Below are positions 1-64,000 of a stretch of DNA of 64,000 nucleotides, one piece after another. The DNA is from Hoyosella levis. Its GTDB lineage: Bacteria; Actinomycetota; Actinomycetes; Mycobacteriales; Mycobacteriaceae. Position 1 is the stretch's first letter, and each line of letters opens with the position of its first letter. Below the pieces are notes generated by a model. That model was given only the letters and a program-made list of their open reading frames with translations, was not told the origin of the DNA and ran no database searches. Where the stretch lies: NCBI RefSeq assembly GCF_026008515.1, contig NZ_BQYM01000006.1, positions 62,001 through 126,000 of the forward strand, read 5' to 3'. The translations under genes and the position numbers were made by a program.

Positions 1-100
1 ACCGGGCTGGATTCCTGCTCATTGGTGCGGGCCCGAGCTAGGCCAGGTTTCTTGCTCAGCCAGGGCCCGAGCCCGGGAGGGGTTCGTGCTAGGCAGGGGT

Positions 101-271
101 TCAGCGGCCGAACATGCGGGTGAGCAATGATCCGCCCTGGACACCGGGGGCAGGCTCGTGCCCCTCGCAGCGCTCGCCCTTGGGGACGCCTCGCATGACC
201 TGATCGACATGCATTCCACAGCCGGACCAGGTGGTCTTGCCGCACTGGCGACACTTGACGGGATAGCACAT
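101..271 (-). CDS. Small Cys-rich conserved protein (56 aa)
   Basis: A 56-residue protein starting MCYPVKCRQCGKTTWSGCG. It has a CxxC pair (C7, C10), further cysteines at C2 and C18 and one near position 36, so metal or thiol chemistry is plausible. Small proteins beginning MCYPV-C-CGKTTW-GCG are widespread and uncharacterised in actinobacteria, as I recall them. The start ATG at 269-271 is preceded on the minus strand by AGAAGGAG, a good ribosome binding site. A perfect palindrome (307-326) lies 35 nt upstream of the start and probably controls it. No biochemical function can be assigned; metal or persulfide response is an inference from cysteines plus operator. Confidence 0.8.
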   Translation of the reverse strand: MCYPVKCRQCGKTTWSGCGMHVDQVMRGVPKGERCEGHEPAPGVQGGSLLTRMFGR

Positions 272-306
272 GGTGACTCCTTCTCGGTGTTGGGAACTAC
301 CCCGAA

Positions 307-326
307 ATATACCCCGTGGGGTATAT
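307..326. promoter_or_regulatory. Perfect 9+2+9 palindrome, CsoR-family-like operator
   Basis: ATATACCCC-GT-GGGGTATAT is a perfect inverted repeat. Its A/T-rich ends and C-run/G-run core resemble operators of the CsoR/CstR/RcnR repressor family, which sense copper, persulfide or other metals. It sits between the divergent Cys-rich small gene (start 271) and the EAL-DICT gene (start 399), closer to the former. No CsoR-like gene is in the window, so the regulator would act from elsewhere. Confidence 0.6.
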
Positions 327-398
327 GGATGTCTAGATCCGCGCTCAATCGCGGACCTGGCCGCACCCCGCGCCGCACCAGGTGCAAGCCTGAAGGCT

Positions 399-1583
399 AT
401 GGAATACGCGGGACTCCCGGTCCGGACGACCTTCGCGCCGGTCCACCACCTCGGCACCGGCCACCTCGCAGCGGTGGACGTGCAGCTGCGCGGCGAGGGC
501 GACGGGCCCCTCGCCGCGTCCCCGGCATTGCGCGCCGTTGCCCGGGCCATGAGCGACACCTCCACCCTCGACAGGATGCGCTCCCACGCGCTCGACGGGC
601 ACCCCGCCAGCGCCGTGCCCGCGCTCGTCACCGTCGACGTAGGCTCGCTCGAGCAGCTCCAGCCGACCGCCGAACCACGCGGCGACCGCCAAGAGATCGT
701 CGTCATCACCGATCACGCCCTCGCCTCGGACCCGGCGCGCGCCCTGCGCCTTATCGCCGCGGCGCGGGAATCCGGCAAGGCCATCGCCGTCGACGAGGTC
801 GGGGCCCGCGACAAGCCCCTGGCGCTGCTGCCCCTCATCGAGCCCGAGATCATCATCCTGTCCGCCACGCTCATCGCCACCAAGCCCGACGCGTGGACGG
901 CCCACGTCGCCCAGGCCGTCGCGGCGCAGGCCGAGCACAGCACCACCATCGTCATCGCCGACGGCATCGACTCGATGATCCACCACGAGCGCGCCATCGG
1001 CCTCGGCGCCAGCCACGGAATGGGCCAGGCCTATCCCCCCGCGGCCTCGCCCGCGCAACTCGACACGACCAATGTCACTCCCCTGCGCATCGGAACCGCG
1101 CCGGCGCGGGAAGGAAGGCTCCCGTTCGCCATCGCCGCGGAGGACCACCGCACGCACTGGAGCCGCAAGACACTGCTCGTCGAGCTGAGCACCACCCTGG
1201 AGAACCAGGCAGCCACAGCTGGCGGCGACACCATCCTGCTCGGAACCTTCCAGCACGTCCGCAACTTCACCACCCGCACGCGCCGACGATGGGAATCGCT
1301 AGCGGGCCGCGTCGCCTTCGCCGGCGTCTACGGGGTGGGAATGGGATCCATCGTGGAGGACGGCGTGCACCACGCGCCCCTCGAGCCAGGCGAGCCACTG
1401 GTGGAGGAATGGAACGTCGTAGTGCTCGCCCCGCACTTCTGCAGCGTGCTCACCGCCCGCGACCTGCACCGCGGCGAGCGCGACGAGGACCGCGAGTTCG
1501 AGTACGTGCTCACCCAGGATCGCGCCACCGCCGTGCGCTGCGCCCGCGCCATCCTCGACCGGTTCTCGGGAGCGCGTCGCTAG
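399..1583 (+). CDS. Degenerate EAL-like plus DICT sensory domain protein
   Basis: 394 residues in two parts. The N-terminal half looks like an EAL c-di-GMP phosphodiesterase fold (PVHHLGTG resembles the usual P-I-V-D-L-x-T-G, AVDEVG stands where ALDDFG is usual), but the EAL signature itself reads DVQLRG, so catalysis is unlikely. The C-terminal half (about 245-394) matches the DICT sensory domain: KTLLVELSTTLE, LLGTFQHVRNFT, GVGMG and WNVVVLAPHF. DICT domains accompany cyclic-dinucleotide and light or stress signalling proteins. The ATG at 399 was chosen because homology begins there; the frame is open further upstream and the ribosome site is weak. The neighbour downstream is a convergent STAS protein. 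Likely a signalling scaffold; ligand unknown. Confidence 0.75.
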   Translation: MEYAGLPVRTTFAPVHHLGTGHLAAVDVQLRGEGDGPLAASPALRAVARAMSDTSTLDRMRSHALDGHPASAVPALVTVDVGSLEQLQPTAEPRGDRQEIVVITDHALASDPARALRLIAAARESGKAIAVDEVGARDKPLALLPLIEPEIIILSATLIATKPDAWTAHVAQAVAAQAEHSTTIVIADGIDSMIHHERAIGLGASHGMGQAYPPAASPAQLDTTNVTPLRIGTAPAREGRLPFAIAAEDHRTHWSRKTLLVELSTTLENQAATAGGDTILLGTFQHVRNFTTRTRRRWESLAGRVAFAGVYGVGMGSIVEDGVHHAPLEPGEPLVEEWNVVVLAPHFCSVLTARDLHRGERDEDREFEYVLTQDRATAVRCARAILDRFSGARR

Positions 1584-1646
1584 ATCCGGCTGGCTTCGCG
1601 CGCTGGCGGGGTTGGCGGCCCTGCGGCCGCGACTCGGATCCTGCCG

Positions 1647-2033
1647 CTACGAGGCAGAGGACACGAGCCGCAGGGCGGGCTGGGCTGGTTCCGCAGCGAG
1701 GAGCAAGCAGGCCGCCCGCAGCGACCCGCAGGCCAGCGGTGCACCGTCGCGCTTGGCGAGCGCCTGCCGCACGCCCTCGGACGCAATGATCGCGATCGAT
1801 GCGCCGGTAAGGGACGACAGGGAGGCAAGGTCCGAGAGTGCGCTCATCCCGGTCCGGGACAGAAAGTGGACCCTACGCACATCGATGATGACCTGCTCAG
1901 GCTCGTCGAGGTGGCCGAGGACGGTGAACAGGCGCGGCAGCGCCAGGGCGTCGAGCTCCCCCGCGATGTGCACGACGTCGATCTCGTCGCACAGGTTCTC
2001 GATGCTGATGGCGACATTGGGGCTAGCGAGCAT
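1647..2033 (-). CDS. STAS-domain protein, anti-sigma-factor-antagonist-like
   Basis: About 128 residues with the STAS pattern: an early beta strand (VVHIAGELDALALPRLF), then VIIDVRRVHFLSRTGMSAL at the site where SpoIIAA/RsbV proteins have D-x-S-G for regulatory phosphorylation. Here that loop reads SRTG, so serine and threonine are both available but the usual motif is altered. STAS proteins of this type bind anti-sigma factors or sit in stressosome-like relays. The ATG at 2033 has GGAGGGAG upstream; the frame stays open to 2120 (an alternative start without a ribosome site). It converges on the EAL-DICT gene and has no kinase or anti-sigma gene beside it. Confidence 0.8.
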   Translation of the reverse strand: MLASPNVAISIENLCDEIDVVHIAGELDALALPRLFTVLGHLDEPEQVIIDVRRVHFLSRTGMSALSDLASLSSLTGASIAIIASEGVRQALAKRDGAPLACGSLRAACLLLAAEPAQPALRLVSSAS

Positions 2034-2519
2034 GGCGCGAAGCTCCCTCCGGAAGCGGGTCGATCGGGCCCGAGGTTGGTTTGCAGGCCTGATCGGAAAT
2101 GGTGTCGAGCATGATGTCACCGCAGTCAGGCAACCTCTTCGCTGCTACTGCGTGGGGCGGGTGGGTCGGGCGAATCGGCTTCCTGAACTGCGGTGACGTT
2201 ATCTACGATGCGCTCCGGGTGTCACAGCGCCACCGCAGCGATAGTCACGTTTCGATAAAGTAGAGATAACGCTCGGATAACGGCGCCGGTGAAGCATTCT
2301 CCTTGCTGTCCGCAGCGGGAGTCCTCGGCCAAGGAAGCCGAGCATTCGCCGCCCTCGACTCCAAACGCGATAGAAGCTGCTCGACACGCCCTTGCAACAC
2401 GCCGATGGGGAAGCGTTTTCCCTCGCGTTTGGCGCGCCAGCGCCACCAGCGGCGCAATCCAGGCGCGCCAGCGCCCCCTCCAGCGCGGGCCCGCGCCACC
2501 GGCAAGCCCGCCCCGCGAC
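2034..2519. other. Intergenic region without convincing genes
   Basis: Open frames here have arginine/alanine-rich translations without family resemblance and no ribosome sites. The right part (2425-2500) is very GC-rich, with a 14-bp direct repeat and a 14-bp perfect palindrome (GCGCGGGCCCGCGC, 2483-2496) just past the dnaB stop, which may help end dnaB transcription. Confidence 0.5.
2431..2475. repeat. 14-bp direct repeat, two copies
   Basis: GGCGCGCCAGCGCC occurs at 2431-2444 and again at 2462-2475, 31 bp apart, downstream of dnaB. The role is unknown; it may be part of a GC-rich termination region. Confidence 0.6.
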
Positions 2520-3914
2520 CTACCCCCGCGCCATATCGACGAAGCGGGAGTAGTGGAGCTGGTGAGCGACAGTGATGGTGGCGGTAGGGCCCGCACGGTG
2601 CTTGCCGATGATGATGTCGGCCTCGCCGCCGCGGGGGTCATCGGGCTCGAACGCATCGGGGCGGTGGAGCAGGATGACCATGTCCGCGTCCTGCTCCAGG
2701 GAACCCGATTCGCGCAGGTCGGAGACTTGCGGCTTCTTGTCGGCACGTTGCTCGGGACCACGGTTGAGCTGGCTGATGGCGATGACAGGAACCTCGATCT
2801 CCTTCGCGAGGAGCTTGAGGCTGCGGGAGAACTCGGAGACTTCCTGCTGCCGTGATTCAACCTTGCGCCCGGAGCTCATGAGCTGCAAGTAGTCGAGCAC
2901 GATCAGCTTGAGGTCGTGCTTCTGCTTGAGCCGGCGGGCCTTGGCGCGGATCTCCATCATGGTGAGGTTGGGCGAGTCGTCGATGAACAGGGGCGCCTCG
3001 CTGATCTCGCTCATGCGGCGGGCAAGCCGGGTCCAGTCGTCGTCGGTCATGCGGCCGGACCTCATGTCGGCGAGCTTGATCTTCGATTCGGCCGAGAGCA
3101 GTCGCATGACGATCTCGGTCTTGCTCATCTCGAGCGAGAACACTGCGCTCGCCATCCCGTGCTTGATGGAGCACGAGCGCAGGAAGTCCATGCCGAGAGT
3201 GGATTTACCCACGCCGGGCCGGGCGGCGATGATGATCATCTGCCCGGGGTGCAGGCCGTTGGTGAGCTCGTCGAGCTCGACGAATCCTGTGGGCACGCCG
3301 AGGGACATGCCGCCGCGGGAGGCGATGGAGTCGATCTCGTCCATGGTGGGCTGCAGGAGTTCCTCGAGCGCGACATAGTCCTCGGTGGTGCGACGCTCGG
3401 TGACCTCGAAGATCTCGGCCTGGGCGCGGTCGACGATGGCGGCGACGTCTTGCCCCTCGCTGCCGGTGTAGCCGTACTGGACGATGCGCGTGCCCGCTTC
3501 GACGAGTCGGCGGAGGATGGCTTTCTCGGCGACGATCTCGGCGTAGTAGCCAGCGTTGGCCGCAGTAGGAACGGTCGAGATGAGGGTGTGCATGTAGGGG
3601 GCGCCGCCGATGCGCCGGAGATCGCCGCGACGCTCGAGCTCCGCAGCGACAGTGACGGGGTCGGCTGGTTCGCCGCGCGCGTAGAGGTCGAGGATGCAGT
3701 CATACACATCCTGGTGGGCCGGCCGGTAGAAGTCCCCGGGGCGGAGCCGCTCGATGACGTCGGCGATGGCGTCCTTGCTGAGCAGCATTCCGCCGAGCAC
3801 GGCTTGCTCGGCGCCGAGATCCTGGGGCGGCTGGCGGAAGTGGTCGTCGCCGGGCCCGTGGTCATTGGCGGGGCCGTGGTCGCTAGTGCGTGGTGCCCGG
3901 TCGTCCGCGGCCAC
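2520..3914 (-). CDS. dnaB: Replicative DNA helicase DnaB
   Basis: 464 residues. DnaB unwinds DNA as a hexamer at the replication fork and interacts with primase. The N-terminal helicase domain is about 30-135 (LGAEQAVLGGML). The RecA-like ATPase follows, with Walker A ARPGVGKST near 231-239, Walker B LIVLDYLQLM and the C-terminal DLRESGSLEQDADMV and GGEADIIIGKHR segments. The length is that of an ordinary DnaB, so there is no intein, unlike some mycobacterial DnaB proteins. GTG start at 3914 with AGGAGG upstream. It lies at the end of a minus-strand replication/ribosome group but is separated from rplI by 500 bp containing DnaA-box-like sites and the rplI terminator, so it is probably transcribed from its own promoter. 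Confidence 0.98.
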   Translation of the reverse strand: MAADDRAPRTSDHGPANDHGPGDDHFRQPPQDLGAEQAVLGGMLLSKDAIADVIERLRPGDFYRPAHQDVYDCILDLYARGEPADPVTVAAELERRGDLRRIGGAPYMHTLISTVPTAANAGYYAEIVAEKAILRRLVEAGTRIVQYGYTGSEGQDVAAIVDRAQAEIFEVTERRTTEDYVALEELLQPTMDEIDSIASRGGMSLGVPTGFVELDELTNGLHPGQMIIIAARPGVGKSTLGMDFLRSCSIKHGMASAVFSLEMSKTEIVMRLLSAESKIKLADMRSGRMTDDDWTRLARRMSEISEAPLFIDDSPNLTMMEIRAKARRLKQKHDLKLIVLDYLQLMSSGRKVESRQQEVSEFSRSLKLLAKEIEVPVIAISQLNRGPEQRADKKPQVSDLRESGSLEQDADMVILLHRPDAFEPDDPRGGEADIIIGKHRAGPTATITVAHQLHYSRFVDMARG

Positions 3915-4058
3915 TGGTGCCTCCTGAGGGTGGTGCTGGCTCGGTGCGGCGTGGATGCCGCGTTCTTGTTGTACCGCTTTGGTCCGACGGTTGCGAGGGT
4001 GTGCCGCGTGTCGGATTCACGGACCCGGACGAGTCTCAAGCATGACGTGAGAGTTGCC

Positions 4059-4359
4059 TGTGCACAGTTCTGTGCATAACCCTGTGGATAGTTGGGGATA
4101 TCTTGTGAACAACCTGTGGACAGTTTCGGGAGCCAGGAGAAGGATGGGCGAATAACACCAGCTCACACTGCACTTTTTGGCTGTGCACACTGTGGACAAC
4201 GCTGTGCACGGCGTGTCGCCAGATTGTGATTCCTGGCGTGTCGCACCGTGTTGTGCGTTAGCTATCCACGCGCTGTTTGCCACCTCGCCACCTTTTCGTG
4301 GCGCTGGGGAATGTTCCTCGCCTAGTTCCCCAAGTTATCCACAGGACACTTGTGGACAA
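4059..4359. promoter_or_regulatory. Cluster of DnaA-box-like sites upstream of dnaB
   Basis: Perfect 9-mers are TGTGGACAA at 4191-4199, TTATCCACA at 4335-4343 and TGTGGACAA at 4351-4359. Near-matches are TGTGCATAA 4071-4079, TGTGGATAG 4083-4091, TTGTGAACA 4103-4111, TGTGGACAG 4115-4123 and TGTGCACAG 4059-4067. Together they occupy most of the gap between dnaB and rplI. The vocabulary is the same as in the oriC at the right end. DnaA binding here could regulate dnaB or titrate DnaA. Confidence 0.75.
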
Positions 4360-4367
4360 CTACACGT

Positions 4368-4400
4368 CTAGCCCCAGGGGTCGAGGACCCCTGGGGCTAG
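4368..4400 (-). terminator. Perfect hairpin ending the rpsF-rplI operon
   Basis: Inverted repeat with 15-bp perfect arms (CTAGCCCCAGGGGTC at 4368-4382 and its complement at 4386-4400) around a 3-nt loop, 15 bp beyond the rplI stop. No strong U-run follows, which is common in actinobacterial terminators. Confidence 0.85.
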
Positions 4401-4415
4401 GCGCTATCTGCTATG

Positions 4416-4868
4416 TCAGGCAGGCACGATACTGACGTTCAGCCGGGCTGACACCTTGGAGTGCAGACCGACAACGATGATGTACTTGCCAACCGACTTG
4501 ATGTGCGCTGAAGGCATTTCGACGTTGCGCCGATCCACCGTGGGACCACCGGCCGACTTGATAGCCGACACGATGTCCGAGGCTGCGATCGAACCGAAGA
4601 GCTTGCCACCCGCGCCGGTGCGAACCGGAATCGTGATGGCGCCGATCTTCTCCAGCGTCGCCTTGGCTTCCTCGGCGATGTCAAGGTCGCGGGCCGCGCG
4701 TGACTCACGGGCCTTGCGCAGCTCCTCAACCTGCTTCTCGGCGCCACGGGTGGCGCGGATTGCGAGTCCTCGCGGAAGCAGGTAGTTACGGCCGTAGCCG
4801 TCCTTGACCTCGACGGTGTCGCCAGGAGCGCCAAGGTGCTCAACTTCAGCGGTGAGGATGAGCTTCAT
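4416..4868 (-). CDS. rplI: 50S ribosomal protein L9
   Basis: 150 residues, the standard L9 length. The N-terminal RNA-binding domain shows MKLILTAEVEHLGAPGD, VKDGYGRNYLLPRGLA, followed by the long connecting helix (about 42-75) and the C-terminal domain (KLFGSIAASDI). L9 binds 23S rRNA domain V near the L1 stalk. It is the last gene of rpsF-ssb-rpsR-rplI, 19 bp after rpsR, and is followed by a perfect hairpin. ATG start at 4868. Confidence 0.98.
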   Translation of the reverse strand: MKLILTAEVEHLGAPGDTVEVKDGYGRNYLLPRGLAIRATRGAEKQVEELRKARESRAARDLDIAEEAKATLEKIGAITIPVRTGAGGKLFGSIAASDIVSAIKSAGGPTVDRRNVEMPSAHIKSVGKYIIVVGLHSKVSARLNVSIVPA

Positions 4869-4887
4869 TCTATTGTCCTCCCGTTCC

Positions 4888-5124
4888 TTAGCGTGCCGTC
4901 GAGGTGTACGGCAGCAGGGCCATTTCTCGTGAAACTTTGACTGCGGCAGCCACGTCCATTTGATGCTGGACGCAGGTGCCAGTGACCCGGCGTGCCCGGA
5001 TTCGTCCGCGATCGCTGACGAATGTCCGGAGCAGTGCCGCATCCTTGTAGTCGATGCGGGCTCCCGCCGGGGCGCAGAACACGCATGACTGTTGTGTTGT
5101 CATACGCAAGCGTGCGTGGGACAT
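4888..5124 (-). CDS. rpsR: 30S ribosomal protein S18
   Basis: 78 residues with the S18 core [32 protein letters not shown] and the end [10 protein letters not shown]. The CVFC pair plus the later GTC cysteine suggest the zinc-binding (C+) form of S18 rather than the cysteine-free paralogue induced on zinc limitation. S18 pairs with S6 (rpsF, same operon) on the small-subunit platform. Start ATG at 5124 with GGAGAAAG upstream; a second in-frame ATG seven codons on is an alternative. Confidence 0.96.
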
Positions 5125-5271
5125 GGTCTTTCTCCGATTGATTCCTGTTGCTGTCGGGAACGCGCACCCCCGCGTTCCTGCTGCACCAGGTATCTCATCT
5201 GCTGGTAGCTCAACTCCTGGAAGGGTGTTCCCACCCAGGCCGATTGTGTCCGTGGCGGGCGCCCGGACCGA

Positions 5272-5775
5272 TCAGAACGGCGGCTCGTCGCCCTGACCTG
5301 CAAAGCCGCTGGCCGGTGGTGCGCTGCCCCACGGATCATTCGCCGGCGCTGCCGGGGCCGCGCCGAATCCGCCGCCGCGTCCACCCTGTGCTGCCTGTCC
5401 ACCGTCGGGACGGCTGACCCGGTTGACCTTCGCGGTGGCGTACTTCAAGGAAGGACCCACCTCGTCGACCTCGAGCTCGATGACAGTGCGCTTCTCGCCC
5501 TCGCGGGTCTCGAAGCTGCGCTGCCGCAACCGGCCGTTGACGATGACGCGCATTCCCTTGTTGAGGGATTCAGCGACGTGCTCCGCCGCCTGGCGCCAGA
5601 TGTTGCACCGGAGGAACAGTGCCTCGCCGTCCTCCCATTGGTTCGACTGAGCGTTGAACCGACGAGGGGTCGACGCGACAGTGAATGTCGCTACTGCTGC
5701 ACCTGCGGGAGTAAACCGTAGCTCGGGATCCGCAGTGAGATTGCCGATGACCGTGATTACAGTTTCGCCTGCCAT
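5272..5775 (-). CDS. ssb: Single-stranded DNA-binding protein
   Basis: 167 residues. The OB-fold (about 1-112) starts [35 protein letters not shown] and includes [20 protein letters not shown] glycine/alanine/proline-rich linker leads to the acidic tip GDEPPF, which recruits replication and repair partners. SSB coats single-stranded DNA. ATG start with an excellent AGGAGG site. Lies between rpsF and rpsR, the conserved actinobacterial arrangement. Confidence 0.98.
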
Positions 5776-5982
5776 GTTTCCTCCTGGTGGATGGACGAGC
5801 CAGCCTGGTTGTTCGTGAATGTCCTGGGGGATCCAATGTCACACAGATGTATGGCCAGGATCAGCGACATGCCCTGGGGCTTGCCGATGTCGTGACCTAT
5901 CCGGGCTTCATGGGATGCGCCGCGGGAGCCGCACATGCATGGTTACCCGCGACCCCTGACAATTCACGCGCTCGAGGCTTGC

Positions 5983-6270
5983 TCAGCGGCCGAGCCGGAG
6001 AACCTTGGTGCGCAGCACGGACTCATTGAGGCCGAGCTGGCGGTCAAGCTCCGCGACGGTGCTGGGCTCAGCAGTCACGTTGACGACGGCATAGATGCCC
6101 TCGCCGAGCTTGTTGATCTCGTAGGCGAGCCGACGCTTGCCCCAGATGTCGATGTTATCGACCGTGCCACCACCCTGGCGGATCACATTGAGGAAAGTAT
6201 CGAGCGAAGGAGCAACGGTGCGCTCGTCCAGACGCGGATCGAGGATCACCATCATTTCGTATTGACGCAC
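5983..6270 (-). CDS. rpsF: 30S ribosomal protein S6
   Basis: 95 residues: [42 protein letters not shown] and [14 protein letters not shown] are S6 hallmarks. S6 forms a heterodimer with S18 on the 30S platform. GTG start at 6270, with a very strong ribosome site (GGGAGGTGAT, 8 nt away). It leads the operon rpsF-ssb-rpsR-rplI; about 207 bp without a gene separate it from ssb. A perfect palindrome lies in its leader. Confidence 0.98.
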
Positions 6271-6301
6271 GGGACCTCATCACCTCCCATGGGCTTCAAC
6301 G

Positions 6302-6320
6302 GCCACGGACGGTCCGTGGC
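6302..6320 (-). promoter_or_regulatory. Perfect palindrome in the rpsF leader
   Basis: GCCACGGAC-G-GTCCGTGGC (6302-6320) begins 32 nt upstream of the rpsF start codon. As RNA it would fold as a 7-bp stem with a 5-nt loop containing CCG. Many bacteria regulate rpsF by S6:S18 binding to a leader stem-loop with a conserved CCG. Whether this is that element or a DNA operator cannot be told from one sequence. Confidence 0.45.
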
Positions 6321-6447
6321 AGGAGGGTTGTTACGTCAGTAACCTCAGCAAACTACCAGTTCGCACCAGCAGAAGCTAATTGCTAGCGCCAACACGAAAC
6401 CGGTCCCCGGGCAGTCGTGCCCGCAGCAAGCCGGCTTTTCCGCAACA

Positions 6448-7956
6448 ATGTCCACGATGCCTGTTCTCGCGCGCCGCTACCTCGCTCCCGCCCTGGTCCT
6501 CCTCGTGGCGGCCATCGCGCTCCTTCTCGCCTACGCGAACAAAGCGCGCTGCACCGGCCCGGTCTTCGATGCCGCGGGTCGCAGCGCGAACTTCGACGTC
6601 CTCAAGAACCAGGCCGTGTGCTATTCCGACATCCAGTTGCTCTGGCTCGGCCGAGGCATCGAGTCCAAGGTCTTCCCCTACATCCACGGCAGCATCACGC
6701 CGGACGGCTTTCTCTTCAACGGCACCGTCGAGTATCCCGTCCTCTCGGGGCTGCTGATGTGGCTCGGTGCGCTCCCAGCGAGCAACGATGCCAGCTTCCT
6801 GCTGTGGTCCAGCATCATCCTGGCACCGTTCGGGCTGGCCACCGCGTGGCTGCTCGCCCGGCTGGCGGGCTGGCGGGCCCTGCTGTTCGCCGCGGCACCG
6901 GCCCTCGTGATGTATGGGTTCCACAACTGGGATCTTGCTGTCGTCCTCACCGCGGTGGCGGCGGTGTACATCGTGGTCCGCTGCCAGGGGTGGGGCACCC
7001 GCAAGCGCGCGCTGGTGGCCGCCGTGATCCTTGCGGTGGGCTTCTGCGTGAAGATCTATCCCGGCTTCTTCGTCGCCCCCCTGCTCCTGTGGGCGCTGAC
7101 GGGCGGGGATGATCCGCGGCGGCGATGGGACGTGCCGGGCGCCGCGGGCGTGGCAGGCGTGGCAACTCTCGTGGTGGTAGCGATCAATGCGCCGTTCGCC
7201 GTGCTGGGCTTCGAGGGGTGGCGGGCATCGTTCGAGTTCCAGTCCCTGCGCACGGCTGATATCACGACCAACTCGATCTGGTACTGGGGCCTGCGCCCGC
7301 TGATCGGCGAGGGCGAGACCTATGACCTGATCGTGGGAACGGCCTCGCCCGCCCTGGCGCTGGCGAGCTTCGCCGCGGCGCTGGCGGCGGGATGGTGGAT
7401 CCTGCGCCGGACCGGCGAGTACCCGTGGATCGCGGTGTCGGCGACCATGCTCTGCGGGTTCCTGCTGCTGCACAAGGTGCACTCGCCGCAGTTCATGCTG
7501 TGGCTGCTGCCATTCCTGGTGCTGCTTCGCGTGCCCTGGACGTTGATCGGCGCGTACGTGCTCGCTGATCTCGCGATCGGCATCGGCGTTTTCCGGTATT
7601 TCTATGACCTCGGCGCGGGGATCGATCCCGCGGGCGGCTCGCTGTGGGTGGTGCAGGTCGGAGTGTGGGGCCGGGCGGCCGGGCTCGTGCTCCTCGCGGG
7701 GGCGTTTCTCGTGGCCCGGCCAGCATGGTCGCGTTCCGATACGGTGACGGGTGCCTCGCGCTACGATGACCGGGCACTCCGGCAAACCGGGCAGCCCGCC
7801 GGGACCCGAGAACCGCGAGATCGACCAAGGGGGACGCGCCGCAATGCCTGTCGAGAACGAGCCAGCGACACCGATGCCGCTGCGCAGCATCGGCCTGATC
7901 GAGGATCACGAATCCGTGGCGATCGGGCTGGCGACGATCCTCGCCGAGGTACCTGA
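6448..7956 (+). CDS. GT87-like membrane glycosyltransferase (first paralogue)
   Basis: A polytopic membrane protein with about ten hydrophobic segments from residue 9 to about 420, resembling the Rv0051/GT87 (polyprenyl-phosphate mannose-dependent mannosyltransferase-like) family. Motifs shared with the second copy at 10424-11992 include a conserved Y-S-D after the first loop, EYPV in the second loop, the K-I/L-YP segment and H/N-K-V-x-SPQF. Such enzymes build cell-envelope glycans on the outer face of the membrane. The last about 50 residues are arginine-rich, unlike a membrane protein, and overlap the next gene by 113 nt, so the native C-terminus may once have been shorter. ATG at 6448; no strong ribosome site. 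Confidence 0.8.
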   Translation: MSTMPVLARRYLAPALVLLVAAIALLLAYANKARCTGPVFDAAGRSANFDVLKNQAVCYSDIQLLWLGRGIESKVFPYIHGSITPDGFLFNGTVEYPVLSGLLMWLGALPASNDASFLLWSSIILAPFGLATAWLLARLAGWRALLFAAAPALVMYGFHNWDLAVVLTAVAAVYIVVRCQGWGTRKRALVAAVILAVGFCVKIYPGFFVAPLLLWALTGGDDPRRRWDVPGAAGVAGVATLVVVAINAPFAVLGFEGWRASFEFQSLRTADITTNSIWYWGLRPLIGEGETYDLIVGTASPALALASFAAALAAGWWILRRTGEYPWIAVSATMLCGFLLLHKVHSPQFMLWLLPFLVLLRVPWTLIGAYVLADLAIGIGVFRYFYDLGAGIDPAGGSLWVVQVGVWGRAAGLVLLAGAFLVARPAWSRSDTVTGASRYDDRALRQTGQPAGTREPRDRPRGTRRNACRERASDTDAAAQHRPDRGSRIRGDRAGDDPRRGT

Positions 7957-8524
7957 CCTCGCGCTCGTGGTCACCGTCAGCACGGTGCAGGACCTTCTCC
8001 CGCGGATCGACGAGGTGGATCTGGTGGTGCTGGATCTGCGGCTCGGCGATGGCTCGTCCCCGATGAGCAACGTCACGAGGCTGCGCGAGCATGGCAAGCC
8101 GGTGCTCGCGTTCACGGGCGCGGAGAATCCCTACCTGGTGCGCTCCGCTGCCCGGGCCGGGGTTCTCGGTGTGGTGCGCAAGTCCGAGCCGGCTCATGCG
8201 GTCGTCGAGGCGATGCGCATGGCAGCGGCCGGGCAGCAGGTGGTCACTACTGATTGGGCAGCAGCGATCGATGGCGATCCGCAATTGCCGGATGTCGGAC
8301 TGAGCCCGCGCCAGCAGGAGGTGCTCGCGTTGTATGCCTCTGGGGAGAAGGCGGCCCGCGTGGCGCACCTGACAGGGCTGGCCGAGCAGACCGTGCACGA
8401 CTACCTGGGTCGGATACGCCAGAAGTACTCCGAGGCAGGACGGCCCGCTCCCACCAAGACGGACCTGTTCAAGCGTGCTGTGGAGGACGGATGGCTGCCG
8501 ATCCCCGAGCATCGGGAACCCTGA
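7844..8524 (+). CDS. LuxR-family two-component response regulator
   Basis: 226 residues. The receiver domain (about 14-130) keeps its key residues: E20/D21 acidic pair, D64 phospho-acceptor in VVLDLRL, T91 and K113. The C-terminal helix-turn-helix (about 152-200, LSPRQQEVLALYASGEKAARVA) is LuxR/NarL type. Start ATG at 7844 has an AAGGGGGA site 10 nt away; it lies inside the 3' end of the GT87 gene. No histidine kinase is adjacent, so it is an orphan regulator. It faces a related regulator at 8577-9254 that has lost its phosphorylation site. Confidence 0.9.
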   Translation: MPVENEPATPMPLRSIGLIEDHESVAIGLATILAEVPDLALVVTVSTVQDLLPRIDEVDLVVLDLRLGDGSSPMSNVTRLREHGKPVLAFTGAENPYLVRSAARAGVLGVVRKSEPAHAVVEAMRMAAAGQQVVTTDWAAAIDGDPQLPDVGLSPRQQEVLALYASGEKAARVAHLTGLAEQTVHDYLGRIRQKYSEAGRPAPTKTDLFKRAVEDGWLPIPEHREP

Positions 8525-8576
8525 CTGCGGACGCGCCACGCGGTCCGTCGGCCTCCGGCGAAGCCATGGGCGCGCG

Positions 8577-9254
8577 CTAGCCCACCGCGAGGAGATTGTC
8601 GGTGCTTGCACCGCGGCTGCACGGGCAGGGGATGAGCCCATCCTCGAGAGCGCATCGAAGCAGCCCGATCTTGCCCTCCGCTCCACGGCCTGCTGCGACG
8701 TACTTCGCGCGGGCACGGTCGAGGTGCGTCGAAACCGTAGTGGGAGCCACTCCAAGCTCCTCGGCGACCTGCCGCACTGTCATGCCGAGCGCGTAGTGGA
8801 TGACGGCAGCACGCTCGCGGGCAGACAGTCCGGGCCTGTGGCGCGGCTGAGCGGGGTGCGATGCCCCAATGAGCTCGATGATGGTGTTGACGAAGGTCGC
8901 GCGATCGATGTCGCTCGGCAGCCAGCGCGCTGCGGGAAACCTGGCGATCGTTGCTGGGTCTGGCTGGCCGAGTATGAGGTGCCGGGGCGCGGCCGCTGCC
9001 ACCCTCGTGAAGATGTCAGGATTCCGAAATGCCTCGGGGGGCCGGATGACGATCAGGTCGTAGCGACATGCCGGTTCCAGGCTGATCTGGGTCGTCGCGT
9101 GGAATCCCTGCGCGGCGAGTAGCGCGCAGACGGCATCATCGATGAAATCTCCGCGCCCGGCGATGGCAATTCGCCCGCGGGATTTGCTGAGTTCGTCCGT
9201 GAACAAAGAACGCACCTTTCGACAACCTAGACGCTTCGCGGTAGCGAATGACAA
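8577..9254 (-). CDS. LuxR-type regulator with degenerate receiver
   Basis: Up to 225 residues. The C-terminal DNA-binding domain (LSARERAAVIHYALGMTVRQVAEELGVAPTTVSTHLDRARAKY) is LuxR type, and the tail KIGLLRCALEDGLIPCP mirrors the tail of the neighbouring regulator. The N-terminal part has receiver-like alternation, but the acceptor strand reads DLIVIRPPEA, with arginine where aspartate belongs, so phosphorylation is unlikely. The TTG start at 9254 is uncertain; in-frame GTG or TTG codons 13-16 residues later are alternatives. Convergent with the response regulator and divergent from the secreted protein at 9582. Confidence 0.85.
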   Translation of the reverse strand: MSFATAKRLGCRKVRSLFTDELSKSRGRIAIAGRGDFIDDAVCALLAAQGFHATTQISLEPACRYDLIVIRPPEAFRNPDIFTRVAAAAPRHLILGQPDPATIARFPAARWLPSDIDRATFVNTIIELIGASHPAQPRHRPGLSARERAAVIHYALGMTVRQVAEELGVAPTTVSTHLDRARAKYVAAGRGAEGKIGLLRCALEDGLIPCPCSRGASTDNLLAVG

Positions 9255-9581
9255 ATTAACCTATCGGCACACGGAGCATCGAGAAAGAAAATGATCTTGT
9301 CGTGCCTCGAAATATCAACCGGCGTACCTATATTGAACGGCCGCGATCGTGGTAGCGCAATACCCTAGATGCATTGTCATTTGAATGACCTACACGCCCC
9401 GCAGGGAGCGATGCACTGCCCGCGGCCGTCGCCAGGGATGCGCCATCGGGGGCCAGAAAGGCCCTGCAACGCGCGCGTCTCGTTTCGGAAGCGCACCATC
9501 GGGGTAGAGGAGATGAATCAACTCGCTTCAGCAATGCTGCTGATAGTGTGACCTATAACACATCTCAAGGTGGAGGATGTC
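9255..9581. promoter_or_regulatory. Divergent control region with two small palindromes
   Basis: No gene seen. It separates the degenerate LuxR regulator from the secreted-protein gene. It holds GTCATT-TG-AATGAC (9376-9389) and TCAGCA-ATGC-TGCTGA (9528-9543). The second lies at the -35 position of a TATAAC -10-like box (9554-9559) that precedes the secreted-protein gene. These are candidate operators for the adjacent regulators. Confidence 0.45.
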
Positions 9582-10427
9582 GTGCAGCAAGAGAATTCGC
9601 CGCCGATCCAGCGACGCAGCCTTTTTGCATGCGCGATCACCGCCGTTCTCGCCACGATCCTCGCCGCTTCGCCCGTTCCCGCCCTCGCGGGACCAAGCGA
9701 AGCCCCCCGCCAGGCCAGTCCACGCCAGGGCGCGAACGTCCACTGCGACGCAGATCTCACTGTGAGCCCCGCCACGATGCGCGAACCAGTCCTGCTCGTG
9801 CCACCGACGGAAAAAACCATTCCGAGCGACCATCCTCTCATCGCCGAGCTCATCAATTCCGGGCACACCACGTGCATTCTCGCGATCCCGCGAACGGACG
9901 CCGCCAGCCCTTCCCGAGCGAGCCAGCACGTATTCGACACCCTGCGCGCAATGATCGAGATCCACAGCGACAAGATCAGCGTGGTCACTATCGGATCAGG
10001 AGCCCTGCCCAGCATTCTCGCGATCGGCAAGTGGCCAGCCGCAGCACATGTCATCAAGGATCTCGTGGCGATATCCCCGGATCTTGATCCCCGGAACCGG
10101 ACGACATTGAGCAATGCCCGGTCCACCGGCCTCGAGACGACCTTCATCGTCAGCGGCACCGATGCGGTAGGCCTGGCGCACACCGTCGACGATCTCCTGC
10201 CCCATCCGGAGTCGCCGCTAAGGATTGTTCGCACCCAGGATGTGTGCGGGCCCTACTCCCCCGAGGCACTGACCCTGCAGACCACCTGGGACACCTTCGT
10301 CAGGACTGGCCAGATCACCTTCCAGACCCTCGCCGCCGACCCGGTCGCCCAGCTCCTGGCCATCGATGCGCTCGCTAGCGACGGGCCGGCCGAGCCGCGG
10401 CGCGTGCCGCGCTCCTCATGCCCCTAG
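9582..10427 (+). CDS. Secreted alpha/beta-hydrolase-like protein, nucleophile elbow lost
   Basis: About 281 residues with a signal peptide (RRSLFACAITAVLATILAASPVPALAG). After it the layout resembles actinobacterial secreted lipases/esterases: a strand PVLLVPP, a helix with HPLIAELINSGHTTCILAIP, then ISVVTIGSGALPSI where G-x-S-x-G is expected. The elbow reads GSGA, so serine-hydrolase activity is doubtful. Two cysteines (HCDAD and TTCIL) and a later DVCGP may form disulfides. GTG at 9582 has GGAGG 5 nt upstream; the frame is open to 9570. It overlaps the stop region of the convergent GT87 gene by 4 nt. Family assignment is tentative. Confidence 0.6.
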   Translation: MQQENSPPIQRRSLFACAITAVLATILAASPVPALAGPSEAPRQASPRQGANVHCDADLTVSPATMREPVLLVPPTEKTIPSDHPLIAELINSGHTTCILAIPRTDAASPSRASQHVFDTLRAMIEIHSDKISVVTIGSGALPSILAIGKWPAAAHVIKDLVAISPDLDPRNRTTLSNARSTGLETTFIVSGTDAVGLAHTVDDLLPHPESPLRIVRTQDVCGPYSPEALTLQTTWDTFVRTGQITFQTLAADPVAQLLAIDALASDGPAEPRRVPRSSCP

Positions 10428-11992
10428 GTCTCGCTCGCCTGCCATGGCTGGAACCCGCGCGGGCGTAGCACGCGCGGCAGCCAGCGAGCAGGCGCATCGG
10501 GCGCATGGTCGAGCACCCCGCCCGCGGGATCGTCCCGGCCATGCAGGCGCACCCGGTCCTCCCCCGGGCGGTAGATCTGCCGGACCACCACGGCGCACAC
10601 CACGAGCACCGCGATGTCGCGCAGCACGACCGTGGCGGTGAACCACTGCTCTGGCAATCCGTTGCTCCCGGTGCCGAGGTAGTAGTACATGCGCGGCACC
10701 CACACCAGCGCATCGATCGTCATCCAGGCCAGCAGCAGCCGGTAGCGGGGCACCGCGAGCACCGCGAGCGGCACGAGCCACAGCGAGAACTGGGGGCTCC
10801 ACACCTTGTTGGTGATCAGGAACCCGACCACGAGCAGGAACATCAACTGCGTCACGCGTGGCCGCCGGGGAGCGGTGAGCGCGATGACCGCCACCGCGAT
10901 GCACACCAGCAGGAAAGCGCCCAGCGAGACCGCGTTGAGGATCACCGGGCGCTCCCCCGCCGCTAGCACGCCGTCGAACCCCGGCCAGCCAGTGAACGAC
11001 CTGACCACGTTGTAGATCGAATCGGGGTCCATGCCTCGCTCGTTGTTGAGCCGGAAGAACTCCAGCCACCCCTGCGGATAGAGCGCGAGCACCGGAACAT
11101 TCACGGCCAGCCATGCCGCGATGGCAGCGACGAGCATCCGTGCCCAGTGCCCCAGCCGCCCGGTTCGCACGCAAAGCACGAGCAACGCGCCCACCAGGAA
11201 CACAGGATAGAGCTTCGAGGCAGCTCCGATGCCGATGAGAAGGCCTGCCATGGTCGGTCGGCCACGGCTCCAGGCCAGGATGGCCAGCATGGTCAGCGCG
11301 GTGGCGATGGCATCGAAGTTGGTGAATGCATGCACGATGGCGATAGGAGAGATCGCGACGAGCACGGCATCCCACGGTCGGCGCCCAGCGAGCGCCAGGG
11401 TGCAGCGCACGGTGACCAGCCAGGCCACGGCGAGCCCGAGCGCGACGGCGTTGAAGTAGAGGACCACGGGGAGGGCGCCGGGCAGCCATCCCTGGCGCGC
11501 GCCCTCGGCCCATACGCTGGCCACCACTGCGGCAGCGTATTGGTACATGCCGGTCACGACGGGATACTCCATGTACCGGAGGCCTACCGTGCCGTCAGGG
11601 TCCTCCTGCTCCCAGGATGTCTTGTAGGGAAGCGCGAGCTCGTTGAGCCGGTGGGCGCCGTAGAGCGGAACGGTGTCGGAATAGCACAGCGCCACGTACT
11701 GGCGGCCATCGCGCCAATCGAGCACCTGGGCACCATCCGTGCCACCCGGGAATTGCTGGATGCACGCCGCCTTGCCGGTCCAGGCGAGAGCGAGGACAAG
11801 CACTGCGAGAGCGAGCACCACTCGGAGTGGTGTCCAGAATCGCGCGCCGCCGACGTGGGCGTGCTGGCCCGCGGGCCCTCCGATCGCGGTGCTCAGCTGG
11901 GCTGCCGCGGGGTGGGCGAGCGTGGGCCGGTCGCGTTGATCGGCGCCGAAGCCTGGTGGTGCGGCCGGGCGGGCGCCTGCTGTCTCAGGCAC
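10424..11992 (-). CDS. GT87-like membrane glycosyltransferase, Rv0051 homologue
   Basis: 522 residues, a polytopic membrane protein with a cytoplasmic N-terminus of about 50 residues and then ten or more membrane segments. Loop motifs YSDTVPLYG, MEYPVVTGMY, TNFDAIA, ASKLYPVFLVG and KVWSPQFSLWLVPL match the family of Rv0051, which lies beside ponA in mycobacteria as it does here. Family knowledge suggests a polyprenyl-phosphate-sugar-dependent transferase building envelope glycans; the acceptor is unknown. GTG start at 11992 with GAGGAG, 18 nt after the ponA stop, so the two are probably cotranscribed. A paralogue sits at 6448-7956. Confidence 0.85.
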   Translation of the reverse strand: MPETAGARPAAPPGFGADQRDRPTLAHPAAAQLSTAIGGPAGQHAHVGGARFWTPLRVVLALAVLVLALAWTGKAACIQQFPGGTDGAQVLDWRDGRQYVALCYSDTVPLYGAHRLNELALPYKTSWEQEDPDGTVGLRYMEYPVVTGMYQYAAAVVASVWAEGARQGWLPGALPVVLYFNAVALGLAVAWLVTVRCTLALAGRRPWDAVLVAISPIAIVHAFTNFDAIATALTMLAILAWSRGRPTMAGLLIGIGAASKLYPVFLVGALLVLCVRTGRLGHWARMLVAAIAAWLAVNVPVLALYPQGWLEFFRLNNERGMDPDSIYNVVRSFTGWPGFDGVLAAGERPVILNAVSLGAFLLVCIAVAVIALTAPRRPRVTQLMFLLVVGFLITNKVWSPQFSLWLVPLAVLAVPRYRLLLAWMTIDALVWVPRMYYYLGTGSNGLPEQWFTATVVLRDIAVLVVCAVVVRQIYRPGEDRVRLHGRDDPAGGVLDHAPDAPARWLPRVLRPRGFQPWQASET

Positions 11993-12010
11993 CCGCGCTC
12001 CTCGGGTCCA

Positions 12011-14461
12011 CTATCCCGTGCCGGCCTCGGTGGCCAGGGCTGCTTGCTCATCCGTATCCGTGGAGTCCTCCATGGGCTCACGCGCGGCGGTGGTGAGCGG
12101 CTGGCCCGAGGCAGTCGTGGCGCCGTCGGGATCGCCAGCCGTTGCCGCTGCGGTGCCGGGCGCCTGGCTGCTCGCGGGATTGCGCCCGGAGACCGGCCCG
12201 CCCCCGACGCCGGGGTTCTGCTGCTGGCTGGTACCGCCCTGGCCGCCCTGCGTGGTGCCGCCCTGACCGGGCTCGCTACCCTCCCCCGCGCCGCCATTGC
12301 CGCCGGTTTCGTTCCCGCCATTGTTCTGGCCGCCATTGCCCTCGCCGCCGTTGTTCTGGCCGCTATTGCCACCGCCGGGGACGGGGACCTCGATCGTCAG
12401 GCCGGGAGCGATCGGGATGGAGACCTCCGTGGTCTCTGTACCCGTCTCTGTCTCGGTCTCTGTCTCGGTCTCCTCCTCCTCCTCGGTCGTGGAAGGCGGT
12501 ACGTAGACGGGCACGCCCGATACTCCACCGATCGGATCGGGCTCGGGGAAGTCCTCCCAGGGGGTGTTGATGAGGGCACCATCCATGGTCTGCTTCCAGA
12601 TCGTGGCGGGGAGCCCGGAGCCGTAGACCTGTCCGCCCCAGGACGTCAGGAGGGGCTCGCCATTATTGGTGCCGACCCACACCGCGGTGGACAGGGAGGG
12701 CGTGTAGCCGACCATCCAGGCATCGCGGTTGTTTCCGGTGTCGCCGAGCTGGGTGGTGCCCGTCTTCGAGGCGGACGGCTGGCCACCAGCGAGGGCGTTG
12801 CCGTTGGAGTAGGCGGCGATCGGTTCCATCGCAGAGGTGGCATTGTCGGCGACCGCCTCGCGCAGGCGCCGGTCGCCGTCGGGCTCGTCGCGCTCGAAGA
12901 GGAGCCGTCCCTCCGCGTCGACAACGCGCTCGACGAAGTACGGCTCGTGGTAGATGCCGGAAGCGGCGATCGTCGCGTACGCGGAGGCCATGTCGATGGG
13001 ACGCACCTGGTACTGGCCGAGCACGATGCCGTTGTTGGGCGGATCGCCCTGCTCGGTGAGGACCTCGAAATCGAGCTCGGGGATCTCGCGCGGGATTCCG
13101 GCCTCGTGGGCCGCCTCCTTCACGTCACGCGGGCCGTTGTCCAGCGAGAGCATGACGCGGTAGAAGGACGTGTTCAATGACTGCTTGAGCGCCTCGGCCA
13201 TGGAGCAGCGTCCGCAGCTCGCGTTGGCGACGTTGTTGATGGTGATCCCATTGAGGGTCAGCGGGCTGCTGTCGTAGGGCTGGGTGACCGGAATGCCTTG
13301 ATCGAGCGCCGCGAGCATGGCGAAAACCTTGAACGTGGAGCCGGTCTGCAGCGGGGCGTGGCCGTAGTCGAAGCCTGCTCCGTCCTCGCCGCCGTAGTAG
13401 GCACGCACGGCGCCGGATCGGGGATCGATCGAGACGACCGCGGAGCGCAGGTTCTCGGGCTGCCCGGAAAGCGCGTTGTCCACGGCATTGACGGCCGCGT
13501 CCTGGGCGAGCGAATCGATGGTGGTGGTGATCTGCAGGCCCTGTGTGTTGAGCGTTGTCTCGTTGATGCCGAGCGAGCGCAGCTCACTGATGACACGCGT
13601 GCGGATCAACCCGTTGGGGCCCGGTGTGAGGTTCTCCTCGCCCACATCCTCGAGGGCCCGGTACTCGGGGTACTCGGCAGCTGCCCGCTCGGCGGGGCTG
13701 AGGGAGCCGATCTCCACCATGCCGTCGAGAACGTAGCCCCATCGTGTCTCGGCCTCCTCGCGATTGAGGGCAGGATCGAGGCGCGAGGGCTGCTGGACGA
13801 CTGCTGCGAGGACAGCGCTCTCCTCGGGGGTGAGCTCGGAGACGTCCTTGCCGAAGTAGTAGTCCGAGGCCAGGGCGATGCCGTAGGCGCCGCGGCCGAA
13901 GTAGATAGTGTTCAGGTAGGCGAGGAGGATGTCGTCCTTCGCCCACTCGCGGGACATCTTCGTCGCGATGACAAGCTCGCGCAGCTTGCGGGTCAGCGTC
14001 CGCTCGGAGCCGACGAGGGCGTTCTTGACGTACTGCTGGGTAATGGTGGATCCACCGCCGGCGTTCTCGCTGCCCAGCAGGTTGTCGCGGACCGCGCGAG
14101 CAAGGCCGGAGACCGAGAACCCGGGGTTGGTGTAGAAGTTCCGGTCCTCGGCGGCGATGACGGCGTCGAGCATGTGCTGGGGGATCTCATCGATCGTGAC
14201 CTCGGTGCGGTTGCCCTCGGCCGGAACGATGCGCGCGAGCTCGGTCTCGCCATCATCCATGTAGATGGTGGCAACCTGCTTGGTCGGGATGTCACCGGGC
14301 CTGGGCACGCTCGCCGCCATGTAGAACACCATGAACGTGGCGATCGGGACGATGATGATCAGGACGAGCGCTACCGCGAGGAGCCGCAGGGCCAGGCCGA
14401 GCCGGGACTTCTTGCGACGGGCTGCGCTGCCCCTCGATGAGGGCTTCTTCGACGAGCTCAC
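12011..14461 (-). CDS. ponA: Bifunctional class A penicillin-binding protein
   Basis: 816 residues. A basic cytoplasmic N-terminus and one membrane helix (about 22-48) precede the glycosyltransferase domain, with catalytic AAEDRNFY near 103 and GGSTITQQYVKN. The transpeptidase domain has STFK near 375, SLN (LKQSLNTSFY) and KTGT near 567. It polymerises and cross-links peptidoglycan outside the membrane. The C-terminal about 140 residues are low complexity: a run of TE repeats, then asparagine/glycine-rich repeats, then a Ser/Thr/Ala tail, typical of actinobacterial PonA tails. It lies between a DUF5318 gene and the GT87 gene, the Rv0049-Rv0050-Rv0051 order. Confidence 0.97.
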   Translation of the reverse strand: MSSSKKPSSRGSAARRKKSRLGLALRLLAVALVLIIIVPIATFMVFYMAASVPRPGDIPTKQVATIYMDDGETELARIVPAEGNRTEVTIDEIPQHMLDAVIAAEDRNFYTNPGFSVSGLARAVRDNLLGSENAGGGSTITQQYVKNALVGSERTLTRKLRELVIATKMSREWAKDDILLAYLNTIYFGRGAYGIALASDYYFGKDVSELTPEESAVLAAVVQQPSRLDPALNREEAETRWGYVLDGMVEIGSLSPAERAAAEYPEYRALEDVGEENLTPGPNGLIRTRVISELRSLGINETTLNTQGLQITTTIDSLAQDAAVNAVDNALSGQPENLRSAVVSIDPRSGAVRAYYGGEDGAGFDYGHAPLQTGSTFKVFAMLAALDQGIPVTQPYDSSPLTLNGITINNVANASCGRCSMAEALKQSLNTSFYRVMLSLDNGPRDVKEAAHEAGIPREIPELDFEVLTEQGDPPNNGIVLGQYQVRPIDMASAYATIAASGIYHEPYFVERVVDAEGRLLFERDEPDGDRRLREAVADNATSAMEPIAAYSNGNALAGGQPSASKTGTTQLGDTGNNRDAWMVGYTPSLSTAVWVGTNNGEPLLTSWGGQVYGSGLPATIWKQTMDGALINTPWEDFPEPDPIGGVSGVPVYVPPSTTEEEEETETETETETGTETTEVSIPIAPGLTIEVPVPGGGNSGQNNGGEGNGGQNNGGNETGGNGGAGEGSEPGQGGTTQGGQGGTSQQQNPGVGGGPVSGRNPASSQAPGTAAATAGDPDGATTASGQPLTTAAREPMEDSTDTDEQAALATEAGTG

Positions 14462-14498
14462 TTCTGGACTCCCGTTCTAGCGGCGGCTCTTGGTGCGG

Positions 14499-14918
14499 CT
14501 ATTCGCTCGCGGTGCGGGCCGATGGTCGCGGTTGCTTGCGGCGGGATCGGCGCGGCGGCGCCTCGCCCAGCACGTGGGATTGCACGAGATGGTTCCATCC
14601 ACATGTCCGGCACACCTCCACGATATGGACCGTGAACTCTTCCTGCACCAGGGCGAGCCTCGCGATCTCCTCGTCGCTGCGTGCCGAGCCCGAGACCGTT
14701 CCGAGCCGATCACCGAACACCCACGATACGAGGGTGAGTTGTTCCTTACGGCAGATCGGGCAGACAACCTCGCTGGGGCGCCCATGGAACTTCGCTGCCC
14801 GCAGGAGGTAGGGGCTCGCATCGCAGGCAGCGGCGACTCCGGTCCTCCCCGCGTAGACGTCGGCGAGAACGGAGCGACGCTGGAGCGCGTAGTCCACGGT
14901 CTGCCGCTGCGATCGCAC
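14499..14918 (-). CDS. DUF5318 zinc-ribbon-like protein, Rv0049 homologue
   Basis: 139 residues. Two cysteine pairs, CPIC and CRTCGW, 50 residues apart, suggest a zinc ribbon. The start (QRQTVDYALQRRSVLADVYAGRTGV) matches the conserved actinobacterial protein encoded beside ponA. Function unknown. The GTG start has no ribosome site; a TACTCT box (14925-14930, minus strand) ends exactly 6 nt before it, so the message is probably leaderless. The 3' end lies 37 bp from ponA, and the two are probably one transcription unit. Confidence 0.88.
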   Translation of the reverse strand: MRSQRQTVDYALQRRSVLADVYAGRTGVAAACDASPYLLRAAKFHGRPSEVVCPICRKEQLTLVSWVFGDRLGTVSGSARSDEEIARLALVQEEFTVHIVEVCRTCGWNHLVQSHVLGEAPPRRSRRKQPRPSARTASE

Positions 14919-14924
14919 GAGTCC

Positions 14925-14930
14925 AGAGTA
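14925..14930 (-). promoter_or_regulatory. -10 box of a probable leaderless promoter (DUF5318)
   Basis: TACTCT on the minus strand followed by 6 nt (GGACTC) and then the GTG start. This TANNNT-N6-start arrangement recurs at several genes in the window. Confidence 0.55.
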
Positions 14931-15106
14931 CGTCGGCGCCCCGCGCGCCCTTCGGCCTGGTGGCCCTTTGCACGCCTAGCGCCCGGTGTGATGGGCAGCA
15001 CCACGGGCCCCGGCCGGGACAGCCCTGGTAACGAGGCCATGGAGCGGTGATTGACACATCATGGCGCGAAGGTTATGCCGTGGCTAACAAATACGTGCAT
15101 CGAATA

Positions 15107-15151
15107 TATCGCTGCGATACAGTTGCCTTACGCATCGCTGCATTCGCAGCG
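15107..15151. promoter_or_regulatory. Two palindromes upstream of padR-ino1
   Basis: TATCG-CTG-CGATA (15107-15119) and CGCTGC-ATTC-GCAGCG (15136-15151) lie 35-80 bp before the PadR-family start. PadR proteins usually bind inverted repeats at their own promoters, so one of these may be the autoregulatory operator of the padR-ino1 operon. Confidence 0.45.
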
Positions 15152-15185
15152 GGATCGAACACACCGGGACCAGTGAGGGGGAGCC

Positions 15186-15776
15186 GTGCTCGAGCTTGCA
15201 GTGCTAGGCCTCCTCAAGGAGTCCCCCATGCACGGGTACGAGCTGCGCAAGCGCCTGACCGAGCTCCTCGGTCCGTTCCGCGCTTTCTCGTACGGCTCGC
15301 TGTACCCCGCTCTCCGCCGAATGCAAGCGGACGGCCTCATCGCTGAGGATCCCCTCAACGAGGGCCAGGGACTGCGTCGGCGAGCCCGGAAGGTCTACCA
15401 GGTCACCGAGGCGGGCCATGCCCGCTTCGATGAGCTCGTGGCGAACACCGGCCCGCAGAACTACAGCGACGACGGCTTCGGGGTCCACCTGGCGTTCTTC
15501 AATCGCACACCGGTCGACGCGCGGATCCGCATTCTCGAGGGCCGCCGCCGACAGGTCGAGGAACGCCGAGAGAGCCTCCGCGAGACCATCGCCCGCATGA
15601 GCGGGCATGACCGGTACACCCGGCAGCTCCACCAGCTCTCGCTCGAATCGAGCGAGCGCGAGGTCCGCTGGCTCAACGAGCTCATCTCCACCGAGACCAG
15701 CACCCCCCGGTCCCACAACTCGACAACGCCACCGAGCGAGCTTCACCAGACAGAAGGAGAACCCGACCATGGGTGA
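15186..15776 (+). CDS. PadR-family transcriptional regulator
   Basis: 196 residues. The winged helix-turn-helix (about 1-85, [49 protein letters not shown]) is followed by a helical dimerisation arm, as in the PadR/Rv0047c family. GTG start with a GAGGGGGAG site. The last residues overlap the ino1 start (ATGGGTGA: the stop is inside codons 2-3 of ino1), so the two are translationally coupled and the regulator probably controls inositol synthesis or itself. The same pairing occurs in mycobacteria. Confidence 0.93.
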
Positions 15777-16854
15777 GAAAAAGGTACGCGTCGCCATAGC
15801 GGGTGTAGGCAACTGCGCCTCCTCGCTTGTGCAGGGCGTCGAATACTACAAGGACGCTGACGCCAACTCGATCGTCCCCGGACTGATGCACGTGCAGTTC
15901 GGCGAGTACCACATCAGTGATGTGGAGTTCGTCGCCGCGTTCGATGTCGATGCCAAGAAGGTCGGGTTCGACCTCTCCGAGGCCATCAACGCCAGCGAGA
16001 ACAACACCATCAAGATCGCCGACGTGCCGCCCACCGGGATCACCGTCCAGCGCGGCCCCACCCTCGATGGCATCGGCAAGTACTACGCGGAGACCATCGA
16101 GCTCTCCGACGCCGAGTCCGTCGACGTGGTGCAGGCGCTCAAGGACACGAAGGCCGACGTCCTCGTCTCCTACCTGCCCGTGGGCTCCGAGGAAGCGGAC
16201 AAGTTCTACGCGCAGTGCGCCATCGACGCTGGAGTAGCGTTCGTCAACGCCCTGCCCGTCTTCATCGCCTCCGACCCGGTCTGGGCGAAGAAGTTCGAGG
16301 ACGCAGGGATCCCGATCGTCGGCGACGACATCAAGTCGCAGGTCGGTGCCACCATCACCCACCGCGTGATGGCAAAGCTCTTCGAGGACCGTGGCGTCGC
16401 GCTCGACCGCACCTACCAGCTCAACGTCGGCGGCAACATGGACTTCAAGAACATGCTCGAGCGCGAGCGCCTGGAGTCCAAGAAGGTGTCGAAGACGCAG
16501 GCCGTCACCTCGAACCTGAGCGGCTCGCTGTCCGGCAAGGTCCACGACCGCAACGTCCACATCGGCCCTTCGGACTACGTCGAGTGGCTCGATGACCGCA
16601 AGTGGGCGTACGTGCGCCTCGAGGGCCGCGCCTTCGGCGATGTGCCCATCAACCTCGAGTACAAGCTCGAGGTGTGGGACTCCCCCAACTCGGCCGGCAT
16701 CATCATCGACGCCGTGCGGGCCGCGAAGATCGCCCTTGATCGCGGCGTGGGCGGGCCGGTCTTCTCGGCCTCGTCGTACCTGATGAAGAGCCCCCCGAAG
16801 CAGCTCGCCGACGATGTCGCGCGCGCCCAGCTCGAGGACTTCATCAACACCTGA
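15769..16854 (+). CDS. ino1: myo-inositol-1-phosphate synthase
   Basis: 361 residues. Converts glucose 6-phosphate to inositol 1-phosphate with NAD, the first step to phosphatidylinositol, PIMs and mycothiol. The NAD-binding start [22 protein letters not shown], the [11 protein letters not shown] segment, [12 protein letters not shown] and KSPPKQ are diagnostic of the prokaryotic enzyme (Rv0046c type). The ATG at 15769 has AGAAGGAG 8 nt upstream and overlaps the padR stop. A hairpin follows at 16888-16921. Confidence 0.98.
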
Positions 16855-16887
16855 TGCAGCGCCAGCGCACGCTGGCCGCGCATGATC

Positions 16888-16921
16888 AGTGCCCCGGGAC
16901 CTGCAAAGGCCTCGGGGCACT
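16888..16921 (+). terminator. Hairpin terminator after ino1
   Basis: AGTGCCCCG (16888-16896) and its complement CGGGGCACT (16913-16921) flank a 16-nt loop, 34 bp beyond the ino1 stop. Intrinsic terminator by position; no strong U-run. Confidence 0.65.
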
Positions 16922-17027
16922 GCCGTTCCGGGGTCACTGAGATCCTGGCCAGCACCGATGTTTGGGACCGGACAGAGGGGGGCATTCCTTCTCTGACGCA
17001 CACTATGAGCGCATGGGAAGGAGCATC

Positions 17028-17429
17028 ATGAGCAACCACGCGCCACGCGACCGCAAGGACATCACCAGCGGGGATCCAATCGCTTCGACACCCGAGGATG
17101 CACGAGAGAACGTCGAGGCCGAGCGGCTCGCCGCAGACGACAGCACTGTGCCCGGCGAGGAGCAACCTGCCGTGGGCAGCACAGCGGACGACGGCGAGTC
17201 CACCTCGCAGCCTCCGGAGAGCGACGAGGCCGCGGATGATTCGGAGAAGAACGAGGACGACGAGGGCGAGGATGAGAAATCATCCCTGGGCCAGCCCAGC
17301 GTGATGCCAGGCACCAATGGCGCCGTAGCGGGAACAGCGTTCGAGCATCTCGTCGACGATGACGAAAAGGCCAACCGCAATCCAGCCGTCGCCAAGCAGC
17401 TGGAGAGCAATAGCGGGGACGACCGCTAG
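17028..17429 (+). CDS. Acidic, disordered hypothetical protein
   Basis: 133 residues, very rich in Asp, Glu and Ser (for example ESDEAADDSEKNEDDEGEDE), without a signal peptide or membrane segment. A short more ordered stretch near the end reads GTAFEHLVDDDEKANRNPAVAKQLE. I do not recognise the family. The ATG at 17028 has AAGGAG 4 nt upstream; ATG at 17013 is an alternative. It converges on the CPA1 antiporter with 10 bp between the stops. Confidence 0.65.
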   Translation: MSNHAPRDRKDITSGDPIASTPEDARENVEAERLAADDSTVPGEEQPAVGSTADDGESTSQPPESDEAADDSEKNEDDEGEDEKSSLGQPSVMPGTNGAVAGTAFEHLVDDDEKANRNPAVAKQLESNSGDDR

Positions 17430-17439
17430 GCGCTCCCGC

Positions 17440-19428
17440 CTACTCCCCCGCTTGCTTTACCTCGGCTGATACGCGCTCTGCCGCCTCGTCGGCGACCTGT
17501 CGCGAGAGCACCCCGGAATCCGCCATGTGATGGAGTTCCTCGACGATGGCGATGAGGCTGAGGGCCTTGGCCTGCCGACGGCGCAGCACCCGCTCGTCGA
17601 GCGCGCTGCTGGTGCCCATGTCCTCGAGGGTCTCGCTGGCCCGCTGCTCCCAGTGGATGAAGAGATCATTGGCAGCGTCGACGTTAGCGACCTCGACGTT
17701 GGGGAGGGTCTTGAACAGCTCGAGCTCGTCTGCTGCCTTGTGCGCGGCGAGCCGGCGCGCGGAGATCTCGATGTAGCTCACCTCGTGCAGGTCCTCGCCG
17801 AGCGGGGGCGGTAGCTTGCCGAGGGACCAGCGATGCAGCCGCGCGTACCAGGGCAGGCGGGCACGGCGCGCATCGTCGATGCGCAGGCTTCCGCTGTCCA
17901 CCTCCTCGATCTCGTCGTCGATCTCCTGCATGAGGGTGCGGGTGGCAATGGGCGGGAGGAGGCCAGCATCACTGAGGCTCTGGTAGGTCTCGCGCTCGAT
18001 GTGCAGGCCACGCAGCATGAGCACGTTGACCTGTTCCTCCCCGCTGAGATCGGTGCGGTTGAGCTGGTCGCGGGCATCAGCCTCGGCGACATCGAGGTGG
18101 GCGGCGACGAGCTCATCGTGGAAGTTGAGGTCGTCGAGCTTGTCGCGGGCCGCGCGGACGCCGACCATGCGGCCGAGCGATTCGAGGTACTCGTCCGTGC
18201 GACTGGGCTTGTCGAGGCCGAGCGCGTGCACGACGAACGAGATCGTTGTGGCGTTGACCAGCAGCGTGGCAAGAACGACTCCACCGGTCATGGCGATGAA
18301 CTCGTCGCGCCATTCGAGCTCGCCGGGCAGCGATAGCGCGAGCGCGAGCGCGACCCCTCCCCGCAGCCCGCCCCAGACGACGACGGCGGAATTGCGGTTA
18401 CCGACCTTGGGGATCCGGGCGAGCCGCTCGAGTGTGATGACGACCGGGATGACTCCGAGGGGCCGGGAGATGAGCACCGCGGCGAGACCGATGAGGATCG
18501 CGAGGAGGTTCTCGCGGAGGACATCGAAGTCGAGAGCGATGCCGATGAAGAGGAATAGCAGCGCGTTGGCCATGTAGCCGAGCGATTCCCACAGCTCGCG
18601 GAGCAGGCCGCGGGCGGCGTGCTGGGCGCGGCTCTCGAGGAGGCCACCAACCGTGATGCCGGCGGCGACAGCGGCCATGACCCCGGACGCCTCAAGGATG
18701 GCCTCGGCGAAGACGAAGGAGCCATAGGCGACCGCGATGGACATGGCGGCCGCGGCAAGCCGATCAAGGAAGGGCAGCAGCATCACCGCGAGCGTGCCGA
18801 CGACGGCTCCGGTGAGGATTCCGCCGACCACGACGATGACGAAGTCAAACATCCCGGCGCCGACCGAGAGCGTGCCGGTGACCGCGGCGACGGCAAGGAT
18901 GTTGTAGAGCACGATGGCGACACCGTCATTGAGCAGGCTTTCCCCCTCGACGAGGGTGAGGAGCCGCTTGGGCACGCCGAGCTCGCGGAAGATCGCGACG
19001 ACGGCGACGGGGTCCGTGGCGGAGATGAGGACGCCGAAGAGCAGCGCCGCGAGGATGGGCGTGCCGAGCAGCGCGGTGAGGCTGAGGCCGACCACTGTCG
19101 CGGAGATGACGAGCGCGGCGGAGGCGAGCGCGCTGATAGCGAGCAGGTTTCGCATGAACTCGCGGGTGGAGAGGCCAAGCGCTGCCTCGAAGATGAGGAT
19201 CGGCAGGAACAGGTTGATGAGCAGTTCCTTGAACCCATCCCCGGAGAGGAAGTCGGCGACAACGAGGTCGGCGCCCATCTCGGTGGCGAGCAGCCCCGCG
19301 ACAGCGAGGACGATGGTGAGCTGGATATGCGCTCGCCGGGTGACGAGGCTGATCAATACGGCCGCGCCGAGGAGGAGGGAGACCTCGAGAAGCGCGGTGG
19401 GAAGTTTCTCGACCAGCTCGTTGGGCAT
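17440..19428 (-). CDS. CPA1-type sodium/proton antiporter
   Basis: 662 residues. About twelve membrane helices (10-405) with the CPA1 signatures FLPILIFEAALGL, the essential ATDPVAVVAIFRELG and LVEGESLLNDGVA, and WGGLRGGVALALAL. A long hydrophilic C-terminal half (about 410-662) is largely helical and probably regulatory. It exchanges sodium or potassium for protons in pH and salt homeostasis. No close operon partner; it stands between the acidic protein and a divergent MFS gene. Confidence 0.95.
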   Translation of the reverse strand: MPNELVEKLPTALLEVSLLLGAAVLISLVTRRAHIQLTIVLAVAGLLATEMGADLVVADFLSGDGFKELLINLFLPILIFEAALGLSTREFMRNLLAISALASAALVISATVVGLSLTALLGTPILAALLFGVLISATDPVAVVAIFRELGVPKRLLTLVEGESLLNDGVAIVLYNILAVAAVTGTLSVGAGMFDFVIVVVGGILTGAVVGTLAVMLLPFLDRLAAAAMSIAVAYGSFVFAEAILEASGVMAAVAAGITVGGLLESRAQHAARGLLRELWESLGYMANALLFLFIGIALDFDVLRENLLAILIGLAAVLISRPLGVIPVVITLERLARIPKVGNRNSAVVVWGGLRGGVALALALSLPGELEWRDEFIAMTGGVVLATLLVNATTISFVVHALGLDKPSRTDEYLESLGRMVGVRAARDKLDDLNFHDELVAAHLDVAEADARDQLNRTDLSGEEQVNVLMLRGLHIERETYQSLSDAGLLPPIATRTLMQEIDDEIEEVDSGSLRIDDARRARLPWYARLHRWSLGKLPPPLGEDLHEVSYIEISARRLAAHKAADELELFKTLPNVEVANVDAANDLFIHWEQRASETLEDMGTSSALDERVLRRRQAKALSLIAIVEELHHMADSGVLSRQVADEAAERVSAEVKQAGE

Positions 19429-19541
19429 GGGCCACCTCGGGATGCGCCGTAGTTGATCTAACGGTGCTCCTCAAGATCATCCGGTGTCAATACCGGATAT
19501 TCGGGGCGCGAGCCTATGGGGTTCGCCACATCGTATTTGCA

Positions 19542-19554
19542 TAGTCTAACTATC
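19542..19554. promoter_or_regulatory. Small palindrome in the nhaP-like/MFS divergent region
   Basis: ATAGT-CTA-ACTAT, 50 bp upstream of the MFS start, inside the only A/T-rich part of the intergenic region. Its shape fits a MarR- or TetR-type operator; no regulator gene is adjacent. Confidence 0.35.
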
Positions 19555-19603
19555 TATTTAAGCTGAGGGGCATAGCACCCCATCGCGCTTCCAGGAGCAG
19601 CCC

Positions 19604-20833
19604 ATGGCAACCACCACCGCACACGAGCACCCATCACTCTCCCAGGTCTTCCGCGCCCAGCCACTCCCCGTCTGGATCACCGCCTTCGCCGCCGTCATCG
19701 CGTTCATGGGCATCGGCCTCGTCGACCCCATCCTCACGTCGATCTCCGAGAGCCTTGGCGCCACCCCCGCGCAGACCACTCTCCTGTTCTCCTCCTACCT
19801 CGGTGTCCAGGTCATCGCCATGCTCCTCACCGGGGTAGCCGCCTACCGCTTCGGCCCCAAGCGCACCCTCGTCGCGGGGCTCGCCCTCATCGTGCTCGCC
19901 GCCGGGCTCTGCGCCGCGGCAAGCAGCATCGACCAGCTCGTTGCCCTCCGCGCCCTCTGGGGACTCGGCAACGCGCTCTTCATCGCTACAGCGCTGTCGA
20001 TCATCGTGGGTGCCGCGTCCGGTGGGCAGCAAGGCGCCATCCTGCTCTACGAGGCAGCGCTCGGCATCGGGCTCTCCGTCGGCCCGCTCGTCGGCGCTGT
20101 CCTCGGCTCCCTCTCCTGGCGCGGCCCCTTCGCCGGCACCGCCATTCTCATGGGCGCTGCACTGATCATGAGCGCGCTCCTCCTCCCCCGCGATCACGGC
20201 GAGCGGACCCCCATCCGGCTCCGCGACCCCCTGCTCGCCCTCCGGGACCGGGCCCTGCTCTCCACGTCCATCGGCGCGGCCCTCTACACCGCGGGATTCT
20301 TCACCGTGCTCGCCTGGGTGCCCTTCATCCTCCACCGCGGCCCCTTCTTCATCGGCGCCATCTTCTTCGCCTGGGGCATCGCCGTCGCCCTCAGTGGCGT
20401 CATCCTCGCCCCCCGCCTCGCGCACCGGTTCGGCGAGCGGCACACCACCATCGGTGTGGTCCTGGTCTATGCGCTGCTGCTGCTCACCATCGCCGTCGGC
20501 AGCACACCCGTGATCATCGCCGCGGTGGTCCTTTCCGGCCTCGCTTCCGGCGTGCTCAACACCCTGTTCACCGGAATCGCCATGAGCACGACCAGCTCCC
20601 CGCGCGCAGTCGCCAGCGCCGGGTACAACTTCTGCCGCTGGGCAGGCGGAGCGATCGCCGCCACCCTGGTCGGCCACATCGCGATCTGGACCGGCACCGA
20701 CCGGGCCCCCATGCTCGTCGCCGCCATCGCCTGCGTTGCCGCCGCCCTCGTTCTGGCATACCGGGAATCAGAAGTATGCGACCCCGATCCTCGGGAGGTG
20801 CCCGCGCTCGCCACAGTCGCCGGTGCCGACTAG
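19604..20833 (+). CDS. MFS transporter, drug efflux-like
   Basis: 409 residues with twelve hydrophobic segments. The first loop carries the MFS motif A region (YRFGPKRTLVAGLALIVLAAG) and the fifth helix the antiporter-type GIGLSVGPLVGAVLGSLSWRGPF. The latter is typical of proton-coupled efflux proteins, so drug or metabolite export is inferred. ATG with AGGAG 8 nt upstream. It may be followed by the LLM oxidoreductase as a two-gene unit (54 bp gap). Confidence 0.9.
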   Translation: MATTTAHEHPSLSQVFRAQPLPVWITAFAAVIAFMGIGLVDPILTSISESLGATPAQTTLLFSSYLGVQVIAMLLTGVAAYRFGPKRTLVAGLALIVLAAGLCAAASSIDQLVALRALWGLGNALFIATALSIIVGAASGGQQGAILLYEAALGIGLSVGPLVGAVLGSLSWRGPFAGTAILMGAALIMSALLLPRDHGERTPIRLRDPLLALRDRALLSTSIGAALYTAGFFTVLAWVPFILHRGPFFIGAIFFAWGIAVALSGVILAPRLAHRFGERHTTIGVVLVYALLLLTIAVGSTPVIIAAVVLSGLASGVLNTLFTGIAMSTTSSPRAVASAGYNFCRWAGGAIAATLVGHIAIWTGTDRAPMLVAAIACVAAALVLAYRESEVCDPDPREVPALATVAGAD

Positions 20834-20886
20834 GAAAAGCCGCCAGGGTGCTGCGCGATCGTGTGCCCGCTGCCACACTGGAAGCC

Positions 20887-21663
20887 ATGCAGCGACCGAT
20901 ACGTATTGGTGTGCAGATCCAGCCGCAGCACGCGCCCGATTACGCGCTCATCCGCGATGCCGTGGTGCGCGTCGAGGATGCCGGTGCCGACGTGGTGTTC
21001 AACTGGGACCACTTCTTCCCGCTCTACGGCGACCCCGATGGGCCGCACTTCGAATGCTGGACCATGCTGGCCGCCTGGGCCGAGCAGACCGAGTCGATCG
21101 AGTTCGGCGCTCTGGTGACGTGCAACAGCTACCGCAACCCCGAGCTGCTCGCCGACATGGCCCGCACCGTCGATCACATCTCGGACGGGCGCCTCATCCT
21201 CGGCATCGGCTCCGGCTGGTTCGAGCGCGACTACACCGAGTACGGATACGACTTCGGCACCAAGGGCTCCCGCCTCAACGATCTCGCGGCAAGCCTGCCC
21301 CGCATCGAGCAACGCTTTGCCCAGCTCAACCCCGCGCCGACCCGGAATATCCCCGTGCTGATCGGCGGCGGCGGAGTGCGCAAGACCCTCCGTCTCGTCG
21401 CCAAGCACGCAAGCATCTGGCACTCCTTCGGCGATGCCGAGACCTTCGCCCACAAGTCCGGCGTGCTCGCCGAGCACTGCGCCGATGTGGGCCGGGATCC
21501 CGCCGAGATCGAGCGCTCCATCCAGCTTCCCGAGGACATCAGCGACGCCCGCGAGTTCGTCGACGCCGGTGCCACGCTGTTCACCATTCCGGTCAACGGC
21601 CCCGATTTTGACCTCACGCCCGTGATCAAGGCGGTCGCCTGGCGGGACAGCATCAACGGGTAG
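20887..21663 (+). CDS. LLM-class F420-dependent oxidoreductase
   Basis: 258 residues. The TIM-barrel flavin/F420 fold shows VEDAGADVVFNWDHFFPLYGDPDGPHFECW, an LVTCNSYRNPELLADMARTVDHISDGRLILGIGSGW block and IPVLIGGGGVRKTLRLVAKHA, all standard for bacterial luciferase-like F420 enzymes of mycobacteria. Substrate unknown. ATG at 20887 with weak GGAAG; the frame is open upstream but there only overlaps the MFS gene. A REP-like palindrome follows the stop. Confidence 0.92.
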   Translation: MQRPIRIGVQIQPQHAPDYALIRDAVVRVEDAGADVVFNWDHFFPLYGDPDGPHFECWTMLAAWAEQTESIEFGALVTCNSYRNPELLADMARTVDHISDGRLILGIGSGWFERDYTEYGYDFGTKGSRLNDLAASLPRIEQRFAQLNPAPTRNIPVLIGGGGVRKTLRLVAKHASIWHSFGDAETFAHKSGVLAEHCADVGRDPAEIERSIQLPEDISDAREFVDAGATLFTIPVNGPDFDLTPVIKAVAWRDSING

Positions 21664-21686
21664 GTGCCCGACCAGAACCCGCGGCT

Positions 21687-21733
21687 GTGCAAGAAACGAC
21701 AGGTTCGAGCACGGGAGCTGTCGTTTTTCGCAC
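21687..21733. repeat. REP-like palindromic repeat, copy 1
   Basis: Imperfect stem: left arm GTGCAAGAAACGACAG, right arm CTGTCGTTTTTCGCAC (21718-21733), 14 of 16 positions paired, 15-nt loop. The right part is 21/23 identical to a second element at 28479-28535 and the loops have the same length. Both lie between convergent genes and may also act as bidirectional terminators. Confidence 0.75.
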
Positions 21734-21776
21734 TCTCGCGGCCCGGGGGGGCGGAGAACGCTCGAGCCCGAGGACG

Positions 21777-22562
21777 CTAGCGCTCCGCGCTGCCCTCCAG
21801 CAGGATCCTGCTGATCTCGCGGGGATCGTCGATCATCGGCACATGCCCGGCCCAGGGCAGCACGATCAGCCGTGCCTCGGGGAAGACCTTCCGTACGCCA
21901 GCCATCTCGTAGATCGGCAGCATGAGGTCTCCCCCGCCCCACTCCACGAGGATCGGGATGGAGGGATCAACGGGCGGGGTGATGGTCCAGTCCGCGCCCT
22001 GGATCGCGTCGATCATGGTGTTGGTCTTCAGTGATTCCAGGTCCCGCGCCGCTTCCAGCGGGTTGATGCGCCAGGGCCTGCCGAAGAAGACCCCGAGCGC
22101 GGCGCTGCGGACAAGGGGGTTGCGCAGCGCCGGGGCGCCGACTGGGCCGAGCGCGCGGGCAACGGCGCGCAGTCCGAGGAAAGTCCGCGTCGCGCGCTGC
22201 TGGTCGAGATCGTTGACGAAGAACCCGCCGGGCGAGAGCGCGGTGGCGGAGGCCACGGCACCGCGCGCGGCCAGTTCCAGCGACAGCCATCCGCCGAGGG
22301 AGTTGCCCGCCACATGGACCTTCTCGCCGTCTGGCGCGACCGAGGGCAGGAAGTCCTCCACCGCATCCGCGAGGGTCTGCAGGATGCGGTCCGAGGCGGG
22401 GAGCTGCGGCGAATCGCCATGGCTCGGCAGGTCCACGGTGACCACGCGGCGCTCCCGGGCAAGGCGGTCCACCACTGGCTTCCAGGCGTGCCGGTTGTGG
22501 ACGATTCCGTGCAGCAGCACCAGGGTGGGGCCGGAACCTGTGACGCGGTATGCGAGATCCAT
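21777..22562 (-). CDS. Alpha/beta-hydrolase
   Basis: 261 residues: GSGPTLVLLHGIVHNRHAWKPVV (oxyanion HG), VDLPSHGDS, the nucleophile elbow GNSLGG (serine near 97), a cap domain and the catalytic histidine in WAGHVPMID, with acid near WGGGD. A soluble esterase/lipase or C-C hydrolase; substrate unknown. Start chosen as ATG at 22562 (MDLAYRVTGSG), where homology begins; the open frame reaches 22652 without family resemblance. It follows the ABC importer genes on the same strand by 13 bp and may belong to that operon. Confidence 0.9.
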   Translation of the reverse strand: MDLAYRVTGSGPTLVLLHGIVHNRHAWKPVVDRLARERRVVTVDLPSHGDSPQLPASDRILQTLADAVEDFLPSVAPDGEKVHVAGNSLGGWLSLELAARGAVASATALSPGGFFVNDLDQQRATRTFLGLRAVARALGPVGAPALRNPLVRSAALGVFFGRPWRINPLEAARDLESLKTNTMIDAIQGADWTITPPVDPSIPILVEWGGGDLMLPIYEMAGVRKVFPEARLIVLPWAGHVPMIDDPREISRILLEGSAER

Positions 22563-22575
22563 TTCTCGATTATCC

Positions 22576-22794
22576 CTATGTCCTGCTAGCACTCGACGCT
22601 GGGTCCGCGTGGCGCTGCCATTTCCGGTAGGTGATGAGGAACAGGGTGGCACAGACGAGGAGTACCAGGGACGGTCCGAGGCCGGTCTCGCCCTGGATGA
22701 TCCCCGCGATAGCGCCCAGCAGGGCGATGGCTGTGAAGAATCCAGTGAAGCCGAGCAGGATCTCGAGGCGCTGGCGCAGGGCGACGGGATGCAT
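22576..22794 (-). CDS. Small two-helix membrane protein in the sugar ABC operon
   Basis: 72 residues with two hydrophobic segments (about 11-33 and 41-55) and a basic C-terminus. Its ATG overlaps the sugB-like stop (TGATG), so it is translationally coupled to the permease. It resembles, by place and shape, the small membrane protein genes near the mycobacterial trehalose importer, but I cannot assign a family. Confidence 0.7.
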   Translation of the reverse strand: MHPVALRQRLEILLGFTGFFTAIALLGAIAGIIQGETGLGPSLVLLVCATLFLITYRKWQRHADPASSASRT

Positions 22795-23678
22795 CAGCTC
22801 TTGACTCCGCCCGAGGTGAGGCCGGAGACGATGCGCCGCTGGAAGATGAGCACCATGATGACGAGCGGGATGGTCACGAGGGTGCCGGCCGCCATGATCG
22901 CGGCATAGGGCTGCACGAAGGGATCGTCGCCTCCGAAGCGCGCGATCGCCACGGTGACAGGCTCGGTGGAGCGGTTGGAGAGCAGGCTGGCGAGGAGGAA
23001 CTCGTTCCAGGTGATGATGAACGCGAGGATCGCCGAGGTGAACAAGGCAGGCGCGGCGAGCGGCAGGATGACGATGCGGAACGCTTGCGCTCGGGTGGCT
23101 CCGTCAACACGCGCTGCTTCCTCGAGCTCCCACGGCAGGTCACCGAAGAACGAGGTAAGGGTGTAGACGGTGAGGGGCAGCACGAAGGAGATGTTGGGGA
23201 TGACCAGCGCCTGGTAGGTACCAATCCACTGGATGTCGGTGAAGAGCTGGAACAGCGGTGTCACCAGGGAGACCACGGGGAACATGGAGGCGCCGAGAAT
23301 GACGCCCGTAACGATGTACTTCCCTCGGAATTCGAGCCGCGCCAGCGCGTAGGCGGTGAAGATGCCCAGTCCCAGCGCGATGAGCGTGGTCGCGGTGCCA
23401 ATGATGAGGCTGTTGATGATCGCGCTGAGGAAGTCGTTGCCGCCCCTCGTCGAGAGCGCGTTGCGGAAGTTCTCGAGGGTGACGTGGGAGGGCCACGGCG
23501 TGGTGCTGAAGGTGAAGCGGAGGTCGCGGAAGGCGGTGACCATCATCCAATAGAACGGCGCGAGGCCCCATACGAGGATGAAGGCGACTCCGATGTAGGT
23601 GCGCAGGGCCTGTGATCGGCGGCGGCGGGTAGCCGTGGTTCGGGAGGACATGTCGGCCTGGCTGGTGCGTGGCATCAT
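22794..23678 (-). CDS. sugB: Sugar ABC transporter permease, SugB-like
   Basis: About 294 residues with six membrane segments. The EAA loop ELEEAARVDGATRAQAFRIVILPLAAPAL (split in the usual way) binds the ATPase. Family: MalG/SugB-type CUT1 permease. The ATG at 23678 overlaps the stop of the upstream permease (ATGA), with AAGGGGGC before it; a second ATG follows at once. With the LpqY-like lipoprotein and SugA-like partner it should import a disaccharide, trehalose by analogy to LpqY-SugABC. No ATPase gene is adjacent. Confidence 0.92.
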   Translation of the reverse strand: MMPRTSQADMSSRTTATRRRRSQALRTYIGVAFILVWGLAPFYWMMVTAFRDLRFTFSTTPWPSHVTLENFRNALSTRGGNDFLSAIINSLIIGTATTLIALGLGIFTAYALARLEFRGKYIVTGVILGASMFPVVSLVTPLFQLFTDIQWIGTYQALVIPNISFVLPLTVYTLTSFFGDLPWELEEAARVDGATRAQAFRIVILPLAAPALFTSAILAFIITWNEFLLASLLSNRSTEPVTVAIARFGGDDPFVQPYAAIMAAGTLVTIPLVIMVLIFQRRIVSGLTSGGVKS

Positions 23679-24712
23679 GCCCCCTTCCGCTGGGTTTCCT
23701 GAGTGCGGATTGCATTGGCGCCGAGCCATTTCACCATGATGAACGCGACCGCGAAGATCATGAGGAAGACCAGGGTGGATAGCGCTGAGGCACTGTTGAA
23801 GCTGCCTTGCCGGATATCGGCCACCACCAGGATGGATACGGTGGTCGTCGGCGAGGCACCACCGGCACCATGAAGGATGGCGGGCAGGTCGTACATGCGC
23901 AGGACGTCGAGGGTGCGGAAGAGCACCGCGACCATGAGGGCGGGCTTGACCAGCGGCAGCGTGATCTGGGTGAAGCGTTGCCAGGTGTTGGCGCCGTCCA
24001 CCTTCGCGGCCTCGTAGACGTCCTTCGGGATCATTTGCAGGCCGGCAAGGATGAGCAGCGCCACGAAGGGGGTGGTCTTCCACACGTCGGCGATGATGAC
24101 GGCGAAGCGGGCTGGCCACTCCTCGGTGAGCCAGCCGATGCGGCGGCCCAGGATCTGGTTAGCGATGCCCTGGTCGGCAAAGATGAAGAACCAGAGCTTC
24201 GCGGTGACCGCAGTGGGGATGGCCCATGGGATGAGCACGCTGGCCCGGAGCAAGGATCGGCCGGCGAAGGTCCGAGCCATGATGATGGCCATCCAGAAGC
24301 CCAGCACCACCTCGATCGTCACTGTGACGACGGCGAAGAAGAAGGTGATGCCGACCGATTCCCAGAAGTTGGAGCAGAGGGTTCCGGGCGGGCACGCGAT
24401 CGTCTCGCCAAGGGAGTTGGTCGTCTGCTGCAGGATCCACTTCGTGTAATGCGCGAACCCCGCGAATCCACCATCGACGAAGCGTCCGGTCTCCTGGTCG
24501 AAGCCCTGGTCAGACTGGAAGGACAGATAGACAGCCCGGATCACGGGATAGGCGATGACAACCGCCAGGATCACCATGGTGGGGGCGATCAGGTATACCG
24601 GTCGCCAGTCCCGCTTCTTCCGTGCCGGTGACACCGGAGCAGGCTTGCTGCGTCGCGTGTCATCCAGCACGGGGCCGGGAACACTGTCCCCGGCCCCTGC
24701 TGATCGAGCCAA
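23675..24712 (-). CDS. sugA: Sugar ABC transporter permease, SugA-like
   Basis: 345 residues with six membrane segments and the EAA motif MIPKDVYEAAKVDGANTWQRF. It is the MalF/SugA-type partner; a large extracytoplasmic loop after the first helix contains two cysteines (IACPPGTLC) that could form a disulfide. Start is TTG at 24712, supported by AAGGAG 8 nt upstream and no better codon nearby. It lies 26 bp after the binding-protein gene and overlaps sugB by 4 nt. Confidence 0.92.
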   Translation of the reverse strand: MARSAGAGDSVPGPVLDDTRRSKPAPVSPARKKRDWRPVYLIAPTMVILAVVIAYPVIRAVYLSFQSDQGFDQETGRFVDGGFAGFAHYTKWILQQTTNSLGETIACPPGTLCSNFWESVGITFFFAVVTVTIEVVLGFWMAIIMARTFAGRSLLRASVLIPWAIPTAVTAKLWFFIFADQGIANQILGRRIGWLTEEWPARFAVIIADVWKTTPFVALLILAGLQMIPKDVYEAAKVDGANTWQRFTQITLPLVKPALMVAVLFRTLDVLRMYDLPAILHGAGGASPTTTVSILVVADIRQGSFNSASALSTLVFLMIFAVAFIMVKWLGANAIRTQETQRKGA

Positions 24713-24738
24713 TCCCGTGTCTCCTTGAGCGTCGGGGG

Positions 24739-25998
24739 TCAGCGACCCGCGGCGTCGATGGCGGCCTGCATGTTCGTGATCGCCTCGTCGACGGTCGCAT
24801 CACCGTTGATCGCGGCGTAGGCGTTGTCGCGCACTGCCTTCGAGATCGCCTCGTAGAACGGCGTCACCGGGCGCGGCTTGGCGTTCTCGAGCGATTGCTT
24901 CAGCACCGGCAGGTACGGGTACTCCTCGGCGAGCTCGGAATCATCGTAGATGGAAGCGAGCACGGGCGGGAACGCGGCCTCCATGAACTGCCGCTGGCTC
25001 TCCTCGTTCTGGATGTAGGCGATGAAGTCACGCGCGGTGGCCTTGTTCTCGGAGAACACGTTGATGGCGTTGTTGTAGCCGCCGAGCGTCGAGGTACCGA
25101 TGCCGTCCTCGCCGGGCAGCGGCGCGATGCCGAAGTTATCAGCGACCGCAGAATCCTCGGCAGCAGCGTTGGCATACATGTAGGGCCAGTTGCGGGCGTA
25201 CATGGCGTCGCCGTCGACGAAGGTGAGGTTGGTCTCTTCCTCGGTGAAGCCGGTGGCGCGCTTGGGGATCACGCCGTTGTTGAACGCGTCGACGAGGGTC
25301 TGCAGGGCCGCGCGCACCTCGGGGGTGTCCACGGCCGGGGTCTGGCCATCGTCGCCGACGATATCGCCACCGAAGGCGTTGATCGCCTCGGAAACGTTGA
25401 CGGTGAGACCCTCGTAGTTGCTGAACTGGCCCACGTAGCAGTCGATGCCGGCATCGAACGCGGCGCCGCAGGAGTCGGACAGCTCGGCCCACGTCGTGGG
25501 GGCCTCATCGACGAGGTCGGTGCGGTAGTACAGCAGCGCGCCGTTGGTGTTCTGCGGGCCGGCGTAGAGGGTGTCGCGGTAGGTGGCGCTCTCCACGGTG
25601 GCGGGCAGCAGTCCGGAGGTGTCGAGCTCGAGCTCGTCCTCGAGCGGCTGGGCCCAGCCGTTGGCGGCGAACTCAGCGGTCCACACCACATCGAGGGCCA
25701 TCACGTCGTACTGGCCGTCCTGCGCCTGGAGGCTCTGGACGAGCGCGTTGCGCTGGTCGTCCGCGGAGCCGGGCAGCTCGGCGAAGGTTACTTCCTGGTC
25801 CGGGTTCTCGGCGTTCCAGCGCTCGATGACCTCAAGGACCACGGCGGCGTCGTTCTTGCCCATCGCGAAGGTGATGGGGCCACGCCCGTCGAGGTTCTGC
25901 TCCGCGGCCTGGTCCGCGCTCTGTGGATTGGAGCAACCGGTCAGCATCAATGCTCCGGCCGCTGCGGCGGCAAGTAGCGCGCGCGGGATGTAGGACAT
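24739..25998 (-). CDS. lpqY: LpqY/ThuE-like sugar-binding lipoprotein
   Basis: 419 residues. Signal peptide with lipobox LMLTGC, lipidated Cys at 22. The mature part is a CUT1 substrate-binding protein: the stretch DVMALDVVWTAEFAANGWA is almost the same as in mycobacterial LpqY, the trehalose receptor. Trehalose recycling from mycolate metabolism is the inferred role; maltose or maltodextrins are alternatives. ATG with GGAG 6 nt upstream. First gene of lpqY-sugA-sugB-small membrane protein. Confidence 0.9.
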   Translation of the reverse strand: MSYIPRALLAAAAAGALMLTGCSNPQSADQAAEQNLDGRGPITFAMGKNDAAVVLEVIERWNAENPDQEVTFAELPGSADDQRNALVQSLQAQDGQYDVMALDVVWTAEFAANGWAQPLEDELELDTSGLLPATVESATYRDTLYAGPQNTNGALLYYRTDLVDEAPTTWAELSDSCGAAFDAGIDCYVGQFSNYEGLTVNVSEAINAFGGDIVGDDGQTPAVDTPEVRAALQTLVDAFNNGVIPKRATGFTEEETNLTFVDGDAMYARNWPYMYANAAAEDSAVADNFGIAPLPGEDGIGTSTLGGYNNAINVFSENKATARDFIAYIQNEESQRQFMEAAFPPVLASIYDDSELAEEYPYLPVLKQSLENAKPRPVTPFYEAISKAVRDNAYAAINGDATVDEAITNMQAAIDAAGR

Positions 25999-26378
25999 CT
26001 ACCACTCCAGTTCTGCGACGCCCGATCAGCGGGGCGTGTTCCGTCACGTTCGTGTTGCTGGTGCCCACCGTCCACGGGGACCAGCACCGTCGGGAACAGT
26101 GTGCCTGTTCCGTGCGCGCAAACCTGGCATTTCGATCTCGAATCGGCGTCGATGCCGGTTGCGATTGCGACACGCGCCCCGTTCGCGACATAGGCCCGAA
26201 TCGTCCTTGCACGCGTTCTGCCTGCTGTTCCAGAGTGTTCAGCTTGCTTCCAGCGATGCTTTGCCAGCGTTAGCCGAGCGTTCACCCTCCCCGTGCCTGG
26301 TGCTCACCTCGCGTCTCTAGCGTCCCCGAGGAGCAGCCCTCAGGAACGTCACGCCAGCCCCCGCCCCCAAGGAGACCC
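25999..26378. promoter_or_regulatory. Divergent lpqY/phoX-like intergenic region with palindrome
   Basis: No gene seen in 380 bp. GGAACAG-TGTGC-CTGTTCC (26093-26111) is a perfect 7+5+7 palindrome about 95 bp upstream of lpqY, and a looser repeat (GCTGGTGCCC against GGGGACCAGC) lies at 26057-26085. Either could be the operator for the sugar importer; no regulator gene is adjacent. Confidence 0.45.
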
Positions 26379-28454
26379 ATGGTGAAGCTCCAGCCCTTGT
26401 CCCTCTTCGTCAAGCATGACGGCCAGTCCGCCCGCGCTCACGCCACCTGCGTCTACCGGTGCGGCGATGCGTGCTCCAAGGAGATCCCCAACACCTCGAG
26501 CAACGAGTACTTCGGCGATGTGGTGCGCGCGGCGGTGACCCGTCGCCGGGTGCTGCATGGTGGCGCGGTAGCCGCCCTCGGCATCGGCGCCAGCACCGTT
26601 CTTGCCGCTTGCGGAACCAGCGATTCGGCAACGGGAGCACAGGCCAGCGCCTCCCCCACCAGCGGCAATGGCAACGAGCTGCCGCCCCCGCCGCGCGGCC
26701 TGGACTTCGAGCCGGTCCCCCCGAACACCGAGGACGCGGTGCGCGTGCCCAGCGGCTATTCCAGCGATGTGGTGATCCGCTGGGGCGACCCCGTGCTCGA
26801 CGGCGCGCCTGCCTGGGACTTCGCCAACCAGACGGCAGCGGCGCAGGAGCGGCAGTTCGGCTACAACAACGATTTTGCTGGCCTGCTGCCCATCGAGGGC
26901 TCCCCCAACGAGTTCTTGCTCGTGGTCAGCCACGAGTACACCAACGAGCCAGCGATGTTCCCCGGATACAACGAGGAGAACCCCACCGAGGAGCAGGTCC
27001 GCACCGCGTGGGCGGCGCACGGCATCTCGGTGGTCAAGGTCCGCGGCAACACCAGCGATGGACGGCTCGCGCCGGCGGGCTCGGAGTACAACCGGCGCCT
27101 CACCGCCACCTCCGACTTCCGGCTCGTCGGCCCCGCCGCGGGCAGCGACCTCGTTCGCACCAGCGCTGACCCATCGGGCACCACGGTTCGTGGCACGCTG
27201 AACAACTGCGCGGGCGGCGTCACCCCGTGGGGCACCATCCTCTCGGGCGAGGAGAACTTCAACCAGTACTTCGCCAACGCCGACCAGATCACCGAGGAGC
27301 CGGCGGCCACTCGTCTCGCCCGTTATGGCATGCCCGAGGGTGCCTCGCAGCGCGCCTGGGAACGCTTTGATTCGCGCTTCGATGTGACGAGCGAGCCCAA
27401 CGAGCCCAATCGCTTCGGCTATGTCGTGGAGATCGACCCCTGGGATCCCGCCTCCACCCCGGTGAAGCACACCGCGATGGGCCGGTTCAAGCACGAGGGC
27501 GCCACGATCCACGTCACCGACGATGGATCGGTGATCGCCTACATGGGCGATGACGAGCGCTTTGACTACATCTACAAGTTCGTCTCTTCGAAGAAAATCC
27601 AGCAGGGCAACGGCGCCGCCGCGATGCGCCACAACATGACCATCCTCGACGAGGGCACGCTCTACGTCGCGCGCTTCGACGGCAACTCCCCCGCCAGCGA
27701 GTTCGACGGCTCCGGCGCGCTGCCCCAGGACGGCGCGTTCGACGGCACCGGCACCTGGGTCCCGCTGCTGCGCGCCACTGCCGACGGTGCCGAGTCGCTC
27801 GTCGACGGCTTCACCGCCGAGGAGGTCGCGGTGTTCACCCGCCTCGCCGCGGACGAGGCCGGCGCGACCAAGATGGACCGTCCCGAGGACATCGAGGCCA
27901 GCCCCCACACCGGCAAGGTGTACTGCGCCCTGACCAACAACAAGAACCGCGGCGTGGACGACTACGCCGGGGCGGACGAGGCGAACCCCCGCAACGAGAA
28001 CAAGAACGGCCAGGTGCTCGAGATCACCGACGACCACACCGGCACGAGTCTTACCTGGAAGCTTCTCCTGGTGTGCGGCGATCCCGCGACCGCCGACACC
28101 TACTACGGCGGGTTCGACAAGGAACAGGTCTCCCCCATCTCGTGCCCCGACAACGTCGCGTTCGATCCGGACGGCAACCTATGGATCTCCACCGACGGCA
28201 ACGCCCTTGGCGCGAACGACGGGCTGTTCTCCGTGGTGCTCGACGGCCCGCGGCGGGGCGAGACACGTCAGTTCCTGTCGGTGCCGGTCGGGGCGGAGAC
28301 CTGCGGCCCGATCGTCACCGAGGATCGCTACATCGTGTGCGTGCAGCATCCCGGCGAGCTCGATGACGCGACGATCGAGAACCCTGCCTCGCACTGGCCC
28401 GAGGGCGGCGGCGCGCAGCCCCGCTCGGCAGTCGTGGTGGCCTGGAAGGACTAG
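26379..28454 (+). CDS. PhoX-family (DUF839) Tat-exported lipoprotein
   Basis: 691 residues. A long N-terminus leads to the twin-arginine signal TRRRVLHGG (54-62) with lipobox LAAC (Cys 78), so it is probably a Tat-exported lipoprotein. The body is the PhoX/DUF839 beta-propeller: LLVVSHEYTNE, NNCAGGVTPWGTILSGEEN, RFKHEGATIHVTDDGSVIAYMGDD, DRPEDIEASP and CPDNVAFDPDGNLWISTDG. PhoX enzymes are calcium/iron alkaline phosphatases; whether this one hydrolyses phosphate esters is inferred. ATG with AAGGAG 7 nt upstream. Followed by the second REP-like palindrome. Confidence 0.93.
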   Translation: MVKLQPLSLFVKHDGQSARAHATCVYRCGDACSKEIPNTSSNEYFGDVVRAAVTRRRVLHGGAVAALGIGASTVLAACGTSDSATGAQASASPTSGNGNELPPPPRGLDFEPVPPNTEDAVRVPSGYSSDVVIRWGDPVLDGAPAWDFANQTAAAQERQFGYNNDFAGLLPIEGSPNEFLLVVSHEYTNEPAMFPGYNEENPTEEQVRTAWAAHGISVVKVRGNTSDGRLAPAGSEYNRRLTATSDFRLVGPAAGSDLVRTSADPSGTTVRGTLNNCAGGVTPWGTILSGEENFNQYFANADQITEEPAATRLARYGMPEGASQRAWERFDSRFDVTSEPNEPNRFGYVVEIDPWDPASTPVKHTAMGRFKHEGATIHVTDDGSVIAYMGDDERFDYIYKFVSSKKIQQGNGAAAMRHNMTILDEGTLYVARFDGNSPASEFDGSGALPQDGAFDGTGTWVPLLRATADGAESLVDGFTAEEVAVFTRLAADEAGATKMDRPEDIEASPHTGKVYCALTNNKNRGVDDYAGADEANPRNENKNGQVLEITDDHTGTSLTWKLLLVCGDPATADTYYGGFDKEQVSPISCPDNVAFDPDGNLWISTDGNALGANDGLFSVVLDGPRRGETRQFLSVPVGAETCGPIVTEDRYIVCVQHPGELDDATIENPASHWPEGGGAQPRSAVVVAWKD

Positions 28455-28478
28455 CTGCTGCTCTAGCATCGCGGGTCG

Positions 28479-28535
28479 CGAGTGTGCGATCTACGACAGC
28501 TTCTCGCGCTGGAGCTGTCGTTCTTCGCACACTCG
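28479..28535. repeat. REP-like palindromic repeat, copy 2
   Basis: 22-nt arms with a 3-nt internal mismatch: CGAGTGTGCGA (28479-28489) and ACGACAGC pair with GCTGTCGT and TCGCACACTCG (right arm 28514-28535), around a 13-nt loop. The right arm is nearly identical to copy 1 at 21687-21733. It also sits just past a plus-strand stop between convergent genes. Confidence 0.75.
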
Positions 28536-28566
28536 CCGGGCCCCCAAGACGCTGAGACTCCACAGA

Positions 28567-28923
28567 CTATTGCGGTCCCCGCGTCTCCGTGGTGATCGTT
28601 TGGTGGATGGGCAGCCATCCGCTCTCCCCGAAGCACGTGGCGAACGAGGGCATGCCCACGGGCATCCAGGGCCCCTCCACCCGCACGGTGGTGAACCCGT
28701 GGCTGCTTCCCCCGAACTGCGGGAACACCTCGCGCACGCAGTCCATGACAAGCCGGTGCTCACCGAACCCCTCGAAGCACACCGACAAGCCCGCGACTCC
28801 CATCGGAAGCTGATTGCAATTCACCGGCTGGGCCGACGCCGTGGCCGCGCCACCTGCAAGCGCGGCCGCGGTGATCGCCGCGCCGCATGCACCGGTCGCG
28901 AGGGCACGCTGGATCCCCTTCAT
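28567..28923 (-). CDS. Small secreted Cys-containing protein
   Basis: 118 residues. A clear signal peptide ends ASA-QP near residue 31. The mature part has four cysteines (NCNQ, VCFEG, DCVRE, TCFGE), probably two disulfides, and a recognisable GESGWLPIHQTI end. It resembles the small secreted proteins common in mycobacteria-related genera, without known function. The ATG at 28923 is 11 nt after GGAAGG; a TTG one codon earlier has better spacing. Convergent with phoX-like. Confidence 0.75.
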   Translation of the reverse strand: MKGIQRALATGACGAAITAAALAGGAATASAQPVNCNQLPMGVAGLSVCFEGFGEHRLVMDCVREVFPQFGGSSHGFTTVRVEGPWMPVGMPSFATCFGESGWLPIHQTITTETRGPQ

Positions 28924-29050
28924 CAATAATCACACCTTCCGGGTGTCATCGAAACGCTGTCGCCCCCAGGCTTTCCGGGGACGGGTTGATCGTGGCACAC
29001 CAGATGCTCCCTGCCGCCCGTGGTTGGCCGGACTGTGACCTGCTGCCCGG

Positions 29051-30694
29051 CTAGCTGCCAAGCACGAGGGGGGCGAGCTGATCGAAGACGTCGCCGGGGC
29101 CCGGGTTGCTCGGGTGGGTGCGGCCTCCTAGCTGGCGCTGCACGGCCCAGACCGCGTTGAGAGCTGTTGTGACCGCTCCCTCGGCCCACCCGGCGGTGAA
29201 CGAGATGTCATCCCCGGCCAGGTAGATCCCGCGATGCTCCGGCGCCGTGCCGTCCTGCATGAAGTGCGTGAACAGCCGCTGCTGGTACCGGTAGTGGCCC
29301 GGAAGGTTGTTCTTGAAGGCACCCATGAAGTTGGGGTCGTTCTCCCAGGAGACCGTGATCGGCTCGCCGCGGATGTGGGAGGCGATGTCGACGCCTGGGT
29401 AGATGGCCTGCAGCGAGTGCAGCATGAGGCGCACCCGCTCGGGCGGATCGAGCGCCAGCCACTTGAGGGCGTCATCGTTCCAGGTGTAGCTCAGGCATAT
29501 CGTGGCGGGACGGCCCGGCCCGTCCTCGAGGAGATACGTGGCGCGGGTGAGCCGATCGGTGAGGGTCATGCTCATCGCGTGCTGCCCCGTGCCTCGATCG
29601 ATATCGCGCCAGAAGGGGCGATCGACCATCACGAACGTCTTGGAGGATTGCATGTAGTGGCTGCGTTCCATCGCGGACCACATGTCGTGATGGAACAGGC
29701 CCTCGTCGCAGTCGATGCGCACGGACAGCAGCCACGTCTGGCAGGTAACGACGACGGCCGCATAGGACGCTGTGTTGCCGAGCATGTCGGTGATGGCGAT
29801 CTCGCCGTGCTCGTCGCGGTGGATGCGCCGTGCTCCCATCCGTGGACCTCCGGGATGCAGCGTCGCCACCGATGTTCCCGCTGGCCAGTGGGACGAGTGG
29901 TCAGAGGGAAGCTGCCAGATGGCTCGCGGGAGCGCGTCAGCGCCGGCGATGATGCGATGGTGCTCCTCGTCGGCACCGGTGAGGACGACGCGCAGCACCT
30001 CGAGGATGGAATTGGGGAAGTCGGTGTCCCATCCACCGGTGCCGAAGCCCACCTGGCCGAACATCTCCCGGTACCGGAACGGTCGGTCGGCGAACCCAGG
30101 TGAGCGGGCAAGAAACCCGTAGAAGGATTGGTCATCGAGCTCTGTCACCATTGGGTTCCACAGGTCCTTGATGGCCTGGTGATCGCGCTGCGCTATCGCC
30201 GCGCGCAGCGCGTCCCCGTTCGCGGCACGGAGGCATTGCTCCCAGCAACGCGATACCTCATGGAACAGAGGGGGCAGGTCCGCCGCGGTCCGGGCATAGT
30301 GCCGCGCTCCACCGAGCTCGATCACGGTGCTCGGTGTCGCGGGCGCGAGGGGGTTCGGGAAGGGCGCTGTGCGTAGCCCCGCTTGATCGATGTAGTGGAA
30401 CAAGGCGCGGCTCGATCGGGGGAAGCGCATGGCACCAAGATCGGCGGGCGGGGCGTGCGCATCGGGAAACCGTGCGGTGCGCATCCGGCCACCGAGCGTC
30501 GCCGATTCGTAGACCACCGGGCGCGCGCCGAGCTTGAGCAACTCGTGGGCGCAGATGATTCCCGCGAGCCCGCCCCCGATGATGGCGACGGGCGTGCCGT
30601 GGGCATCGCGGGGCAGGCTGCCGAGCCCTGCCGGGTGATCCAGGTAGGTGTCGTAGGAGAACGGGAAGTCGGGCACCAGCATGGACATGCTCAT
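29051..30694 (-). CDS. davB: L-lysine 2-monooxygenase-like flavoprotein (DavB)
   Basis: 547 residues of the flavin amine-oxidase family. FAD motif VAIIGGGLAG (36-45), then ESATLGGR, DLGAMRFP, FHYIDQAGLRT, FPNPLAP, GQVGFGTGGWDTDFPNS, ATCQTWLL-like TCQTWLL, MQSSKTFVMVDRPFW, MTLTDRLTR and THPSNPGPGDVFD. From memory these match Pseudomonas DavB very closely from the N-terminus on (PDFPFSYDTYLDHPAGLGS). DavB converts lysine, FAD and oxygen to 5-aminovaleramide. ATG at 30694 overlaps the davA-like stop (ATGA), so the two are one operon. Tryptophan or phenylalanine 2-monooxygenase is the alternative. Confidence 0.88.
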   Translation of the reverse strand: MSMSMLVPDFPFSYDTYLDHPAGLGSLPRDAHGTPVAIIGGGLAGIICAHELLKLGARPVVYESATLGGRMRTARFPDAHAPPADLGAMRFPRSSRALFHYIDQAGLRTAPFPNPLAPATPSTVIELGGARHYARTAADLPPLFHEVSRCWEQCLRAANGDALRAAIAQRDHQAIKDLWNPMVTELDDQSFYGFLARSPGFADRPFRYREMFGQVGFGTGGWDTDFPNSILEVLRVVLTGADEEHHRIIAGADALPRAIWQLPSDHSSHWPAGTSVATLHPGGPRMGARRIHRDEHGEIAITDMLGNTASYAAVVVTCQTWLLSVRIDCDEGLFHHDMWSAMERSHYMQSSKTFVMVDRPFWRDIDRGTGQHAMSMTLTDRLTRATYLLEDGPGRPATICLSYTWNDDALKWLALDPPERVRLMLHSLQAIYPGVDIASHIRGEPITVSWENDPNFMGAFKNNLPGHYRYQQRLFTHFMQDGTAPEHRGIYLAGDDISFTAGWAEGAVTTALNAVWAVQRQLGGRTHPSNPGPGDVFDQLAPLVLGS

Positions 30695-31452
30695 GGCAAA
30701 TCCTGCAGGTAGGTGTTGACCACTCGCCCCGCGCGAGCAGCGTTGATGTCGATGTCTTGCACGACGAGGTCGGGGTCTGCCCCCGCGAGAACCAGGGTGC
30801 CCAGCGGACCGGTGACCGTGCTGTGCCCGATGAACTCTGGCCGGGCATAGTTCGCATAGGCGATATGCAGCTGATTCTCGATCGACCGGGCGGGAACAAG
30901 CGTCACCGGCACCTGCTCGGACACCTGACCGGGCACTCCTTTGGTCAGGGCGGTGGGCACGCACAGGAGCTCGGCACCGGCACGGGCTGCCGCGCGAGCG
31001 GGCTCGGGGAACTCGATCTCGTAGCACAGCGCAAGACCGATTCGCGCGCCGGCAAGCTCCATTACTCCTGTGGGCTTCCGGCCCGGTTCGAAATTCGCTT
31101 GCTCTGCCGCGCCATAGAGGATCGTCTTGCGGTGATGAAGCAGGGCCGAGCCTCCAGCAAGCAATGTCACTGTGATGAATCTCTGCTGGTTGGCGACCTC
31201 GGGGGTAGACACCACCAGGGCAACCCCAGAATCCGCACTGATACGGGCGGCGGCCTCGCGGAGTCGCTCTCCCTCCGCAGCAAGGCTCGCGGCCCCCTCC
31301 GGCTTGTAGCGCGTGAGCATCAGCTCGGGCGTCACGAGGATGTCCGCATGCAGCTCGGCAGCGCGGTCAGCGAGCGAGCGCAGCATCGCGAGATTCAGCT
31401 CGAGGTCGTCGCTCAACGCCGACGCTGCTACCTGCGCGATCCCGACTCGCAT
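30691..31452 (-). CDS. davA: 5-aminovaleramide amidase-like nitrilase-superfamily enzyme (DavA)
   Basis: 253 residues with the nitrilase triad visible: E43 (TPELML), K109 (HHRKTILY) and C143 (LALCYEIEFPE). The segment CVPTALTKGV and the ENQLHIAYANY stretch match DavA-type amidases. It would hydrolyse 5-aminovaleramide to 5-aminovalerate, the step after DavB. ATG at 31452 with GGGGAGG 6 nt upstream. First gene of a two-gene operon with davB; the reverse of a simple amidase next to unrelated genes, so the pairing supports the function. Confidence 0.88.
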   Translation of the reverse strand: MRVGIAQVAASALSDDLELNLAMLRSLADRAAELHADILVTPELMLTRYKPEGAASLAAEGERLREAAARISADSGVALVVSTPEVANQQRFITVTLLAGGSALLHHRKTILYGAAEQANFEPGRKPTGVMELAGARIGLALCYEIEFPEPARAAARAGAELLCVPTALTKGVPGQVSEQVPVTLVPARSIENQLHIAYANYARPEFIGHSTVTGPLGTLVLAGADPDLVVQDIDINAARAGRVVNTYLQDLP

Positions 31453-31464
31453 GGAGCACCTCCC

Positions 31465-32703
31465 CTACCTATTGTCTGTGATCCGGCTCGTGACCGCGCG
31501 GGAACTCGCCGTCATCATGCGCTCCAGCGGTCCCCTGCCCGCCCAGCGTGACCATGCCATCGCGACCCCAACTGGCACCACCAGGAACAGGATGAACTGG
31601 GTCAGGTCCAGCGTCAGTACATCAAGCACCATCATCATGCCGAGAGCGAGGATGTGGCCGACATAGATGGTCAGCGGCATCCGGCCAACAGCTGCAATGG
31701 GCGCGCTCGCTCGCGGGGCCCAGCGTGCCACCAGCAGGGCCGAGCCGATGAGCAGTACCGCCACTCCCCCGCTGCCGACGATCTCGAAGGTCGTGCCCGA
31801 GTGCGGGTAGTCCACGAGCAGCCAACGCCAATCGGTCGGGTATACCGCGCCAAAGAAGCCCGTGCGCGCCACGTCCTCGAGCAGCTCGGCACCCTGGCCG
31901 GGGGCAAGCTCGTCCATTGACGTGATCAGAGCATCACGGGCACCCGCCATCATCGCGATCGCTGAGCTGCCGTATCCGATCACCGCCAGCACCAGGCCCG
32001 TGACCACGAGCCTCCAGCCGGCATCGCGGCGATCCACGCCCCATCGCCCCACTGACAGCCCCAGCAGGAGGAACGGAACCCACGTCAGGACGGGATACGT
32101 GCCGTCGATGAACGTCATGCGCAGTCCTGCGAGCAATGATGCGGGATCAAGCAGATCGAGCGCGGTCAATGTTCCGCCGATCGTGTCGGTCTGGGGCAGC
32201 ACGTGGGCGCGCAGCACGAACGATGCGATCGGCGCGATGATGGCCCACGCGAGCGCGGTCCCGGCGAGGCGCTGCCAGCTCCACGCCAGCACGGGCAGGG
32301 CCAGGACAAACAACACCGCGTAGGTGACCAGGATGACCAGGACGTGGCTCGGCACGACTGCGAGCAGCATGCCAAGAACCAGGAGAATGGCACCGCGCAC
32401 CGCGATCGACACCCTATCCACGCCTAGCCGCGCCCCGACGTGGACTCTCTCCCCGCCCGAGAGCAGCGCGAGCGACACGCCAGCGAGAACCGCGAACAAG
32501 ATCGACGACCTGCCGCTGAAAACTGCGTTCACCCCGGGGCTGACCGCGAGCATGCCCGTGTGCACAACGATCATGCCCAGCACTGCGATCCCGCGCGCGA
32601 GGTCGATCCCGGTCAGGCGACGGGTGGTACTGCCCACCCTCCCGGCCGGGATAGTGGGTCCTGGAACGCTCATGCGGGGCTCGGCATCTTGGTTGCGTGG
32701 CAT
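31465..32703 (-). CDS. DUF418/acyltransferase-like membrane protein
   Basis: About 412 residues with ten or more hydrophobic segments. The N-terminal RRLTGIDLARGIAVLGMIVVHTG pattern is that of DUF1624/DUF418 heparan-glucosaminide-acetyltransferase-like membrane proteins, which often acylate envelope sugars. GRMPLTIYVGHIL in the last third is the conserved DUF418 segment. Substrate unknown. ATG at 32703 is chosen; ATG at 32739 or 32673 are alternatives, none with a clear ribosome site. It is 12 bp upstream of davA on the same strand, so cotranscription is possible. Confidence 0.82.
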   Translation of the reverse strand: MPRNQDAEPRMSVPGPTIPAGRVGSTTRRLTGIDLARGIAVLGMIVVHTGMLAVSPGVNAVFSGRSSILFAVLAGVSLALLSGGERVHVGARLGVDRVSIAVRGAILLVLGMLLAVVPSHVLVILVTYAVLFVLALPVLAWSWQRLAGTALAWAIIAPIASFVLRAHVLPQTDTIGGTLTALDLLDPASLLAGLRMTFIDGTYPVLTWVPFLLLGLSVGRWGVDRRDAGWRLVVTGLVLAVIGYGSSAIAMMAGARDALITSMDELAPGQGAELLEDVARTGFFGAVYPTDWRWLLVDYPHSGTTFEIVGSGGVAVLLIGSALLVARWAPRASAPIAAVGRMPLTIYVGHILALGMMMVLDVLTLDLTQFILFLVVPVGVAMAWSRWAGRGPLERMMTASSRAVTSRITDNR

Positions 32704-32816
32704 GATCACAACGCTAGGGAAAGCTAGGCCGGGACTCATCGGACCACGGTCGTAATCCTGTATCAGACCCTAGGAGGAGGCCAGCCCCGCTGCGCGTGCT
32801 GCAGCGTTCCAACCGA

Positions 32817-32822
32817 TAGCCT
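32817..32822 (+). promoter_or_regulatory. -10 box of a probable leaderless promoter (SDR gene)
   Basis: TAGCCT followed by exactly 6 nt and the ATG of the SDR gene. Confidence 0.5.
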
Positions 32823-32828
32823 GTAGGA

Positions 32829-33503
32829 ATGCCGACTGCATTGATCACTGGAGCGAGCCGGGGCCTCGGTGCCGCCATTGCCCAGGAGCTCGAGTCCACG
32901 CACCGGATCCTGCTGGGCGGTCGCGACGAAGCAGCCCTACAGCCTTTGGCGGACCACCTGCCCGATGCTGCCCCGTGGACAGTGGACCTCACTGACCGTG
33001 CCGCGGTCTCCGAGGCGGCCAGCGAGCTCGAGTCACTCGACGTGCTGGTGCACAACGCGGGCATGGCCGACATCGGCAGGATCGAGGACACGTCGATGTC
33101 GGTCTGGGAGCGCACGATGGAGGTGAATCTCCTCGCGATCGTGCATCTCACCCAGGAGCTGCTGCCAGCGCTACGGCTTGCTGGCGGGCATGTCGTGCTG
33201 ATCAATTCTGGTGCTGGCTTGCGCGCCAATGCCGGATGGTCCGCCTACGCCGCCTCCAAGTTCGCGCTGCGCGCTTTCGCTGATGCCCTGCGGCTCGAGG
33301 AACCAGCATTGCGCGTGACGTCCGTCTTCCCTGGTCGCATCGATACTGATATGCAGCGGGCGATCGTCGCGAGCGAGGGGCGCGAGTACGAGCCCGATGA
33401 GTTCCTCCGTCCGGCAACGGTCGCGCAGGCCGTGGCCAATGCGATCCGCACTCCGGGGGACGGCCATCCCACCGAGATCGTGCTGCGCCCCAAGCGCAGC
33501 TAG
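32829..33503 (+). CDS. Short-chain dehydrogenase/reductase
   Basis: 224 residues. [19 protein letters not shown] is the NAD(P)-binding TGxxxGxG motif, LVHNAGMAD the NAG motif, and S-x(12)-YAASK the catalytic Ser-Tyr-Lys set ([23 protein letters not shown]). A short classical SDR; the substrate cannot be read. Its stop overlaps the convergent leuS stop by 4 nt. A TAGCCT box 6 nt before the ATG suggests a leaderless message. Confidence 0.93.
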
Positions 33504-36376
33504 AGAACCACGTTGACCATCTTCCCGGGAATGACGATGACCTTCCTGGGCTTCTTGTCCTGAAGCGCTGCCGCGATGCGAGGAGCCGCGAGCGCTGCTG
33601 CCTCCACCGTCGCTCGGTCGGCATCCGCGGCCACCGTGATGCGATCGCGAACCTTGCCATTGACCTGGATCGGATACTCGACGGAATCGTCGACCAACCA
33701 CTTCTCATCGGCGATCGGGAACGGGCCATGCGCGAGGGAATCGTCGTGGCCCAGTCGGCTCCACAGCTCCTCCGCGACGTGGGGCGCGAGCGGCGCAAGC
33801 ATCAGCACCAGCGGCTCGACGGCAGCACGGGGCGGTGCATCCGGGCTGTGCTTCGTCAGGTGATTGGTCAGCTCGATCAGCTTTGCCCCAGCCGTGTTCA
33901 TGCGCAGCGCGGCGTAGTCATCGGAGACTCCCGCGATGGTGCGATGCAGGATCCGCTGGGTCTCGTCATCCGGCTCGACGTCTGTGGTCTTGATGCCACC
34001 GGTGCTCTCGTCGATGACGAGCCGCCAAACCCGCTGGAGGAACCGGTGGGCGCCCACCACGTCCTTGGTAGCCCAAGGCCGCGATGCGTCGAGCGGTCCC
34101 ATCGACATCTCGTACATGCGAAGCGTGTCGGCGCCAAAATCCTCCGCGATCTCATCGGGCGTGACCGAGTTCCGGAGGCTCTTGCCCATCTTGCCGTACT
34201 CCTGGTGCACGACGACGGTCTCGCCCGCGGGGTTGGTCCAGGTGAACTGCCCGTCCGATTCGCTAACCTCCTCAGCGGGCACGTAGACGCCACGGTCGTC
34301 GGTGTAGGCGAACGCTTGGATGTAGCCCTGGTTGAACAACCGGCGATAGGGCTCGCTGGAGGTGACATGTCCGAGGTCGTGGAGGACCTTGTGCCAGAAG
34401 CGGGCGTAGAGCAGGTGCAGGACAGCATGCTCCACGCCGCCGACGTAGAGATCCACGCCGCCGGGATCGCGTGGTCCGTGCAGCTCGGGCCGTGGACCGA
34501 CCCAGTACTGCTCGTTCTCCTTCGCGCAGAACTCGACCTCGTTGGCGGGATCGATGTAGCGCATCTGGTACCACGAGCTGCCGGCCCACTGCGGCATGAC
34601 GTTGGTGTCCCGCCGATAGCGCTTGGGGCCGTCGCCGAGGTCGAGCTCCACGTTGACCCAGTCCACCGCCTTTGCCAGCGGCGGGGAGGGCTCGGAGCTG
34701 GCATCGTCGGGGTCGAAGGTGACCGGGGCGTAGTCGGTCAGGTCCGGCAGCTCCACGGGCAGCATCGATTCGGGGAGGGCATGGGTGACCCCATCCTCGT
34801 CATAGACGATGGGAAAGGGCTCGCCCCAGTAGCGCTGCCGGGCGAAGAGCCAGTCGCGCAGCTTGTACTGAACCGTGCCGCGGCCCACGCCCTTGGCCTC
34901 GAGCCAGTCGATGGTCGCCCTCTTCGCGTCCGCGACCGCGAGGCCATTGATGTCGAGGCCAGAGTCATTGGCCGAGTTGATGGCCTCGCCATCCCCGGTG
35001 AATGCCTCCCCCTCGGGCGGAGCCTGCTGCCCGCGCGGAGCGACGACGGGAACGATGTCGAGCCCGAGGACGGTCGCGAACTCGTGGTCGCGGTCATCGT
35101 GGGCGGGCACGGCCATGATCGCACCGGTGCCATAGCCAGTGAGCACGTAGTCGGCGATGAACACCGGGATGCGATGGCCGTTGACCGGATTGATCGCATG
35201 GGAGCCGACGAAGACACCCGTCTTCTCCTTGCTCTCCTGCCGCTCGAGGTCGGACTTGGACGCTATCGAAGCGCGGTACGCGGCGATGGCGTCGCGAGGA
35301 GTGCCCGCTCCCCCGGTCCAGCGAGGATCAGTTCCGGCGGGCCAGGCATCGGCGGCGAGGGTGTCAACAAGGGCATGCTCGGGAGCCAGCACCATGTAGG
35401 TCGCGCCAAAGAGCGTGTCGGGCCGGGTGGTGAAGACCTCGATCCCGGCGTCGGTCTCGGTGGCGAACCGGACGGTGGCCCCGCGGGAGCGACCGATCCA
35501 GTTCCGCTGCATCGTCTTGACCTTCTCCGGCCAGTCCAGATCGTCGAGGTCGTCGAGCAGGCGGTCCGCGTAGGAAGTGATCCGCATCATCCACTGGCTG
35601 AGGTGCTTGCGGAACACGGGGTAGTTGCCGCGCTCGCTCTTGCCGTCAGCGGTGACCTCCTCGTTGGCGAGGACGGTGCCCAGCCCGGGGCACCAGTTGA
35701 CCATCGCATTGGAGTGATAGACGAGGCGGTACTGCTCGAGCACCTGTTCGCGGTCACCATGAGAGAGCTCTGACCAGGCCTGATCACCGGGCACCTGCCG
35801 GGCACCTGACTCGAACTCGGCGATAAGCTCGTCGATCCGGCGTGCCCGGCAGAGCTCGGGGTCGAACCAGGCGTTGTAGATCTGCAGGAAGATCCACTGC
35901 GTCCACTTGTAGAAGCTCGCATCAGTGGTCGCGACACGGCGCCGCTCATCGTGCCCGAGGCCCAGGCGGCGGATCTGCGCGAGATAGCGCTCGATGTTCG
36001 CCTCGGTAGTGGTGCGGGGGTGCGTGCCCGTCTGCACGGCGTATTGCTCAGCAGGCAGGCCGAAGCTATCGAAGCCCATGGTGTGCAGGACATTGTGGCC
36101 CTGCATGCGGTGGAACCGGGCATATACATCAGTGGCGATGAATCCGAGGGGGTGGCCGACGTGCAGTCCCGCGCCGGAGGGGTACGGGAACATGTCAAGG
36201 ACGAAGAGTTTGTCCGCCGGAACGTCCCCCGCGAGCGGCCCGGTGGGGTTCGGCGCATCGAAGGTGCCCTGGGTGCTCCATTCGTTCTGCCAGCGACGTT
36301 CTAGCTCGCCCGCGAGCTCCGCCGTGTAGCGATGCTGGGGCGTCTTGTCACTTGGGGCTGTGGACGACTGAGTCAC
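33500..36376 (-). CDS. leuS: Leucyl-tRNA synthetase
   Basis: 958 residues, class I synthetase. HIGH-type motif HVGHPLGF (about 72-79) and KMSKS-type [15 protein letters not shown] are present, along with the editing domain ([37 protein letters not shown]) and the C-terminal anticodon-binding and QVNGKVRD regions. GTG start with GAGGT upstream. No T-box structure is visible in the short upstream region. Divergent from the SdpI-like gene. Confidence 0.98.
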
Positions 36377-36487
36377 GGTGGGCTTCTACCTCAATGTTCG
36401 ACGTAAGTGCGAGACGGGTCGGCGCTGGGCCTACCGGGGGCGCGCCGACAGGTGTCCAGGATAGTCGCAGCCGGGACCGATTCATCG

Positions 36488-36919
36488 ATGGCGCCCCACA
36501 AACGTATGCTAGTAACCGTGCTCGTAGTTGCCCTAATCCTGGTCATGTTCGCGACGTTGCTCATGCTGGCTGGAATCGCTGGCGTGGCTGGGCGTCTCCC
36601 CCGCAATCGGTTCCTCGGCGTCCGCTCGCCCGAGACGCTCCGCGATGACGAGTCGTTCGCGCTCGCCAACCGCGTGGCTGGCCCGACGATGATCGCCGCC
36701 TCGGTGATCGTCCTTGCCGGCGCGGCCGCCGCGGTCATGCTCGGCTGGTGGCTCGGGGCCGTCGTTGCCGCCGTAACGGTCGTGGGCGCGATCATGGTCG
36801 CGGGCATGGGCGCTTCGATGGGAATCCAGGCGTCTGCCTCGCGCCCGGCGGCGGATGCCTGCTCCTCGTGCAGCGGCTGCTCCCTCGCACAGGCTTGCCA
36901 GCCGGAGGCTGAGCACTGA
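36488..36919 (+). CDS. SdpI-family membrane protein with Cys-rich tail
   Basis: 143 residues. Three hydrophobic segments and the SdpI signature GRLPRNRFLGVRSPETLRDDESFALANR, as in the SdpI/YhfL family (SdpI gives immunity to a killing peptide in Bacillus; actinobacterial members have unknown roles). The tail reads ACSSCSGCSLAQAC, a C-x2-C-x2-C-x5-C pattern that could bind a metal or cluster and is not part of the SdpI fold. ATG at 36488 is chosen; ATG at 36506 is possible and no clear ribosome site is seen. Confidence 0.8.
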   Translation: MAPHKRMLVTVLVVALILVMFATLLMLAGIAGVAGRLPRNRFLGVRSPETLRDDESFALANRVAGPTMIAASVIVLAGAAAAVMLGWWLGAVVAAVTVVGAIMVAGMGASMGIQASASRPAADACSSCSGCSLAQACQPEAEH

Positions 36920-37089
36920 GCACGGCAGGATCGCGGACTGCCCGCTAGGCTGTCCGCGCGCATGGCCGGGCAGGCGGTCGAGCCAGTTGGTCACTGATCG
37001 TCGCTGGTAGGTGGGTGTTCGCGAGCATGACCGGCGCCGCTGTGGCTATTCCAGTCCGCTCGGGCTCGCAACCACCGGCCCCCACATTT

Positions 37090-37101
37090 CGTCAAGTGAC
37101 G
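37090..37101. promoter_or_regulatory. Small palindrome before the SBF-type transporter
   Basis: CGTCA-AG-TGACG, directly followed by a GATATAAG -10-like stretch, 48 bp before the transporter start. A possible operator; the 36920-37149 gap holds no gene. Confidence 0.4.
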
Positions 37102-37149
37102 ATATAAGTCGCCGACCATCCCTGAATCCCTAGCTTGAGGCGTCAAAGC

Positions 37150-38142
37150 ATGAAGCGACTAGCACGGTATGGGATCGATGGCTTCATCATCGCCATCCTC
37201 ATCGCAGCCATCATCGGAACCGTTGCCCCCGTTACCGGGACCAGCGCCGAGATCGTCACCTGGCTCACCCGCATCGGAATCGCCCTGCTGTTCTTTCTCT
37301 ACGGCACACGGATAACGCCACAGGACGCGCTTCGCGGACTCGCGCACTGGCGGCTGCACCTCACGATCCTCGCTATCACGTTCATCCTGTTTCCCCTCCT
37401 CGGGCTGCTGATCGGACAGGTGCCCGGTCGCCTGCTCGCGCCCGAGCTCTATGCGGGCGTCCTGTTTCTCACCCTGCTCCCGTCCACCGTCCAGGCATCC
37501 ATCGCATTCACCTCCATTGCCCGGGGGAACGTGGCTGCAGCCATCGTCAGCGCCTCGGCCTCCAACCTGCTCGGCGTGCTGGTCACCCCCATGCTCGTGA
37601 TCATGCTCATGAGTTCCTCCGGTCATGCCCAAGTCGATTCCAGCGCAATCATCGGTGTCTGCCTGCAACTCCTGCTCCCCTTCATCGTCGGTCAGCTCGC
37701 CCGTCCCTGGCTTGCTGTTTTCCTATCCGGTCATGCCCGGATAACACGCCTGGCCGACCGTGGATCCATCGTGCTCGTGGTGTACGCGGCATTCAGCGAG
37801 AGTGCCCGCGAGCATGTCTGGGACCGTGTCGACGCGGGTGACATCATGGCGATCATCGGAATCAGCATCGCGCTGCTCGCCCTCGTGCTCTTGCTCAGCA
37901 CGGGCATCGGCAAGATCCTGCGGTTCGATCGAGCGGACCGGGTTGTCATCCTCTTCGCGGGATCCAAGAAGTCGCTCGCGAGCGGGCTGCCCATGGCCGC
38001 GGTCATGTTCGACGGCCAATCGCTGGGCATGATCGTGCTGCCCGTGATGATCTTCCACCAGATCCAGCTGATCACTTGCGCGATCATTGCGAACCGGCTC
38101 GGTCATGCCTATGAACAGCATGAACACAGACCAGGCACGTGA
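37150..38142 (+). CDS. SBF-like (bile acid:sodium symporter family) transporter
   Basis: 330 residues with about ten membrane segments. FFLYGTRITPQDALRGLAHWRLH, LLPSTVQASIAFTSIARGN and LFAGSKKSLASGLPMAAVMFD are the conserved blocks of the SBF_like/YfeH group of sodium-coupled organic-anion transporters. Substrate unknown. ATG at 37150 with GAGG 9 nt upstream; a TTG at 37135 is less likely. The next gene (lat) follows on the same strand. Confidence 0.88.
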   Translation: MKRLARYGIDGFIIAILIAAIIGTVAPVTGTSAEIVTWLTRIGIALLFFLYGTRITPQDALRGLAHWRLHLTILAITFILFPLLGLLIGQVPGRLLAPELYAGVLFLTLLPSTVQASIAFTSIARGNVAAAIVSASASNLLGVLVTPMLVIMLMSSSGHAQVDSSAIIGVCLQLLLPFIVGQLARPWLAVFLSGHARITRLADRGSIVLVVYAAFSESAREHVWDRVDAGDIMAIIGISIALLALVLLLSTGIGKILRFDRADRVVILFAGSKKSLASGLPMAAVMFDGQSLGMIVLPVMIFHQIQLITCAIIANRLGHAYEQHEHRPGT

Positions 38143-38224
38143 CACTCATCTAGCTGGGCATGCCCTCGGTCAGGCTCGTTCCGGGGATTCGATCACCTGC
38201 CCAAACCGGGCATACCATGGAGGG

Positions 38225-39559
38225 ATGGTGGCGCCCCGGAGAGTCCATCACATCCTTGGGCGGTCCATCCTCGTCGATGGACTGGACATCGTGCTGGACC
38301 TCGAGAGCTCCCACGGCACCTGGCTCGTCGATGCGCGCGACGGCACCACGTACCTCGACATGTTCGGCTTCTATGCCTCGAGCACGCTCGGCATGAACCA
38401 TCCGGGCCTGATCCGCGACAACGGCTTCCGCGCAAAGCTCATGGCGGCAGCGCTCAACAAGCCCACGAACTCAGATATCTACACGACTGCCTACGCGGAG
38501 TTCGTCGACACGTTCGCACGAGTACTTGGTGACCCCAGGCTGCCGCACCTGTTCTTCATCGATGGGGGAGCCAATGCCGTGGAGAACGGCCTCAAGGCGG
38601 CGTTCGACTGGAAATCACGCCACAACGAGCAGCATCAACGACGGCCTGGCGGGGCGTTGTCCATCATGCACCTCACCGACGCGTTCCACGGCCGCACCGG
38701 ATACACGTTGTCGCTCACCAACACCGATCCGATCAAGACGGACCGGTTCCCGGCGTTCGACTGGCCACGGATCCGATCGCCCTACCCGGGCACTGACCGC
38801 GATGGGCATGCCCGGAACACCGCTGAACTGGTCGAACGATCATTGGAGCAGGCCCGGTCAGTGTTCAGCGATCAGCCCCATTCCGTGGCTGCGTTCATCG
38901 CGGAGCCCATACAGGGGGAGGGGGGCGATCATCACCTGCCCGCTCGCTTCCTCAGCGGGATGCAGCAGCTATGCCACGCCAACGATGCCCTGTTCATCCT
39001 TGATGAGATCCAGACCGGAGCTGGGGCCACCGGGACGGCCTGGGCGTACCAGCAGCTCGGCCTCGCGCCCGATATCGTCGCGTTTGGAAAGAAGACGCAG
39101 GTCTGCGGAATCATGGCCGGCGGACGGATCGACGAGATCACCGACACCGTCTTCACCGTTCCCTCCCGCATCAACTCCACCTTTGGAGGCAACCTCGTCG
39201 ACATGGTGCGGTGCCAGCGCATACTCGAGATCCTTGAATCCGAGGACCTCATCGGAGCGGCCCGCGCCAAGGGGGAGTGGCTTCTCGCCGCGCTCAAGGC
39301 GCTCGCCACAGCCTGCCCCGCGGTCACCGATCCCCGCGGGCGGGGCCTGATCTGCGCGGTCACCCTACCGGGCACCCTCATCCGGGATGCGACCATTGCT
39401 GCCCTCCGCGAGGAGCATCACGTGCTGATGATCGGCTGCGGGGAGCGGTCAGTGCGGTTCCGTCCACCGCTGACCGCCAGCATCGAGGAGCTCCAGCTCG
39501 CGGTCACGGCGCTCGGGCGAGCGGTCGAGGATCAGTTGCGATCCACGTCGATCGGATGA
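38225..39559 (+). CDS. lat: L-lysine 6-aminotransferase
   Basis: 444 residues. It transfers the epsilon-amino group of lysine to 2-oxoglutarate, giving a semialdehyde that cyclises toward alpha-aminoadipate. Close to mycobacterial Lat from memory: HHILGRSILVDGLDIVLDL, LGMNHPGL, NKPTNSDIYTTAYAEFV, FIDGGANAVENGLKAAFDWK, FAFHGR-like DAFHGRTGYTLSLTNTDP and the PLP lysine in FGKKTQVCGIMAG (K289 or K290). ATG at 38225 gives the usual length; GGAGGG is directly before it and GTG follows it. Frame open upstream to 38087. Together with davBA it gives two routes for lysine. Confidence 0.94.
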   Translation: MVAPRRVHHILGRSILVDGLDIVLDLESSHGTWLVDARDGTTYLDMFGFYASSTLGMNHPGLIRDNGFRAKLMAAALNKPTNSDIYTTAYAEFVDTFARVLGDPRLPHLFFIDGGANAVENGLKAAFDWKSRHNEQHQRRPGGALSIMHLTDAFHGRTGYTLSLTNTDPIKTDRFPAFDWPRIRSPYPGTDRDGHARNTAELVERSLEQARSVFSDQPHSVAAFIAEPIQGEGGDHHLPARFLSGMQQLCHANDALFILDEIQTGAGATGTAWAYQQLGLAPDIVAFGKKTQVCGIMAGGRIDEITDTVFTVPSRINSTFGGNLVDMVRCQRILEILESEDLIGAARAKGEWLLAALKALATACPAVTDPRGRGLICAVTLPGTLIRDATIAALREEHHVLMIGCGERSVRFRPPLTASIEELQLAVTALGRAVEDQLRSTSIG

Positions 39560-40149
39560 GTCGACAACATCGAGTACCGGTCGGACTGCCGCCGCAGCAC
39601 CTGCCCCCACAGATCGATGCGGGCAGGGGAGAGCACGTCCGCGGGCAGGCTCGGGAACATCATCCAGTCATCACGGGCCAGCTCGCTCCCGAGCTGCCCG
39701 CTCGACCAGCCCGCGTAGCCAACAAACACCCGGATACCGGCCAGCAGGGGAGCGAGGTACTCGGGATCCGCGTCGAGATCGACCATCACAGTCCGGCCCT
39801 CGATCTGCTTGAGGCCCTCCACGCCATCAGCGGACAGCCCCGGACGGACTGTTCCCAGGCACACCGCGGACTCGCGGCTGACCGGCCCGCCGATGAACAA
39901 GGCTTGCGGCCTGGCCGCCAGGGGAGCCCACTGCGGGAACACATCATGGACAGCCGTCTCGCTTGGCCGATTGAGCACCACCCCGAGGGTGCCAGAGTCA
40001 TCGTGGTCGATCAGATAGACCACGCTCCGGCGAAAAGTTGGCTCATTGAGCTCCGTCGAGGCAATCAGCAGCGCGCCCGGAAACGGAGCACGACCGGACC
40101 GAGTGTGCTCCTCCTCATGCTCATCCCAGGTCGACACACTAACTATCAT
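39532..40149 (-). CDS. YqgE/AlgH-family protein (UPF0301)
   Basis: 205 residues: GALLIASTELNEPTFRRSVVYLIDHDDSGTLGVVLNRPSE, FIGGPVSRES and VFVGYAGWSSGQLGSEL are the conserved blocks of the family (Rv0038 in mycobacteria). Function is unknown; no catalytic motif. ATG at 40149. The 3' end overlaps the lat 3' end by 28 nt (convergent). Confidence 0.95.
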   Translation of the reverse strand: MIVSVSTWDEHEEEHTRSGRAPFPGALLIASTELNEPTFRRSVVYLIDHDDSGTLGVVLNRPSETAVHDVFPQWAPLAARPQALFIGGPVSRESAVCLGTVRPGLSADGVEGLKQIEGRTVMVDLDADPEYLAPLLAGIRVFVGYAGWSSGQLGSELARDDWMMFPSLPADVLSPARIDLWGQVLRRQSDRYSMLSTHPIDVDRN

Positions 40150-40230
40150 GGCATCACACCACGCGCGGAGCACCCCGATCGACGGGCTTCCTCGCGACTG
40201 TCCACGCGCGAACCACCGTAAGGATCCAGG

Positions 40231-41595
40231 TTGACAGGGCGCATCCGCGCATTCGCCGAGGCCGTGCGGAGCCGACCACCGTTGCTACGCCTCGCGGTCA
40301 CCAGATGGCTCAACCAGTTCGGCGACGGCTTCTTCCAGGCCGCCCTCGGGGGCGCGATCCTGTTCAATCCCGAGCGCAACACCGACCCGCGGGCCATCGC
40401 CGCGGGCTTCGTGCTGCTGCTGCTCCCGTACTCGCTGATCGGGCCGTTCGTGGGCGTGCTCCTTGATCGCTGGGACCGGCGCTGGGTGCTCGTGTGGGCA
40501 ATGATCGTGCGCATGGTGCTCACCGTCGCTGCCGGCTACGTGCTCCTAGCGTCGATCCCTGGCCCGGCGCTGATCCTCATCGCGCTAGCCGCGATCGGCA
40601 CGAGCCGGTTCATGTTCGCGGGCATGTCCGCGGCCCTGCCGAACACCATCCCGAGCACGATGCTGGTGCCCGTCAACTCGATCCTCGTGACCGTGGGGGC
40701 GGCCCTGGCCGCGCTCGGCGCCACCGTCTCCATCGCGATCGCCACGTGGGCAGGGGCAGGGGACACCGGCTCGGGCACGACTGTCTTGTTCGCGGTCGCG
40801 CCGCTAGCGCTCGGTGTGTTCCTCGCGTGGGGGTTCCCCCCACGATTGCTGGGCCCGCACGGGGGTCGCACGGGGGAGCGCTGGCACCAACCGGGATTCC
40901 TGCGGGAGGCTCGGGCAGTTGCCTCCGGTCTCGCGACGAGCGGTCGCGCCGCCTGGCGCTCGAAAGGCGTCACCGCCGCGCTCCTTGCCCTCGCCGCCCA
41001 TCGCGCTGTCTTTGGCATCAACACCCTCATCATGGTGCTCGTCCTGCGATCACCCGATCCCGGCTCGATGCTCCCCGGTGGTCTCGCTGGATTCGGCCTC
41101 GCCGTCGCGGTCACTGCAGGGGGCATGCTCGTGGGCGCGGTGCTCGCACCGCTGATCGTGCCCTGGCTAGGCAGGACCCGCACGATCGTGGGAGCGGTGC
41201 TGCTCGCTGCGGTCACCCAGGTCATGATCGTGAGCATGCTCGGTCATGATGCGCTGGTCATCGCGGCATTCCTGCTGGGCATCGCGGGCCAGATGATCAA
41301 GCTTTCTGGCGATGCCGCTATGCAGATCGAGATCGCGGACAGGGAGCGGGGGAGCGTGTTCGCCCTCCAGGACATGCTATTCAATGTGCTGTTCGTCGGT
41401 GCGATGGCCGCGGCCTCCATCGGCATCGCCGCCGATGGGCGATCACTGTCCATCGTGCTCGTGGGCGCCGGGGCGTATGTGCTCGCGATCGCCTTGATTG
41501 CCCTCAACGAGGCGCGGGCGGCCCCGCCGCGCTCGGCTGCCGAGCGCTCGCTGAACCTGTTTCGCCACTGGGTGCGTCGACTACCCTTCCGCTGA
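40231..41595 (+). CDS. MFS transporter, Rv0037c-like
   Basis: 454 residues with twelve hydrophobic segments, starting RLAVTRWLNQFGDGFFQAALGGAI. LLDRWDRRWVLVWAMIVR is MFS motif A-like. By place next to yqgE it matches the mycobacterial Rv0037c-Rv0038 pair. Substrate unknown. TTG start with AAGGA 6 nt upstream. It overlaps the convergent pcnA by 15 nt. Confidence 0.88.
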   Translation: MTGRIRAFAEAVRSRPPLLRLAVTRWLNQFGDGFFQAALGGAILFNPERNTDPRAIAAGFVLLLLPYSLIGPFVGVLLDRWDRRWVLVWAMIVRMVLTVAAGYVLLASIPGPALILIALAAIGTSRFMFAGMSAALPNTIPSTMLVPVNSILVTVGAALAALGATVSIAIATWAGAGDTGSGTTVLFAVAPLALGVFLAWGFPPRLLGPHGGRTGERWHQPGFLREARAVASGLATSGRAAWRSKGVTAALLALAAHRAVFGINTLIMVLVLRSPDPGSMLPGGLAGFGLAVAVTAGGMLVGAVLAPLIVPWLGRTRTIVGAVLLAAVTQVMIVSMLGHDALVIAAFLLGIAGQMIKLSGDAAMQIEIADRERGSVFALQDMLFNVLFVGAMAAASIGIAADGRSLSIVLVGAGAYVLAIALIALNEARAAPPRSAAERSLNLFRHWVRRLPFR

Positions 41596-43035
41596 TCGCT
41601 CCTGCCACCACGCGAGCAAGGCCGCCTCGGCCTCGTCCCGATCCAGGGGCCCGCGGTCGAGCCGTAGCTCCTTGAGAAAGCTCCACGCCTGCCCGACTTG
41701 CGGGCCGGGCCCGATGCCGAGCAGCTCCATGATCGCATTGCCATCAAGATCAGGACGGACCCGCGCCAGATCCTCTTCCTCCTGCAGCTCGACGATCCGC
41801 CTCTCGAGATCGTCGTACGCGCGCTGCAAGGCATTGGCCCGGCGCTTGTTGCGGGTGGTGCAATCAGCACGCACGAGCTTGTTGAGCCGATCGAGCAGAG
41901 GACCGGCATCAGTGACGTAGCGCCGCACCGCCGAGTCGGTCCACTGGCCCTTGCCGTATCCATGGAACCGGAGGTGCAGGTACACGAGCTTGGAGACATC
42001 CTCGATCATGCTCTTGGAGTACTTGAGCGCGCGCATGCGGCGGCGGGTCATCTTTGCGCCCACCACCTCGTGATGATGGAAGCTGACGCCGCCCGCGGGT
42101 TCGTTGCGCTTCGTGGCCGGCTTGCCGATGTCATGGAGCAGCGCCGCCCAGCGCAGGACGAGGTCCGGGCCGTCGTCCTCGCGGTCGATCGCCTGGCTCA
42201 GAACGGTCAGCGAGTGCCGGTAGACATCTTTGTGCTGGTGGTGCTCGTCGATCTCGAGCTGCATCGCCGGGATCTCGGGAATCACGTGGTCGGCAAGTCC
42301 GGTGGAGACGAGGATCTCGATGCCAGCGATGGGATCCGCGCCGAGCATGAGCTTGTCGAGCTCCGTGCGGATCCTCTCGACCGTCACTCGGTTGATCTGA
42401 TCGGCCATGCCGCGCATGGCATCAACCACCCGGGGAGCGACCTCGAGGCGCAGCTGGGCGGCAAAGCGTGCCGCGCGAAGCATGCGCAAGGGATCATCGT
42501 TGAACGAGATCTCGGGAGCCGCGGGGGTGTCGAGGCGCCGACCGACAACGTCTTCGAGGCCGTCGAGCGGATCGATGAACTCGCCGACTCCCGTGGACGT
42601 GATCCGCACGGCCATCGCATTGAGCCGGAAGTCCCGCCGAACGAGGTCAGCGTCGAGGCTCTCGCCGAAGCGCACCTCGGGGTTGCGGGACTGGCCATCG
42701 TAGGTATCCGAGCGGAATGTCGTGATCTCGATCTGCGTGCCCTGCTTGACGGCGCTGATCGTGCCAAACTCGATACCGGTGTCCCACTGCCGGTCAGCGA
42801 AGCCACGCAGCATCTCCTGCACCGCTGTCGGCCGCGCGTCCGTGGTGAAGTCGAGATCGTTGCCCAGGCGACCGAGCACGGCATCCCGCACCGATCCGCC
42901 TACCAGGAACAGCTCGTGGCCGCTGGCGTGGAAACGCTCGCCGAGCTCGCGCAGCATCGCATCGTGCGGTCGCAGGGCTATCACCGCGGACGCGAGAGCG
43001 CGCGCATGCTGGTCTTTCCGGGACTGTGGCACCAC
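41581..43035 (-). CDS. pcnA: CCA tRNA nucleotidyltransferase / poly(A)-polymerase family
   Basis: About 484 residues. It adds CCA to tRNA 3' ends. The head domain shows LVGGSVRDAVLGRLGNDLDFTTDA, with the GGSVRD and catalytic DLD, then VRRDFRLNAMA and DDPLRMLRAARFAAQL. An HD domain follows (LLHDIGKPATK, HHHEVVGA). Start chosen as GTG 43035 with TAGGG 9 nt upstream, which gives an N-terminus like the mycobacterial protein; ATG 43074 and TTG 43101 are possible. Divergent from the NUDIX operon. Confidence 0.95.
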   Translation of the reverse strand: MVPQSRKDQHARALASAVIALRPHDAMLRELGERFHASGHELFLVGGSVRDAVLGRLGNDLDFTTDARPTAVQEMLRGFADRQWDTGIEFGTISAVKQGTQIEITTFRSDTYDGQSRNPEVRFGESLDADLVRRDFRLNAMAVRITSTGVGEFIDPLDGLEDVVGRRLDTPAAPEISFNDDPLRMLRAARFAAQLRLEVAPRVVDAMRGMADQINRVTVERIRTELDKLMLGADPIAGIEILVSTGLADHVIPEIPAMQLEIDEHHQHKDVYRHSLTVLSQAIDREDDGPDLVLRWAALLHDIGKPATKRNEPAGGVSFHHHEVVGAKMTRRRMRALKYSKSMIEDVSKLVYLHLRFHGYGKGQWTDSAVRRYVTDAGPLLDRLNKLVRADCTTRNKRRANALQRAYDDLERRIVELQEEEDLARVRPDLDGNAIMELLGIGPGPQVGQAWSFLKELRLDRGPLDRDEAEAALLAWWQERSAEG

Positions 43036-43144
43036 GGCATGACACCCTACCGGGCCGCGGGCTGCCCGCAGCATCCACGTCACCGGCCTTGATCTGCTCA
43101 ATAGTGCATGGCTGCGTCATACCGGTGCACCCGGTGCTTACCGG

Positions 43145-43150
43145 TACCAT
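43145..43150 (+). promoter_or_regulatory. -10 box of a probable leaderless promoter (NUDIX operon)
   Basis: TACCAT followed by 6 nt and the GTG start; no ribosome site is present before the GTG. Confidence 0.55.
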
Positions 43151-43156
43151 GGCTAA

Positions 43157-44050
43157 GTGTCTCCTGACGAACGTGTACCACAGCGGCGCCGGCGCCCGCG
43201 GCCGCAAGGTGGTCAGCCACGCCAGGGGGGTGCGGCCCAGCCCCAAGCGGATGGCGGCGCGCCAGCACCAGTTCAGCGGACCCCGCGGGATGCCGCTCGC
43301 CAGCCCCACCACGTGAAGCCGCTACCTTCCCAGGACCGTTCCGAGAACCACGACGGCGCGCAGCCCGGCCAGGGCCGGGGGAGCAGCAAGGACCAGAGCC
43401 GATCAGCACGTGGCGCCGCGCGGGGCGGGCGACGGAACCGCTACCCGGCCAAGAACTCGAACCAGGGCAACGAGAAGCCGGCCCGGAAGCGCCGCCTGCG
43501 CACTGTCCGAGAGACCTCGGCCGGGGGGCTTGTCATCACCGGATGGGAGGGTGGCCGCGAGATGCTCCGGGCTGCCCTGATCGGACGGCTCGACCGGCGT
43601 GGCAGGTTGCTGTGGTCGCTGCCGAAGGGCCATATCGAGCTAGGGGAGACCGCCGAGGAGACGGCAATGCGGGAGGTCGCCGAGGAAACTGGCATCCAGG
43701 GCCGTGTCCTCGCGTCGCTCGGCAGCATCGACTATTGGTTCGTCACCGAAGGACGCAGGGTGCACAAGACCGTGCATCACTACCTCTTGCGATTCCTGGG
43801 CGGCGAGCTGTCCGACGCCGACATGGAAGTGACCGAGGTCGCCTGGGTTCCGTTGTCCGAGCTCGATTCCCGCCTCGCCTACGCCGATGAGCGCAAGCTC
43901 GCCCGCATGGCCAGCGAGCTGATCGCCAGCATGAAGGATCTTGTCGACGCGGGCATCGAGGCGGTCACCGAGGACAAGCCGGCGGAGCCCCCGCCCAGCA
44001 GCAACCCCAGCAGCAACCCTGGCACCACAAGGGATTCCACGACGTCATGA
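43157..44050 (+). CDS. NUDIX hydrolase (MutT4-like)
   Basis: 297 residues. The first about 115 are basic, Arg/Pro/Gln-rich and probably disordered. The NUDIX domain carries the full box [24 protein letters not shown] (G-x5-E-x7-REV-x-EE-x-G-I), and ends [22 protein letters not shown]. It resembles Rv3908 in the same place beside pcnA. Substrate may be an oxidised nucleotide. The GTG start follows TACCAT-N6, so the message is probably leaderless. Overlaps the next gene by 4 nt. Confidence 0.92.
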
Positions 44051-46410
44051 GTTCCTCGCGCGCTGGCGCACCTACCCGGCTCCTGCTTGCTCTGCTCGCG
44101 AGCGCGCTGGTACTGATCCTCTCGCCTCCCGCGATCACCACCGCGCAGCCGGTGCCCGATCAGGGCCCGGGCATGACCAGTCCGCTCGCGGTGCAGCTGG
44201 ACTCGATCACTCCCACGACCGTCACGGGCTCCACGGGCCCCGATCTCACGGTGGCGGGCACCATCACCAACACCTCCAGCTCAGCGGCCAGCGCGCTCTC
44301 GGTCCGGCTCCAGCGCGCGGCACGCGTGTCCAACCGATCGCAGCTGCTATCCACCGCGTCGCTCACCGACGCCGAGTACCCGATCTTCACGCCGAGCATC
44401 CCGGTGACGGACATGCTCGAGCCAGGGGAGCGCCAGACATTCACCGCGTCGTTCCCGCTGCGCCCCGGGGACGGTGACTCCCTGTACGTGCGCGAGCCCG
44501 GGCTCTTCCCGATCCTTGTGAACGTGACGGCCCAGCATGAGGGGCTCGCTATCCGGGATCATTCGGCGCGGTTCCTATTGCCGGTGCTCGAGCTCCCTGC
44601 TGCCGAGCCCACACCAGATGATTCCCGCGAGAGCGAGGAAAATGCGCGCGGGGAAACGGAGGCGGCCCCCGCGGAGCGCGATCCGGTTCCGCTCACGGTG
44701 CTGTGGCCACTGATCGACGAACCGAGCATCGCGGCTGGCAGCACTCCGGGGGAGGACGGCCCGACGCTCGTCGACAACCAGCTCGCCGAGTCGCTCGCGC
44801 CCGGCGGCCGTCTCGACGTCCTGCTCGCCGTGGTCGAGCGCGCGATCGCCCCCACGGCCCCGGGCAGTGCCCTCGTCTCCTCCTCGCTCTGCCTGCTGCT
44901 CGATCCCGACCTCATCTCCACGATCAACGCCATGCGATCTGGCTACCAGGTATCCCTCGTCGGCGGTGACACCGCGCCCGGGAACGGAGCGGGGCTCGCG
45001 GGACGATGGCTCGACCGGCTGCGCGTCGTCGCTCGGGACGTATGCATCGTTGCCGCGCCCGCGGCCCAGGCCGATCTCGAGGCCCTGGCCCGCCTGCAGC
45101 ACCCGGGCCTCACGGCGCGCGCGCTCACGCGGGGCAGCGATGTCCTCGCCAACATCCTCGAGGCACAGCCCGTGCAAGGCATCACCGTTCCCGATGAGGC
45201 GGTCATCAGCGCGCAGGCCGCGGACATGCTCGCGGGCACGCCATCCAATGCGGTGGTCATCAGCGATGATGCCGCGCTAGTCGATGCTCGGCCAGCGCAA
45301 GGGGAGCGGTTCGCAGCCCTTGCCGCCGATGGTGGTGCCATGCTGCCGGCCATTCTCCTCGACGGCGGGCAGGCCCAGGTGCTCGCGGCGACGGGGGAGC
45401 AGCCCACGGTGCCGGTATTCGCCGAGCCCACGGGAACGGACCCCGCGAGCAAGGATCGGCTCGCCCGGCTCCAGGACACCATTGGCACGATCGCATGGCC
45501 CAGCATCGCTGGCGATGGTGACGGATCCCAGGGCGCGCCTGCCGCGACGCTGCTGCTCCCGCCTCGTGAGTGGGCCATCAGCCCGGCGGAGGGCGATGCG
45601 ATCATGTCCTCCATCGCGACCCTGATGCTCACTAATAACGCCATCCCGGCCCCGTTCAGCGCGATCGCCGAGGAGGCACGCCAGCCCGGGGCGAACCATC
45701 CCACCGGGACCGTGCAGTACCCGCAGCGCCATGAGGACGTGCGGGTTCCGGATAGCGTGCTCGAGGACGTGCTGCGCGCCTCCCGCTCGGTGGGGGAGCT
45801 TGCCTCCGCGCTCGTGTCCGACAGCAACAATCCACTGACTCCGGATGAGTTCCTCGCTCCGCTGCGCGCCGATCTCGTGCGCGCGCTGACCACAGCGGGC
45901 CGGGATGACCCCGGGACGGCGGCCCGCACAGCGGCACGGCGTGCCGAATCCGTCAGCCAGGCCATCGCGAGGATGCACGAGCAGATCACGATCCTCAATC
46001 CCGGCGGTGTCCAGACGCTTGCCTCGGCCCAGAGCCCGTTGCTGCTGGTTGCCCGCAATGATCTGCCGGTGCCCGTTCGCGTCCGCATCGTGGCCAAGGC
46101 ACCGCCTGGCGTGGCCTTCGAGGAACTAGGCATCCAGCAGCTTCCACCCCGCGGCTCGCGGCAACTATCCATCCCGACGAGGGTGACCAATAATCGCCAG
46201 TTCGCCGTGGACGTCCAGCTCGCCACGCCTGACGGTCATCTGCTCGGCGAGGCCATCCGCATTTCGGTCCGCTCCACTGCCTACGGGCGGATAATGACGA
46301 TCCTCACCGGTACCGCAGGTGCCCTGCTGCTCGTCCTCGCGGGACGCCGGCTCTGGCACCGGTTCCGCGGACAACCCGATCCAGCTGACGAAGGCCACGA
46401 GCACCCATGA
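44047..46410 (+). CDS. DUF6049 secreted/membrane protein, Rv3909-like
   Basis: 787 residues. A signal peptide (14-34) and one C-terminal membrane helix (about 745-768, [22 protein letters not shown]) with a short basic tail indicate a large extracytoplasmic protein. The first part is a beta-rich domain ([20 protein letters not shown]). It stands between the NUDIX and murJ genes, as Rv3909 does. Probably an envelope assembly partner of the MurJ fusion; function not shown. ATG overlaps the NUDIX stop by 4 nt and its own stop overlaps murJ. Confidence 0.9.
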
Positions 46411-49400
46411 CGGATGGAACGCACCCCCCTGACGGATCCGAGACCGGGCAGGACCGGCCCCGCACGCCCCGGGCACCGTGGGAGCGTTTCCCCCGATCGC
46501 TTCATCGCGAGCGGAGCACCGGTGCGCCGGGCCCTCGCATGACGGACCCGGGCAGGCGCGCGACCCCAGCCGGACGCAGCTTCCCACCCCTGCCCGTGGA
46601 CATGACCGGCGGGTCGCCGATACAGCCCGCGGATCCTGACCAATCAACAAACCCGCAGACCAGAAGCATGCCCGCGAAGATGCCCGAGGTCGGCGCCGGG
46701 CAGGGAGCAGGGACCAGCAACGCGACATCGCGGCATGACCAGGCCGACACCACCATGATGCGCAACACCGGCTCGATGGCCGTTCCGACGATGATCAGCC
46801 GCGGCACCGGATTCCTGCGCACCGTGCTCATCGCCGCTGTGCTCGGCACTTTTGTCGGTGACGCTTTCACCATCGCCAACGTATTGCCGAACCTCGTGGA
46901 GCAGCTCGTGCTCGGCGCGGTGCTCGCCGCGGTGGTCGTGCCCATGCTGGTGCGGGCCGAGCACGAGGACAGCGATGGGGGAGAGCGGTTCACCCGGCAA
47001 TTGCTCACCCTCGCCACGACGATCCTCCTCGGGGCAACGGTGGTCGCCATGGCCACCGCCCCGTTCCTCGTCTCGTTGATGCTCAACCGTGGTAGCTCCG
47101 TGGTGGACCGGGGACTGACCGAGGCGCTCGCGTATCTCCTGCTTCCGCAGATCCTCTTCTATGGCCTCACCGCTGTCTTCGCCGCGATCCTCAATACCCG
47201 TGGGATCTTCGCGCCCGGGGCCTGGGCACCGGTGGCCAACAACATCATCGCCATCGCGACGCTCGGCGGCTTCTACCTGATCTGGCGGGATCCGAGCAAC
47301 ATGTCGACCGCCGCCGTCCTGTTCCTGGGCATCGGCACCACGCTCGGCGTGGTCGCGCAGGCGATGGTCCTGCTTCCGAGCATTCGTCGCGCCAAAGTGC
47401 CCATCCGCCCGCTGTGGGGCCTCGATCCGCGATTCAAGAAGTTCGGCAGCATGGCCGCGGCCATCGTGGTGTATGTCGCGATCAGCCAGGTCGGCTTCGT
47501 GGTCACCTACAACGTGGCATCTGGCTCGAGCGAGGGCGCGGCGCTGATCTACAACATCGTGTGGCTGCTGCTCCAGGTGCCCTATGGGGTGCTCGGCGTG
47601 GCCGTGCTCACCGCGATCATGCCCCGCATGAGCCGCAATGCTGCCCAGCAGGATGGCCAGGCGGTGATCTCCGACCTGACCATGGCGACCCGCATGACGA
47701 TGGCCGCGATGATCCCCGTGATCACTGTGATGACGGTGGCGAGCACACCCATCTCGCTGGTGCTGTTCCAGTACGGAAACTTCGGCACCGACGATGCCGC
47801 CATGCTGGCCGACACCTTGTCCCTCGCCGCGTTCTCCCTCGTGCCGTATGCCCTCGTGCTGCTGCACCTGCGCGTCTTCTATGCAAGCAGCGATGGCTGG
47901 ACGCCCACGTGGATCGTCATCGGCATCACGGCCGTCAAGGTCGGGCTTTCGCTGCTCGCTCCGCGATTGGCGAACGACCCCAGCCAGGTCGTGGCGTTCC
48001 TGCATTTCGCGAACGGGGCTGGTTTCGTGGCGGGGGCCATCGTGGGCGCGGCGCTGCTGCGCCGCCGGCTGGGCCCCCTCCGCCTGCGCTATACCTTCAG
48101 CTCGATGTTCATGGTGTTCGCTGCGTCCATGGCCGGCGCGGCCGCCTACTTCGGATACCTGATACTCCGCAGGTTCATCGTTCCGCTCGACTTCCTGGGG
48201 CGATTCAATGCCTGGATCGATCTGATCGCGGCCACCGTGCTGATCCTAGGGGTCTCCTACGCCATCCTCTACAAGCTGGGAGTGCCAGAAGTAGAAGTTG
48301 TCTTCGGAGCGCTCGGCAGGGTCGCGGGCAAGCTGCGGAGGGGCGCGGGCACCCCTGCGGGCGCCCCGGCAAGCGCAACCAAGGACGAATCGCCGGACGC
48401 TCCGGAGCAGCGCGCCGGGATTGCCGCTAACCTGTCGTACTCTGGCCCCGAGCACTCTGTTTCGCATGGGCACCGCGACGCAACCGGCGACGTGTCACCT
48501 GGTCTGACTGAAGGAAAGAGAATGAACGACGCCTCGGAAACCTTGACCGACCCTGACACCGGCAGTCACGACGATGCGGGCTCGGGCCCATCCCACGGCA
48601 GGCGGCCCCGGCTCACGCCCGGCACGATAGTCGCGGGTGGCCGCTATCGCCTCCTCGAGGAGCATGGCCGCGCGCGCGGCCTGTTCTTCTGGCAGGCACA
48701 GGACCTCAAGCTCGAGCGCGATGTCGCGTTGACCTTTGTCATGGCTCCGGCATCCGATGACGCGGAGACCGACGAGGCCGAGAGCCATGATGCCCTGCTG
48801 TCGCGGACACTGCGCCTCGCCCGCATCGATTCGCCCGGCGTCGCCCGGGTGCTCGATGTGGTCAAGGGGCGCGCCGGGGGCATTGTCATCTCGGAGTGGA
48901 CGCTGGGGCAGCCATTGCGCGAGATCGCCGACAGCAAGCCTGCCGCTGTAGGAGCCGCGCGCGCGGTGCGCGCGCTCGCCGCGGCCGCGGAGGCGGCGCA
49001 CCGATCAGGCACGGCGCTGTCCATCGATCATCCCGACCGCATCCGCATCAATACGGCGGGCGACGCGGTGCTCGCGTTCCCGGGCACGGCGGCCGATGCC
49101 GATCAGACGCGTGATGTCCATGGCCTCGGCGCTGCCCTGTACGCGCTCGTCACGGGGTTCTGGCCGCTCGCCGAGCCCGGGGATGCCCTCCTCGTCCGAG
49201 GCCGGGCTGCCGGGGCCGAGTTCGCTCAGCCAGGCACGAGCATCGGCGGGCTCCCGGCACCCGAGCTCGATGGCGAGGGACGCCCGACGGATCCACGTAG
49301 CCTCCGGGCGGGGGTTCCCTATGAGATCTCGGCGGTCGCGCTGCGGGCACTGCATCCGAGCAGCGGGATCCGCACGGCCGCTACTGTGCACCAGATCCTC

Positions 49401-50165
49401 GACCAGGCAACCATGGCGGATCAATCGACCGACATGATCCCCGTCATCCGCGCCACCCAGGCCAATGTGCGGCCCCGCGCGGTCCGGATCAAGCCCCAGT
49501 CGATCCTGATGACCCCGGAGGAGCGGCGCAAGCGGTCCCGCCGTGTGGTGCTGGTGCTGTCACTGCTGGCTATCGCGACCGTGGTGATCCTGTCGATCGC
49601 AGCGACGCAGCTGACCAAGGCACTGATGGATGGGACCAGCACGCCGGTGCAGCGGCAACCGCTCGGGTTCACAGCCGAGCCGCGCGTCCCGGGCCCCGAT
49701 CAGGCGGACGGGGGGCGCTCCGTATCGTTCCAGGTCACCCCGAACGAGGTGACGGTGTATTCGCCCCAGCAGCAGCCAGACAACCCCGGGACCGCGGATA
49801 GTGCCGTCGACGGAGACCCGAGCACCTCGTGGTCGACCTCCGAGTATCTCCAGCAGTTCCCGGCTTTCAAGAACGGGGTCGGACTGGTCCTCGCCTTCAA
49901 CGATGAGTACGGGTTCTCGGAGGTCGAGCTCGAGACGACTCGTCCTGGGTCACGGATCGAGATCCGAGTGGCCGACGAGGCTGATCCCGTGCTCGAGGAC
50001 ACGGTTGTGGTTGGCTCCACGGTGCTCGAGGAGGAATCGACAACGCTCACGCTGGATCCGGCCGCGCGCGGCCAGTACCTCCTCGTATGGATCGATCAGC
50101 TCAGCGATGCCGAAGGCCGCTTGCAGGCGGACATCAGCGAGATCGAAGTGACTGCGCAGCAATAG
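46407..50165 (+). CDS. murJ: MurJ lipid II flippase fused to pseudokinase and sugar-binding-like domain
   Basis: 1252 residues in four parts. (1) A Pro-rich, disordered N-terminus of about 115 residues. (2) The MurJ/MviN flippase, about 120-640, fourteen membrane segments (SRGTGFLRTVLIAAVLG, NILNTRG-like AILNTRGIFAPGAWAPV). (3) A protein-kinase-like domain, about 720-990 (GGRYRLLEEHGRARGLFFWQAQD); it lacks an HRD motif, so a pseudokinase. (4) A helix near 1055 and an extracytoplasmic discoidin-like domain (AVDGDPSTSWSTSEYLQQ). The same architecture is known in mycobacterial MviN (Rv3910), where the pseudokinase binds FhaA. ATG overlaps the DUF6049 stop. Confidence 0.95.
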   Translation: MTDGTHPPDGSETGQDRPRTPRAPWERFPRSLHRERSTGAPGPRMTDPGRRATPAGRSFPPLPVDMTGGSPIQPADPDQSTNPQTRSMPAKMPEVGAGQGAGTSNATSRHDQADTTMMRNTGSMAVPTMISRGTGFLRTVLIAAVLGTFVGDAFTIANVLPNLVEQLVLGAVLAAVVVPMLVRAEHEDSDGGERFTRQLLTLATTILLGATVVAMATAPFLVSLMLNRGSSVVDRGLTEALAYLLLPQILFYGLTAVFAAILNTRGIFAPGAWAPVANNIIAIATLGGFYLIWRDPSNMSTAAVLFLGIGTTLGVVAQAMVLLPSIRRAKVPIRPLWGLDPRFKKFGSMAAAIVVYVAISQVGFVVTYNVASGSSEGAALIYNIVWLLLQVPYGVLGVAVLTAIMPRMSRNAAQQDGQAVISDLTMATRMTMAAMIPVITVMTVASTPISLVLFQYGNFGTDDAAMLADTLSLAAFSLVPYALVLLHLRVFYASSDGWTPTWIVIGITAVKVGLSLLAPRLANDPSQVVAFLHFANGAGFVAGAIVGAALLRRRLGPLRLRYTFSSMFMVFAASMAGAAAYFGYLILRRFIVPLDFLGRFNAWIDLIAATVLILGVSYAILYKLGVPEVEVVFGALGRVAGKLRRGAGTPAGAPASATKDESPDAPEQRAGIAANLSYSGPEHSVSHGHRDATGDVSPGLTEGKRMNDASETLTDPDTGSHDDAGSGPSHGRRPRLTPGTIVAGGRYRLLEEHGRARGLFFWQAQDLKLERDVALTFVMAPASDDAETDEAESHDALLSRTLRLARIDSPGVARVLDVVKGRAGGIVISEWTLGQPLREIADSKPAAVGAARAVRALAAAAEAAHRSGTALSIDHPDRIRINTAGDAVLAFPGTAADADQTRDVHGLGAALYALVTGFWPLAEPGDALLVRGRAAGAEFAQPGTSIGGLPAPELDGEGRPTDPRSLRAGVPYEISAVALRALHPSSGIRTAATVHQILDQATMADQSTDMIPVIRATQANVRPRAVRIKPQSILMTPEERRKRSRRVVLVLSLLAIATVVILSIAATQLTKALMDGTSTPVQRQPLGFTAEPRVPGPDQADGGRSVSFQVTPNEVTVYSPQQQPDNPGTADSAVDGDPSTSWSTSEYLQQFPAFKNGVGLVLAFNDEYGFSEVELETTRPGSRIEIRVADEADPVLEDTVVVGSTVLEEESTTLTLDPAARGQYLLVWIDQLSDAEGRLQADISEIEVTAQQ

Positions 50166-50179
50166 TTCCCGTGTTCCTG

Positions 50180-50213
50180 CTCGGGCCCTCCCACGTGGGG
50201 GGCCCGAGCGCTT
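50180..50213 (+). terminator. Terminator after murJ
   Basis: CTCGGGCCC (50180-50188) pairs with GGGCCCGAG (50200-50208), the stem extends inward (CCCAC/GTGGG) and is followed by CGCTTTTG. It separates the murJ operon from sigM. Confidence 0.8.
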
Positions 50214-50260
50214 TTGCGGGGCTATGCACGCCTCGACTCGTGCATGGCCCCGCTTCGCGA

Positions 50261-50266
50261 TATTCT
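50261..50266 (+). promoter_or_regulatory. -10 box of a probable leaderless promoter (sigM)
   Basis: TATTCT, then exactly 6 nt, then GTG at 50273 in the sigM frame. It lies just past the murJ terminator. Confidence 0.5.
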
Positions 50267-50272
50267 GGTGCT

Positions 50273-50875
50273 GTGCGACACACAAGGGGGGTCGCCACGT
50301 CCGCGATGTCGGATAGGGAATTGATTGCCGCACATGTGTCGGGGGACACTCAGGCTTTCGCTGAACTTATCCATCGTCATCAGCGGTACTTGTGGCGAGT
50401 GGCGAAGAGAACAAGTTATTGCGACGAGGACGCGGCCGATGCATTGCAGGAGGCCATGCTCTCGGCCTTCCGCATGGCCGCGGGATACCGGGCGGATGCT
50501 GCTGTGCGCAGCTGGCTGCACCGCATCGTGGTCAATTCCTGCCTCGACCGCATGCGCCGGAACCGGGTTCGTCCTGCGATTCCGCTCAATGCATCGATCG
50601 TGGACCATGTGGGGTTGGTGGAGGGCCCGCATTCCGGCGATGATGTTGCCGAGGCCATCGATCGCGCGTTGATGCTGCTTCCAGCGGAGCAGCGCGCGGC
50701 CGTGGTCACCGTGGACGTGGAGGGGTACCCGGTGGCCGAGGCGGCGGAGGTGCTCGGGATTCCGATTGGCACGGTGAAGAGCCGCTGCGCCCGTGGAAGG
50801 TTGAAGCTTGCAGAAATTCTTTCGGAGTTTCATCCGGAACGGAACCGATCAGCGTTCCCGCGCGTCAATACATAG
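50273..50875 (+). CDS. sigM: ECF sigma factor, SigM-like
   Basis: About 200 residues with sigma-70 region 2 (about 20-90, YLWRVAKRTSYCDEDAADALQEAMLSAFR, ALRSWLHRIV-like AVRSWLHRIVVNSCLDRMRR) and region 4 (LPAEQRAAVVTVDVEGYPVAEAAEVLGIPIGTVKSRCARGRLKL). Position between murJ and a membrane-anchored protein and before trxBA matches mycobacterial sigM (Rv3911). Start GTG 50273 would be leaderless; ATG 50306 has AAGGGG only 14 nt away. It controls envelope or stress genes; the anti-sigma gene follows. Confidence 0.9.
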   Translation: MRHTRGVATSAMSDRELIAAHVSGDTQAFAELIHRHQRYLWRVAKRTSYCDEDAADALQEAMLSAFRMAAGYRADAAVRSWLHRIVVNSCLDRMRRNRVRPAIPLNASIVDHVGLVEGPHSGDDVAEAIDRALMLLPAEQRAAVVTVDVEGYPVAEAAEVLGIPIGTVKSRCARGRLKLAEILSEFHPERNRSAFPRVNT

Positions 50876-50876
50876 T

Positions 50877-51689
50877 GTGGTGAACAAGAACCAGGCACGC
50901 CCAGCTTCGTCACCAGGAGGTGGATCGCTGCCAACCCGGACACAACGGGAACCAGTCCTTCCCGAGCCGCCCTATGACCGGCAGCTGATCAGCGAACTGC
51001 ATGCTGGCGTGCTTGCCGGACCTACTGCGTCGCATATCCGGGACCGGCTGCACCTCGACCCCGAGGCCTGCGCCTTCCTCGGCGAGCTCGACGAGGTGCA
51101 GCAGATGCTCGGTCAGCTCTCGCCGGACCATCCCGGAAGCGGAGCGAGGGGCGATGATCTGCCCGCGCACCTGTCCCGGCAGCTCGACTCGACGCTGGCT
51201 GAAGCGGCGCGCGAGCGCGACAGGGCACCCCGGGATCCGCGGCGGCCGCGGGGGAATGGATCTTATCGCTACGTGGTCGCTGCGGTCGCCTGCGCTGCCG
51301 CTGTCGCGGGCATGATGGTGCTGTCACCCCGGATCAGCGATCTCCTCGGCACCTCGGGCGATGCCACTACTCCGCCGGGCGCCAGTACCACGGGCCCGTG
51401 GGGGTTCGAGAATCGCGGACAGGAGCCGGGGCAGGAAAGTGCTGGGCTGCTCGCGGGGGAGCGGTTGCACCGGTGCCTCGAGGCGGCGGGACTGCCGCGC
51501 AGCATCGAGGTGATCGGTGTCGAGGCGATCCGACCTACGGATGGTCCCAGGGAAGGATCTCCTGCCAGGTTTCGGGTGCTAGTGCCCGCTCCGTCAGGAG
51601 CAGGGATGCTCGTCCTGAGCATCGAAAGTGGTTGCGGCCCCAACGAGACAGGAATCCTCGACAAGCAGGTGGTCGGCGCGCCCGGGTAG
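50877..51689 (+). CDS. Probable anti-sigma factor for SigM (Rv3912-like)
   Basis: About 270 residues. A cytoplasmic N-terminal part (about 30-125, including ISELHAGVLAGPTASHIRDRL) is followed by one membrane helix (YVVAAVACAAAVAGMMVL, about 145-163) and an extracytoplasmic part with two cysteines (HRCLEAAG, ESGCGPN). The topology and the place right after sigM fit an anti-sigma factor; sequence signatures (a zinc HxxxCxxC) are absent, so it is not a ZAS-type. GTG 50877 starts 1 nt after the sigM stop; start uncertain because the frame is open upstream. Confidence 0.75.
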   Translation: MVNKNQARPASSPGGGSLPTRTQREPVLPEPPYDRQLISELHAGVLAGPTASHIRDRLHLDPEACAFLGELDEVQQMLGQLSPDHPGSGARGDDLPAHLSRQLDSTLAEAARERDRAPRDPRRPRGNGSYRYVVAAVACAAAVAGMMVLSPRISDLLGTSGDATTPPGASTTGPWGFENRGQEPGQESAGLLAGERLHRCLEAAGLPRSIEVIGVEAIRPTDGPREGSPARFRVLVPAPSGAGMLVLSIESGCGPNETGILDKQVVGAPG

Positions 51690-51714
51690 TAGCTGCAGGG
51701 CAGTAGCTGCAGGG
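51688..51714. repeat. Tandem 13-bp direct repeat at the anti-sigma gene end
   Basis: AGTAGCTGCAGGG occurs at 51688-51700 and 51702-51714. The first copy contains the stop codon of the anti-sigma gene. Confidence 0.7.
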
Positions 51715-51735
51715 GACGCGCATGAAATGTCCCCT
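51711..51735 (+). terminator. Hairpin after the sigM operon
   Basis: AGGGGAC (51711-51717) and GTCCCCT (51729-51735) form a perfect 7-bp stem; a competing stem CCCCT/AGGGG lies at 51731-51744. Probably ends sigM-anti-sigma transcription. Confidence 0.5.
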
Positions 51736-51762
51736 GAATAGGGGGCGCATCTTCGGATATTT

Positions 51763-51781
51763 CGGACTTGTCCGGTATTTT
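51763..51781 (+). promoter_or_regulatory. Operator-like palindrome plus -10 box at the TetR gene
   Basis: CGGAC-TT-GTCCG (51763-51774) sits directly upstream of TATTTT (51776-51781). The TATTTT is 7 nt before the ATG. The repressor would bind over its own promoter. Confidence 0.5.
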
Positions 51782-51788
51782 GTGAGGT

Positions 51789-52526
51789 ATGGCACAACAC
51801 GCCGGGGAAGGCCACAGTCCGCTTGCGACTGATCCGTCCGCGCTGCAGCTCGCGCGGCAACCAACCGATGCACGGCGCCGCCGGGGCCGCCCGGCAATGG
51901 TGACCAGCGAACAGATCACAGCTGCCGCGCTGGAGATGGGCGTCGCGGCGATCACCATGACCTCCGTCGCCCAGCGTCTCGGCGTCAACCATGCCACGCT
52001 GTACCGATATGTCAGCGGTCGTGATGATCTCGTTCGCAATGCCATCGACCGGGCCGTGACCCTTGCTGAGTTTCCCGAGCAATGCGAGGACTGGCAAGCC
52101 TTCCTCCGCGAGACAGCGCACGCCCTCTTCGACATGTGTGACGCCTACCCGGGCATCGCCACCGAGCTAGCCGCCGGCACCTACTCGCCGATGATCCTGC
52201 AGCGTGGCGCCACCCTGATGGCGTGCCTCACCAGGATGGCGTTCAGCCCCACCGACGCCGTCCTCGCCCTGGACCTCGTGACAGGGCTGGTCATCGATCA
52301 TTGCCGCCGGGCCGAGCAGATGGACGGTCGCGTACCCTCGGCCTCCATGCCGTCGCGCTCCGAGCTTGCCCAATCCTGGCCGCGGGTGGAGCCGGAGCAC
52401 GAGGAATCCATGCAAGACACCCTTGATGCGGGGCAGCAGGCAATCGCGCAGCGCCCGCGCGACTGGTTCGATCGCAAGCTGCGGATCGCCCTCTCTGGCA
52501 TTGCTGCCGAGCTCGCGCCGCGCTGA
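51789..52526 (+). CDS. TetR-family transcriptional regulator
   Basis: 245 residues. The N-terminal helix-turn-helix is about 38-85 (VTSEQITAAALEMGVAAITMTSVAQRLGVNHATLYRYVSGRDDLVRNAI). The C-terminal part is the usual helical ligand-binding domain. ATG at 51789 has TATTTT 7 nt before it and a palindrome further up, so autoregulation and a leaderless message are inferred. No efflux or enzyme gene adjoins; the target is unknown. Confidence 0.92.
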   Translation: MAQHAGEGHSPLATDPSALQLARQPTDARRRRGRPAMVTSEQITAAALEMGVAAITMTSVAQRLGVNHATLYRYVSGRDDLVRNAIDRAVTLAEFPEQCEDWQAFLRETAHALFDMCDAYPGIATELAAGTYSPMILQRGATLMACLTRMAFSPTDAVLALDLVTGLVIDHCRRAEQMDGRVPSASMPSRSELAQSWPRVEPEHEESMQDTLDAGQQAIAQRPRDWFDRKLRIALSGIAAELAPR

Positions 52527-52559
52527 CACGGACAAAGGCACCGATTGGTGCCTGCATCC

Positions 52560-52586
52560 GGGAACAACCCCGATTAGCCTTGTGTT
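52560..52586 (+). promoter_or_regulatory. Sigma-H/SigR-type promoter of trxB-trxA
   Basis: GGGAACA (52560-52566) and GTT (52584-52586) separated by 17 nt match the thiol-stress sigma consensus (GGAAY-N17/18-GTT). The start codon lies about 60 nt downstream. Thioredoxin operons are classical targets of this sigma factor. Confidence 0.65.
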
Positions 52587-52649
52587 GTCACACAGCAGAA
52601 GGGGTTCACCACGGGCACGCCGCGGTGGACGCGATCAGGGAAGGCCCGA

Positions 52650-53648
52650 ATGACTACAGCCGAAGCCAGCGCACAGAGCACGGAAACCGATGTCCATGAT
52701 GTCATCATCGTCGGATCCGGACCGGCCGGATACACCGCGGCCGTCTACACCGCGCGGGCGCAGCTAGCGCCCCTGCAGTTCGAGGGAACGCAGTTCGGTG
52801 GGGCCCTGATGACGACTACCGAGGTGGAGAACTTCCCCGGATTCCAGGAAGGAATCATGGGGCCAAGCCTGATGGACGAGATGCGCGAGCAGGCCAAGCG
52901 ATTCGGCACCGACATCCGCACCGAGGATGTATCCGAGATCAACCTCGAGGGCGAGATCAAGACCGTCACCGCCGGGGGAGTGGAGCACAAGGCCCGCGCT
53001 GTCATCCTTGCCATGGGCGCGGCCGCCCGCTACCTCGGTGTTCCCGGGGAGGAGCGCCTTCTCGGGCGCGGCGTCAGCTCCTGCGCCACCTGCGACGGGT
53101 TCTTCTTCCGCGACCAGGACATCGCTGTCATCGGCGGCGGCGATTCCGCGATGGAGGAGGCTACCTTCCTCACCCGCTTCGCACGGAGCGTGACCGTCGT
53201 GCACCGTCGCGAGGAGTTCCGTGCCTCCCGGATCATGCTCGAGCGCGCCCGCGACAACGAGAAGATCAGCTTCGTCACCAATGCCCGCGTGGACGAGATG
53301 CTTGGCGACAAGAGCGTCAGCGGTCTACGCATCACCGACACCGTCACCGGCGAGCAGCGTGACCTGCCGGTCACGGGCGTTTTCGTGGCGATCGGGCATG
53401 ATCCGCGCAGTGAGCTCGTGCGCGGGCAGGTCGCGCTCGATGACGCCGGCTATGTTGCAGTCTCGTCCCCGTCCACGGCCACCTCGCTACCAGGAGTCTT
53501 CGCCGCCGGCGACCTCGTGGACCACACCTATCGGCAAGCGATCACAGCCGCGGGCACTGGATGCGCCGCCGCGATCGATGCGGAGCGCTGGCTTGCCGAG
53601 CATGCTCCATCCACCCCCGTCACCGCCTCCGCTGTCGCCGCAACGTAG
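52650..53648 (+). CDS. trxB: Thioredoxin-disulfide reductase
   Basis: 332 residues. FAD motif [14 protein letters not shown], the redox pair CATC (C145, C148) in [11 protein letters not shown], the NADPH motif [11 protein letters not shown] and the FAD-binding [15 protein letters not shown] are all present. It passes electrons from NADPH to TrxA, encoded 18 bp downstream. ATG with GGAAGG upstream. A sigma-H-type promoter lies before it. Confidence 0.98.
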
Positions 53649-53666
53649 GAACAGGAAAGGTCATTC

Positions 53667-53987
53667 ATGTCCACCATCACCGTCACCGACTCATCATTCG
53701 CTGATGACGTCCTCAAGAGCGACAAGCCCGTGCTCGTGGATTTCTGGGCGACCTGGTGCGGACCCTGCCGAATGGTCGCCCCCGTGCTCGAGGAGATCTC
53801 CCGGGAGAAGGCGGAGCAGCTCACGATCGCTAAGGTCGATATCGATGCCAACCAGGCGATTGCGCGCGACTTCCAGATCCTCTCGATCCCGACCATGATC
53901 CTTTTCAAGGGCGGAAAGCCGGTTTCCACGATCGTGGGCGCGAAGTCAAAGGCTGCCCTGCTCAAGGAGATCGAAAACCACCTGTAG
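53667..53987 (+). CDS. trxA: Thioredoxin
   Basis: 106 residues with the active site WCGPC (C31, C34), the cis-proline segment SIPTMILFKGG and the standard fold start FADDVLKSDKPVLVDFWA. Reduces protein disulfides; partner of TrxB in the same operon. ATG with GGAAAGG upstream. Confidence 0.98.
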   Translation: MSTITVTDSSFADDVLKSDKPVLVDFWATWCGPCRMVAPVLEEISREKAEQLTIAKVDIDANQAIARDFQILSIPTMILFKGGKPVSTIVGAKSKAALLKEIENHL

Positions 53988-54019
53988 TTTCTCTGCCGGG
54001 AGCACCGACCAAGTAGGAT

Positions 54020-54053
54020 GATTCGTGGGGGCGCGGCTGTGCCTCCACGAATC
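54020..54053 (+). terminator. Hairpin between trxA and cwlM
   Basis: GATTCGTGGGGGC (54020-54032) pairs with GCCTCCACGAATC (54041-54053), 12 of 13 positions Watson-Crick and one G-T pair, 8-nt loop, 33 nt past trxA. Terminator or leader hairpin; no U-run. Confidence 0.5.
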
Positions 54054-54166
54054 GCTGCTGACCGTGTGCTGGGCTGCCGACGCGAGGACTCCCGTGCATT
54101 GCCACTGGCCGTGGTGCCGGGCTTCGCGTCGCGGACCAGCGCGCTCCCGAGAAAGAGGCCCGCGGT

Positions 54167-55336
54167 ATGCACAATCTTCGGCTAGGAGATTCTGGCCCAG
54201 CTGTGGCCGAGGCTCGATTGCGCCTCGTGAGCCTCGGTTTCCTGCACGACGATGGTGATCTGGAAGAAGCACGGTCCATCTTCGACTCCGTGCTCGATAC
54301 CGCGGTCCGCGCGTTTCAGCAGCAGCGCGGCCTTCTCGTCGACGGCATCGTCGGCAAAGCGACCTCGCGAGCTCTCCAGGAAGCTGGCTATCGGCTTGGC
54401 GCCCGGATCCTCGCCTACCACGTCTCTGCCCCTCAGTTCGGCGATGACGTCGCCGCGCTGCAGACGCGCCTGCAGGATCTCGGCTTCTACACCGACATGA
54501 TCGACGGGTACTTCGGTCCAGGAACACACAGTGCCTTGAGCTCGTACCAGCGCGAGTTCGGCCTCGTTGTCGATGGCATCTGCGGGCCCGAGACGCTGCG
54601 CTCTCTCGAGATGCTGGGCGCACGGGTGACGGGTGGATCGCCCCACGCGATCCTGGCTGAGGAAGTCGTGCGGCAATCAGGCCCGAAGCTCCGCAACAAG
54701 CGCATCATCATTGACCCAGGCCTCGGCGGCGATACGACAGGCATCACCGTCGACGGGCCGCGTGGTCCACTGACCGAGGCCGAGATCCTGTGGGATCTCG
54801 CCAACCGGATCGAGGGTCGCATGGGCGCGACCGGCATGGAGACCTTTCTCAGCCGCCCGCGTGGCAAGTGCCCCTCCGTGATGGACCGGGCGGAGATGGC
54901 GAACAGCTTGAACGCTGACCTGATCATCTCGCTGCAATGCGCGCGCAGTGATTCCGCCACGGCGAAGGGCGTAGCAACATTTCACTACGGTGTTCCCAAT
55001 GGCTCGGAGTCAACGATCGGCGCGGTGCTCGCGGGCTTCCTGCAGCGTGAGATCGTGGCGCGGACGGGGATGCTCGATTGCCGCTCGCATGGGCGCAGCT
55101 GGGACATCCTGCGCCTGACGCGCATGCCGGCCGTACAGATCGACGTTGGATATGTCACTAGTCCCGAGGACCTCGCGATGCTGGCCGACCCCCGGATGCG
55201 CGATGTCATTGCCGAGGGCGTGGTGGTCGCGGTGAAGCGGCTGTACCTGCTCGGCAAGGACGATCAGCCGACCGGGACATTCACTTTTGCCGAGCTTCTC
55301 GCGCACGAGCTCGCTGTCGAGGGTCGCAGCGAGTAG
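54167..55336 (+). CDS. cwlM: CwlM-like protein: two peptidoglycan-binding domains and an amidase_3 fold
   Basis: 389 residues. Two PG-binding-1 repeats (about 4-70 and 85-150: VRAFQQQRGLLVDGIVG, LSSYQREFGLVVDGICG), then an N-acetylmuramoyl-L-alanine-amidase-3 fold (about 175-370). The first zinc ligand is missing: the segment reads IIIDPGLGG instead of DPGHGG. In mycobacteria CwlM is a cytoplasmic regulator of MurA with no amidase activity, so this is probably regulatory too. No signal peptide is visible. ATG with GAAAGAGG 8 nt upstream. Confidence 0.93.
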   Translation: MHNLRLGDSGPAVAEARLRLVSLGFLHDDGDLEEARSIFDSVLDTAVRAFQQQRGLLVDGIVGKATSRALQEAGYRLGARILAYHVSAPQFGDDVAALQTRLQDLGFYTDMIDGYFGPGTHSALSSYQREFGLVVDGICGPETLRSLEMLGARVTGGSPHAILAEEVVRQSGPKLRNKRIIIDPGLGGDTTGITVDGPRGPLTEAEILWDLANRIEGRMGATGMETFLSRPRGKCPSVMDRAEMANSLNADLIISLQCARSDSATAKGVATFHYGVPNGSESTIGAVLAGFLQREIVARTGMLDCRSHGRSWDILRLTRMPAVQIDVGYVTSPEDLAMLADPRMRDVIAEGVVVAVKRLYLLGKDDQPTGTFTFAELLAHELAVEGRSE

Positions 55337-55357
55337 TCGGGCCTATTGCTCGAGCCA

Positions 55358-55403
55358 CGAAAGAGGGCGGGTTGTTCCCAAGGGAACAACCCGCCCTCTT
55401 TCG
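55358..55403. terminator. Long perfect bidirectional terminator
   Basis: 22-bp perfect arms (55358-55379, CGAAAGAGGGCGGGTTGTTC and two more C; complement at 55382-55403) around AA. The arms end in AAAG/CTTTC tracts, so both strands give a stem followed by T-rich sequence. It separates convergent cwlM and the GNAT-like gene. Confidence 0.92.
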
Positions 55404-55431
55404 TCCAGGATCACTCCCAGCGGACTTTGTC

Positions 55432-56124
55432 CTACGAGACGGGCGCGGGGGAGGGCAGCGTGATGGTGGATGTCTCGACGAGGCGCATGAGAGCTGACTC
55501 GACGTCAGCCTTCCAGCCGTGGTCGGTGTCCAGCTCGTAGCGGAAGCGTGGGTAATCCGGATGCGGAGCAACCTCGACGAATCGAGAGTCACGCAGGAGC
55601 GAGGCAGGGATCATGCACGTGCTCGGGAGGCAATCACCCGGCCGGTTGTGCACCAAGTGTTGCTCGTACCAGCTGATAACGGCGTCATGCTCATGGCCAA
55701 ATGCCTCGATGGCGCGCACGCCGCGTCGCACGAGGTCGCTGATGACTGCCTGCAGCAGGATCTCCTGGTAACCCTGGGAGAGCGCGAACTCGTTGACCCG
55801 CAGCGTGGTGAGAAGGACCGCATCCGCACTGACTGGTGACGTGGGGAAAGATGCCGCCCGCGGCACACTGCTTGGCGGCGCATAGAGCGCGCAGCCTGCC
55901 ACGATCTCCTCCGAGGAGTCGCCCTTCGAGTGGTAGAGCAACTGCCCGCAGGATCCCCAGCTCAGTGTGACCGAGGAGATCCACGCTTCCTTCTCGAACT
56001 CAAGGTCGCATTGCGCGTGCGGCGTGGTGGTATCGCCCGGCTCCATCTCCCAGAACAGGCATCGGCGGGCGTGATCGGGGAGATCCGCCAGAGATCCCAG
56101 AGTGAGGGGATGGACCCGTGTCAT
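55432..56124 (-). CDS. GNAT-like protein, Rv3916c homologue
   Basis: 230 residues. It begins MTRVHPLTLGSLADLPDHARRCLFWEMEP and has the loose GNAT layout seen in the conserved protein that follows cwlM in mycobacteria: VAGCALYAPPSSVPRA and LLTTLRVNEFALSQGYQEILLQAVISDLVRRGVRAIEAFG. An acetyltransferase by fold; the acceptor is unknown. ATG at 56124 with GGAGG about 15 nt away; a GTG one codon earlier is an alternative. Confidence 0.85.
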   Translation of the reverse strand: MTRVHPLTLGSLADLPDHARRCLFWEMEPGDTTTPHAQCDLEFEKEAWISSVTLSWGSCGQLLYHSKGDSSEEIVAGCALYAPPSSVPRAASFPTSPVSADAVLLTTLRVNEFALSQGYQEILLQAVISDLVRRGVRAIEAFGHEHDAVISWYEQHLVHNRPGDCLPSTCMIPASLLRDSRFVEVAPHPDYPRFRYELDTDHGWKADVESALMRLVETSTITLPSPAPVS

Positions 56125-56229
56125 CACGTTGCTGGCCGTCCTCCATGCCGGAACTTGCGCTTGACCGCAAGCGGTGAATAGGGGGTGCTTCCTCGTTGGT
56201 CAGGATCAGGATACCGGTTGCCTGGCGGC

Positions 56230-57261
56230 TCAGGATGATGCCTGCATCATTCCAACGATGCGCTCGAGGTCCTCGGCAGAGCCGAACTCGACAACGAGCT
56301 TGCCCTTCCGCTTGCCGAGGGTAACAGTGACCTTGGTGTCGAAATTGTCACTGAGCTTGTTGGCGAGTTCGGTCATCTCCGGCGGCGGGGGAGTGGTGGT
56401 GCGCCGGGGCTTGCTGTCCTGGGCCGCGGGACCGGACCGGTTGAGCATCGTTACGGCTTCCTCGGTCGCCCGGACGGACAGTCCCTCGGCAACGATGCGC
56501 GCGGCCAATTGCTCCTGCGCGGCTGCGCCCACGTTTATCGCGAGGAGTGCTCGTGCGTGCCCTGCGGAGAGGACACCGGCGGCCACTCGGCGCTGGACCG
56601 CGATAGGAAGCTTGAGCAGCCTGATCATGTTGGTCACCATCGGCCGTGATCGTCCGATGCGGGCAGCAAGCTCGTCGTGGGTCACCCCGAACTCCTCGAG
56701 GAGCTGCTGGTAGGCCGCGGCTTCCTCGAGCGGATTGAGCTGGACGCGGTGGATGTTCTCCAGCAGAGCATCGCGCAGCATCGCCTCATCGGCAGTCTGC
56801 CGGACGATCACCGGGATCGCCGTCATTCCCAGCACTAGCGCTGCGCGCCACCGGCGCTCGCCCATGACTAGCTGGAAGCGCTCGTTGACCTCGCGCACGA
56901 CGATGGGCTGCATCATGCCGAACTCGCGGATCGAGTGAACGAGCTCATCGAGCGACTCATCGTCGAAGACCTGCCGCGGCTGCCGCGGGTTCGGGTCGAT
57001 CAGGCTGGGATCGATCTCGCGGTATACGGCAGCAGCCTCGTCCGCGGCTGGCTGACGCTCATCGATTCCTATCGACGCGGGCCTGGTCTGCCCCATGCTA
57101 TGCACTGGCTCGTGATCGACCGACGGATCTCGGCCGATCACAACATCCGCGGCTGCGGATCCGAGCTGCGGGGCGTTGGTGGGGCCGGTGGGGATGAGTG
57201 CCGCGAGCCCACGCCCGAGTCCGCCCCGCTTGTTCTGGTTCATCTGCGTTGCTCTATCCAC
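56230..57261 (-). CDS. parB: Chromosome-partitioning protein ParB
   Basis: 343 residues. Start [13 protein letters not shown], then the CTPase domain with [20 protein letters not shown] and [10 protein letters not shown], a parS-reading helix-turn-helix ([29 protein letters not shown]) and a C-terminal dimer domain. It loads on the two parS sites here and slides as a clamp. GTG start with AGGAG 5 nt upstream; overlaps the parA stop by 8 nt. Confidence 0.98.
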
Positions 57262-58240
57262 GCGAACTCCTCACCGTATCCCTTGCTCGGTTCGCGATCT
57301 CGCGCCCTGCATCAAGGTAGCTCATGGCGCCTCGCGATCCTGCATCGTATTCGATAACACTCATGCCGTATCCCGGTGCTTCCGATACCTTCACGCTGCG
57401 CGGGATGACGGTTCGCAGCACGACATCGCCGAAGTGCTCGCGAACCTCGCTCGCCACCTGCTCTGCAAGCTTGGTTCGCGCGTCGTACATCGTGAGCAGG
57501 ATGGTAGAGATGCTCAACCGTGGATTCAGGTGTGCTCGAACAAGCTCGATGTTGTTGAGCAACTGGCCGACGCCTTCGAGGGCGTAGTACTCGCACTGGA
57601 TCGGGATCAGCACTTCGGTGGCGGCCACCATCGCATTGAGCGTCAGGAGGCCGAGCGACGGTGGGCAGTCGATCAGGATGTAGTCGAATCCCCGCCGCTG
57701 GATCTCTGGCGAACCGAGCACTCGCTTCAGCTTGTGCTCTCGGCCTTCGAGCGTGACTAGCTCGATCTCGGCCCCGGCGAGGTCGATGGTCGCCGGTATG
57801 ACGTGAAGGTTCTCGCTCGCCGTCGATTGCTGGATGGCTTCACCTGGCTCGATGTCCCCGAGGAGCATCTCATAGCTCGACGGTGTTCCAGAACCGTGCT
57901 CCGCACCGAGGGCGGTGCTGGCGTTTCCTTGTGGGTCGAGGTCGATAACGAGCACGTTCAAACCGTGGATCGCGAGGGCTACGGCAAGGTTGACCGTCGT
58001 TGTCGTCTTGCCGACTCCGCCCTTTTGGTTCGCTACCGTGAACACCCGCGACTGAGACGGTTTAGGGAGGGGCTCCGCTGTGCGGTGATGAAAGCTTGTC
58101 GCGCGCTGTGCAGCGGCGGCGATGGGGGAGTCCGCGAGGATGCTCCCGATGAGGCCATCCATTTCGGCATCGGCGACGGACGCTGGCGTGGTGTCGCGCG
58201 ATGTTTCACGTGAAACACTGGTTCTTAGGTCGTCCGACAT
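57254..58240 (-). CDS. parA: Chromosome-partitioning ATPase ParA
   Basis: 328 residues. A non-conserved N-terminus of about 75 residues, then the deviant Walker [18 protein letters not shown], Walker A' [13 protein letters not shown] and Walker [14 protein letters not shown]. It forms ATP-dependent nucleoid gradients that move ParB-parS complexes. ATG at 58240 with AGGAAC 6 nt upstream, 2 nt after rsmG. The N-terminal codons include parS (protein SVSRETS). Confidence 0.97.
58202..58217. other. parS: parS site (in parA)
   Basis: TGTTTCACGTGAAACA, a perfect canonical 16-bp ParB-binding palindrome inside the 5' end of parA. Confidence 0.97.
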
Positions 58241-58242
58241 GA

Positions 58243-58926
58243 TCAGTTCCTGTTCTGCTCGGTTCGGCGCCTTTGTCGACTGGCCTTGCGGATGCGCACT
58301 ACTGTGGTCGGGGTTTCGAGGATGTCGGCGCCGCATTGCTCGACGGTGACGTCCACGACGCCCAGCTTCTTGAATCCCTTGGCATCGCGGGCGATCTCAT
58401 CATGGACACTGCTTCCCTTGATCGCTATGACCTCACCGCCCGGACGGACCAGCGGCAGCGACCACCTCAGCAGCTTCAGCAACGGGGCGACGGCTCGCGA
58501 AGTGGCTATATCTGCACCTCCGGCATCCTTGAGCACATTGGCGTCGTCCGCGCGACCCCTCACGATCTTGATAGAGAGTCCCGATTCCTGCTGGAACTCT
58601 TCCAGGAAGTCAGTCCGCCTCATCATCGGCTCGACGAGGGTCACTGTAAGATCCGGGCGCGCGATGGCAAGGGGGATCCCTGGCAACCCGCCACCGCTTC
58701 CCACATCCACCACGCTCGCCGATTGCTCGATCGCGGCCTCGATGGCAGCGCTGTTGAGAATGTGGCGCTCCCAGAGCCTGTCGACCTCGCGCGGTCCGAT
58801 GACGCCGCGCTCCACTCCGGGTCCTGCAAGAAAATCATGGTATTGCTGCGCCAGGGGCAAGCGAGCGGCGAACAGTGATTCAACAGCGTCGCGGAATTCA
58901 TCCGGGACTTGTTTCACGTGAAACAT
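58243..58926 (-). CDS. rsmG: 16S rRNA 7-methylguanosine methyltransferase RsmG (GidB)
   Basis: 227 residues. Starts MFHVKQVPDEF; the SAM-binding motif is VVDVGSGGGLPGIPLAIARPDL and the next strand VTLVEPMMRRTDFL. It methylates the N7 of G527 (E. coli numbering) in 16S rRNA. The start ATG at 58926 lies in a parS site, as in other actinobacteria whose RsmG begins MFHVKH. The frame is open upstream but without homology. It heads rsmG-parA-parB. Confidence 0.97.
   Translation of the reverse strand: MFHVKQVPDEFRDAVESLFAARLPLAQQYHDFLAGPGVERGVIGPREVDRLWERHILNSAAIEAAIEQSASVVDVGSGGGLPGIPLAIARPDLTVTLVEPMMRRTDFLEEFQQESGLSIKIVRGRADDANVLKDAGGADIATSRAVAPLLKLLRWSLPLVRPGGEVIAIKGSSVHDEIARDAKGFKKLGVVDVTVEQCGADILETPTTVVRIRKASRQRRRTEQNRN
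58910..58925. other. parS: parS site (in rsmG)
   Basis: A second perfect TGTTTCACGTGAAACA, encoding FHVKQ at the rsmG start, about 700 bp from the first. Confidence 0.97.
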
Positions 58927-59198
58927 CCAGTTCTTCAGGGATTGGGCAAGGCTTGCCACGAAGCGGCACTCACGGGGCGCGCCAGGGCTAGTCACCAGTA
59001 TGACAAACACGCTGGGGCGCTGACGGACGACACTGCGAGAGCCGGGGCAACAGATCGAATGTTCCAGAATTGACCCCGGAGCAGAAAGCACCAAGCCCCG
59101 ACCACCGTAGCGTCATGTGACGAAACAATAGCCGGGGCTATAGGCCTGCGCTCCCGCTGCTTTCAGGAACGATATCGGGTCGACCGCGGAGCAATCCC

Positions 59199-59705
59199 TC
59201 AGTCGGGGAGTACCACGACGTGACGGTTGGGCTCCTGGCCCTCGCTCTCGCTATGCACACCCTCGACCTCAGCGACAGCATCGTGAACGATCTTTCGCTC
59301 GAACGGCGTCATGGGCCTCAAGGCCTCGGACACGCCGGTGTTCTTGACGCGCTGGCCTACCTTGCTGCCGAGCGCTGCTAGCTCACTGCGCCGGCCGGCG
59401 CGCCAGCTCGCGATGTCGAGCATGAGGCGGCTGCGGGAGCCCGTGGATTGCTGGACCGCAAGACGCGTCAGCTCCTGCAACGCGTCTAGGACCTCGCCGT
59501 GCTTGCCCACGAGCTTATTGAGATCGTCGCCACCATCGATAGCCACGATCGCGCGATCACCCTCTACATCAAGATCAATATCCCCGTCATAGTCGAGGAT
59601 GTCGAGCAGTTGCTCCAGATAGTCGGCAGCATGCTCGCCCTCTTCGACGAGGCGCTCTTCGAGATCGTCAGTCGACTGGTTACCAGTCGGATTGGCCACG
59701 GTCAC
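59199..59705 (-). CDS. jag: R3H-domain RNA-binding protein (Jag/KhpB)
   Basis: 168 residues: a KH domain (about 40-100, VAIDGGDDLNKLVGKHGEVLDALQELTRLAV) and the R3H domain (ALRPMTPFERKIVHDAVAEVEGVHSESEGQEPNRHVVV). It follows yidC in the same order as in mycobacteria (Rv3920c). Binds RNA and influences cell-envelope genes in other bacteria. GTG start. Confidence 0.96.
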   Translation of the reverse strand: MTVANPTGNQSTDDLEERLVEEGEHAADYLEQLLDILDYDGDIDLDVEGDRAIVAIDGGDDLNKLVGKHGEVLDALQELTRLAVQQSTGSRSRLMLDIASWRAGRRSELAALGSKVGQRVKNTGVSEALRPMTPFERKIVHDAVAEVEGVHSESEGQEPNRHVVVLPD

Positions 59706-59755
59706 GTGAATACTCTCCTAGCAATTGGACAGCGAAAAAGTCATCGAGGGAGCCT

Positions 59756-60832
59756 TCAGCGTCGCCGCTGCTTCCGCTTCTTTGCCTTGGGGTTCCGCCG
59801 TGCTGGGCGGGCCCCCGGCTGGGGAGAGGTGACGCGCGGGGGAGCGGGGGTGCCCCCGGCTTCCGGGCTGTTGCCTGGCTGCTCCTGAGGTGTCCCGGAG
59901 CGCTTGTCCACAGCGGGCCGGGCCCCTGGACGAGGAGCGTAGCTGTCGCGGCGCTCGATGGCCTCGAGCCGCTTGGCCTCTTCCTCCTTGTCGATCTGGG
60001 TATAGACGACCTTCTGCTGGAAGAGTGTCCAGGCGTTGTTGCTCACCCAGTACAGCAGGACTGCGACCGGTAGGAACGGGCCACCAACAAGCACGCCGAA
60101 GGGGAAGATATAGAGGGCAAGACGGTTCATCACGGCCGTTTGTGGCTGGTCCGCGACCTCTGCGGTCTGGCGCGAGATGGAATGCCGGGCATTCAGATGC
60201 GTCGCGATCGAAGCGATGATCATCAGCGGAACCGATATCAGAGCGACAGCGGTCCGGCTAGGAATGCCGTTCTGCAACTCTGGCACATCGAAGGCCAGGT
60301 ACAGCTCCTCCGCGTGAGCGATCGCGGCCGAGAGGGGAGCGCCAAACAGGCGAGCATCGAGGAACGACTGGACGTCTTGAACACTGAACACATAGTTGGG
60401 CTCGTTGACGTTCTGCTCAGGCGTCATGCTGAGACGTCCCGGACCGATGCCACCCGTCCTATTGAAGGACATCAGCACGTGGTAGAGGCCAATGAAGACC
60501 GGGACCTGCGCGAAGATCGGTAGGCAGCCAAGCAGGGGGTTGAACCCATGCTCGCGCTGCAGCTTCTGCATCTCGAGCGCCATGCGCTGCCGGTCTTTGG
60601 AGTACTTCTTGCGCAATGCCTTGATCTGCGGCTGCAGCTCTTGCATCTTCCGGGTCGTGCGGACCTGCTTGACGAATGGCTTGTAGAGCAGCGCACGGAT
60701 GGTAAAGACGAGGAATACTACGGACAGTGCCCAGGTAACGCCGTGATCTGGCCCGAGGAACGGCAGAAGCCCGAAGACCTTGTGCCAGAACCACAAGATT
60801 CCAGAGACCGGGTAGTAGATGAAGTTGAGCAC
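59756..60832 (-). CDS. yidC: Membrane protein insertase YidC
   Basis: 358 residues. Hydrophobic segments: residues 5-25, 31-50, about 105-125, a C-terminal pair around 210-255, with the conserved [24 protein letters not shown] and [30 protein letters not shown] basic, Pro-rich tail follows. YidC inserts membrane proteins with or without SecYEG. GTG start, 4 nt after yidD. Confidence 0.97.
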
Positions 60833-60836
60833 TGCT

Positions 60837-61154
60837 CTACGAACTCCTGTTCACATTGTCACTCGCCGTCGAAGCATTCTCGCACGCTACGTCATGCCGA
60901 TGCCGACGTTCCGGCACCGGATCCCAGCCGCCGGGGTGCCATGGCCCGCACTTGGCCAGCCTGATCAGTGCGAGAGCCACACCCTTGGCCGCGCCGTGCT
61001 CCTGCACCGCCTCCGTCGCGTACTCGCTGCACGTGGGCGTGAAGCGGCAGGTCGGCAGCCGATAGGGCGAGATCCAGGTCCGGTAGAAATTGACCAGCAC
61101 CAGCACTACCCGCGCCGGCATCGCTCGCAAGCTAGTGCCTATTCCGCTGGTCAT
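60837..61154 (-). CDS. yidD: Membrane protein insertion efficiency factor YidD
   Basis: 105 residues with the YidD signature [33 protein letters not shown] and the [15 protein letters not shown] end. A small helper of YidC. Its ATG overlaps the rnpA stop (ATGA). Confidence 0.97.
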
Positions 61155-61513
61155 CGCTTGTTTCCTCGGCGGCTCGTCATCGCGATCCCCGCGCGAACCT
61201 GGTCGGCGAGGGCGACCGTAGTGGCTGAGCCGGCACTGGGCAGGGCCCGGATGACGATGTCGGCGTCGAGATCAAAATTCGTGGATTCAAAGAGAAAAGC
61301 GTGCCGCAACATGCGCGACACGCGATGCCTGCCCACAGCATTTCCCACGGACTTGCTGACGATCAATCCCACACGAGGACCATGAATCATGGTCGTCTCA
61401 CTCTCGCGGGGGTGAACGTAGAGAACGAGGTCACGCTGCTTGGCTTTGATACCGCGACGCACCACAACCGAGAAGTCGTGGGAATTGCGAAGACGATACC
61501 GCTGGGGCAGCAC
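61151..61513 (-). CDS. rnpA: Ribonuclease P protein component
   Basis: 120 residues: MLPQRYRLRNSHDFSVVVRRG and the RNR motif region KSVGNAVGRHRVSRMLRHAF. Protein subunit of RNase P, which trims the 5' leader of tRNAs. GTG start, 29 nt after rpmH. Confidence 0.97.
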   Translation of the reverse strand: MLPQRYRLRNSHDFSVVVRRGIKAKQRDLVLYVHPRESETTMIHGPRVGLIVSKSVGNAVGRHRVSRMLRHAFLFESTNFDLDADIVIRALPSAGSATTVALADQVRAGIAMTSRRGNKR

Positions 61514-61542
61514 TCTTGATCAACCCGCCCTGCGCGTTGCTG

Positions 61543-61686
61543 CTAGGCGGAAAGCTCGCTGCGACCCTTGCTACGACGAGCGGAGATGATGCTCCGTCCG
61601 GCACGGGTGCGCATACGGAGCCGAAAGCCGTGAACACGCGCCCGGCGGCGATTGTTAGGCTGGAAAGTCCGCTTGCCCTTCGCCAC
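61543..61686 (-). CDS. rpmH: 50S ribosomal protein L34
   Basis: 47 residues by translating the minus strand: M(V)[19 protein letters not shown], then [30 protein letters not shown] start at 61686 with GAGGAG 8 nt upstream. L34 lies first in rpmH-rnpA-yidD-yidC-jag, divergent from dnaA, as in most bacteria. It is small and easily missed. Confidence 0.97.
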
Positions 61687-61849
61687 GGTCAACACTCCTC
61701 AGATAATCGACGCACCCCTGCGTGGATGCGAATGCCGTGCATTCATTGGTGACTGCACGAGACTACTCAGGTTCGCGAGCGTGGTCAAACCAGGGTGGAG
61801 CGCCTCCGCCCGGCCTGCTCGACATCTCCCGCGATCCTAGCTCCCGAGC

Positions 61850-61863
61850 GTGACCTGGGTCAC
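61850..61863. promoter_or_regulatory. CRP/GlxR-like site
   Basis: GTGA-CCTGGG-TCAC, the core of the cAMP-receptor family consensus TGTGA-N6-TCACA, 164 bp upstream of rpmH. Confidence 0.6.
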
Positions 61864-62046
61864 CTGACCTGCGACCTTGTCCAAAACGTTGCAACGCGCC
61901 CCGATGGCTTGCTAGCGTCACTCAGCGCTTCTTCCGCGCCCACAAGTTGATCATGAGGCTCTCCTGGTGCTGCTCGGCAGCCAGGCTTGGCCGGCGAAAC
62001 GTCCCCGACGGTGTACCGTCGTGGCTTCCACGCAGTTCTCCACACC

Positions 62047-62067
62047 TGTGGATAATTGTGTGGATAA
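62047..62067. promoter_or_regulatory. Two perfect DnaA boxes upstream of dnaA
   Basis: TGTGGATAA at 62047-62055 and 62059-62067, the complement of TTATCCACA, 12 nt apart and both in the same direction. Autoregulation of dnaA is the standard reading. Confidence 0.9.
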
Positions 62068-62212
62068 ATCGGTATCGCGCGCAAGCACCACTCTGATCAG
62101 CTAGTTCTCACTCTCGGATCATGCAATGTGCTCCGCGGTACCCCAGGTCTGCATGCCTTGTGCGCATCACCTGAGGACCATCGTGCAGGACGAGCAGCGG
62201 AAGGACTTGAGC

Positions 62213-63778
62213 GTGGTGGATGATCCACGGAACCTCACCGAGATCTGGATGAGCGTGGTCGAGGAGCTCATCGAGGGCACCGGCCCCGGCGCCCGGCCCA
62301 CGATGCTCGGCAGGAAGGATCGCGCGCTCCTGCCGCTGGTGAAACCGCTGGACATCTCCAATGGATTCGCGCTGCTCGCCGCACCGACCGCATTCGCCAA
62401 GAAGGCGATCGAGAGCAACCTGCGGCACATCATCACCGAGACGCTGAGCCGGCACCTGGGGGAGCCGATCGAGCTGGCTGTCCGCATCGATGCGACCAGC
62501 GTCGACCCAGCCGCCTTGACCGAGACCCTGGACGAGAGCGACGAGGAAGCACCGCGCTCGGCAGCGCCGGAGCCGGAATATGCGCTGGGAGACGTTGACG
62601 ACGAGCCACCGATGTCCGGCGAGACGTTCCTGCAGCGGGAGGATTCCACGCTCCGCGACGAGCCCGGCGGGTTCGGGCACGAGGAGTCCGCGTGGTCCGC
62701 TGCATACACGACAGGTGGGCCAAGGCCGCCCCGCCCAGTATCGCCACGATCGAGCCTGAACCCGAAGTACACCTTCGACACCTTTGTCATCGGCGCGTCC
62801 AACCGGTTCGCGCACGCCGCGGCGGTGGCGATCGCCGAGGCACCGGCCAGGGCCTACAACCCCCTGTTCGTCTGGGGCGAGTCAGGCCTGGGTAAAACTC
62901 ACCTCCTGCACGCCACTGGGCATTACGCGCAGAAGCTCTTTCCTGGAATGCGCGTCAAGTATGTGTCCACGGAGGAATTCACGAACGATTTCATCAACAG
63001 CTTGAGGGACGACCGCCGGGTTGCGTTCAAGCGGCGCTATCGGGATGTTGATCTCCTCCTCATCGATGACATCCAGTTCATCGAGAACAAGGAGGGGATC
63101 CAGGAGGAGTTCTTCCATACGTTCAATACGCTGCACAACGCCAACAAGCAGATCCTCATCTCATCCGATCGTCCGCCCAAGCAGCTCGCCACTCTCGAGG
63201 AGAGGCTGCGCACCCGATTCGAGTGGGGCCTGATCACCGATGTCCAGCCGCCGGAGCTCGAGACCCGCATCGCTATCCTGAGCAAGAAGGCGCAGATGGA
63301 CCGGCTGCGGGTCCCGGACGACGTGCTCGCGTTCATCGCTAGCCGGGTCGAGCGCAACATCCGCGAGCTCGAGGGGGCGCTGATCCGGGTCACTGCCTAC
63401 GCCTCGCTCAACCAGCAACTGATCGACCTGCGCCTCGCGGAGATCGTCCTGCGGGATCTCGCGCCTGATTCACGCAGCCTGGAGATCACCGCGGCCACGA
63501 TCATGACCACGGTCGCCGAGTACTTCGGCATCACGATGGACGAGATGTGCGGGCCAGGACGCACCCGGGCGGTCGCGCAGGCCCGCCAGATCGCGATGTA
63601 CCTCTGCCGGGAGCTGACCGACCTTTCACTGCCCAAGATCGGCCAGGCATTCGGCCGCGACCATACGACCGTGATGCATGCCGACCGGAAGGTCCGCTCG
63701 GGCATGAATAGCAATCGCAGCGTCTACGAGCAGGTCCAGGAGCTCACGGCCCGGATCCGGCAGCGGTCGAAGATCTAG
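62213..63778 (+). CDS. dnaA: Chromosomal replication initiator DnaA
   Basis: 521 residues. Domain I about 1-85, an acidic linker (85-180), the AAA+ domain with Walker [10 protein letters not shown] near 222 and Walker [12 protein letters not shown] near 280, and the DNA-binding domain IV with [10 protein letters not shown]. Very close to mycobacterial DnaA from [18 protein letters not shown] on. Start GTG 62213, AAGGA 7 nt upstream; the frame is open earlier to 62126 without homology. Confidence 0.98.
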
Positions 63779-64000
63779 GCCTCGACACTGCCAACCGGTT
63801 GAGCATGCCTCCACAGGTTGTCCACAGGAGGTCGGATCTTGTGGACAACCTGTGGATAACACCGCTCGACCCTTGTGCACAACTTGGGGATAAGCTGTGG
63901 ATAAGCTGTGCACAACTTGGCTGGTTACCCACAGGCCACGAAGTTGTACACATTCGTCCACATCTAGGCCCCCATCTATTCACACCCTTGTCCCCATCCA
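63779..64000. other. oriC: Replication origin oriC (partial)
   Basis: Downstream of dnaA, dense with DnaA boxes: TTGTCCACA 63818-63826, TTGTGGACA 63839-63847, TGTGGATAA 63851-63859 and 63896-63904, TTGTGCACA 63873-63881, TGTGCACAA 63907-63915, TTACCCACA 63925-63933 and TTGTACACA 63944-63952. The window stops before dnaN, so the origin is incomplete. Start of bidirectional replication. Confidence 0.93.

Follow-up and report, generated by a model that had tools for sequence, protein, structure and literature searches.

Why should a dense cluster of DnaA boxes lie directly upstream of the gene for the replicative DNA helicase, outside oriC? The first-pass annotation of this locus in Hoyosella levis had offered three functions for the cluster, i.e., control of dnaB by DnaA, titration of DnaA in the manner of datA, or a role as a former or secondary origin. 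Here we ask how the boxes are arranged, how far they are conserved, and to which neighboring gene they belong.

An Array of DnaA Boxes Lies between dnaB and rplI

The window, i.e., the whole stretch of 64,000 nucleotides that was analyzed (G000:C6:62001-126000), is part of a 3.61-Mb draft genome. On its minus strand lie dnaB, encoding the replicative DNA helicase (2520..3914; 464 amino acids, GTG start; TIGR00665 DnaB, 533 bits, cut-off 385), and rplI, encoding ribosomal protein L9 (4416..4868; TIGR00158 L9, 123 bits, cut-off 58.6). The dnaA open reading frame, whose true start is perhaps further downstream, is on the plus strand at 62126..63778 (TIGR00362 DnaA, 511 bits, cut-off 344). It is followed by oriC, the gap from 63818 to 64000 that runs past the window end and that served as the comparison region. 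The dnaB-dnaA distance is 58 kb; the original estimate had put the cluster about 60 kb from oriC.

The dnaB-rplI gap contains nine DnaA-box positions, of which five are exact matches to TTRTNCACA and four have one mismatch; the earlier description of three perfect boxes and at least five near-matches was right in substance. From the dnaB side, the boxes on the minus strand are CTGTGCACA at 4059..4067 (one mismatch, near-palindromic and kept in the genus), TTATGCACA at 4071..4079 (exact), CTATCCACA at 4083..4091 (one mismatch), TTGTTCACA at 4104..4112 (exact), CTGTCCACA at 4115..4123 (one mismatch), GTGTGCACA at 4182..4190 (one mismatch) and TTGTCCACA at 4191..4199 (exact). Beyond these are an exact TTATCCACA on the plus strand at 4335..4343 and a second exact TTGTCCACA on the minus strand at 4351..4359. 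The near-palindromic boxes also give overlapping calls on the opposite strand. Between the array and rplI, an inverted repeat read from the sequence (ctagccccagggg...cccctggggctag, 4368..4400) is a possible rplI terminator, with no clear T-run and no call in the terminator scan. An RNA element in the gap was rejected: the sole Rfam hit, to mir-645, is weak (E 0.28; 22.6 bits, where the gathering score is 90) and was ascribed to chance.

Box density in the gap was above background. In the window, TTATNCACA has six matches against 0.18 expected, a number reached in 0 of 100 shuffles, and two of the six are in the dnaB-rplI gap. Genome-wide there are 69 TTRTNCACA sites compared with 15 for a reversed-pattern control, and five of the 69 fall within 289 bp of this gap. 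When site calls at ≤1 mismatch were counted in 350-bp windows across 185.5 kb of contig C6 (palindromes being counted on both strands), the best windows held 17 (oriC), 13 (dnaB-rplI gap), 5 (upstream of dnaA), 4 and 3 calls, whereas the reversed-pattern control reached a maximum of 2. Apart from oriC, no other stretch of the 185 kb examined is as dense in DnaA boxes.

Box pairs were also seen elsewhere in the genome. Immediately downstream of crgA, outside the window, two exact copies of TTATCCACA stand 13 bp apart where the next ORF begins (L205:1553-1574; C6:147053-147074); this ORF had no family hit. We take Rv0011c of Mycobacterium tuberculosis to be crgA. Two exact copies 19 bp apart are upstream of a second SSB gene (NCBIfam/Pfam SSB; L209:1994-2021; C4:9293-9320), and two more are in the divergent gap between ssd, encoding a septum site-determining protein, and a gene for an HAD-IB hydrolase (L211:2007-2033; C8:110506-110532). 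Four DnaA-like sites occur in 84 bp at L212:1975-2058 (C6:185375-185458), apparently within a 452-codon ORF.

The Array Is Conserved in the Genus and in Most of the Class

Within the genus, conservation is higher in the boxes than in the sequence around them. When three members are compared, invariant columns number 83 out of 85 in the boxes and 302 out of 419 in the rest of the gap (Fisher p = 7e-9); adding a more distant fourth member brings these counts to 67 of 85 and 172 of 419 (p = 2e-10).

Across wider groups, the array was scored as present when the 700 nt preceding dnaB held at least three boxes at ≤1 mismatch. It was found in 4/4 genomes of the same genus, in 29/33 of other genera of the family and in 19/23 of other families of the order, where one genome (G059) had no usable dnaB. 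In other orders of the class it was present in 18 of 26 usable genomes, a rate that may be somewhat high because sampling was confined to the best DnaB matches, which covered 29 of 56 class genomes (three of them too short). The 26 genomes (of 55) with the best DnaB matches in other classes of the phylum gave 3 positives. Patchy presence outside the class is possible because these three genomes reach exactly three sites each, with two exact boxes in two of them. Box totals against control totals were 50/3 in the genus, 181/24 in the family, 107/21 in the order, 97/15 in the class and 25/11 in the phylum.

By the one-mismatch rule, the loci with fewer than three boxes were L015 (0), L022 (1), L115 (2) and L128 (2) in the family, L141 (0), L023 (1), L028 (2) and L140 (2) in the order, and 8 of 26 in the class. 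M. fortunisiensis (L044) had no box by the same rule, and degenerate TCCACA words persist there and in the four low-count family loci. When aligned and counted across relatives, as the first-pass annotation had suggested, the array proved to be kept in the genus and in most of the class members sampled. Of the two outcomes that the annotation had named as refuting, box density at the genome background and lack of conservation in relatives, neither was observed. The array probably goes back to an early ancestor of the Actinomycetes, as the explanation favored below has it.

The Boxes Stay with dnaB

We profiled exact boxes around dnaB in 75 named loci, which span Nocardia to Streptomyces and Cellulomonas (28 of the 75 being Streptomyces). 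Their density was 6.67 per kb at -400..-200 from the extrapolated dnaB start and 1.47 per kb at -200..0; in none of the remaining 200-bp bins, over a span of about 11 kb, did it exceed 0.33 per kb. Five of the 80 named loci (L054, L058, L064, L067 and L075) were left out of the profile, having no box within 700 nt and no rplI, and were taken as second copies; they have two one-mismatch sites at -800..-600.

In 40 named loci (27 of them Streptomyces), rplI is more than 1.5 kb from dnaB. The 600 nt upstream of dnaB in these loci contain 77 exact boxes and 227 boxes at ≤1 mismatch (control 22), whereas the 600 nt downstream of rplI contain no exact box and 9 at ≤1 mismatch (control 1). Where rplI sits elsewhere, then, the boxes stay with dnaB.

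The five left-out loci are extra dnaB copies in five genomes, one of them on plasmid pPSED02 of Pseudonocardia dioxanivorans. In four of these genomes the rplI-linked dnaB has 2, 2, 4 and 6 boxes (controls 1, 0, 1 and 0) together with a RACACGCC pair (described below), whereas the second copies have neither boxes nor the pair in the 700 nt upstream. In the fifth (L064) the rplI-linked dnaB is a fragment without the N-terminus.

The array was also followed as the distance of dnaB from dnaA varies. In 29 genomes (G000 and 28 others) this distance ranges from 22 to 439 kb, and at least four sites are kept in 27 of them, the exceptions being G031 (2 sites) and G117 (1 site against a control of 3). 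The distance is 22-144 kb in 23 of the 29 and 226-439 kb in six; the latter have 4-7 sites each with controls of 0-4, the highest control being in G037 (6 sites against 4).

Geometry of the Array and the dnaB Promoter

Spacings between boxes on the same strand peak at 11-12, 21-24, 32-34 and 42-45 bp. The boxes are oriented predominantly toward dnaB (507:187, i.e., 507 of 694 calls), some of the opposite-strand calls being palindromes counted twice. For the geometry of box and promoter, near-duplicates were thinned to 139 loci, of which the 116 with at least three boxes were counted. In 81 of these 116, the last box is followed within 60 nt by a promoter of the form TKK-N19..21-TANNNT, compared with 2.6 expected from single-base shuffles. 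The TANNNT element is offset from the last box by 25-34 nt in 60 cases, 40-44 nt in 17 and 50-54 nt in nine, the two longer offsets appearing as if one or two extra degenerate boxes intervened. In most loci with a recognizable promoter, the boxes end upstream of the -35 region rather than over the promoter.

This common geometry is not visible in the genus to which the window belongs. In Hoyosella no TANNNT promoter is recognizable after the last box, and a sigma70 promoter scan of window positions 3850-4900 found none. The only recognizable promoter in the genus is a putative one of the PafBC kind, read by eye on the minus strand at 3968..3989, some 70 nt from the last box on the dnaB side (CGTCGGAC-N8-TACAAC); the match is loose, and its GTCRG core and TA(C/G)AAC element are kept in four genus members. 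Promoters of the PafBC kind are also termed "RecA-NDp." The PafBC motif is given as TGTCGG-N10-TANNNT in the accessible part of PMC8151990. Strict PafBC-like motifs are present within 350 nt of dnaB in 47 of the 139 thinned loci and LexA-like boxes in 28, compared with one and none, respectively, in the next 350 nt. Loci of Mycobacterium and Pseudonocardiaceae (L036, L041, L051, L042, L056 and L048) have LexA-like boxes (CGAAY-N4-GTTCG) close to the start of dnaB, and many other loci have PafBC-like promoters. From these motifs, dnaB looks DNA-damage-inducible, by different routes (LexA-like or PafBC-like) in different lineages. In M. tuberculosis, induction of dnaB by mitomycin C is partly PafBC-dependent, and there is a putative SOS box upstream of the gene (PMC8151990, accessible part).

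A RACACGCC Pair Accompanies the Array

Upstream of the seven proximal boxes is a pair of RACACGCC motifs separated by 17 nt (4210..4242, minus strand), the only match to RACACGCC-N15..23-RACACGCC in the genome. A pair is found 299-518 nt upstream of the dnaB match in 29 of 37 family genomes (G000-G036). The genomes lacking a pair with this spacing are G005, G006, G007, G011, G029, G032, G035 and G036; of these, G029 carries a pair with a spacer of 8 nt and G032 one with an imperfect second half. When any spacer of 4-60 nt was allowed, 67 of 196 dnaB loci had a pair, with spacers of 8-9 nt (4 loci), 17-20 nt (62) or 27 nt (1), i.e., in steps of about one helical turn.

We rejected the idea that the pair is the operator of a regulon, there being by the strict pattern one match in this genome and 16 matches elsewhere in the same 37 family genomes. 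WhiA, whose motif in Streptomyces is GACAC (PMC3781837, accessible part), is one candidate for the protein that binds the pair, although it is only a lead: the pair is absent from 28/28 Streptomyces dnaB loci, and the word "dnaB" does not occur in the accessible text of PMC3781837. FtsR was discarded as a binder, its motif, as given in the accessible part of PMC6683498, not matching the pair. A literature search returned nothing on ACACGCC with the dnaB promoter in Mycobacterium. We put forward, tentatively and at somewhat less than even odds, a composite switch operating across the class, in which the ancestral DnaA array acts by feed-forward and to which Mycobacteriales and Pseudonocardiales would have added a second DNA-binding factor, essentially dedicated to dnaB. 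In such a switch the array would raise the supply of helicase when active initiator is present, and the putative second factor would recognize the RACACGCC pair, with its helical spacing, which lies upstream of the boxes nearest the promoter. The pair is a concrete operator, nearly confined to a single locus, and its binder could be found.

Probable Control of dnaB by DnaA and the Alternative Explanations

The reading that we favor, with a probability of about 0.7, is that DnaA controls the dnaB promoter through this cluster, an arrangement ancestral to the class, and thereby stimulates transcription of the helicase gene. DnaA would bind boxes that are mostly co-oriented and helically phased, about 11 bp apart. 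In roughly half of the loci, the last of these boxes ends 25-34 bp upstream of the -10 element of a dnaB promoter of the sigma70-like kind. From the upstream side of the promoter, DnaA at the array would stimulate dnaB transcription, the promoter-proximal molecule presumably contacting RNA polymerase, and the supply of helicase would thereby be coupled to active initiator. Of the three functions proposed in the first-pass annotation, it is control of dnaB that is supported by the linkage to dnaB, by the promoter geometry in the class and by published mycobacterial data. The phasing of boxes and promoter does not by itself give the sign of regulation; we infer that it is activation, so that the DnaA site upstream of dnaB would be regulatory and probably activating. 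By analogy, DnaA control of dnaB would act likewise in Hoyosella levis.

A cluster produced by chance, or by the composition of an AT-richer intergenic gap (AT 0.42 compared with about 0.30-0.38 in 5-kb bins of the contig), has a negligible probability. The reversed pattern occurs once in the 700 nt preceding this dnaB and at most twice per 350 bp in the contig, and these controls together with the shuffles rule out a chance origin; the array is, moreover, conserved through the class, with boxes better conserved than spacers. Hardly more probable is a secondary or former replication origin, which the likeness of the box words and their density to those of oriC had brought to mind. The highest AT content over 40 bp is 0.57 in the dnaB-rplI gap, compared with 0.80 in oriC, and with that maximum there is no AT-rich DNA-unwinding element beside the dnaB boxes. 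A simple scan for (TA[CG])3 found no DnaA-trio in the gap, TACTACTACTAG occurring only at oriC. This trio-like sequence is at C6:126058 (window 64058, just beyond the end), with an adjoining AT-rich stretch as the likely oriC unwinding element, which the end of the window cuts off. The cumulative GC-skew curve has no inflection at dnaB (near C6:66 kb), although skew is weak throughout and uninformative even at oriC. AT content, the missing trio and an array that moves with dnaB and is promoter-phased all speak against a secondary origin, which we rejected; this part of the first-pass annotation found no support.

Titration deserves more weight, although as the main function we regard it as unlikely. 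On this explanation the cluster is a datA-like, origin-proximal sink that takes up DnaA once replication has duplicated it early and that limits re-initiation, its place beside dnaB being incidental. The function of datA depends on its origin-proximal position, the timing of its dosage being important; its loss raises the frequency of initiation, and it acts by IHF-dependent hydrolysis of DnaA-ATP. Titration by dense boxes near the origin has been reported for Escherichia coli (PMC12371093, accessible part), and a sink is consistent with the rank of this cluster, second in density to oriC in the contig examined, and with its distance from dnaA, which is 22-144 kb in 23 of the 29 genomes. However, clusters remain at 226-439 kb in the other six, and the boxes follow dnaB rather than rplI and are promoter-phased, none of which a pure sink needs. 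Titration as the main function is disfavored because the far clusters persist and the geometry is tied to the dnaB promoter; it may, nevertheless, coexist with control of dnaB as an additional effect, and to that extent the datA-like proposal survives as a possible side effect. Less probable still is repression of dnaB by DnaA in a negative-feedback loop like the one that acts on dnaA itself in some bacteria. Either activation or repression can result from DnaA boxes close to a promoter, and in this genus the array abuts no recognizable promoter, so that looping or occlusion is possible. Against repression, the boxes end upstream of -35 in most loci with a recognizable promoter, and a DnaA mutant of M. 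tuberculosis with less binding has lower, not higher, expression of dnaB (PMC7738170, accessible part).

Comparison with Known Systems

DnaA binding upstream of dnaB is already known in mycobacteria, and the Hoyosella levis array is probably a further example. According to the accessible part of PMC7738170, IDAP-seq in M. tuberculosis gave five top DnaA-bound regions in vitro, i.e., oriC, Rv0010c-Rv0011c, Rv0057 (upstream of dnaB), Rv3843c-RVnc0040 and rpmH-dnaA, and ChIP-seq in M. smegmatis found homologs of the same five bound in vivo. The mutant referred to above combines less binding upstream of dnaB with under-expression of the gene, a correlation from one allele. The site in Hoyosella levis resembles that at Rv0057 in its gene and in its position upstream of dnaB (PMC7738170, accessible part), and the genome has boxes at four of the five published positions (oriC, upstream of dnaA, upstream of dnaB and beside crgA). 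By position, the crgA-adjacent box pair is the counterpart of the Rv0010c-Rv0011c site, mutations in which have been linked to isoniazid resistance (PMC7738170, accessible part). The array differs from the mycobacterial site in belonging to another genus and in having more and stronger boxes, with five exact ones compared with 0-1 in ten rplI-linked loci of the Mycobacterium group. In the open-licence literature searched, there was no report of class-wide conservation, promoter phasing or the RACACGCC pair.

Homologs of known DnaA regulators or helicase loaders have not been identified in mycobacteria or in a number of other bacteria (PMC5720831, accessible part). If the array acts across the class, the initiator would control both the opening of the origin and the supply of the helicase that it recruits, and the conserved architecture (boxes, promoter and RACACGCC pair) offers direct targets for testing.

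DnaA likewise binds upstream of dnaB in Caulobacter crescentus (cited in the accessible part of PMC7738170), a member of a distant phylum, unlike the actinomycete array; because most genomes sampled from other classes of Actinomycetota lack the cluster (3 of 26 have it), we infer that the two sites arose independently. Our box counts place the Hoyosella levis array among the DnaA-box clusters that lie outside oriC. In Streptomyces coelicolor, clusters flanking oriC are likewise extra-oriC clusters in an actinomycete, and they reportedly affect the frequency of replication. The accessible text of PMC13270200 contains nothing on extra-oriC boxes. With datA of E. coli, the array shares the clustering of DnaA boxes outside oriC; unlike datA, it is tied to a promoter and to dnaB, and it persists far from oriC.
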